IMG/VR virus record: IMGVR_UViG_3300009506_000147
Location: 1 to 28,786 of that record
Length of the DNA: 28,786 bases
Reading direction: 5' to 3' (one strand)
DNA from: a virus
Below are positions 1-28,786 of this stretch, in pieces; positions within the stretch are counted from its first letter, which is position 1; the number at the start of each line of letters is the position of its first letter. A model generated the notes under the pieces. It made no database searches and was not told the DNA's origin. It saw nothing but the letters and a program-made list of their open reading frames with translations. The position numbers and the translations under genes were made by a program.

Positions 1-177
1 GTAAATCCAGCGTTGCGTAGAACCAAATTGGAACTGTTGGAACTGGCTCAGGGATATGCCGAGGCCAACAAATGTCAGGAGATATACACCTTCTCTCCAT
101 CAGAATCTACTCTGTTCTATGTTGAAGAGGGGTACGAATGTTCAGAGTACGTCATGAGGAAGAGAATCCGTGTTTAA
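1..177 (+). CDS. C-terminal end of a GNAT-like acetyltransferase (5' truncated)
   Basis: An open frame enters from the left edge and stops with TAA at 175-177, giving 58 residues. The tail reads like the end of a GNAT fold: a helix rich in Leu/Glu/Ala, then a strand (IYTFSPSES), then LFYVEEGYECSEYVMRKRI, which matches the usual family ending of aromatic-x-x-x-Gly-Tyr/Phe followed by a Met-x-Lys strand. GNAT enzymes move an acetyl group from acetyl-CoA to an amine. The acetyl-CoA loop would lie upstream of the window and cannot be seen, so the family call rests on the C-terminal pattern only. The next gene starts at a GTG that overlaps this stop by 8 nt. Confidence 0.5.
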   Translation, partial: VNPALRRTKLELLELAQGYAEANKCQEIYTFSPSESTLFYVEEGYECSEYVMRKRIRV

Positions 178-391
178 CCAATATTGGGATAGGCTTAAAT
201 TTCATAACGCTACGCTTCGGGAATCAGAAGATACCAAGATAGTCTTGACTATCACTGAGTTAAAGCGTGTTTTAGAGAAGTCGTTTGATGCTGGTAAGAA
301 AGATCGAGAAGAATACTATAAAGCATTGGCAAGGCTTCGATCACAAAATACAGGTATAGACTTTTCGAGTCTGTTTGGGCAGGTGGGCTAG
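170..391 (+). CDS. Small hypothetical protein (73 aa)
   Basis: I do not recognise this protein. It starts at GTG 170, with an AGGAAGAG Shine-Dalgarno stretch at about 157-164, and overlaps the end of the upstream gene, which suggests translational coupling. The sequence is charged and mostly helical, with a Lys/Asp/Arg/Glu-rich segment near residues 43-55 (AGKKDREEYYKALARL). There is no membrane segment or cysteine motif. Its TAG stop lies inside the following tRNA gene (378-447), so the mRNA end and the tRNA overlap by 14 nt. Confidence 0.6.
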   Translation: MFNQYWDRLKFHNATLRESEDTKIVLTITELKRVLEKSFDAGKKDREEYYKALARLRSQNTGIDFSSLFGQVG

Positions 392-447
392 GTGGCTGGC
401 AGCGTTTCATAAGCGTTTGCACAAGGGTTCGAGTCCCTTACCTGCTA
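378..447 (+). tRNA. tRNA with CAU anticodon (Met, or Ile if the C is modified)
   Basis: Cloverleaf read by hand. The acceptor is GGCAGGT (378-384) with ACCTGCT (440-446), with a G-U at the first pair. The D stem is GCTA/TGGC around a GG-containing loop. The anticodon stem is 401-405/413-417 with loop TTCATAA, so the anticodon is CAT at 408-410. The T stem is AAGGG/CCCTT around TTCGAGT, and the discriminator is A447. No CCA is encoded. Position 8 is G rather than the almost universal T. From sequence alone I cannot separate elongator Met, initiator Met and Ile2 (lysidine-modified CAU). Confidence 0.82.
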
Positions 448-466
448 CTCAACTAGGAATGTAAGG

Positions 467-946
467 ATGGAATGCAAGGTAAACCGAAGAGACTTTTTTA
501 CAGGTCTAGGTTTATGTGCGATTGGCGGGACCGGCCTAACAATCCCTCACATTTCTAGTTCAGGTAAAAAGAAAGACATGGCAGATGAACTAAAGCTACA
601 AGTTACAGCTAATTTAACCAAAGGTAACTACACAAGTAAGTTTGAACCCGGTTTACTCAGCATTACAGTAGATGCAGTCGGTGGTCATCATCCAGTTGTA
701 GACGTTGGTACTTCTGAAGAGGTTATCAGTTTTGGTGACATAAGCACTGAAGGTTGGTGTTTCATGCGTAATCTTGACGATACCAACTATGTTCAATGGG
801 GACCAGAGTCTGGCGGTTCAATGATCACAATGGGTAGAATAGAAGCGGGCGAGGTAGCCTGTTTTCGAATGGAACCCGGCATTACTCTACGAGCAAAAGC
901 CAACACTGCGGCTGTATTGCTAGAGTTTTGGCTCATTGAAGATTAG
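467..946 (+). CDS. Protein with twin-arginine-like leader and a phage-structural-like domain
   Basis: This 159-residue protein begins with NRRDFF at residues 6-11, followed by a Gly/Ala/Ile-rich hydrophobic stretch to about residue 31 and a Lys run. That is the layout of a twin-arginine (Tat) export signal. The rest, from an internal in-frame ATG at 578, reads as a compact beta-rich domain (GWCFMRNLDDTNYVQWGP near residues 96-113, then EPGITLRAKANTAAVLLEF) of a kind I associate with small phage structural proteins. The 467 start has an AGGA site at 454-457 and lies 20 nt after the tRNA. The 578 start would give a leaderless 122-residue form but has only a weak ribosome site. The twin-arginine motif is visible; export and a virion role are inference. 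Confidence 0.65.
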   Translation: MECKVNRRDFFTGLGLCAIGGTGLTIPHISSSGKKKDMADELKLQVTANLTKGNYTSKFEPGLLSITVDAVGGHHPVVDVGTSEEVISFGDISTEGWCFMRNLDDTNYVQWGPESGGSMITMGRIEAGEVACFRMEPGITLRAKANTAAVLLEFWLIED

Positions 947-955
947 GAGAAAAGA

Positions 956-1369
956 ATGAATAGACGGGAAGCGATTGGTGCAGGGATTGCTGCATTGGTA
1001 GGTTGTTTCGTTCCAAAAACAAAAGTAAAGGCAGTGGAAAGAGACGGCAAAATTTTTCCCAATCACATGACCTATACTGAGGAAGAGTCTTTCAAATGGA
1101 ATTTGGGTAACAAGAAACTACGTGATAGTTTTGATAGATTTGTTGCTGCAATGGAAGAATTTTCTGAAAAAGCAAAAACTTCTGGTAAGGCAATCCAAAC
1201 ATTCGGTACTCATCTCACCTCTGTACAAGTAAGTATTGACCTTGATAGAGAACAACTGTATGAGTTAGGACGCAAGGGACCGTATCATAATAGATACATA
1301 GACTTCCCTGTTGAACTTCAAAATGATATTGCAAAAGAGGCAATGGGCAAATGTCTAGAGACACTATAA
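956..1369 (+). CDS. Hypothetical protein with twin-arginine-like N-terminus
   Basis: This 137-residue protein starts at ATG 956 behind a clear AGGAG at about 945-949, 9 nt after the previous stop. Residues 1-26 read MNRREAIGAGIAALVGCFVP and then KTKVKA: an RR pair, a short hydrophobic core and a basic end. This fits a Tat-type leader like those on many planctomycete proteins. The mature part is helical and charged and I cannot match it to a family. It is the second twin-arginine-like leader in a row, so the two genes may act together outside the cytoplasm. An alternative is a short N-terminal membrane anchor. Confidence 0.6.
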   Translation: MNRREAIGAGIAALVGCFVPKTKVKAVERDGKIFPNHMTYTEEESFKWNLGNKKLRDSFDRFVAAMEEFSEKAKTSGKAIQTFGTHLTSVQVSIDLDREQLYELGRKGPYHNRYIDFPVELQNDIAKEAMGKCLETL

Positions 1370-1383
1370 GGGAGGCTGTCTTT

Positions 1384-1401
1384 TAACGCAATTCCGCGTT
1401 A
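1384..1401 (+). promoter_or_regulatory. Stem-loop just before a ribosome binding site
   Basis: TAACGC (1384-1389) and GCGTTA (1396-1401) form a perfect 6-bp stem with loop AATTCC. The 3' arm runs straight into the AGGAGA Shine-Dalgarno of the next gene (ATG 1414). It lacks a T tail, so it is not a terminator. It could modulate ribosome access or mark an RNA processing site. Confidence 0.4.
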
Positions 1402-1413
1402 GGAGACAACACA

Positions 1414-1785
1414 ATGGCAGCAAGAAGAGGCAGACACCGGCTTCGTTTTCCTCGTACCACGCAAGAGAAGCGTGCTTATTATGGAAACGAAGAGTATGTC
1501 AGACCAAAACGCCGACCTCGTAGGTTGGCAGACGCATGGGATGATATTCCAGTGGGTCAAACCAAAAACTGGAAAAAGAGACGAAAGACTCAGTATCGGC
1601 ACAATAGCAAACGTTTTCAGTGGTACACCATAAAATTGGATTGGTGTAGATTCACCACCGTTACTCACGCATGGCAGATCGTTGAACATCTGCAAAGAAG
1701 AGGTTTTTACTACATTTGGGATTGGAAAAACAGTACCCTCAAATGGTATGGAGAAGATTGTGGTTGTATGCGAAGAGACGTTTGA
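1414..1785 (+). CDS. Strongly basic hypothetical protein
   Basis: This 123-residue protein starts at ATG 1414 behind AGGAGA (1401-1406). The first 65 residues are exceptionally rich in Arg and Lys (AARRGRHRLRFPR; RPKRRPRRLAD; WKKRRKTQYRH), while the last third is Trp/Tyr-rich (FYYIWDWKNSTLKWYG). The basic half would bind nucleic acid or polyphosphate, and the second half may be a small beta fold. I do not recognise a family. It overlaps the next gene in another frame. Confidence 0.6.
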   Translation: MAARRGRHRLRFPRTTQEKRAYYGNEEYVRPKRRPRRLADAWDDIPVGQTKNWKKRRKTQYRHNSKRFQWYTIKLDWCRFTTVTHAWQIVEHLQRRGFYYIWDWKNSTLKWYGEDCGCMRRDV

Positions 1786-1966
1786 CGTGTGGTTGAAAAC
1801 TACAGGTTATAGGATTGAGGAACGAGACGGTCAATTCTGTCTTGTCAATCGTAGGGGTAAGATAAAGTTGGTTTCGGACGTAGATAGTCCGTTTTTCCAC
1901 AGACAATGCTACGGTTACATTACTCACAGACAGGTTAAGCACAAACCTTTAGTAAGGATGCTATAA
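1748..1966 (+). CDS. Small hypothetical protein, start uncertain
   Basis: The frame is open from about 1682 to the TAA at 1964-1966. The first ATG is 1748 (72 residues). A GTG at 1760 lies close behind GGAGAAG and is the other candidate. The product begins MEKIVVVCEETFDVWLKTTG, continues with a basic RRGKIKLV segment and ends HRQVKHKPLVRML. There is no recognised domain. It overlaps the preceding gene by 38 nt, and its stop overlaps the next ATG (TAATG). Confidence 0.5.
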   Translation: MEKIVVVCEETFDVWLKTTGYRIEERDGQFCLVNRRGKIKLVSDVDSPFFHRQCYGYITHRQVKHKPLVRML

Positions 1967-2088
1967 TGCTTGGGTATGAACCAGAGGAACAGGTTGGATA
2001 TGAAGAGGAAGACACCCCTTCATTTAATCTAGACTTCAACTTGAGGAAGGTCAGGACACCACTGTTTAAGGTAGGAGACTATGTTTAA
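1966..2088 (+). CDS. Tiny acidic protein (40 aa)
   Basis: ATG 1966 overlaps the previous TAA by one base and has AAGGATG upstream at about 1954-1960. The product has an acidic first half (PEEQVGYEEEDTPSF) and a basic second half (NLRKVRTPLFKVGDYV). Its last codons overlap the start of the next small ORF at 2081. No family is recognised. The good ribosome site and the chain of overlapping starts and stops support expression. Confidence 0.5.
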   Translation: MLGYEPEEQVGYEEEDTPSFNLDFNLRKVRTPLFKVGDYV

Positions 2089-2206
2089 TTTTCCTTTTGT
2101 TTACAGAGTCGATAACACTACTGAGGGTGCAACTCAAACAGACCTAGCTGATGAACAGGGCGAAACCCTTCGGGTTCCGAAGGAACACGGTCGGGTCGAG
2201 GCATAG
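2081..2206 (+). CDS. Tiny protein (41 aa) with hairpin-rich 3' half
   Basis: ATG 2081 has an excellent GTAGGAG site 5-11 nt upstream and overlaps the previous ORF by 8 nt. The product starts MFNFPFVYRVDNTTEG and is acidic in the middle. Codons 28-36 coincide with three overlapping inverted repeats (see 2164-2186), so the sequence there may be selected for RNA shape as well as protein. The function is unknown. Confidence 0.45.
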   Translation: MFNFPFVYRVDNTTEGATQTDLADEQGETLRVPKEHGRVEA

Positions 2207-2231
2207 ATAAATGACAGTCAGCCGTAAGGCT
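2164..2231 (+). promoter_or_regulatory. Nested, mutually exclusive hairpins
   Basis: Three perfect stems share the same bases: AACCC/GGGTT (2164-2168/2172-2176), CCTTCGG/CCGAAGG (2167-2173/2177-2183) and GTTCC/GGAAC (2074+100 to 2178/2182-2186, that is 2174-2178 with 2182-2186). A fourth, AGCC-GTAA-GGCT, spans 2220-2231. Only some can form at once, so the RNA could switch. No T tail follows, so this is not a terminator. Confidence 0.4.
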
Positions 2232-2267
2232 AACAGAATCCTGCCTACTATGAGGAACAGACTTTAA
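2211..2267 (+). CDS. Possible micro-ORF (18 aa)
   Basis: An ATG at 2211, just after the TAG at 2204-2206, opens 18 basic codons (TVSRKANRILPTMRNRL) ending in TAA. A weak GAGG lies about 10 nt upstream. It may be a real leader peptide or chance; nothing else supports it. Between its end and the next gene (2268-2303) I see only an 8-codon frame and the AGGAG site for the 2304 start. Confidence 0.2.
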   Translation: MTVSRKANRILPTMRNRL

Positions 2268-2303
2268 TGACTACCGCACAAATCCAGTATTAGGAGAACC
2301 TCG

Positions 2304-2978
2304 ATGAATGGACCTGGGAAAAATACGGCGGACGACGAATTTAGAATTTGCGAATTTTTTGGTCGTAGAACCAATGCCAAACTGAGAGGGTGTTGCATAA
2401 ATGGACAATTGGTGGATCAAAATAAAGGACGGGCAACCGACATACTTCAACTGCCATATCAAATAATTGCCAGCGGTTTCCAAGGATCAATTGTGATTAC
2501 CGGTGGTGGTACGGAAGCCATTCCGATGTTGCTGGATCATGGTGGTGGTTCCGCAGTTTTACACAGTGCCTTTGTACCTTACAGTGAACAATCTCTTCAT
2601 CAAGCCTTTGGTCACATGGGCATCAGGAATGTTAAGTGTTGTTCGCCAGAAGCTGCAAAGATGATGGCTTCTGATGTATACGGTCGAATGTCAGCTACTT
2701 TCTACAAGGAAATTTGGGACGCCGAACGAGGCAAGAGAGAGTTTCCAAAATACTTTGGTCTTGCAGCTACCGCATCATTGGCTAAGAGAGGAAAAGAAAG
2801 GGAAGGGCGTCGTCATCATTGTCATATTGCCTGGATGAACAGCGTTGACAAAAAGATGAATGTTACAAGCATTGAAATTGTTCCAGATTCACGACCGATT
2901 GAAGAAGGGTACGTTGCCAATTTAATCATTATTGAATTGGCTAAGGCTGTTGGAGTCGATACAACCGGCTTGAAATAA
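2304..2978 (+). CDS. CinA-like (PncC-type amidohydrolase fold) protein
   Basis: This 224-residue protein starts at ATG 2304 with TTAGGAG upstream. The core follows the CinA C-terminal family. VITGGGTEAIPMLL (residues 64-77) corresponds to the family's (S/T)GG substrate loop; GGGSAVLHSAFVPYSE (80-95) to the PGxSxxFxGxxVxYS strand; and GLAATASLA...GRRHHCHIAW near 152-177 to the GVACTASLATDRPKRGDHR block of the variant found in cyanobacteria, planctomycetes and plants. Classical members deamidate nicotinamide mononucleotide in NAD salvage. This variant has an unusual GGG loop instead of CTGG, so activity is not assured. It would act in the cytoplasm, possibly to alter host NAD during infection. 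Confidence 0.72.
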   Translation: MNGPGKNTADDEFRICEFFGRRTNAKLRGCCINGQLVDQNKGRATDILQLPYQIIASGFQGSIVITGGGTEAIPMLLDHGGGSAVLHSAFVPYSEQSLHQAFGHMGIRNVKCCSPEAAKMMASDVYGRMSATFYKEIWDAERGKREFPKYFGLAATASLAKRGKEREGRRHHCHIAWMNSVDKKMNVTSIEIVPDSRPIEEGYVANLIIIELAKAVGVDTTGLK

Positions 2979-2983
2979 ACTCT

Positions 2984-3054
2984 GGCCTACAAGTGTAATG
3001 GACGCACGGCAGTTTCCTAAACTGTAAGAGGGGGTTCGATTCCCTCGTGGGCTA
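2984..3054 (+). tRNA. tRNA-Arg (CCU)
   Basis: The acceptor is GGCCTAC (2984-2990) with GTGGGCT (3047-3053), with G-U at the first and fifth pairs. The D stem is GTGT/GCAC. The anticodon stem is 3009-3013/3021-3025 with loop TTCCTAA, so the anticodon is CCT at 3016-3018, reading AGG. The T stem is 3030-3034/3042-3046 around TTCGATT, and the discriminator is A3054. Position 8 is A. No CCA is encoded. The D stem, base 26 and variable loop (AAGA) match the tRNA-Arg at 4262. Confidence 0.88.
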
Positions 3055-3070
3055 CCTAAAGGAAACTATT

Positions 3071-3283
3071 ATGGTAAACAATGTTTGGGAATTAGAGATT
3101 GAAACCGGTGGGTATATTGGTATGGTAGTTGGTATTAGACTGATTGCCGCTGATACCCCAGAAGAAGCTCAGACTATTTCTGATGCCCACCCAAGCTATT
3201 ATACATGGTATAACCCAAAGATGGTAGCTGGATTACGAGCCGTTAATAAAGGGATGTTGTTGGAAAAAGTTTGGGAAGAATGA
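3071..3283 (+). CDS. Small protein coupled to the ATP-grasp gene
   Basis: ATG 3071 lies 8 nt behind AAAGGA, which directly abuts the 3' end of tRNA-Arg(CCU). The 70-residue product (WELEIETGGYIGMVVGIRLIAADTPEEAQ...) has an alternating beta pattern then a helix, rather like a small ferredoxin-like fold, and ends in EKVWEE. Its TGA overlaps the ATG of the ATP-grasp gene (ATGA), so the two are translationally coupled. I infer it is a partner or substrate of that enzyme. An earlier in-frame GTG at 3047 lies inside the tRNA and is unlikely. Confidence 0.6.
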   Translation: MVNNVWELEIETGGYIGMVVGIRLIAADTPEEAQTISDAHPSYYTWYNPKMVAGLRAVNKGMLLEKVWEE

Positions 3284-4125
3284 AACCTAAGTGGTGTATA
3301 GAAGATAGTTTTGCAGAGGATATGACCCCTCTCTTGGAAGCAGTAAAACGTCAGGGGTTTGCATACGTTCTTGTTCCAGCTTTTGACGCTGACAAATGTC
3401 TTGCTGCGTTTCCAGGTGAGGATTGTGTTATCTTTTGCGGGTGTCTCAACTCGGCTCAGTATCTACGACGTAAAGCGAAGTGGATTCCGGGTGTGTACTA
3501 CAACGTGAAGCAGTATGAGTGTGTAAACTACTACGGTCTTTTGGGTAAGTATCTGTTCAACGGCAACTACATCATACTTCCCTATGGAGATTTGCTTCGT
3601 CAGAAAGAATTCTTGTATGAGAAGGTGGGTGCCGACCGGACTGTCTTCATTCGTCCTAGTAGGGGGGATAAAACATTTACCGGTGGTTTGGTGTTCAAGG
3701 AACACTTTGACCAACGTGTAGAAAGAATGGCTTTTGGACAAATGGGTCATGCAGAACTGGTGGTAGTGGCTGAACCTAGAAACATTCAATTTGAGTGGCG
3801 ATTTGTGATTGTTGACGGAAAAGTGATCACAGGGAGTCAATACAAAGAAGGATATACGGTAGCTTCACATGCTAGTTATCCAACCGGAGCGTTTGACCTA
3901 GCCGCTAAAGTGGCAACCGTATTCAACCCTGAACCTGTTTGGGTATGTGATGTATGCCAAACAGTCAGTGATGACTACAAAGTCATGGAAGTAGGATGTT
4001 TCAGTTGTGCTGGTCTATATCAGTGTGATCGTGACAAGATAGTTGAGGCGGTATCTGCCGCAGCATTGAGAGAATGGGAGTCATATCGTGACCCGTCTAT
4101 CACAGAAGAAATTCGACCCTCGTGA
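3280..4125 (+). CDS. ATP-grasp enzyme, R2K-clade type
   Basis: This 281-residue protein starts at ATG 3280, overlapping the previous stop, with GGAAG upstream. The ATP-grasp pattern is visible from residue 120: VFIRPSRGDKTFTGGLVF (122-139; R125 and K131 as nucleotide-contacting residues), AEPRNIQFEWRFVIVDGKVITGSQYK (164-189; E172, R174) and VMEVGCFSCAGLYQCD (235-250), where E237 fills the metal-binding position. The short glycine loop and the FEWRF...GSQY block are typical of the phage-rich R2K clade, also known as DUF4343. ATP-grasp enzymes join a carboxylate to an amine or thiol through an acyl phosphate. The acceptor here is unknown. The VCDVC and CFSC cysteines may bind metal. Confidence 0.78.
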   Translation: MKPKWCIEDSFAEDMTPLLEAVKRQGFAYVLVPAFDADKCLAAFPGEDCVIFCGCLNSAQYLRRKAKWIPGVYYNVKQYECVNYYGLLGKYLFNGNYIILPYGDLLRQKEFLYEKVGADRTVFIRPSRGDKTFTGGLVFKEHFDQRVERMAFGQMGHAELVVVAEPRNIQFEWRFVIVDGKVITGSQYKEGYTVASHASYPTGAFDLAAKVATVFNPEPVWVCDVCQTVSDDYKVMEVGCFSCAGLYQCDRDKIVEAVSAAALREWESYRDPSITEEIRPS

Positions 4126-4270
4126 TCCAGAAGCTGTACCTGTATTCGTAAAGAAGAACAAGGTGGGGATCATCAAAGATGGGAAGTATATCCCAGACGA
4201 AGGGAAGGAAGACACCGCTGATATTGTTGAGATAAAACTGGCGGTTGCTCTTATCAAAATTGCCGGGTGA
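4088..4270 (+). CDS. Small protein between ATP-grasp gene and tRNA-Arg
   Basis: GTG 4088 has GGGAG 7 nt upstream and overlaps the ATP-grasp gene by 38 nt. The 60-residue product is charged (KKFDPRDPEAVPVFVKKNKVGIIKDGKYIPDEGKEDTADI) and ends in a short hydrophobic helix (IKLAVALIKIAG). Its TGA at 4268-4270 lies inside the following tRNA gene. No family is recognised. It may belong functionally with the ATP-grasp enzyme, as substrate or partner, but this is only positional. Confidence 0.5.
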   Translation: MTRLSQKKFDPRDPEAVPVFVKKNKVGIIKDGKYIPDEGKEDTADIVEIKLAVALIKIAG

Positions 4271-4333
4271 GTGTGCCGGAACGCACGACAGGCTTCGAAC
4301 CTGTAAGAAGGGGTTCAATTCCTCTACCCGGTA
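4262..4333 (+). tRNA. tRNA-Arg (UCG)
   Basis: The acceptor is GCCGGGT (4262-4268) with ACCCGGT (4326-4332), with a G-U at the first pair. The D stem is GTGT/GCAC. The anticodon stem is ACAGG/CCTGT with loop CTTCGAA, so the anticodon is TCG at 4295-4297, reading CGA. The T stem is AGGGG/CCTCT around TTCAATT, and the discriminator is A4333. Position 8 is G. No CCA is encoded. It overlaps the end of the upstream ORF by 9 nt and resembles the tRNA-Arg at 2984. Confidence 0.88.
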
Positions 4334-4367
4334 CTGACTATTGTGTTCCATTTTTGAGGGCGATTGA

Positions 4368-4982
4368 ATGGTTGTGATCAAAGACTTTGATCCAGAAGCA
4401 TTGAAGAGACAAGACTTCACAAGGAACGCTGACAGGCATTTTACTCTGGCAGAATACTACAAGATTGCTGAAAAGTGTATCAGTAGATTTGCAGAGTATT
4501 CTGTTGCTCAGGACATGCTGTCCGACGAAGACGCTGTGGCTTACATGGTGTCCGATCTGATTCTCGGTACGTGCAGATGGACGCCAGATGGCGGTCGAGA
4601 TTTCAAAAGCTATTTGAATCAGTGTGCTATTTGGAGCATACTCAAGTGGCTTTCGAGTCGTACCGCCGTCAGAAAACTTGCATCCCTAGACGCTACCAAC
4701 GAGAGTGGTGGCAGCCTTTACGGTGAATTGTCTTCGAACGAAAAAACTCCATACGAACACTTGGCCGAACAAGAGCACGACATTCTTGATTTTGCCTTGA
4801 ATAAATGCGATCTAAGTCCAAGACAAAAGCAGTGTTTTCAAATGCGGTTTGTTGATGGACATACCCTTCAAGAGATTGCTGACAGTATTGGAGTGACTCG
4901 TGAAGCCGTAAGGTTGTTTATAGGTCAGGCAATTAACAAGGTGAAAACGCAAATAAGATGGTGCCAGTCAGAGTCTGCCTAG
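4368..4982 (+). CDS. RNA polymerase sigma factor, sigma-70 family (phage-encoded)
   Basis: This 204-residue protein starts at ATG 4368 (a GAGGGCG stretch lies upstream). Residues about 48-100 look like sigma region 2 (DMLSDEDAVAYMVSDLILGT; RDFKSYLNQCAIWSILKWL). Residues 149-195 are a clear region 4: LSPRQKQCFQMRFVDGHTLQEIADSIGVTREAVRLFIGQAINKVK has the acidic/Leu-rich first helix and the helix-turn-helix that contacts the -35 element. It has no region 1.1 and little region 3, as in small alternative sigma factors. It would redirect host RNA polymerase to phage promoters, probably at a later stage. The next gene overlaps by 25 nt. Confidence 0.85.
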   Translation: MVVIKDFDPEALKRQDFTRNADRHFTLAEYYKIAEKCISRFAEYSVAQDMLSDEDAVAYMVSDLILGTCRWTPDGGRDFKSYLNQCAIWSILKWLSSRTAVRKLASLDATNESGGSLYGELSSNEKTPYEHLAEQEHDILDFALNKCDLSPRQKQCFQMRFVDGHTLQEIADSIGVTREAVRLFIGQAINKVKTQIRWCQSESA

Positions 4983-5326
4983 CGATATATGTTAGCAAAG
5001 ATACCGACTTCCAAGACGTTAGTCTAGTGGTAGATGGTGATACCATACCTAACATGTATTTACAGGCAGACTTTGGTATTAAGGATGCCTTACAAGCATT
5101 AGTCTCCAGATACATACAAGGATGGAGACTGAACTGGATGCAGTTCACTCATGTTATTGCTACAGAACATCGTGCCGAAAATTCCTGGGAAATAGACATT
5201 ACGTACAAGTTATTACTGGCCAAAATTCCAGTAAGTCAAGGACAGTTGGTCAGTATTACCGATCTTCACTCTGTGAATATGACTGACCGTGACATTACCC
5301 AAGTCCAACTATCACTGAGTAGATAA
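4958..5326 (+). CDS. Hypothetical protein (122 aa)
   Basis: The ATG at 4958 lies inside the end of the sigma-factor gene in another frame, and the ribosome site is weak. The protein alternates strands and one helix (VSLVVDGDTIPNMYL; DALQALVSRYIQGWRLNWMQFTHVIATE; WEIDITYKLLLAKIPVSQGQLVSI) and looks like a small soluble alpha/beta protein. I do not recognise it. Its TAA is immediately followed by the ATG of the next gene. Confidence 0.55.
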   Translation: MVPVRVCLAIYVSKDTDFQDVSLVVDGDTIPNMYLQADFGIKDALQALVSRYIQGWRLNWMQFTHVIATEHRAENSWEIDITYKLLLAKIPVSQGQLVSITDLHSVNMTDRDITQVQLSLSR

Positions 5327-5728
5327 ATGAGCGATGAACCTGCTGAAAACCAAGAGGTTACAGTACAGCGGCATTCTCAAGAACGTCCCATTATGGGTGC
5401 TCACATAGAGTATGAGTCACTGCCAAATGATAACTACTACATCAACATGAAACTTCCAAAAGGAATGGCTGATGATGATTTAGTTTCACAGGCGGCAGAA
5501 ATGCTGTTCAATCTACATTCTGGTAACCTGATGGCATTGACTATGAATGCTCTACGAGAATGGGGAATGCAAAACGAACGGCCAGACTTGACTGCTTTGA
5601 TTATAGACGCCTGGACTGACAAGATAATGAACGAAAACGGAGCAAACCATCAACCGTTGATCGGACCACGTAAACTTATCAACGGGTCTGCTCCCAGATA
5701 TTTCCAACCGCCCAAACCGTGGCAGTAA
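5327..5728 (+). CDS. Hypothetical protein (133 aa)
   Basis: It starts at the base after the previous stop, so translation is probably coupled; its own ribosome site is poor. The middle is helical (DDDLVSQAAEMLFNLHSGNLMALTMNALREWG) and the ends are polar, with a Pro-rich C-terminus (PRYFQPPKPWQ). It has no catalytic motif or membrane segment. It lies directly before thyX, but I see no evidence of a shared function. Confidence 0.6.
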   Translation: MSDEPAENQEVTVQRHSQERPIMGAHIEYESLPNDNYYINMKLPKGMADDDLVSQAAEMLFNLHSGNLMALTMNALREWGMQNERPDLTALIIDAWTDKIMNENGANHQPLIGPRKLINGSAPRYFQPPKPWQ

Positions 5729-5737
5729 GGAAGAAAC

Positions 5738-6373
5738 ATGAGGATTGTACCACCGAGCTATGAAATAAGTAATGGACCTTCTGCGACAAGAATGCTTATG
5801 GATATAGAAGCGGCGGGTCGTACCTGCTACAAGTCTGAAGATAGGATAACCCAAGATAGTGCAGTTGCATTTGTGAAGATGATCATTAAGAGTGGTCACC
5901 ATTCCGTACTTGAACATGTCAGTAGAACGGTTAGAGTGATCTGTGACCGAGGGGTAAGTCACGAGATTGTAAGACACAGAATTGCCGCCTATTCTCAAGA
6001 GTCAACACGATATTGCAACTATTGTAAAGAGAAATTTGGTAGTGAAATTACTTTCATTGACCCCTATCCTTTCATTCCAAAACCTTCTGAAGCGTATGAT
6101 GCTTGGATGAAGGCGATGCAACAAGCTGAAGAACACTACTTTGAGATTATACGAGCGGGATTAGGACCACAAATGGCCCGATCTGTACTACCCAATTCCC
6201 TCAAGACCGAAATCGTAATCACATACAACGTAAGAGAATGGCGTCACTTCTTTACGTTGCGGACTAACAAGCGAGCACATCCTCAAATGAGGCAAATAGC
6301 TTGTCCATTGTTAAGGGACTTCCGTATCTTCTTCCCTGTTCTCTTCGATGATGTGGGCGACATAGACGAATGA
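5738..6373 (+). CDS. thyX: Flavin-dependent thymidylate synthase ThyX
   Basis: It converts dUMP to dTMP using methylenetetrahydrofolate, FAD and NADPH. The diagnostic RHR-x7-S signature is present as RHRIAAYSQES at residues 79-89, followed by TRY. The upstream GHHSVLEH (53-60) binds FAD/dUMP, and VREWRHFFTLRTNKRAHPQMRQIA near 168-192 is the conserved C-terminal block. The length of 211 residues is typical. ATG 5738 follows AAGGAAG. With the dCMP deaminase at 12635 (which makes dUMP) and the dNMP kinase at 26096 it forms a dTTP supply route. ThyX leaves folate in the reduced state, so no phage dihydrofolate reductase is required. Confidence 0.95.
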   Translation: MRIVPPSYEISNGPSATRMLMDIEAAGRTCYKSEDRITQDSAVAFVKMIIKSGHHSVLEHVSRTVRVICDRGVSHEIVRHRIAAYSQESTRYCNYCKEKFGSEITFIDPYPFIPKPSEAYDAWMKAMQQAEEHYFEIIRAGLGPQMARSVLPNSLKTEIVITYNVREWRHFFTLRTNKRAHPQMRQIACPLLRDFRIFFPVLFDDVGDIDE

Positions 6374-7032
6374 AAAAAGAATTCAAGTGGATACGCTGGC
6401 ATGACCCTCTAGGTAATAACCCCCCACCACAATACAATGAAGAAGACAGATGGGGGAGAGGGCTTCCTGTCTGCACAATGGAAGTTGAAGACGATGACGA
6501 TGATGATGATGAATGGGAAGGGCGAGTCTTGATGACTCATTTTGGTATGCTTCCTCTTCATGATGGGTTAACTGCTGGCAACAAATTCCGTTTCTGGGAA
6601 CTACACACCAACTTTGACCTGTCAAACGACATTATTCGTGAGATCGAAAAGACTCCAGGCGTAGAACTGTCTATGCCTCTCAGTCGCTATCGCATCCGTC
6701 TTGGTTTTCCTATCTCCGGTTTCTTCGACGATGATACTATCAAGAACTGTGTAGAACGAAATATTCTCAAGTTCATGAAGTACAACAAGCAGATTATGAG
6801 CGTAGCCGGTGCGTGGGAATGGGACATAGAAAAAGTTTACAAGCTACGTGAATTGCTTGATGACCTCAAACAATATGGTGTAGTGTGGGCAGTTTATGTT
6901 GCTCCAAACGGTCATGTAGACGTGACCAGATCAGCAGATATAAGCGAGGCATTTGAGGAAAGATTGGGAATCTACAGTCTATGCAGACAATCTGTGGGTG
7001 GAAAAGTTTTCACTTTCATGGATGATAAATAA
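6370..7032 (+). CDS. Conserved phage-type protein with an Asp run
   Basis: This 220-residue protein overlaps the thyX stop (ATGA). Residues about 38-50 are an acidic run containing seven Asp in a row. The centre (FRFWELHTNFDLSNDIIREIEKT...GVELSMPLSRYRIRLGFPIS) resembles a widespread phage family of unknown function whose core reads FWxxHTNFxI...GVE...RYRxRIxxGxxF. That family call is from memory of the pattern. The C-terminal half looks alpha/beta. It probably acts in the cytoplasm; no catalytic residues can be assigned. Confidence 0.62.
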   Translation: MKKEFKWIRWHDPLGNNPPPQYNEEDRWGRGLPVCTMEVEDDDDDDDEWEGRVLMTHFGMLPLHDGLTAGNKFRFWELHTNFDLSNDIIREIEKTPGVELSMPLSRYRIRLGFPISGFFDDDTIKNCVERNILKFMKYNKQIMSVAGAWEWDIEKVYKLRELLDDLKQYGVVWAVYVAPNGHVDVTRSADISEAFEERLGIYSLCRQSVGGKVFTFMDDK

Positions 7033-7128
7033 AGTTGTCAGTAGATATACTACTTACGGAAAGGGGTAAAAAGGAGGTCGCGGTTAGGACTTTGTGTTTA
7101 TGTGTCCCTTAACATAAGGTCTATGTAC
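7033..7128 (+). promoter_or_regulatory. Leader with orphan full-length Shine-Dalgarno and small hairpin
   Basis: AAGGAGGT at 7071-7078 is an essentially complete complement of the 16S rRNA tail, yet no ATG follows within 5-12 nt. The next start candidates are GTG 7094, ATG 7100 (a 5-codon frame) and the true GNAT start at 7129. Upstream, GTAG-ATATA-CTAC (7041-7053) can form a small hairpin. It may be a ribosome standby or regulatory site. Confidence 0.35.
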
Positions 7129-7572
7129 ATGGCAAAAAGTTTTGTTATCTACTTAGCCGCCACTCCAGATGAAATTACCCCAGAATTTGTTCAATTGTTG
7201 GACAAACTTGAAGCGGACACTTTCGAAGAAGGAAACCCACAAGACCACAAACATGGTGCTTTCTGGTGGCTAGCGAAAACTGGTGAGACAATAGCCGGTT
7301 TTGCTGGCCTTTTCTTTTATTCTGACATTCGTGTTGGTTTCCTATGTGAATGTGGTGTCTTGCCTAAATACAGGGGGTATGGGCTACAACGACGGTTTAT
7401 TCGTGCGAGAGAACGATATGTGAAAAAGAAAGGTTACCGCCGAATCATTACCTACACTTCCCCTGATAACATTCCAAGTGCAAACAATCTCATCAAATGT
7501 GGTTACAAGTTGTATGAACCCTCATACGAATGGGGTGTTGATAATGCTTTCTACTTCGAGAAAAAGTGGTAG
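7129..7572 (+). CDS. GNAT-family N-acetyltransferase
   Basis: Starting at ATG 7129, which has AAGG 9 nt upstream, the product is 147 residues. The acetyl-CoA pyrophosphate loop is visible as GVLPKYRGYGLQRRFIRA (about residues 78-95), matching the (R/Q)xxGx(G/A) signature. It is followed by the family's C-terminal pattern, YTSPDNIPSANNLIKCGYKLYEP. It would acetylate an amine using acetyl-CoA; the substrate is unknown. An earlier GTG (7102) and an ATG (7123) are also in frame but worse placed. It is a second GNAT-like gene besides the fragment at 1-177. Confidence 0.82.
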   Translation: MAKSFVIYLAATPDEITPEFVQLLDKLEADTFEEGNPQDHKHGAFWWLAKTGETIAGFAGLFFYSDIRVGFLCECGVLPKYRGYGLQRRFIRARERYVKKKGYRRIITYTSPDNIPSANNLIKCGYKLYEPSYEWGVDNAFYFEKKW

Positions 7573-7577
7573 TAACC

Positions 7578-7603
7578 CCTATTTTGGTGTATAATACAAT
7601 AGG
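7578..7603 (+). promoter_or_regulatory. Promoter -10 element within an inverted repeat
   Basis: TATAAT at 7590-7595 is a perfect -10 box. The -35 position 17 nt upstream (TGGTAG, 7567-7572) is poor, so an activator or a different sigma factor may help. CCTATT (7578-7583) and AATAGG (7598-7603) form an inverted repeat centred on the -10 box, as an operator would. Transcription would start near 7602, leaving a leader of about 65 nt before the gene at 7667. Confidence 0.6.
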
Positions 7604-7666
7604 AAAGGACCAGAATATAGTAGGAGTTTTGAGGAATAGCAGTTACGTAGACATTGGAGAAAGAAT

Positions 7667-8242
7667 ATGGCTACAACAACTGCCGGGGCTGCCCACGGGC
7701 TTCCCCATCGTAACAATGGTGCAACTGTCGTCTATGGTGGAAACGTTGACAGTTCCCCTACTGTTACACAAGTTTTAAGCAAAGAAACGACAGGCTATCA
7801 CAGCGGTGTCCACGGAGCTACAGTTCCTGAGTCCGCCAATTTTGGTACTCACAAACCATATTCTGGTGGTACTTTCAGATACCAGATGGAAGCTGGTAAG
7901 TTCGTTGGTATGCGTTACACTGGATACATTTCCGGTGTTGCCAACACTGTACTAGAACGTGGTGCTGGCGGTGGTATGGGCCGTCGTAGCATTCACTGGC
8001 TTGAAAGTTATCGTAGACTCGACATTACGTCTTGGAACTATGTTACCGGTGCAGCTACTAAGGGTGTTAATGCCGGTGCATCCGTTACCTACAAGAACAT
8101 TCGCGGTTCTGGTAACGTCGATGATGCTGCTCACCCAACTCGTGCAATTCCTGGTGAATACGTCTTTACTGATCACCACCTTGCTCACAGCGGTGCCTTG
8201 GCCGTTGCTTTGAACGGTGATTATCCAGCCAAGACTGACTAA
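7667..8242 (+). CDS. Gly/Ala/Thr-rich protein with its own promoter and terminator
   Basis: This 191-residue protein starts at ATG 7667 with TTGGAGA upstream. It is rich in Gly, Ala, Thr, Ser and His (ATTTAGAAHGLPHRNNGATVV at the start, then SGVHGATVPESANFG, ERGAGGGMGRRSIHW, YVFTDHHLAHSGALAVAL). It has no signal peptide, membrane segment or cysteine. It looks like a soluble beta-rich virion protein. It is the only protein gene here bracketed by both a promoter (7590) and a perfect terminator (8261), so it is probably made in large amounts on a single-gene mRNA. I cannot place it in a family. A capsid decoration, tail-tube or other abundant structural role is inference. Confidence 0.7.
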   Translation: MATTTAGAAHGLPHRNNGATVVYGGNVDSSPTVTQVLSKETTGYHSGVHGATVPESANFGTHKPYSGGTFRYQMEAGKFVGMRYTGYISGVANTVLERGAGGGMGRRSIHWLESYRRLDITSWNYVTGAATKGVNAGASVTYKNIRGSGNVDDAAHPTRAIPGEYVFTDHHLAHSGALAVALNGDYPAKTD

Positions 8243-8255
8243 ACTAAGATTCGAG

Positions 8256-8288
8256 GAGACGGCCCGTCTTCGGACGGGCCTCTCTTTT
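8256..8288 (+). terminator. Rho-independent terminator with UUCG loop
   Basis: GGCCCGTC (8261-8268), TTCG, GACGGGCC (8273-8280) form a perfect 8-bp stem with a very stable UUCG tetraloop, followed by TCTCTTTT (8281-8288). GAGA (8256-8259) can extend the stem with TCTC, leaving C8260 bulged. It sits 14 nt after the stop of the gene at 7667. Confidence 0.95.
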
Positions 8289-8302
8289 CATGAGGTACTA
8301 CG

Positions 8303-8731
8303 ATGGCTCCATCCAAACACACAGACTGCCCTTTTGAAGGTGTGATCAATCCAGCGTCAAATGCTGACATGGCGGGGATCGACCGTAGAGTCGGGAATGT
8401 GGAACAAAAGATTACGGGTCTTGAAGTAGGGATGGAGAACCTTATTGGTCAGGTTTCTGAGTTGGCTAATGTCGTCAGAAATATGGCCAGTGCTTCCCGT
8501 ACTAATTGGGCAACCCTAGCCACTTGGGCTGCTGTTGTCTTGGCCGCTATGGTTTACCATAGTGACCTAGTAATGGCACCTTTAAGAGATAACATCATCG
8601 AAAATAAAACCGTAACAGCGGAACGTTTTGAAATGATGGAAATGGCTATACAAAGGGAACTGAAACTCCGAGATGAGTTGGAACAAGTCAGACTCCAAAC
8701 CATCGAACGTGAGAAGAAGCATGAAAATTGA
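8303..8731 (+). CDS. Coiled-coil membrane protein (holin/spanin-like topology)
   Basis: The 142-residue product has an N-terminal heptad-like segment (about residues 22-60, IDRRVGNVEQKITGLEVGMENLIGQVSELANVV), one clear membrane helix at about 69-85 (WATLATWAAVVLAAMVYH) and a long charged C-terminal helix (about 95-142). It starts at ATG 8303; the closest Shine-Dalgarno-like sequence is TGAGG about 8 nt upstream. One membrane segment between two coiled coils, followed directly by a papain-like hydrolase gene, resembles an accessory lysis protein (compare XhlA), but no family signature is decisive. It may instead be a scaffold in the inner membrane. Confidence 0.6.
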   Translation: MAPSKHTDCPFEGVINPASNADMAGIDRRVGNVEQKITGLEVGMENLIGQVSELANVVRNMASASRTNWATLATWAAVVLAAMVYHSDLVMAPLRDNIIENKTVTAERFEMMEMAIQRELKLRDELEQVRLQTIEREKKHEN

Positions 8732-9401
8732 AGTTCCTTATAGCCGAATCAGGCATCATATCAAAGAGAGTGATGTTCTGTTATTTAGAGGGACTGGTTT
8801 TGCCAGTTGGTTCATAAGAAAAGCCGGTGAAGGAGACTATTCCCATGTCGGCTTGGCTTCATGGAGAGAGAATGACTTTGGACAAAACAGACTAGACATT
8901 GTTGAGTTTCGTGAAGGTAATCCCTTCAAGCTGATCATAGGTGGAGACGCAGGGCACGGTCGCCATCTGACTTTATCAAGTCAGGTAAAGAAGTTTTCGG
9001 GTCAAATAGATGTCTTTAGGCCGGTAGCTACCTGTGCCTATGACGTGTACGACGAAGACACCAATCTTGTTTACAAGGTAACCAGATCGCTTGATGGCAA
9101 ACGAATTACAAATGCCATGCGAGCAATGGAAGGAACCCCCTATGGATGGAAACAAATCCTGGGGTTCTGCAAGTACAACATGCTTGGTTTACGACTTCTG
9201 TACAATACAAGTCGAAAGATGCTAGACGATGACTACCCTAGCCAAAACTTTCCTGTATGTAGCACCTCGGTTGCTATGTTGTTTAGGGAACATTACTTCG
9301 ATTTGGTGCCACACAGATCAGATGCAAGCACTGAGCCTTCTGATCTGGCTCGTTCAGCACTACTTCACTACCTATTCACTCTAACTTGGGACGGTGGCTA
9401 A
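8721..9401 (+). CDS. Permuted papain-like (NlpC/P60, YiiX-type) hydrolase
   Basis: This 226-residue protein starts at ATG 8721 behind GAGAAGAAG and overlaps the previous gene by 11 nt. The permuted order is visible: SDVLLFRGTGFASWFIRKAGEGDYSHVGL (17-45) gives the catalytic His at H42; DIVEF (59-63) follows; and PVCSTSVAMLF (178-188) brings the catalytic Cys at C180 late in the chain. Such enzymes cleave amide bonds in peptidoglycan, peptides or lipids. No signal peptide is visible, so access to the wall would need the neighbouring membrane protein or a holin. Here it lies between a coiled-coil membrane protein and a membrane-anchored protease, suggesting an envelope-directed module. Confidence 0.8.
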   Translation: MKIEVPYSRIRHHIKESDVLLFRGTGFASWFIRKAGEGDYSHVGLASWRENDFGQNRLDIVEFREGNPFKLIIGGDAGHGRHLTLSSQVKKFSGQIDVFRPVATCAYDVYDEDTNLVYKVTRSLDGKRITNAMRAMEGTPYGWKQILGFCKYNMLGLRLLYNTSRKMLDDDYPSQNFPVCSTSVAMLFREHYFDLVPHRSDASTEPSDLARSALLHYLFTLTWDGG

Positions 9402-9402
9402 C

Positions 9403-10077
9403 ATGACCAAAAAGAGACTTTCGCTTCTAGCGGGAGTTGTTTTGGCGGTCGCGGCAATGTTGGTTTCCTTCAGCCAAAAGTCAAGTGTAACAACAGGAAT
9501 AGTTAAAATCAACGGTGGAGCAGGTACTGTCATCAAGACGTGGAAAGATCACAAGGGTAACCATTGTTATGTGTTGACTGCTTGCCACGTAACCGAAAAC
9601 AGCGACAAGCTAGAAATATCTTTCCTTCGCATAAACAAAAGTGGAAACATCACTCAAAAGCATGTAGTAACCGGCAAGGTAGTCGAAAGTAACTACTTGT
9701 TAGATTACGCCATGATAAAGTGTGATGTTGATTTCAATGTTGATGTTGTCAAGTGTATTCCCCCAAGATGTTTCGATCCGCCTGAATTGCTTGATGAGAT
9801 TTTTGTTGTAGGGTTTCCTGCACATGAACCATATTGGGTAAGTGAAGGAGAGTTAACATCAATCTGCAACGGGGTTTATACACACAACGCTCACATTTGG
9901 TACGGCTGTAGTGGCGGTCCATTGTTGGATAGTCACTATAGGCAAATTGGGATAAACGTCAGAATCAAATTCAATGGCATTCCGTTATCCTTCATCGGAT
10001 ACTCTATTCCCTTGAATACAGTGTACAAAAGTCTTGGTTCTGAAAAAACATTGAAGTATTTTGGATTTTCTACTTGA
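9403..10077 (+). CDS. Membrane-anchored trypsin-like serine protease
   Basis: The 224-residue product from ATG 9403 has a basic start (MTKKR) and a hydrophobic segment (residues 6-24), either an uncleaved anchor or a signal peptide. The catalytic triad of the trypsin fold is readable: H62 in LTACHVT, D101 in YLLDYAMIKCD and S170 in YGCSGGPLLD. The extra cysteines (C55, C61, C107, C118, C123, C155, C169) could form disulfides outside the cytoplasm. GTG 9394 is an alternative start. The TGA stop falls within the -35 box of the tRNA promoter. Substrates could be envelope, host or virion proteins; nothing in the sequence decides. Confidence 0.85.
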   Translation: MTKKRLSLLAGVVLAVAAMLVSFSQKSSVTTGIVKINGGAGTVIKTWKDHKGNHCYVLTACHVTENSDKLEISFLRINKSGNITQKHVVTGKVVESNYLLDYAMIKCDVDFNVDVVKCIPPRCFDPPELLDEIFVVGFPAHEPYWVSEGELTSICNGVYTHNAHIWYGCSGGPLLDSHYRQIGINVRIKFNGIPLSFIGYSIPLNTVYKSLGSEKTLKYFGFST

Positions 10078-10102
10078 CAAATTCCACCTTCGGGTGTATA
10101 AT
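10074..10102 (+). promoter_or_regulatory. Consensus sigma-70 promoter of the tRNA cluster
   Basis: TTGACA (10074-10079), a 17-bp spacer and TATAAT (10097-10102) match the housekeeping consensus at all 12 positions. The start point would be near 10109. The spacer holds a perfect CACC-TTCG-GGTG inverted repeat (10085-10096), which might bind a repressor. It drives the tRNA cluster and probably the genes after it. Confidence 0.95.
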
Positions 10103-10111
10103 ATTTCTGTA

Positions 10112-10166
10112 GGGCGAGTTCACACTTCGTAGCCCGGATCGTCAGAGTTTTTCCTGTGACTCGCCC
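10112..10166 (+). ncRNA. Leader hairpin of the tRNA transcript
   Basis: GGGCGAGT (10112-10119) pairs with ACTCGCCC (10159-10166), and after a bulged T the stem continues CACA/TGTG (10121-10124/10155-10158), 12 bp in all. It begins 2-3 nt after the predicted transcription start. There is no T tail, anticodon arm or T loop. It is likely a stable 5' leader that is trimmed from, or protects, the tRNA precursor; a separate small RNA is possible. Confidence 0.6.
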
Positions 10167-10171
10167 GATAT

Positions 10172-10240
10172 TCCGGCGTAGCCTGGGGGCAGCCGCTCTC
10201 TTGTAAAGAGGGGCAGGGAGTTCGATTCTCCCCGTCGGAT
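10172..10240 (+). tRNA. tRNA-Thr (UGU)
   Basis: The acceptor is TCCGGCG (10172-10178) with CGTCGGA (10233-10239). T8 is present. The T stem is GGGAG/CTCCC around TTCGATT, and the discriminator is T10240. The anticodon loop CTTGTAA gives TGT at 10202-10204, with a 4-bp stem and a G-G mismatch at its base. The D stem is weak (two pairs). Reading GTA (Tyr) would leave only 3 nt in the variable loop and lacks a long variable arm, so Thr is preferred. Confidence 0.75.
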
Positions 10241-10282
10241 TTAGGGAATGCTGGATAAGAATTACATACCCCACCAACAATA

Positions 10283-10351
10283 GGAGTTATGGTGTAATGG
10301 TAGCACATCCGGCACTTAAAGCCGGAAGGTCCGGTTCGAATCCGCAGCAAA
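10283..10351 (+). pseudogene. Decayed tRNA
   Basis: The D arm is intact (GTGT-AATGGTA-GCAC, 10292-10306). The anticodon arm is strong (CCGGC/GCCGG, 10309-10313/10321-10325). A T loop TTCGAAT sits on a T stem with one C-C mismatch. However the acceptor does not close: the 5' arm GGAGTTA (10283-10289) has no partner after 10346. With the 7-nt loop ACTTAAA the anticodon would be TTA and position 33 would be C, not T. Most likely the 3' end was lost by deletion or recombination. Confidence 0.6.
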
Positions 10352-10379
10352 CAATTCTTGCCGATCTTGTCCCTAAACC

Positions 10380-10451
10380 GGTCGCTTAGTAGAATGGCGA
10401 GCACGCTACCGTGACATGGTAGAAAAACAGGTTCAATTCCTGTAGCGACCA
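10380..10451 (+). tRNA. tRNA-Val (GAC)
   Basis: The acceptor GGTCGCT (10380-10386) pairs perfectly with AGCGACC (10444-10450). T8 is present. The D arm is weak, with a GG loop. The anticodon stem is CTACC/GGTAG with loop GTGACAT, giving GAC at 10413-10415. The T stem is ACAGG/CCTGT around TTCAATT, and the discriminator is A10451. No CCA is encoded. Confidence 0.88.
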
Positions 10452-10458
10452 CTGCTTC

Positions 10459-10530
10459 GGCACCATCGTCTAGAGGCCAGGATGCTAGGTTCTCAGCCTA
10501 GAGACCGGGGTTCGAGTCCCCGTGGTGTCA
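10459..10530 (+). tRNA. tRNA-Glu (CUC)
   Basis: The acceptor is GGCACCA (10459-10465) with TGGTGTC (10523-10529). T8 is present. The D stem is GTCT/GGAT. The anticodon stem is CTAGG/CCTAG with loop TTCTCAG, giving CTC at 10492-10494. The T stem is CGGGG/CCCCG around TTCGAGT, and the discriminator is A10530. It reads GAG. Confidence 0.9.
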
Positions 10531-10560
10531 CTCCCCTATGTAAGTTAAGAGGATCGGAGT

Positions 10561-10839
10561 ATGTCAAGAATAGATTCGAACAGAGCTATTAGGATAAACA
10601 CAGGAATTCTTGAAGTTGAACGTGCCGATGGCACCAAAGAAGAAATATCAATCGAACAAAAGAAATGGCAACCTGTTCAACATGTCGCTTGGTCAGATGA
10701 CGAGCACGAGTACATTGACATTGAATTTGACGACGGTCGTGTATTTCGTAAAGGTGATAGAGTTTATGGTCTAATGAGGTCGGTAGTTGGACGCATTCCT
10801 AAGTTCATTGATATGAACGAACCACTACCGCCCCGGTAA
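10561..10839 (+). CDS. Small hypothetical protein (92 aa)
   Basis: ATG 10561 follows AGGATCGGAG, 30 nt after tRNA-Glu, and is probably on the tRNA transcript. The product is acidic and strand-rich (GILEVERADGTKEEISIEQ; HVAWSDDEHEYIDIEFDDGRVFRKGDRVYGLMRSVVGRIPKFIDM), like a small beta barrel. There is no signal, membrane segment or cysteine. The function is unknown. Confidence 0.6.
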   Translation: MSRIDSNRAIRINTGILEVERADGTKEEISIEQKKWQPVQHVAWSDDEHEYIDIEFDDGRVFRKGDRVYGLMRSVVGRIPKFIDMNEPLPPR

Positions 10840-10867
10840 CAGAAACAAAGGAAGGGAATTGCACGAA

Positions 10868-11920
10868 ATGAAATCTTTACTCGTAGCCGTAATGGTACTG
10901 TTGGTTGGTACGGTCAATGCGTTCGCTGTGGATACAAGCGACTTGACCAATCTCCTACAAGACATTTCTGTAACAATCAAATCAGGCACGTCGTACAGTA
11001 AGGCAGAAGGTTCAGGAGTGATAGTCACTCGACAAGTTTGTACAGACGTGGCAAAAAAGAAGATGGAAACAATCAATTTCGTTTGGACTGCCGGTCACGT
11101 AATTGATAACCTGCGTAGCGTAAGAACGGTAATCGACCCCAAGACTGGCACAGAACGTAAGAAGATTGAATTCAAAGACGCCCAGATAGTGAAAGAATTG
11201 GTTGAGAATGGGCGACGAGTTGGTGAACTCAAGATGGACTGCAAAGTTCTCAAGTTTTCCGACTCAGAAAACGGCGAAGACTTAGCTCTCCTCATGGTCC
11301 GCAAGCGTAATTTCATCTCCAGCGGTGCTTCCGCAACATTCTTCCTCGACAAAAACGAACTTGGTGACATTAAGGTAGTACCTATTGGTACAAGATTGTA
11401 CCACGTAGGTTCACTATTAGGCCAAATGGGAAGTAATTCAATGACTTCAGGCATAATGTCACAAGTAGGCCGAGTCCTAGAATTAGGCAGCGGTGATGGT
11501 GTAGTCTTCGACCAAACCACAGTCGCCGCATTCCCTGGAAGTTCCGGTGGGGGGGTCTTTCTAACCGAAAGTTCAGGTAAAGAAGCGGGTCAATACGTAG
11601 GAATGCTTGTTCGTGGTGCAGGTGAATCTTTCAACCTGATCGTTCCCGTGCGTCGTATGTATGTATGGGCACAGAAAGGTAACGTTGCTTGGGCTATGGA
11701 TAATAGCAAAGTTCCAACGTTGGAAGAGATTCTCAAAATGCCTATTGAAAATGCTACCATTCGATCTTCGGCTGCTGAAAAGGCCGGTCAGAAGAAAACT
11801 GAAGATTCAATCAATTTCCCAACCCTCATTCAAAAACAACGCTTGGCACCGGTTCCCATGCCAGAGATTGACTTTGGCAAGTTGGATACGGTGAATCCGT
11901 GTAGTTGGAAGGGTAACTAA
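10868..11920 (+). CDS. Secreted trypsin-like serine protease
   Basis: The 350-residue product starts at ATG 10868 (GGAAGGGA upstream; TTG 10859 is an alternative). Residues 1-20 are a textbook Sec signal peptide (MKSLLVAVMVLLVGTVNAFA), probably cut before VD. The trypsin-like triad is H77 in VWTAGHVID, D138 in NGEDLALLMV and S226 in FPGSSGGGVFL. The C-terminal 70 residues are a polar, Pro-containing tail without a PDZ domain. It is the second protease of this fold within 1.5 kb and shares little sequence with the first, so this is not a recent duplication. It would act in the periplasm or outside. Confidence 0.85.
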   Translation: MKSLLVAVMVLLVGTVNAFAVDTSDLTNLLQDISVTIKSGTSYSKAEGSGVIVTRQVCTDVAKKKMETINFVWTAGHVIDNLRSVRTVIDPKTGTERKKIEFKDAQIVKELVENGRRVGELKMDCKVLKFSDSENGEDLALLMVRKRNFISSGASATFFLDKNELGDIKVVPIGTRLYHVGSLLGQMGSNSMTSGIMSQVGRVLELGSGDGVVFDQTTVAAFPGSSGGGVFLTESSGKEAGQYVGMLVRGAGESFNLIVPVRRMYVWAQKGNVAWAMDNSKVPTLEEILKMPIENATIRSSAAEKAGQKKTEDSINFPTLIQKQRLAPVPMPEIDFGKLDTVNPCSWKGN

Positions 11921-12432
11921 TGTCCAAAAGTTCTGACGAGGATTTGTGGTCAGAACGCCGCTCCAACTTAAATCGCCATATTACCAACGTTCGTGACTCG
12001 TGTGCGTTACTAGGTGGGCGGTTGATTAGACTAGGAGAGACCAAACTAGGTCATAATCTCATAGCTAATGGTTGGATTCACGACAACAGTAAATGGTTTG
12101 GTATAGAGTGGGAGTTTCTTCATTCAGATTTAATGGACGAAGAGACTCCCCTCTTGGCCGTCGCGGTTAAACAACATACCAAAACCAACAGACACCATCC
12201 CGAATATTGGGATAACGAAGAAGGCGATGGTATTATCTACATGCCTCGTCTTTACTTAGCGGAAATGGTGTGTGATTGGCACGCTCGTAGCCATGAATTC
12301 GGAAACGATGTACTGGAATGGATCAAAACGAACGGTACTAAGAAGTTCAAATTCACCGTTCAAAGCAAACCATACAAGGAAATCAAAGACCTACTAGGTA
12401 TTTTGCTGGATACAAAGTTCAAGGCGGTGTAA
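11920..12432 (+). CDS. HD-like predicted metal-dependent hydrolase (DUF5662-like)
   Basis: The ATG shares one base with the previous TAA. The 170-residue helical protein has a spaced set of likely metal ligands: H20 (NRHITNV), H54-D55-x-S57-K58 (WIHDNSKW), H86 with N90-R-H92-H93 (KQHTKTNRHHPEYW), and E115/D119 (YLAEMVCDWHARS). HD...NxHH...EMxxDW is the pattern I associate with the phage-rich DUF5662 group related to HD phosphohydrolases. A nucleotide or phosphoester substrate is likely but unproven. The gene name is from pattern memory only. Confidence 0.6.
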   Translation: MSKSSDEDLWSERRSNLNRHITNVRDSCALLGGRLIRLGETKLGHNLIANGWIHDNSKWFGIEWEFLHSDLMDEETPLLAVAVKQHTKTNRHHPEYWDNEEGDGIIYMPRLYLAEMVCDWHARSHEFGNDVLEWIKTNGTKKFKFTVQSKPYKEIKDLLGILLDTKFKAV

Positions 12433-12638
12433 TGCAGAGTACAATAGATCAGCAATTGTTCGATGACTTCATGCAGGCTTTCTATATTGACCCGTCTTTG
12501 ACTTCGGAATACGCCAAGCATAATTGTCGTCGATGTAAGGGGGTTGGAAGATGGATGTCGGACGATCCCACTACCAGACGCAAACAACTAATCATTTGCG
12601 AATGCGTTAAAAAGGCAGTTAGGACTACACTAGCATGA
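12432..12638 (+). CDS. Small zinc-finger-like protein
   Basis: The 68-residue product overlaps the previous stop (TAATG). It has a CRRCKGVGRW motif (about residues 32-41), like a DnaJ CxxCxGxG half-finger, completed by CEC at about 56-58, so one zinc site is likely. The rest is helical with a basic end. The ATG of the dCMP deaminase overlaps its TGA. It may be a partner of the next enzyme; otherwise unknown. Confidence 0.6.
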   Translation: MQSTIDQQLFDDFMQAFYIDPSLTSEYAKHNCRRCKGVGRWMSDDPTTRRKQLIICECVKKAVRTTLA

Positions 12639-13288
12639 AAAATGGTTTAGGGATCAGGATTCAACCACGAGTTGGTAAAGATCAAGTTGACAAAACTATC
12701 GTCACCCTCAAGAAATGGGAACTCAAACATAGAGAATCATTCAGGCCAAGTTGGGTTGACTATTTCATTGCAATGGCGTTTATCGCTCGTACTCGATCAC
12801 ACGATGCTGAAACTCAACACGGTTGTGTCATCACTGATAGCAACCACAGGGTATTAGGAGTGGGATATAACGGATTTCCCCGTGCGTGTGACCCAATGGT
12901 AGAGTCATGTCTACCAAACATCAGACCTGAAAAATATCCGTGGATGTTGCATTCAGAACACAATGCCTGTGTCAATTGCTCATTGACTCCATACAAGGGT
13001 ATTGCCCATGTAACGGGCTGGCCTTGTAATGGTTGTGTCATGACAATGTGGCAACACGGAGTAGAAACAGTACACGCTTTGGGTACACAGGAATCTGCGA
13101 AGTGGCAAAACGAAAGTGAAGAGGAAATCAGACTGACGTTTCTGGCAGCAACGGGGATGGAAATAAACTACTACCACATAGATGCTCTACCCTTAACCAA
13201 ACTTGTCAGAGACTTGCTTGATGAAAACATTGATATGCTCAACGCTTCTGTTAATCTGTTGCCTATTGGGTTACCTGACCCTAGCTAA
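12635..13288 (+). CDS. dCMP deaminase
   Basis: It deaminates dCMP to dUMP, the substrate of ThyX. The zinc and catalytic motifs are clear: H106-S-E108 (HSEHNAC) and P130-C131-x-x-C134 (PCNGCVM), plus the upstream HGCVITDSNHRVLGVGYNG strand and FPRACD typical of the deoxycytidylate branch. At 217 residues it is longer than the usual 150-190, because of about 35 extra N-terminal residues and a C-terminal extension. ATGA overlap with the previous gene. The last 68 nt overlap the start of the thioredoxin-like gene. Confidence 0.92.
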   Translation: MKNGLGIRIQPRVGKDQVDKTIVTLKKWELKHRESFRPSWVDYFIAMAFIARTRSHDAETQHGCVITDSNHRVLGVGYNGFPRACDPMVESCLPNIRPEKYPWMLHSEHNACVNCSLTPYKGIAHVTGWPCNGCVMTMWQHGVETVHALGTQESAKWQNESEEEIRLTFLAATGMEINYYHIDALPLTKLVRDLLDENIDMLNASVNLLPIGLPDPS

Positions 13289-13658
13289 ACAGAATACAAA
13301 CGAGTGCTATACCTTAATTCCACACGTTGATGACTCGACGATTACGGCTGCTGACAAGCCTAACCGAGTTTTGGATTTTACTGCTGATTGGTGCTATTGG
13401 TGCCAACTGATGGATCGTAAGGTATGGCCAAATCAAACAGTCAAGAATGCCTTGCTTAATTACAAAGGTAAGAAACGTGAAGTGTTTGACATAAACACTG
13501 ATGTGGGCAAGGCGGCAGCAAAATTCTATGACGTAAGAGCGTTACCAACAGTCATCATTGTAACTCACGACGGTAAGGAAATCTTCCGTAGGGTGGGATA
13601 CACTGGTGTGAAAACGCTGTCAGACATGCTGAACAAATACAAGGATACAAGACGCTGA
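13221..13658 (+). CDS. Membrane-anchored thioredoxin-fold protein
   Basis: From ATG 13221 the product is 145 residues: a hydrophobic Cys-rich leader (residues 2-22, KTLICSTLLLICCLLGYLTL) and then a thioredoxin fold with the redox motif W57-C58-Y-W-C61 in FTADWCYWCQLMD and the cis-proline loop RALPT (P109). This fits DsbD-C/thioredoxin_7-type proteins acting outside the cytoplasm. It would reduce or shuffle disulfides, possibly in the Cys-rich protease at 9403. A cytoplasmic partner role with ribonucleotide reductase is less likely because of the leader. The whole leader is encoded within the end of the deaminase gene in another frame. Confidence 0.82.
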   Translation: MKTLICSTLLLICCLLGYLTLAKQNTNECYTLIPHVDDSTITAADKPNRVLDFTADWCYWCQLMDRKVWPNQTVKNALLNYKGKKREVFDINTDVGKAAAKFYDVRALPTVIIVTHDGKEIFRRVGYTGVKTLSDMLNKYKDTRR

Positions 13659-13952
13659 GGCTTAAAGACGACGTAGCAGTTCCTGATGGACAAGACTACT
13701 CCCGTAAAGCGACACATCCTCAGCAAGCAAACCGTCGCGACGTAGACATTCGCGTGTGTCGCTTTGAAAATCCCAGGGTCCGTATCTGTACGCAGTGCGG
13801 ACCCTTTTTTCTATCATACTAGAACCATCATGAAATTCTCCGGTTCTAGGACGTGTCCTAAACTTGTATGGTCTAGACGCTATACACCATACGGAACAAA
13901 AGAAGCATACCCTGCCTGTTACTGCACCCTTACATGCGATAAGGATTGTGAT
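13654..13952 (+). ncRNA. Structured RNA region, possibly pseudoknotted
   Basis: This stretch has no convincing gene but many perfect inverted repeats. These are GCTGAGG/CCTCAGC (13654-13660/13718-13724); AAAGCGACACA/TGTGTCGCTTT (13706-13716/13755-13765), which crosses the first; CGCG/CGCG (13736-13739/13751-13754); the terminator at 13775-13810; CTAGAACC/GGTTCTAG (13819-13826/13842-13849); TAGGAC/GTCCTA (13847-13852/13855-13860), which competes with the previous one; and GTATGGT/ACCATAC (13866-13872/13886-13892). The only ORF inside is a 19-codon frame at 13686-13745 without a ribosome site. Up to 13810 it could be a small RNA; the rest would be a leader for the downstream operon. Confidence 0.5.
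13775..13810 (+). terminator. Rho-independent terminator
   Basis: AGGGTCCG (13775-13782) pairs with CGGACCCT (13798-13805). The stem continues TA/TG inward and then, after a bulged T, CTG-TACG-CAG (13786-13795). The T run 13805-13810 follows. It ends the deaminase/thioredoxin transcript or the putative small RNA. Confidence 0.9.
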
Positions 13953-14342
13953 ATGAAACCGCCACCTATCGGATGGACTACTCCAGTCCAAATAGACCGT
14001 GAAGGGGACGCAGACACTCTCACTATATCTGTCAGTCGTAAACTAATCATTCGACTGGTCGACGAACAACTCTGTTTCGATGCTCCTGAAACTTACAGAC
14101 CTCGATCTGAGGCAGAAAGAGAACATGGCAAAAAGGCAACCAAATTCTTACACTCCCTACTGTTTCGACCCGATGGCACTCCTCGTGATTTAGTCCTTCA
14201 CATTCCTGGTGATCCTGATGGGAAGATTGCGAAGACGATAGCTATAGGTGGTCGGTTTGTAGGAATGCTTTTTGCTGATGGTATTGACGTAGTAGAAGAA
14301 CTCAAGAAGAATGGTTTCATTAAGCGTGATAATTATGAGTGA
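13953..14342 (+). CDS. Staphylococcal-nuclease-like (SNase fold) protein
   Basis: From ATG 13953 (AAGGAT 6-12 nt upstream) the product is 129 residues. The order of the SNase beta barrel is visible: VQIDREGDADTLTISV (12-27), LIIRLVDEQLCFDAPET (31-47) with R34 and E46 in the places of Arg35 and Glu43 of the S. aureus enzyme, and then DPDGKIAKTIAI (87-98), where the usual YGR Arg87 equivalent is Lys. VEELKKNGFIKRDNY is the expected end. It may be a weak or inactive nuclease, or use Lys. An earlier ATG (13830) would add 41 Cys-rich residues but has no ribosome site and lies inside a hairpin loop. Confidence 0.68.
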   Translation: MKPPPIGWTTPVQIDREGDADTLTISVSRKLIIRLVDEQLCFDAPETYRPRSEAEREHGKKATKFLHSLLFRPDGTPRDLVLHIPGDPDGKIAKTIAIGGRFVGMLFADGIDVVEELKKNGFIKRDNYE

Positions 14343-14508
14343 AGAAAAACCTTTTGGGATTACTTGTTGGATACGTAACTTCAATGGCAAGCCCATCAAA
14401 AGGGTCAGTGGGGATTTTGCGTCTGGATACGAGCTATGGAAGTTCTGGATCAAGAATACATCTTCTCCTGTCCCTAAGAAAAAGAAGAACAACAAGAAAT
14501 CCAAATGA
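14335..14508 (+). CDS. Small protein with Lys-rich tail
   Basis: ATG 14335 overlaps the previous stop by 8 nt, and the TGA overlaps the nrdJ ATG (ATGA), so all three are probably co-translated. The 57-residue product ends in a nearly all-Lys/Asn tail (KKKKNNKKSK). The body (GITCWIRNFNGKPIKRVSGDFASGYELWKFW) may be a short beta hairpin. No family is recognised; the tail suggests binding to nucleic acid. Confidence 0.5.
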   Translation: MSEEKPFGITCWIRNFNGKPIKRVSGDFASGYELWKFWIKNTSSPVPKKKKNNKKSK

Positions 14509-16958
14509 CTGTTTATACCTATGATGAAGCCTTAGAAGCGTCTGTTGACTACTTCAATGGTAACAGATTTGCTGCCAAGATTTTTGTAGATAAGTATGCC
14601 CTAAGAAATACTGAAGATCAAATTCTCGAAGCGACTCCCGACGCCATGCATCGACGCATAGCTAATGAGTTTGCCAGAATTGAACTTGGTAAGGCACAAC
14701 TAGGTCTTTTTCATTTGGATGTTGAAGAAATATATGACATGTTGAAGGAGTTTGGTAAGCTGATTCCACAAGGATCACCCCTCTATGGAATCGGAAACCA
14801 ACATCAATACGTCACACTTTCAAACTGCTACGCACTAGAACCACCAGTCGACAGTTACGGTGGTATCCACTTCACAGACGAACAAATCACTCAAGTCTCT
14901 AAACGTAGGGGTGGTACTGGCATTGATCTTTCTCACCTACGACCAGCCGGTACAGCTACACACAACTCCTCACGCACTAGTACGGGAATGCTCTCGTGGA
15001 TGGATCGCTACTCCCATTCTGCACGAGAGGTAGGTCAACATGGTCGGCGTGGTGCTCTCATGCTGACACTCAACGTACATCACCCCCAAATTCTAGACTT
15101 CATTCATTCCAAAGACGATGGTAAGAGTATTACCGGAGCTAACATCAGTGTCAAACTCACCGATGAATTCCTTGAAGCTGTCAAACACAATCAAGAGTAT
15201 GAACAACGTTGGCCTATAGATTCTGATACTCCTGTCATATCTCACATGGTAAATGCCAAAGAGATATGGAATGAAATTGTAAAGAGTGCATGGTTTAGGG
15301 CTGAACCCGGCGTGCTCTTTTGGGATCACACGTTACGGGAAAGTCCTGCCGATTGCTACGCAGACTTTGGTTTTCGTACCGTTAGTCCTAATCCATGCTC
15401 AGAAATTCTTCTCTCTGCCAATGATGCCTGCCGTCTACTTGCCATCAACCTTTTCTCCTGTGTCATTAAACCATTCGAAGGTGGTGCGTTTTTCGATTTC
15501 GACATGCTATATCAGCTAGCATACAACGCACAGATTTTGATGGATGATTTAGTAGACCTTGAACTGGAATGTATAGACAGGTTATTGACAAAGATTGAAG
15601 GTGATCCCGAACCTGCAATCATCAAGGAACGTGAACTTTATCTATGGCAGCAGGTTCAAGAGAAGACTCGTCAGGGACGCCGTACTGGCACGGGGATTAC
15701 CGCTTTGGCCGATGCGATGGCTGCCATTGGTATCACCTATGGCTCACGTAAGAGTTTGTATTTTGTAGAGAAAGTGTACCGCACGCTTAAAAATGGAGCG
15801 TACAGGGCGTCCGTTGATCTAGCCAAGTCGCTAGGACCGTTTCCTATATGGGACAAAAACCTCGAAAAAAATAATTCGTACCTTCTACGTCTGAAAAAAG
15901 ACTTCCCTGAAACGTGGGAAGACATGCAGAAATATGGACGGCGGAACATCGCTCTCCTGACAACCTCTCCAGGTGGGACAATAAGTAATCTGGCTAAGAT
16001 AGGTCCATATTTTGGAACTTCTTCCGGCATTGAACCGGTCTATCAGACTAGTTTTGTACGTCGCAAGAAAGGTAATCCTGGCGACAAAGATTTTCGTACC
16101 GATTTTATTGATCCTTCTGGTGATCATTGGATGGAATTTGAGGTCTATCATTCAGGGTTGAAATTATGGATGGATACAGTAGGTGAATCAGATTCGTTAA
16201 CTCCTGAACAACTGCCTTATCACAATGCTTGTGCTTATGACATAGACTGGAAAGCACGTGTCAATATACAAGCCACTGCCCAAAAACATATCGACCACGG
16301 CATATCCTCAACTATAAATCTACCAGAAGACATAGAACTAGAAACTGTAGACAAATTGTACAGACAGGCTATGAAGAGTGGTGTCAAAGGTATCACGGTC
16401 TACAGACAGAATTGTCGTACAGGAGTTTTGATTGATCCTAGTTCGATTCAGCATCATACTGCACCGCAAAGACCAAAAGAACTACCATGCGACGTGTATC
16501 ATATAACAGTACGTGGTACACCATATTTTGTACTCGTTGGTATGTACAAAGGTGAACCGTATGAGGTATTCTGTGGAAGAAATGGAAATGTTGGCAAGGG
16601 AGTAAAGAACGGTACAATTATCAAGATGGGGCGTCCAAAGCAGTACAAAGCCATCTTCGAAGACGGTAGTGAATTGTGCCCGATCACGTTGGCCTGTACA
16701 GATGAAGAGGAAGTGGTCACCCGATTGGCTTCACTGAACCTGCGTGGTGGTGTATCTATGCACCAGATTGTTCAACAGCTAGAAAAAACACAGGGAGACT
16801 TGACCAGCTTCTCGAAGAGTATCACACGAGCGTTGAAGAAATATATTCCTGACGGTACTCATGAAAAAGGAAAATGCCCACAGTGTCATTCCGAATCTCT
16901 TGTCAGGGAAGCAGGTTGCATGGTTTGCAAATCCTGTACTTGGTCGGCGTGCAGCTAA
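14505..16958 (+). CDS. nrdJ: Class II (adenosylcobalamin-dependent) ribonucleotide reductase
   Basis: It reduces ribonucleotides to deoxyribonucleotides using a B12-generated thiyl radical, so it works without a second subunit or oxygen. Key parts seen: SNCY with redox C108; GGTGIDLSHLRPAGT (136-150); N296-P-C298-S-E300, the active-site NPCxE with the radical Cys; DACRLLAINLFS (307-318) with the partner Cys C309; TGTGITALADAMA; and SPGGTISNLAKIGPYFGTSSGIEP, the substrate phosphate loop. A C-terminal zinc ribbon carries CPQC (791-794) and GCMVCKSC (804-811), ending in TWSACS, as in NrdJ proteins where the tail shuttles reducing power. At 817 residues it has no intein. It needs host cobalamin. 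Confidence 0.95.
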   Translation: MTVYTYDEALEASVDYFNGNRFAAKIFVDKYALRNTEDQILEATPDAMHRRIANEFARIELGKAQLGLFHLDVEEIYDMLKEFGKLIPQGSPLYGIGNQHQYVTLSNCYALEPPVDSYGGIHFTDEQITQVSKRRGGTGIDLSHLRPAGTATHNSSRTSTGMLSWMDRYSHSAREVGQHGRRGALMLTLNVHHPQILDFIHSKDDGKSITGANISVKLTDEFLEAVKHNQEYEQRWPIDSDTPVISHMVNAKEIWNEIVKSAWFRAEPGVLFWDHTLRESPADCYADFGFRTVSPNPCSEILLSANDACRLLAINLFSCVIKPFEGGAFFDFDMLYQLAYNAQILMDDLVDLELECIDRLLTKIEGDPEPAIIKERELYLWQQVQEKTRQGRRTGTGITALADAMAAIGITYGSRKSLYFVEKVYRTLKNGAYRASVDLAKSLGPFPIWDKNLEKNNSYLLRLKKDFPETWEDMQKYGRRNIALLTTSPGGTISNLAKIGPYFGTSSGIEPVYQTSFVRRKKGNPGDKDFRTDFIDPSGDHWMEFEVYHSGLKLWMDTVGESDSLTPEQLPYHNACAYDIDWKARVNIQATAQKHIDHGISSTINLPEDIELETVDKLYRQAMKSGVKGITVYRQNCRTGVLIDPSSIQHHTAPQRPKELPCDVYHITVRGTPYFVLVGMYKGEPYEVFCGRNGNVGKGVKNGTIIKMGRPKQYKAIFEDGSELCPITLACTDEEEVVTRLASLNLRGGVSMHQIVQQLEKTQGDLTSFSKSITRALKKYIPDGTHEKGKCPQCHSESLVREAGCMVCKSCTWSACS

Positions 16959-16974
16959 AATTCCAAAATTTTAC

Positions 16975-17003
16975 TTGACTTTTGCCTTTCGATGTAGTAG
17001 AAT
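16975..17003 (+). promoter_or_regulatory. Sigma-70 promoter of the HNH gene
   Basis: TTGACT (16975-16980), a 17-bp spacer and TAGAAT (16998-17003) match 10 of 12 consensus positions. The start would be near 17010, 28 nt before ATG 17038. The sequence before the -35 box (TTTTACTTGAC) resembles that at the tRNA promoter (TTTTCTACTTGAC). Confidence 0.88.
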
Positions 17004-17037
17004 AAGTAGGAAAACCTCTTTCACAGAAAGGCGATCC

Positions 17038-17637
17038 ATGACCGTACCTGTACATTTGCGTACCCTCGTGTTGAACAGCGATTACATTCCTTTGAGCATT
17101 GTTCACTGGAAGAAGGCTGCCAAGAGGGTTTTTGGAGACGATCCACCAGTTGTTGTGGAATACTACGACGTGTCTTTCAAGGACACCAAGGGTAGGGAAT
17201 ACTACGTCCCTGCCATTGTGGCCAATTCCACTCATGTCAAGAGGAATTACAAGAAGGTATCTTTCTCTCGCAAGAACATTCTCAAGAGGGATGGTTACCG
17301 CTGTCAATACTGTACGGAAAAGTTCAAGGCTAACGAACTTACTATTGACCACGTTGTTCCTCGATCAATGTGGACTGGTACTGACACCCCAACCTGTTGG
17401 CATAATCTTGTTGCCTGCTGTTACGCTTGTAACAACAAAAAGAGGAACCGTACTCCTGAGCAGGCCAACATGCCATTGAAGAAGGTTGTAAATGGTGTTG
17501 TAGTACCATACAACAGACCTAAGAGACCGAATTACGTTGATTTGGTCCTGGGTGCTTCAGGTGTAAGCATTGACAATCTACCAGCAGAATGGCATCCATA
17601 CTTCGATCATATCTTGTCAAAGGAATTGAGAATTTGA
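17038..17637 (+). CDS. HNH endonuclease
   Basis: The 199-residue product starts at ATG 17038 with AAAGG 6 nt upstream. The HNH core spans residues about 82-137: RDGYRCQYC with the first zinc pair C89/C92, TIDHVVPRS with catalytic D104-H105, H122-N123 in WHNLVACC, and the second zinc pair C128/C131. The N-terminal part (LRTLVLNSDYIPLSIVHWKKAAKRVF) is the usual partner domain of a large bacterial HNH group. It cuts DNA. Having its own promoter and lying between nrdJ and unrelated small genes, it looks like an independently acquired unit, homing or anti-competitor in role, though a packaging or repair role is possible. Confidence 0.9.
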   Translation: MTVPVHLRTLVLNSDYIPLSIVHWKKAAKRVFGDDPPVVVEYYDVSFKDTKGREYYVPAIVANSTHVKRNYKKVSFSRKNILKRDGYRCQYCTEKFKANELTIDHVVPRSMWTGTDTPTCWHNLVACCYACNNKKRNRTPEQANMPLKKVVNGVVVPYNRPKRPNYVDLVLGASGVSIDNLPAEWHPYFDHILSKELRI

Positions 17638-18008
17638 TAGGGTTTAGATCGAATACAGTTGACAAACGAGTCCAATGGCACTTCGTTTTCGTCGCACTAT
17701 GGATATTCATACTGACCGTTGCCAGCTATGACATCTGGGTCACCAACGAACTCAAGTATGACGTGTTGTTAGTTGAAGCGAACCCATTCACACACTACAT
17801 CATCAACACCACGGGCAGTCTTTCATCTGTCCTGGCTTTACGATGTTGGACTGTGGGGGTGGGTTCCCTTTTGTGTGTCATGGCCTACCAAAGATACCGC
17901 ACATTGGCATGGTTTGGGACTACTTTTCTGGCAATTGTCCACTTATATATGTACTTTTCTCTGAAAATTACCTATAATTTGTTGACGTATGGCACCCTTT
18001 GGGGATAG
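17634..18008 (+). CDS. Small membrane protein (DUF5658-like)
   Basis: The most likely start is TTG 17634, which has AAAGGA 9 nt upstream and overlaps the HNH stop by 4 nt; an ATG at 17589 is in frame but lacks a ribosome site. About 124 residues with three membrane helices: FVFVALWIFILTVASYDIW, SSVLALRCWTVGVGSLLCV and LAWFGTTFLAIVHLYMYFSL. The EANPFTHYII segment between helices one and two recalls small DUF5658-type membrane proteins. The function is unknown; the inner membrane is the likely place. Confidence 0.65.
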   Translation: MIGFRSNTVDKRVQWHFVFVALWIFILTVASYDIWVTNELKYDVLLVEANPFTHYIINTTGSLSSVLALRCWTVGVGSLLCVMAYQRYRTLAWFGTTFLAIVHLYMYFSLKITYNLLTYGTLWG

Positions 18009-18029
18009 AATGGCTTACGAGAGGATCAA

Positions 18030-18440
18030 ATGCCAACTTATATCTATGAATGTGAAAACTGCAAAGCTATGTTTGAATGTAAACATAGCATTCACCGCCC
18101 ACCACGCCGGAAATGCCCCGATTGTGGGAAATTCAAGCTGTTTCGAGTGATTCAGCCGGTTATGGGGTTTGTCAAAAAGAGTGACAATCAACTCAAGACC
18201 TTGGGTGATCTCGCCTCTCGCAATGCCGACCGCATGTCTGACGACTACAAACAACATCTCACAGAAAAAAACAGAACCAAACCCGTTGAAGAACCCAAAG
18301 AACTACCGAGAGGTATGACTAGAATTTCTCCAGACGGGGATACTCCGTTCTATCAGAAGGGGCAGGATTTGAGTAACAAGAAGTTGGCTCGTTTGACTCC
18401 TGAACAGAAAGAGAGGTACATAAAAACGGGGAAAGTGTAA
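18030..18440 (+). CDS. FmdB-type zinc-ribbon protein
   Basis: The 136-residue product starts at ATG 18030 (GAGAGG upstream). The first 40 residues are a typical FmdB zinc ribbon: PTYIYECENC (C8, C11) and KCPDC (C29, C32). The rest is charged and probably extended, ending PEQKERYIKTGKV. FmdB ribbons are of uncertain function and often assumed regulatory. The stop is followed immediately by the next ATG. Confidence 0.75.
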   Translation: MPTYIYECENCKAMFECKHSIHRPPRRKCPDCGKFKLFRVIQPVMGFVKKSDNQLKTLGDLASRNADRMSDDYKQHLTEKNRTKPVEEPKELPRGMTRISPDGDTPFYQKGQDLSNKKLARLTPEQKERYIKTGKV

Positions 18441-19034
18441 ATGTTAGACCCTTATTCGGATCACACTGTTGATAAAGATGGTAACTGGAAGAAGATTGAA
18501 ACTCTAAAACCAGCCAACTATGAAGAACTGATCAGAAAACCAACTGTAAAGAAACATATAGGACCAGCACGAAGGTGTCGTGTAGTACCGTATGATAGGG
18601 AAAATCAACTTGCTAAGTTCATTGATGGCGTACCACACGAAGACGAGATAGAACATCCTACAGTACAAGATATTGTAGACGGTCCCAGAGGTTATGAAGT
18701 GGTTCACAAAGAAGAACCCCCTCATTGGACCGAGACAGACGAGCCTGCTCCCAATCATTATTGGGTTGCATTAGTTCCAGGCCGAGATGACTTCAACAAT
18801 TTCTATCTGGAAGTCCCAGAAGCACTAGCAGGCTGTGTTCATAGTTACCGCAAAGAATACGCTAGGCTGTGGACAGAATTCATGGTCGAGAACAAACTGT
18901 TCGTGCGTTATCTAAGAGGAAAGATTACTGATGTCAGAAAATGGGCAGGTGCTGGCTGGAGACAAGCCAGTAGATTCTACCGATGGGCAAAACGAACGAT
19001 TGTATCCGCATCACGTCGTCGTAAGGATAAATAG
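18441..19034 (+). CDS. Hypothetical protein with basic C-terminus (197 aa)
   Basis: ATG 18441 directly follows the previous TAA. The first half is charged and Pro-rich (PARRCRVVPYDRENQ; EEPPHWTETDEPAPNHYW), followed by a strand region (WVALVPGRDDFNNFYLEV). The end is strongly basic and aromatic (WAGAGWRQASRFYRWAKRTIVSASRRRKDK), suited to nucleic-acid or membrane-surface binding. The last 104 nt also encode the start of the next gene in another frame. No family is recognised. Confidence 0.6.
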   Translation: MLDPYSDHTVDKDGNWKKIETLKPANYEELIRKPTVKKHIGPARRCRVVPYDRENQLAKFIDGVPHEDEIEHPTVQDIVDGPRGYEVVHKEEPPHWTETDEPAPNHYWVALVPGRDDFNNFYLEVPEALAGCVHSYRKEYARLWTEFMVENKLFVRYLRGKITDVRKWAGAGWRQASRFYRWAKRTIVSASRRRKDK

Positions 19035-19233
19035 TTACGCGATTCCAGTGATCAATGATCCAAAAGTGAAGTGTCCAATGACTTCGGAAGTGTTTAACTT
19101 CACATTAGCCTTACCGGCTAGAAGCGGACAACACGCAATTCAAACTTTCATTAAAGCCCTAGAGGAATTACAAGAGCGATGGGTAAAAGCATATACGACG
19201 AAATCTGTGAGCAACGAGCCGACACCACCCTGA
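18931..19233 (+). CDS. Hypothetical protein in long overlap (100 aa)
   Basis: ATG 18931 has a good AGAGGA site 10 nt upstream, which supports this start despite a 104-nt overlap with the previous gene. Later candidates (GTG 19048, ATG 19078) lack a ribosome site. The C-terminal half (SEVFNFTLALPARSGQHAIQTFIKALEELQERWVKAY) is a strand and a helix; the N-terminal 30 residues are low-complexity and polar. The function is unknown. It overlaps the next gene by 55 nt. Confidence 0.5.
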   Translation: MSENGQVLAGDKPVDSTDGQNERLYPHHVVVRINSYAIPVINDPKVKCPMTSEVFNFTLALPARSGQHAIQTFIKALEELQERWVKAYTTKSVSNEPTPP

Positions 19234-19523
19234 CTGAGGGATATGTTGACGGCGATCATCGAATCATTAGGTGTAATGCTTGTAGTCTAAATTTAGTTGA
19301 CATTTGGATTACACGACCCAACATGCCTATGAAGACGAACGTGAGAGCTATATGCTTCAATTGTCAACGGGAAACTGAAGTCGTTGAAGTGAAGGGAGCA
19401 TTTGAAATAGGGTTTACTGACGATTCACAAATAACAGACCTTGAATATGACGAAGAACCTGCCAAGGGTGGTAAGGGTTTTGTCATGGGGGTCGTAGCCA
19501 AAACAGCGGACAATAGATCATGA
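19179..19523 (+). CDS. Zinc-ribbon-like small protein (114 aa)
   Basis: ATG 19179 follows AAGAG inside the previous gene. Two Cys pairs, CNAC (about residues 32-35) and CFNC (about 59-62), separated by a strand region form a probable zinc ribbon. After it the protein is acidic (DDSQITDLEYDEEPAKGG). It may bind nucleic acid or a protein partner. ATGA overlap with the next gene. Confidence 0.55.
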   Translation: MGKSIYDEICEQRADTTLTEGYVDGDHRIIRCNACSLNLVDIWITRPNMPMKTNVRAICFNCQRETEVVEVKGAFEIGFTDDSQITDLEYDEEPAKGGKGFVMGVVAKTADNRS

Positions 19524-19969
19524 AAGAAGACTTGAAAGCCGCAGTTCACAAGATAGATTCTAACGCACCAGACAAACCAATTGGCTTTACCCATGAGGTA
19601 GGTGTTGACGATAAAATGTTAGGTTATACTGCGGCAACTACCAAAGCTAACAAAGATACCGTTCATCGAGAAGAGGCTCCTCGCATCGACCCTGACGATC
19701 CTAAGTGTTATGCTAAACTGTTAGTCACCAAAGACGGTGGTGAAGAACGTTCGAAGTATTTCGTCAAGATAAATTTCAGGGGAGAACTATTCGATCCTTG
19801 GGGTATCTTTTCAGAAGGTCGTGAGAAACGATACTTGAAGCATACAGGCAAAGATGAATGGAACTTCCAAACGGTTGGCAAGAATGCGTTCTTGTTCTAC
19901 CTGATGTTTCTCAAGACTCGTAACAGAGCTTACTTAACACACGCACAACGAGAGGTACGCAATGCCTAG
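19520..19969 (+). CDS. Hypothetical protein (149 aa)
   Basis: It starts in an ATGA overlap. The first 60 residues are polar. The second part is a compact alpha/beta domain (CYAKLLVTKDGGEERSKYFVKINFRGELFDPWGIFSEGREKRYLKHTGKDEWNFQTVGKNAFLFYLMFLKTRNRAYL). There is no recognisable motif. It overlaps the next gene by 8 nt and is part of the block leading to recA. Confidence 0.6.
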   Translation: MKEDLKAAVHKIDSNAPDKPIGFTHEVGVDDKMLGYTAATTKANKDTVHREEAPRIDPDDPKCYAKLLVTKDGGEERSKYFVKINFRGELFDPWGIFSEGREKRYLKHTGKDEWNFQTVGKNAFLFYLMFLKTRNRAYLTHAQREVRNA

Positions 19970-20363
19970 ACAACTTACCAAAGTAGAAAAATTCTTCATT
20001 GAGAAGAATCGTAATCTGTCAGCCGAAGAATTGGCTGCCGATTTTGACGGCATCGGACCCAAGACCGTTCAGCAATTCCTTGATGAACTTCCACCATCGG
20101 AAGAACCACCAGAAGTTCCAGAGGAACCACCAAATCAAACTCCAAAAGAAAGACAAGCCGACTTGGCACCGTTGGGTTTGAAGGCTGGTGACCACATGGC
20201 TCGTGATCCAGAAGCTGGATACACAGCAATGACAAAGGAAGCTGCTGAAATCGCAGAGGCTAACAATCCGGTAGTAGAAAGCCGTGGTAAAGCTGCTGTG
20301 GAAGAAAGGAACAAGACTCGTATTCATCGACCATTGGGAAATAGGAAAAGCTACAAAGGATAA
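19962..20363 (+). CDS. Protein with helix-turn-helix-like N-terminus and Pro linker
   Basis: ATG 19962; the ribosome site (GAGAGG) is inside the previous gene. Residues about 5-43 (TKVEKFFIEKNRNLSAEELAADFDGIGPKTVQQFLDEL) look like a small helix-turn-helix of a kind common in phage proteins. A Pro/Glu linker follows (about 44-65, PPSEEPPEVPEEPPNQTP). The C-terminal half is low-complexity with a basic end. It may be a DNA-binding regulator or accessory replication factor; this is inference. Confidence 0.55.
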   Translation: MPRQLTKVEKFFIEKNRNLSAEELAADFDGIGPKTVQQFLDELPPSEEPPEVPEEPPNQTPKERQADLAPLGLKAGDHMARDPEAGYTAMTKEAAEIAEANNPVVESRGKAAVEERNKTRIHRPLGNRKSYKG

Positions 20364-20366
20364 ATC

Positions 20367-20801
20367 GTGGCTAAAGAATACAGCGAAAAAAATCCGTTTG
20401 AGTCAAAAAGGGGCGGTGGTTACATCAACGCCGCCCAATTTATCACAGAAACGTTGATGATACAGGCTGCCGCCCGTCGGCAACGTGTCCTGCCAAACAA
20501 GTTTTGGAGTCTACCAGAATGGCAGGGTCATTACAGACAACAAATCCAGTTTGCCCACCAACTACTCAAAATCTTCAGCGTGCGTAGCATACTAGCTGCC
20601 CTTCGTGACTATAGATGTAAGAATGTCTACTCTTTCAAAGCCCCCTGGTTAGATGAAATAATCCAAGAGTACGAAGCTAAACTAAAAGCCGGTACTTTGG
20701 AACCTGAAACAGGGATAGTATCAGAACATAAAGAGTTGACAACGAGACCACCACGTCCGAAGTCAAACAAATCGTTGAAGACTCTATTGGAGAATACATG
20801 A
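20367..20801 (+). CDS. Conserved-looking protein upstream of recA
   Basis: It starts at GTG 20367 with AAAGGAT 6 nt upstream. The 144-residue product has a basic start and a helical core (YINAAQFITETLMIQAAARRQRVLPNKFWSLPEWQGHYRQQIQFAHQLLKIFSVRSILAALRD) with evenly spaced aromatic residues, and a Pro/Lys-rich tail (TRPPRPKSNKSL). The core has the feel of a conserved phage replication accessory protein, but I cannot name it. It overlaps the recA start by 4 nt, so a recombination or replication role is plausible. Confidence 0.55.
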   Translation: MAKEYSEKNPFESKRGGGYINAAQFITETLMIQAAARRQRVLPNKFWSLPEWQGHYRQQIQFAHQLLKIFSVRSILAALRDYRCKNVYSFKAPWLDEIIQEYEAKLKAGTLEPETGIVSEHKELTTRPPRPKSNKSLKTLLENT

Positions 20802-21862
20802 GCGAAGAGATATTGCAGAGATTGGTTAAGAAGTATGGAGCAGGGGCGTATGTATCAGGGTCAGAAATAGTCAATGAAAAACTTGAGATCGTTTCTTTTG
20901 GACCCGCCCTAGACGCTATTACTGGTGGCGTACCACGTGGTAGTGTAGTCAGATTGACAGGCAAAGAGAAATGTGGTAAGACCGTATCTGCCCTGTCTCT
21001 TGCTAGAAATGCTCAGCTTCAGCACCCCTCAACCGTTGTTGCCTATCTTGATATAGAGGGGCGTATTAAACCTCGTGACATTAAAGGCATCAAGGGATTA
21101 GACTTAAACCGCTTCAAGGTGTTTAGGTCATTTAGAGATGAGAAGACAGATAAAATTCACACCTATACTGGTGAAGAATTCCTGACAATTGGTGAAGAGT
21201 TTCTACATGAAGCCCCTCGTAGTGTGGTGATTGTAGATTCCATCTCACAATTGCTAGGCAAAGATGAACTTGAAAGTGATATAGAAAAGCAACATCGTGC
21301 CCCTGGTGCTGTGATGATGGCAAGATTCTGTCGTCGTATGACACAAATCATAGGGGTAAACAAATGCATTGTAATTGGTATCACACATCAAATTGCCAAC
21401 ACGGACGCCAATCCTAAAAGTCCGAAGATTGTAGAGAGTGGTGGTACTAAGATCAAATATGCCACTGACGTTGCCTTGCACGCCAAGAAAGTAACCCCCT
21501 GGGTTTACAAAGACGTGCAGGTAGGGCAATCCGTACTATGGAAGACTACCTCAACTGCAATTTGCCCGCCCGGCAGAGAAGGTACATCATGGATTCGGTA
21601 TGGAACTGGTATTGATGAAGACCTCGAACTGGTTGAACTAGGAATAGGGGCTGGCTTTCTGAGTAAAACCTCAGAGAAAAGTGCATGGATTACACTAGAC
21701 TATCTAGGGGATGAAGACCTCAATAAGGATGGTAAGCAGAGGAGTTATCAAGGTAAAGAGGCTGTTCTGCTTGAATTTCGGGAACATCCCGACCGAAAAG
21801 AACGATTGCGTGCCGAATTGAATTCTATATATGGACTTGACCATGAAAGTGAAGAGTCTTGA
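20798..21862 (+). CDS. recA: RecA/UvsX-family recombinase
   Basis: It forms a filament on single-stranded DNA and drives strand exchange in an ATP-dependent way. Residues 55-62 are the Walker A loop G-K-E-K-C-G-K-T, followed by VAYLDIEGRI and the Walker B strand SVVIVDSIS with D147. GITHQIANTDANPKSPKIVESGGTKIKYATDVALH matches the L2 loop region and the conserved GG block. The 354-residue length is close to bacterial RecA, but the acidic C-terminal tail (GLDHESEES) is short. It starts in an ATGA overlap. It supports recombination-dependent replication and repair with the nuclease genes nearby. Confidence 0.92.
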   Translation: MSEEILQRLVKKYGAGAYVSGSEIVNEKLEIVSFGPALDAITGGVPRGSVVRLTGKEKCGKTVSALSLARNAQLQHPSTVVAYLDIEGRIKPRDIKGIKGLDLNRFKVFRSFRDEKTDKIHTYTGEEFLTIGEEFLHEAPRSVVIVDSISQLLGKDELESDIEKQHRAPGAVMMARFCRRMTQIIGVNKCIVIGITHQIANTDANPKSPKIVESGGTKIKYATDVALHAKKVTPWVYKDVQVGQSVLWKTTSTAICPPGREGTSWIRYGTGIDEDLELVELGIGAGFLSKTSEKSAWITLDYLGDEDLNKDGKQRSYQGKEAVLLEFREHPDRKERLRAELNSIYGLDHESEES

Positions 21863-22244
21863 TGGTCGTGAACACACTCTTGATCTGACTGAAAAGTTTG
21901 TGTATCAAGATGATCGTCGACCACGGTCTGATCTCCACGTGAGATGCAGAGCATTACTTCAATCTGTTTTTCCTTCTTGGAGAGTGTATGAAGAAGTCAA
22001 CATACCAGGAGAGCAATTGTTCATAGACTTTTTCATTCCACGTAGGAAGATAGCTATTGAGGTTCAGGGAGAGCAACATTTCAAGTTTGTTCCTCACTTT
22101 CATGCTAACCGTATGGAATTCATGCATTCTCAAGCGAGAGACCGTCGTAAAGCCAGATGGTGTAGTGAAAACGGTATCGCCCTGGTGTGTCTACCGTTCA
22201 ATGAAACCGATGATGAATGGAGAGCACGTATCAATGACGCCTGA
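21843..22244 (+). CDS. PD-(D/E)XK (Vsr-like) nuclease
   Basis: From ATG 21843 (ATG 21831 also in frame) the product is 133 residues and overlaps recA by 20 nt. The restriction-like core reads EEVNIPGEQLFIDFFIPRRKIAIEVQGEQHFK (50-81), with D62 and E73-x-Q75, then QARDRRKARWCSENGIALVCLPFN. The D...ExQ variant and the DxxKxxWCxxNGxxLxxLP helix-strand resemble Vsr and other short phage nucleases. It would nick or cut DNA in repair or recombination. The position next to recA supports that. Confidence 0.72.
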   Translation: MKVKSLDGREHTLDLTEKFVYQDDRRPRSDLHVRCRALLQSVFPSWRVYEEVNIPGEQLFIDFFIPRRKIAIEVQGEQHFKFVPHFHANRMEFMHSQARDRRKARWCSENGIALVCLPFNETDDEWRARINDA

Positions 22245-22704
22245 AGAACGTGAGGCAGAAATTGAGAGAGTATTGGCTGAATACAAGAAGTCTTTAGGGA
22301 TTGTGTTACACGGTAATGCAGAAGCCGAACGATTTCTTAATCTGTCAATTACCGACTTGCGTCACATGGATGCAGAGCAATGTGCTGAAGTGGCAGTTAC
22401 ACTTTCTCAATTGTCTCTGTACATACAAAATGAATACAACAAACATCAACGAAAGTTACAGTGGGCTGACGACAATATCAAATCATTGGCAGCCCCTCAC
22501 TTAGAACAATATGGTAATCAATGGGTTCCTCACGACGTTAAACTAAGACGTTTTATCAGGGACAACAGTGCCGCAAGAAAACTACAAGAGATCAAGGTGG
22601 AAGCACAGCTTAGAATAGACGCACTTAGCTACATACCCCACCGTATCGACGCATTATCCAAGACTCTTCTTGAGTTAACACAGTCGAAGAGGAGACAAGC
22701 ATAA
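22234..22704 (+). CDS. Helical phage protein next to recA (UvsY-like role possible)
   Basis: ATG 22234 follows GGAGAG and overlaps the nuclease gene by 11 nt. The 156-residue product is almost entirely helical and charged, with likely coiled coil (TPEEREAEIERVLAEYKKS; VTLSQLSLYIQNEYNKHQRKLQWADDNIKS; KLQEIKVEAQLRIDALSYIPHRIDALSKTLLELTQSKRRQA). It belongs to a pattern seen in many tailed phages near recombination genes, often unnamed. Size, helicity and neighbours would suit a recombination mediator such as UvsY, but I see no specific signature; this is a hypothesis. Confidence 0.6.
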   Translation: MTPEEREAEIERVLAEYKKSLGIVLHGNAEAERFLNLSITDLRHMDAEQCAEVAVTLSQLSLYIQNEYNKHQRKLQWADDNIKSLAAPHLEQYGNQWVPHDVKLRRFIRDNSAARKLQEIKVEAQLRIDALSYIPHRIDALSKTLLELTQSKRRQA

Positions 22705-23462
22705 TGGCTAAACTTGCTACAGTAATGAAGAAGGCTATAGAAGAAGGTGATTGGGATGCCATCTGTCGTATCTACACCGCAATGACAGGTGAACCTATCG
22801 AACCACCCAAACTCATCATTCCATCCATGCGAGACATGGCAAATCTTGATATGAATACTCTTGATCCATTGGTAACTGTTCAGGTTGAAATGGATACTGA
22901 AGATGACGAAGAAGACGATGAAGAGGATGAAGAGGCTGAAGAAGATGACGAAGAAGGAATAGACGAGGGGTTAGAAGAATTTGAAACGGTTCTTCAACAA
23001 TCCCCTCAACACTTAGTCAAACCCCCTAAACGTACCGGAGCGGCGGACTATTCAGAGATCATCGCTCCATCTAAAGGCAAAAAGACAGAACAGAGATTAC
23101 GCAAGGGTGACCATGATGATGACGAGGTAGAGGCTCGTAAGGTTCCTATGGGAACACCTTTAGCTGGCAAAAAAAAAGTGGGCATTCTCAAGAAACAGTG
23201 GGCTGATAGTGGTAAATTACACCGCAAAGACGTAGAGATTGACAGAAAACTCAGCGTTAGCGATCCAATACCTCGCGGAGATCGAGATAGCACCGACGTT
23301 GGTGTAGATACAGGCAAGAAAATGAAAGTCGTTTGCAGTGAATGTGGTGGTACATTCAAAGTCAACCCTGCTCTAGCCTATGGTTACCGGAAAAAAGGGG
23401 TAAATACCTGGAAATGTAACGAATGCACGACCTCTAGACGACCTCAAAGAGAGGCTAGATAA
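22704..23462 (+). CDS. Acidic protein with C-terminal zinc ribbon
   Basis: ATG 22704 follows GAAGAGGAG. The N-terminus (KLATVMKKAIEEGDWDAICRIYTAMTGEPIEPP) is a helical module seen in phage proteins. Residues about 62-93 are an Asp/Glu run. The middle is basic and unstructured (KGKKTEQRLRKGDHDDDEVEARK; GKKKVGILKKQW). The end is a zinc ribbon: CSECGGTF and, 19 residues later, CNEC. The gene contains a run of nine A (23169-23177) that could cause slippage and remove the ribbon. It may recruit replication proteins to DNA; its position just before the helicase fits, but the function is unknown. Confidence 0.6.
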   Translation: MAKLATVMKKAIEEGDWDAICRIYTAMTGEPIEPPKLIIPSMRDMANLDMNTLDPLVTVQVEMDTEDDEEDDEEDEEAEEDDEEGIDEGLEEFETVLQQSPQHLVKPPKRTGAADYSEIIAPSKGKKTEQRLRKGDHDDDEVEARKVPMGTPLAGKKKVGILKKQWADSGKLHRKDVEIDRKLSVSDPIPRGDRDSTDVGVDTGKKMKVVCSECGGTFKVNPALAYGYRKKGVNTWKCNECTTSRRPQREAR

Positions 23463-24970
23463 TGCAAGATGTCGCTGCCGAAAGAGCAGTGTTGGCCGGT
23501 GTTTACAGGCATGGCGAAGATGCTTACTTAGATGTAGCTGACATAGTTCAACCAGATACCTTTTCAGATCGTGCTAATCAGGCTCTGTACCATTGCATGG
23601 TAGAGATGTTTGATAATCGAAAGATGGAAAAGTTGGACGAGGCGTCTCTCTTTTCCGTTGCACGAGACTTGGGGTATGACTGGTTGCTACAAGGTCAAGA
23701 TTCTAAGCATGTGTCGGCCATTCTCAACACTCAAATTCAGAAAGAAAACGTCCGCACCTGGGGTGGTCGGATTCGCCGCATACACATTGCCAACGAACTA
23801 CAAAACCAACTCAATCAAGCATGTAACGACCTAGAAAACATCAAGGGCGACGAGACCTTCGATCAAATTCTAGGGATGGCAGAAAAGCGACTCTTCGATT
23901 TTTCACAGTTCTTGACACAAAGTACCGACGGTGAAGACACCCCGCAGATCATAGGTAAAGGACAAAAGGCGTATGTAGAATATCTTGAATCCCATCCAGT
24001 GACTATGGTTGGTATTTCAAGTGGCTACCCTGTTTATGATAGGGCTATTGGTGGTGGTTTCAGACGCAAGACTGTTAATGTTATCGCCGCTAGAACAGGC
24101 GTTGGTAAAGGACAATTTGGAGTCAATGTTAGTCTGTTCAATGCCGAAAAACAACAGATTCCAGTTTTATATCTCGATACTGAAATGGGCATTGAAGATC
24201 ACTGGAATCGTACACTAGCAAACCGTAGCCGAGTGAAGATAGATGACATTGAAACTGGACAATTTGGCCAGAATGAAGAACACAAACGTAGGGTACATGA
24301 AGCTCTTGAAAAATTGGAGAACATTCCGTATCACTATGTTAACATTGCTGGCAAACCTTTTGAAGAAACGTTGTCTATCATCAGAAGGTGGTTGAAAAGA
24401 CAGGTTGGATACGACAGTAATGGATCGGCTAAGACATGTCTGATCATTTACGACTACATCAAGTTGATGACTTCGGAATCCATTCATACTAATCTGGCGG
24501 AATACCAGATTCTCGGATTCCAAATGACAGGGATGCACAATTTCTCGGTTAGACACGACGTTCCAATTCTGTCGTTCATTCAATTGAATAGAGATGGTAT
24601 TGATCGCGAAAGTATGGATACTATCTCAGGGTCTGACAGGGTGGGTTGGTTATGTAGTAACCTTACCCTTTTCAAACCTAAAACAGATGACGAAATAGCC
24701 ATAGATGGCGGACGTAGCAATGGTGAACACAAACTAGTACCACTGAAATGTCGACATGGAGCAGGATTGCCTCGTAACGATTACATCAGTGTACGTTTTG
24801 AAGGTGGTTTTTCCGCTATCACAGAGGTCGGTTTGTCAAGTAATCTGCAAAGGACTGCAAACCAACGAAACAATACCGGTTTCATAGTAGATGAAGATAT
24901 TTCACCTGATTTGTTTGAGCAAATGGTAGTAGATGATGTCGAACGAAGCGACGACGAACCCCTTCTATGA
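23462..24970 (+). CDS. dnaB: DnaB-like replicative helicase
   Basis: A hexameric 5'-3' helicase for the phage fork. The N-terminal domain (about 1-110) has the DnaB start (AAERAVLAGVYRHGEDAYLDVADIVQPDTF). The RecA-like core shows SGYPVYDRAIGGGFRRKTVNVIAARTGVGKGQFGVN (187-222) as the Walker A region, LYLDTEM (237-242), Walker B CLIIYDYIKLM with D331, and SFIQLNRDG (371-379), which matches DnaB motif 4. The Walker A reads G-V-G-K216-G217, with Gly in place of the usual Thr/Ser that binds magnesium. At 502 residues it is of normal length. The first base of its ATG overlaps the previous stop. Confidence 0.88.
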   Translation: MQDVAAERAVLAGVYRHGEDAYLDVADIVQPDTFSDRANQALYHCMVEMFDNRKMEKLDEASLFSVARDLGYDWLLQGQDSKHVSAILNTQIQKENVRTWGGRIRRIHIANELQNQLNQACNDLENIKGDETFDQILGMAEKRLFDFSQFLTQSTDGEDTPQIIGKGQKAYVEYLESHPVTMVGISSGYPVYDRAIGGGFRRKTVNVIAARTGVGKGQFGVNVSLFNAEKQQIPVLYLDTEMGIEDHWNRTLANRSRVKIDDIETGQFGQNEEHKRRVHEALEKLENIPYHYVNIAGKPFEETLSIIRRWLKRQVGYDSNGSAKTCLIIYDYIKLMTSESIHTNLAEYQILGFQMTGMHNFSVRHDVPILSFIQLNRDGIDRESMDTISGSDRVGWLCSNLTLFKPKTDDEIAIDGGRSNGEHKLVPLKCRHGAGLPRNDYISVRFEGGFSAITEVGLSSNLQRTANQRNNTGFIVDEDISPDLFEQMVVDDVERSDDEPLL

Positions 24971-26099
24971 TGATGCTGTAGGTCTCTACATCGCCACTAG
25001 AACGGCGGAAGTGTTCGGAGACATATTGAGTCAGCTAGGAGTGGAAGGTATTCGAGAAGGAAGATACCGATGGGTTGGTACGTGTCCAGTTCATGAGGGG
25101 GATAAGACCAACGCCTTTCAACTCTACATAGGTCAAAATGAGGGGGACATACCAAACTGGAAGTGTCGTACTCACCGTTGCGAATCCAAATTGGACGAGA
25201 AAGGAAAACCCATTTGGGGTAACAGCGTCATTGGATTGGTGAGAGCCATTCTGACTAAGCATACTGACCACCGTGTGACTTGGGACGAGGCGTGTCAATG
25301 GTTGTGTGACTTCATGGGTCTAGATATTTCGTCCAAGACCGACTTTCAAGTCAATTATGATAAGGTACGCCTGACTCGAATGGTGCAACAGATGCGTCCA
25401 ACTCAAAAGGTGAGTGAGAAAACTTATCCTTTGAACGAAGTGTCAAAACTAAAAATTCCTTCCCCCTACTTTCTGAAGCGTGGGTTTTCAGAAGACGTGT
25501 TGAAGCGATATTGTGTAGGAGATTGGAACCACGACCCCAAAGACCGAATGCAAAACAGAGCGGTAGTACCTATCTATGATCAAGACCGCAAACGAATCAT
25601 GGGATTTACAGGACGTTCTCTTTTTGAAAGGTGTCCAACGTGTAGGTTATGGCACGACCAAGAAAAGCCATGTCCTCAGAACGATTGGGAAGTCATGCTT
25701 GGTCAAAAATGGTTGGTCAGTAAAGACTTCAACGACAAGGATTACCTCTACAACTACTGGTTTGCTAAAGACCACATTCAAGAAACCAATACGGCAATTA
25801 TCGTCGAGGGGCCAGGAGACCTCTGGAGATTAGAAGAAGCTGGCTATCACATAGGAGTGGCCATTTTCGGTGTCAATTTGACCCCTATGCAACTGTTTGC
25901 TTTGGAGTCAAGCGGCACATTAAAACTGATTCTCCTAACTGACTCTGACGAAGCAGGTTCCGACTGTTCAACCGACTTAAAACGTCAATGCGAACGCTTG
26001 TTCAATTTGACAATTCCGGGTTTAGAGCGTAAAGATATAGGGGAAACCCCAATAGAAGAGGTCCGCTCTATACTGCACCCAATTCTGGAGAAACCATGA
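24933..26099 (+). CDS. DnaG-like primase (zinc finger plus TOPRIM)
   Basis: It makes RNA primers with the helicase, whose gene it overlaps by 38 nt. Residues 45-83 are a CHC2-type zinc finger: C51-P-V-H54 and WKC78...C83. The TOPRIM domain shows AIIVEGPGDLWRLEEAG with E292, and LILLTDSDEAGSD with D337 and D339. Between them lies an unusual second metal-binding insert, C234-P-T-C237, H241, C247. At 388 residues it is shorter than host DnaG (about 600) and lacks the helicase-binding C-terminal domain. ATG 24933 and ATG 24936 are adjacent alternatives, both without a clear ribosome site. Confidence 0.88.
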   Translation: MMSNEATTNPFYDDAVGLYIATRTAEVFGDILSQLGVEGIREGRYRWVGTCPVHEGDKTNAFQLYIGQNEGDIPNWKCRTHRCESKLDEKGKPIWGNSVIGLVRAILTKHTDHRVTWDEACQWLCDFMGLDISSKTDFQVNYDKVRLTRMVQQMRPTQKVSEKTYPLNEVSKLKIPSPYFLKRGFSEDVLKRYCVGDWNHDPKDRMQNRAVVPIYDQDRKRIMGFTGRSLFERCPTCRLWHDQEKPCPQNDWEVMLGQKWLVSKDFNDKDYLYNYWFAKDHIQETNTAIIVEGPGDLWRLEEAGYHIGVAIFGVNLTPMQLFALESSGTLKLILLTDSDEAGSDCSTDLKRQCERLFNLTIPGLERKDIGETPIEEVRSILHPILEKP

Positions 26100-26998
26100 A
26101 GATTTTAGCACTTTCAGGAAAGAAACAAAGCGGCAAAAACACTACTTGCAACTTCATTCACGGCATAGAAATGATTGCGATAGGTCTTGTCAGCCGTGCA
26201 GGTATTGATGAAAAAGGACAACTGATCCTTCCCGTCGACAACGATGGTGTAATTGAGGATGTGGTATACGATCTTGCCGCTAACTACCAACACAACTTTC
26301 AATGGTGTGCTGAGAACCTTTGGCCTTTCATCAAACAGTATTCTTTTGCAGACACGCTAAAGATGAATGTATGTATGGGAGTTTTAGGTCTTACTTACGA
26401 GCAGTGTTATGGTACTGACGAGGAAAAGAACTCCTATACCAACCTCAGATGGGAAGACATGCCCGGCATGTTAGCTCCCTATCACGTCAAAGCGTTGTAT
26501 CCAGGTAGAGAATGGGGTTCTGCCTACAATGAGGTCAAAGCTGCCGGTCTCAGATGCCACGTGCGTGGTTACATGACCGCTCGTGAAGTCATGCAATTTG
26601 TAGGAACGGAAATCTTTCGTAGGATGTACGGTGACGTATGGGCAGACGCTACCATACGGCAGATTAAGGCTGAAGGTAGTCAATTTGCCATCATTACAGA
26701 CTGTCGTTTTCCAAATGAAGTTCAGGTAGTTCAAGACGCGGGCGGAAAAGTCATTCGACTCACCCGTTATGTTGATGCCACTGATGAACACGAGAGTGAA
26801 AAAGCCCTTGATAGAGAGTTCTTTGATTGGGACCGCTTCGATGCCATCATGGATAACATGGATGCAAACATTAGAGAACAGTGTGTGATGACTACAGACC
26901 TACTCACAGAATGGGGGTGGTTGGATGAACGTACTCAAGAGGCCGTCAATGACGTGAAAGTACGTCAGTATCAAACCACTGCCAAGAAGGAATCTTGA
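26096..26998 (+). CDS. Deoxynucleoside monophosphate kinase
   Basis: It phosphorylates dNMPs to dNDPs, feeding host nucleoside diphosphate kinase. The P-loop is G8-K-K-Q-S-G13-K14-N15-T. YSFADTLKMNV and the block TAREVMQFVGTEIFRRMYGDVWADATIRQI (about 161-190) are typical of the phage (T4 gene 1-like) dNMP kinase family. FAIITDCRFPNEVQVVQDAGGKVIRLTR follows as the conserved late region. At 300 residues it is longer than the common 200-250 because of two insertions (about 30-60 and 105-150). ATGA overlap with the primase. It completes the dCMP deaminase/ThyX route. Confidence 0.87.
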   Translation: MKILALSGKKQSGKNTTCNFIHGIEMIAIGLVSRAGIDEKGQLILPVDNDGVIEDVVYDLAANYQHNFQWCAENLWPFIKQYSFADTLKMNVCMGVLGLTYEQCYGTDEEKNSYTNLRWEDMPGMLAPYHVKALYPGREWGSAYNEVKAAGLRCHVRGYMTAREVMQFVGTEIFRRMYGDVWADATIRQIKAEGSQFAIITDCRFPNEVQVVQDAGGKVIRLTRYVDATDEHESEKALDREFFDWDRFDAIMDNMDANIREQCVMTTDLLTEWGWLDERTQEAVNDVKVRQYQTTAKKES

Positions 26999-27987
26999 TG
27001 ATCATTACCAAGTTCAGGTCGTCTAGCTACAACATGTATTCGTTGTGTCAGCAACAGTATTTCATCCATTACGTGTTGGGTTGGCCAATGCCTTCTGGCA
27101 AAGCTGCTAATCAAGGCACAATAGTCCATAAGGTAATGGAAATTCTAGCTCGTCACAAGAAAGCGTATCAAGACAACCCTCGTGTACTTCATCCTGTATT
27201 TGAAGATGATCTGTATGTTGAGTGGTTAGTTGAACAATGTTTTGACTACTACACCACAAACTCAGACATCAAATGGACAAAGGGTGATTACAAGAAATGT
27301 CTCCGTTGGGTTATGAGTGCTTTGACCTTCAACGATGGCCAGTTCGACCCTCGCAGACAGAACATCATCGAGCCTGAAATGAGGTTTCGTTTCCCCATAG
27401 AGGAAGAATGGGCACGTTACGAAACTGTCGATCCTGAAACAGGTGACCGGGTAGACAAGTTCTTGGTACTACAGGGAACTATAGACCTTGTGACTATCAT
27501 ACGACCGGAAATATATGAAGTCATCGACTACAAAACTGGACGTATGCTTGATTGGATCACTAATAAAGAGAAGGATTTCTGGAGTTTATGTAGCGATCCT
27601 CAGTTGCGTATTTACCATTACGCTTTGAGCAAACTATACCCAGAAATTCAACAGTTTGTAATGACGATCTACTATATCGCCTATGACAGACCGTTTACTA
27701 TGGCCTACGGGCCTGAAGATGTAGCGGCAACAGAAGAGATGTTGAAAAAGAGATTTGAAGAAGTCAAACGAAATACATGTCCCGCTTTGATTAAGAGTTA
27801 TGATAGGTGGAAATGTACTCGGTTATGTAGGTTTGGCAAAGAAAATCATTGCAAAGACACCGATCAAACCATCTGTCAGTATATCCATAACAAGCTGAGA
27901 GAGGAAGGTATGGATCAGGTAATGATAGATGAAACTCAACCCGGTTTTACAATTGGGCAATACAATGCCCCAGGGAGTACGGTATGA
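26998..27987 (+). CDS. RecB/Cas4-like PD-(D/E)XK nuclease with possible Fe-S cluster
   Basis: ATG 26998 overlaps the previous TGA by one base, with AAGGA upstream; 329 residues. The nuclease core is seen as GTIVHKVMEIL (H44), LQGTIDLV (D163), YEVIDYKTG (D177-x-K179) and DPQLRIYHYAL (Q202, Y206), the order of the RecB/AddB/Cas4 superfamily. C17 near the N-terminus and C273, C277, C285, C293 near the C-terminus match the split cysteine set that binds a 4Fe-4S cluster in AddB and Cas4. It likely resects DNA ends for RecA-mediated recombination. No CRISPR repeats are present here, so a Cas4 role is not suggested. Confidence 0.85.
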   Translation: MIITKFRSSSYNMYSLCQQQYFIHYVLGWPMPSGKAANQGTIVHKVMEILARHKKAYQDNPRVLHPVFEDDLYVEWLVEQCFDYYTTNSDIKWTKGDYKKCLRWVMSALTFNDGQFDPRRQNIIEPEMRFRFPIEEEWARYETVDPETGDRVDKFLVLQGTIDLVTIIRPEIYEVIDYKTGRMLDWITNKEKDFWSLCSDPQLRIYHYALSKLYPEIQQFVMTIYYIAYDRPFTMAYGPEDVAATEEMLKKRFEEVKRNTCPALIKSYDRWKCTRLCRFGKENHCKDTDQTICQYIHNKLREEGMDQVMIDETQPGFTIGQYNAPGSTV

Positions 27988-28196
27988 GTGGAAAGATTTT
28001 GTCCGCCAAAAACATGCAGACACTATTGGACATCTTCAACAAAAACAAATTGGTAAGAGGTAGTGGATTGGTCAGGCTTGGGGAAGACATGTTGAGACTG
28101 AGGGCGGCAGCCGAAGACGTAGTACACGAACACAATTGTGGTGGTGACCGTCTGAAATTGACAGAGGCTATACAAAGGATGGAAGAGTTACTATGA
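27984..28196 (+). CDS. Small helical protein (70 aa)
   Basis: It starts and ends in 4-nt overlaps (ATGA) with both neighbours, so it is co-translated with the nuclease and the MazG-like gene. The product is helical and amphipathic (KNMQTLLDIFNKNK; GLVRLGEDMLRLRAAAEDVVHEH; LTEAIQRMEELL). No domain can be named. Confidence 0.6.
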   Translation: MSGKILSAKNMQTLLDIFNKNKLVRGSGLVRLGEDMLRLRAAAEDVVHEHNCGGDRLKLTEAIQRMEELL

Positions 28197-28627
28197 AACT
28201 TGATATTACCGGTTCATTTACCGCTTTACAGGCCGCAAATCTCAAGAGTCAACGCGAACAAAACTTCATACCTGTAGTGGACGTACATCATGCCTACGGA
28301 TTACTACGTGAAGAACTAGAAGAGTTGTTTGACGAAGCTAGAGAAAAACAAACCACAGCCGAAAACATTCTTGCGGAACTGGTAGACATTGCAGCAATGG
28401 CTCAAAAAGCTGCCGAAGACTTAAACTTGGTTCCCGAAGGTTTGTCTGAAGAAGGAACCGCATTAGAAAATGCTGAACTGAAAGAATTCTTGAAGGAACT
28501 CAAGATTTCATTGGTTCATAGGTCGATGCGTGGTAAGCCAAGACAACAAGGTCAAGAAGGTCCACGTCTTTTTGAAGTCAAATCTGATTTGATAGACAAT
28601 ATCGAACAACTATTGGGTGAAGATTGA
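28193..28627 (+). CDS. MazG-like nucleotide pyrophosphohydrolase
   Basis: The all-helical MazG pattern is present: HHAYGLLREELEELFDEAREKQ (32-53), with the acidic EExxE motif at E40-E44, then ENILAELVDIAAMAQKAAEDL with E62-x-x-D65. These residues would hold magnesium and cleave NTPs or dNTPs to monophosphates, and some phage MazG proteins act on (p)ppGpp or on dUTP/dCTP. The C-terminal 70 residues are polar and outside the core. ATGA overlap. It fits the nucleotide-pool functions of the window. Confidence 0.7.
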   Translation: MKLDITGSFTALQAANLKSQREQNFIPVVDVHHAYGLLREELEELFDEAREKQTTAENILAELVDIAAMAQKAAEDLNLVPEGLSEEGTALENAELKEFLKELKISLVHRSMRGKPRQQGQEGPRLFEVKSDLIDNIEQLLGED

Positions 28628-28628
28628 T

Positions 28629-28786
28629 ATGTACGTTCCTTTACACGTTCATTCACATTACAGTCTGTTGGACGGATTAAGCAAACCGGAAGACATAGCT
28701 CGTAGATGCGTGCAGATTGGTACTAAGGCTTGTGCTTTGACCGATCACGGTTCTGTTTCAGGAGCCGTTCAATTCATGAAAGCTAT
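28629..28786 (+). CDS. dnaE: DNA polymerase III alpha subunit, N-terminal part (3' truncated)
   Basis: ATG 28629 lies just after the previous TGA, and 52 codons are visible before the window ends. HVHSHYSLLDG and ALTDHGSVSGAVQFMKA are the opening PHP-domain motifs of DnaE-type bacterial replicative polymerases, with conserved His and Asp residues. This means the phage carries its own C-family polymerase. Catalytic palm residues are beyond the window. Confidence 0.92.
   Translation, partial: MYVPLHVHSHYSLLDGLSKPEDIARRCVQIGTKACALTDHGSVSGAVQFMKA

Follow-up and report, generated by a model that had tools for sequence, protein, structure and literature searches.

A conserved pseudoknot RNA, probably a cis-acting leader, ahead of class II ribonucleotide reductase genes of phages

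The window analysed here is a stretch of 28,786 nt of virus DNA (IMG/VR record IMGVR_UViG_3300009506_000147). On its plus strand, a dCMP/cytidine deaminase gene (12635..13288) is followed by a thioredoxin-like gene (13293..13658; PF13098/PF00085), a structured RNA, an SNase-like gene (13953..14342), a small basic ORF (14335..14508) and nrdJ (14505..16958). NrdJ is an adenosylcobalamin-dependent ribonucleoside-diphosphate reductase that matched TIGR02504 above the cut-off and also PF02867. The first gene 3′ of the RNA, SNase, starts at ATG 13953 behind the SD sequence AAGGA; N-terminal extensions from TTG 13764 or ATG 13828 were rejected for low codon score and lack of an SD. Its protein has no Pfam match of its own and is related to the SNase that the relative L170 has in this position (score 158 vs a shuffled maximum of 46), which matches PF00565. 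An HNH endonuclease-like ORF (16861-17637) lies over the end of nrdJ in a different frame, and HNH genes occur near the reductase in several relatives as well. Elsewhere in the window, a protein with a trypsin-like peptidase domain (PF13365) is encoded at 10859-11920, and ARAGORN located six scattered tRNA genes (378, 2984, 4262, 10172, 10380 and 10459; Met, Arg twice, Thr, Val and Glu), three of which also reach the threshold of Rfam.

A preliminary description of this DNA had named six inverted repeats between the end of the thioredoxin-like gene and the SNase-like gene, and all of them are present: 13654-13660/13718-13724 (7 bp), 13706-13716/13755-13765 (11 bp), 13775-13782/13798-13805 (8 bp, a terminator stem followed by T6), 13819-13826/13842-13849 (8 bp), 13847-13852/13855-13860 (6 bp) and 13866-13875/13883-13892 (10 nt, 90%). 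The crossing of the first two is a true pseudoknot geometry, and the first arm does lie over the TGA (13656-13658) with which the thioredoxin-like ORF stops. The density of repeats, which had been read as a signal, proved ordinary: repeats of 6 bp or more with short spacing number 5 in the 299-nt stretch and average 4.4 ± 1.9 across the window, and 44% of the 300-nt windows of the contig hold as many. Segment 13690-13812 folds more strongly than shuffled sequence (z −4.0), and no such excess was found for 13640-13772 (z +0.3) or 13812-13953 (z −1.3). The evidence that raises the first half of this region above chance is comparative, rather than repeat density.

Positions 13654-13765 belong to an RNA family of at least 13 distinct phage sequences, which share a pseudoknot helix P1 of 7-8 bp, the motif TAAAGA, a helix P2 of 9-11 bp and a hairpin P4 within the P2 loop. 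In the window, the P1 5′ arm GCTGAGG (13654..13660) pairs with CCTCAGC (13718..13724); the relatives carry GTTGGAG, GTCGGGA, GTCGGAA, GTCGGGG, GTTGGGG, GTTGGGA or GTCGAGG instead, and the partner always matches. The joining motif TAAAGA (13663..13668) follows 2 nt 3′ of P1. It reads TAAAGA in 10 of the 13 distinct sequences and TAAATA in L113 and L170, and is degenerate in L109. Folding places a probable small hairpin, P3 (GTAG/CTAC), in the variable loop L1 (13669..13705) between TAAAGA and P2; this hairpin is plausible and weakly supported, not rising above shuffles. The P2 5′ arm AAAGCGACACA (13706..13716) pairs with TGTGTCGCTTT (13755..13765), and its variants in relatives (AAAGTAACAC, AAAGTGACAC, AGAGCGGCAC, AGAACGGCAC and GGGGCGACAC) have matching 3′ arms. 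In the window and in relatives the P1 3′ arm starts 1-3 nt past the P2 5′ arm, that is, inside the P2 loop, so that P1 and P2 cross in an H-type pseudoknot. P4 (CGCGA/TCGCG, 13736..13754) is present in a minimal form in the window. The duplex energies in the window are about −11.3 kcal/mol for P1 and −15.6 kcal/mol for P2, and the nested folds with P1 only (−49.6 kcal/mol) and P2 only (−48.5 kcal/mol) are nearly equal. With loops of 45, 1 and 30 nt, both helices should be able to form at once.

No near relative of the contig at the DNA level was present among phage records, and protein scans with the window SNase or thioredoxin found nothing. A NrdJ protein profile led to 80 loci. In L004, L013 and L079, whose NrdJ is 58% identical, the RNA architecture sits between the dCMP deaminase gene and the next gene, in the order GTTGGAG, CA, TAAAGA, AAAGCGACAC, CA, CTCCAAC, loop and GTGTCGCTT, followed by a different terminator. 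A scan with a 16-base P2 pattern gave mostly chance matches. When both arms of P2 were used as a pattern, with no protein involved, L089 and L097 proved true and the remaining matches mostly chance. In these two the RNA lies directly 5′ of a different class II reductase, and that reductase as a query gave 80 more loci, 13 of them with the RNA. Another protein-free scan, for TATAAT, P1 and TAAAGA, returned 40 stretches; those in which P1 and P2 pair completely all precede a reductase, and the others look like chance. Thus both protein-free scans found complete P1 and P2 structures only ahead of reductases. A pattern scan of prokaryote genomes, of limited sensitivity, gave 8 matches, none with P1 and P2, and a search of 398 genomes of one bacterial phylum, run without a positive control and likewise of limited sensitivity, gave no match. 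A match in Niastella was weak (31 bits, viewed by eye). The RNA is absent from the five cultured phages whose TIGR02505-like reductases are nearest. Its copy number, weak echoes aside, is one per contig in 11 phage contigs.

Compensating base changes in related phages, which the preliminary description had proposed to look for, are abundant in both the core and the full alignment. In the core alignment (13 distinct sequences, variable loops removed), P1 is 98.1% paired and P2 96.9%, percentages inflated by the fact that most rows came from a scan requiring pairing. Two-sided changes occur at 10 of the 18 P1 and P2 pairs of this alignment, and none of 500 shuffles reached the observed covariation. 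When the pairing partners were slid by 1-3 columns, pairing fell to 38-51%. In the full alignment, which was built without structure, 91.7% of the P4 cells are paired and 4 of 6 pairs show two-sided changes. A covariance model, R1, was built with L113 and L170 both held out, and recovered L170 at 2.3e-12 and L113 at 2.7e-9. The independent weight for covariation comes from these two matches, from L004, which was found by synteny before the structural filter, and from L109, which was missed by the scan and found by position.

A TATAAT element stands 5-9 nt 5′ of P1 in every member examined other than the window. It ends 8 nt short of P1 in L170 and 9 nt short in L004, against 5 nt in 10 of the 13 sequences examined, which places the expected mRNA start of these relatives on the P1 5′ arm or no more than a few nt away. 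The window has no TATAAT there because its thioredoxin gene runs into P1, and its RNA is therefore probably transcribed from further upstream. At the other end, the terminator reported to close the first part of the region is present at 13775..13811, with an 8-bp stem AGGGTCCG/CGGACCCT and a T6 tail. A U-tract or terminator lies 3′ of P2 in 12 of the 13 distinct sequences: a U-tract follows P2 in 8, and a separate terminator or terminator-like hairpin in 4 (the window, L004, L113 and L172). The window P2 has no U-tract behind it. L004 and L113 have a terminator of different sequence at the same place as the window, in L172 a terminator-like hairpin with T4 lies further along, and L098 has no terminator after P2. 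Between the terminator and the SNase ATG, the window has a leader of 141 nt with three hairpins (13812..13952), which lies outside the conserved RNA. The hairpins at 13819-13892, earlier counted as part of the element, occur in no relative, and their folding is no better than chance. No conserved antiterminator was recognised in the family.

In the relatives measured, the start codon is 12-74 nt 3′ of P2, mostly 12-32 nt, a gap too short for another promoter in most of them. Five relatives without the RNA (L139, L143, L145, L151 and L152) have this TATAAT immediately 5′ of the reductase ATG, which indicates that this promoter serves the reductase. In these five, GTGTATAAT and a P1/TAAAGA-like remnant are found directly 5′ of the reductase and the RNA is absent; they are apparent deletion derivatives.

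Every member found, including those from the protein-free scans, precedes an adenosylcobalamin-dependent (class II) reductase of one of two families, both assigned as adenosylcobalamin-dependent by NCBIfam; TIGR02504 was matched above its cut-off, and TIGR02505 is a best match that falls below it. Many close reductase relatives have no RNA, which shows that it is dispensable. In a tree built for one reductase family, phages that carry the RNA fall into two groups set apart by phages that lack it, a pattern that implies repeated loss or transfer. The surrounding genes are partly shared. A deaminase gene is also 5′ of the RNA in L004, L089/L097, L113 and L170, and L170 has the order deaminase, RNA, SNase, small basic ORF and reductase, which is the window order minus the thioredoxin gene. 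Since the deaminase gene stands immediately 5′ of the RNA in L004, L113 and L170, with no thioredoxin-like gene between, the window thioredoxin-like gene looks inserted here, or lost elsewhere. No WCxxC thioredoxin-like gene adjoining the reductase was found in L002-L083. The small basic ORF has counterparts before the reductase in L170 (1837-1998) and L004 (3179-3514); these lysine-rich ORFs have a G(Y/F)..W motif, stand directly 5′ of class II reductases of both families and belong to no Pfam family. In L003 (3968-7546), about 330 intein-like residues interrupt the 1192-aa NrdJ after 'STNPC', and in L224 (Pseudaeromonas phage KLEP7) the reductase is annotated as two ORFs about 180 nt apart, possibly because of an intron or a break.

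The proposal that this is an undescribed structured RNA held up, in that no Rfam family matches and the pseudoknot is borne out by covariation. The window matched no family of Rfam 15 at the gathering score, and permissive scans of the window and relatives against all families gave chance-level matches at most. The nrdJ RNA motif (RF03034) is likewise a conserved RNA associated with nrdJ, the operon listed for it being nrdJ in Streptomyces lividans (PMC8079986). It differs from the RNA described here in having 80 positions and in its covariance model, which at E≤10 matched neither the window nor any of ten related phage contigs; the two are different RNAs. Cobalamin (AdoCbl) riboswitches (RF00174) share a connection with B12-dependent metabolism, as the reductases here require adenosylcobalamin. 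However, those 11 records gave no match to their model even at E≤10, while control genomes did match, and no B12 box was found for the RNA family. The glutamine (glnA) riboswitches known from marine phages such as Melnitz are also riboswitches within phage genomes (PMC9004378), but of another family with other genes, whereas the phage reductase RNA has no Rfam match. The T4/T2 gene 32 autoregulatory leader is alike in geometry, in that a phage DNA-metabolism mRNA has an H-type pseudoknot close to its 5′ end; in T4 it lies 67 nt 5′ of the start codon, nucleates gp32 binding and is perhaps the only viral pseudoknot used for translational autoregulation (PMC3014915). Unlike the phage reductase RNA, which has a U-tract or terminator behind it and an extra covarying hairpin, the gene 32 leader acts on translation and has a long A+U-rich protein-binding stretch. 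No description of the phage reductase leader RNA was found in open-licence literature. We rate it a new RNA family, of the kind of a cis-regulatory leader, possibly a riboswitch.

We consider it likely, on sequence comparison, that 13654-13811 is a member of this conserved phage RNA family and acts as a folded attenuator in cis, in the 5′ leader of class II reductase operons. It probably serves as an RNA switch or brake for the reductase gene set, one that had not been described before. Its position, the terminator and the single copy per contig favour a cis-acting leader that controls read-through, and the near-equal energies of the two nested folds are in line with it. Counting against this view are the failure to recognise a conserved antiterminator, the missing terminator of L098, the dispensability of the RNA, and, in the window, a P2 with a separate terminator in place of a U-tract and the 141 nt before the SNase start. 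The mRNA of the relatives, judged by the position of TATAAT, would begin at or near the P1 5′ arm, and the leader RNA may then attenuate transcription. A stabilised pseudoknot would let P2 with its U-tract, or the terminator behind P2, halt RNA polymerase; without such stabilisation, polymerase would continue into the reductase gene and, where present, the SNase gene and small ORF before it. With less confidence we infer that the leader responds to a small molecule linked with reductase activity, the first candidates being adenosylcobalamin or a deoxynucleotide. The cofactor is a candidate because both reductase families depend on it, but the coincidence is weak since both families occur in many phages. 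The link to cobalamin raised earlier loses its direct form, a B12-riboswitch match, and keeps an indirect one. Of the suggested regulatory element for the reductase operon, or phage small RNA with a leader, the link to the reductase operon stands and the hairpin leader at 13819-13892 does not. That the family is a new riboswitch class, so far confined to phages and sensing one of these candidates, with the first mRNA nucleotides forming the pseudoknot and P2 serving in most members as both sensor part and terminator stem, is a tentative proposal.

Other functions would account for part of these observations. A phage or reductase-related protein might bind the pseudoknot and repress translation or stabilise the mRNA, as in the gene 32 type of leader; the geometry, the place at the mRNA 5′ end ahead of a DNA-metabolism gene and the 12-32 nt from the P2 end to the start codon in most relatives agree with this. 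We regard it as unlikely, because the U-tract or terminator after P2 suggests control of transcription, and a conserved unpaired TAAAGA together with a covarying P4 exceeds a simple two-stem operator. A size of about 160 nt, with a promoter at the 5′ end and a terminator at the 3′ end of most members, would also suit a free-standing small RNA that acts in trans and is merely located before reductase genes. The strict linkage to reductases of two families, with no copies elsewhere in the phage contigs, makes this quite unlikely. So does the closeness of the ATG, which in most members leaves the gene dependent on the promoter of the RNA, and RNA-less relatives do use that promoter for the reductase. 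Still less probable is a purely structural role in which the pseudoknot senses nothing and shields the reductase transcript from decay that depends on the 5′ end. The expected transcript start, on the P1 5′ arm or close by, is in keeping with such a cap, which leaves the terminator, TAAAGA and P4 unexplained, and in the window the RNA comes after a coding gene.

We give hardly any credence to the reading that there is no RNA element, only chance repeats or a hidden small gene. Repeat density is indeed ordinary, and the −1 frame is open from CTG 13655, with an SD-like AAGGA 9 nt upstream. However, this frame was rejected as a gene because its codon score is lower than in any true coding stretch of the window, resembling that of open wrong frames, and no significant relatives of its peptide were found. 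Codon score and peptide comparison thus agree with the earlier statement that these approximately 300 nt hold no convincing gene. The compensatory changes across 12 other phage sequences, seen already in the core alignment, contradict this reading. The cis-acting attenuator leader remains the function that we favour.

Ribonucleotide reductase governs the supply of DNA building blocks in phage replication, and class II reductases need a cofactor that the phage must obtain from its host. The RNA family is compact and easily testable, and few phage riboswitches were described in the literature that we found. That two distinct reductase families have a conserved RNA control element in common suggests sensing of a metabolic state by phages before they commit to DNA synthesis.
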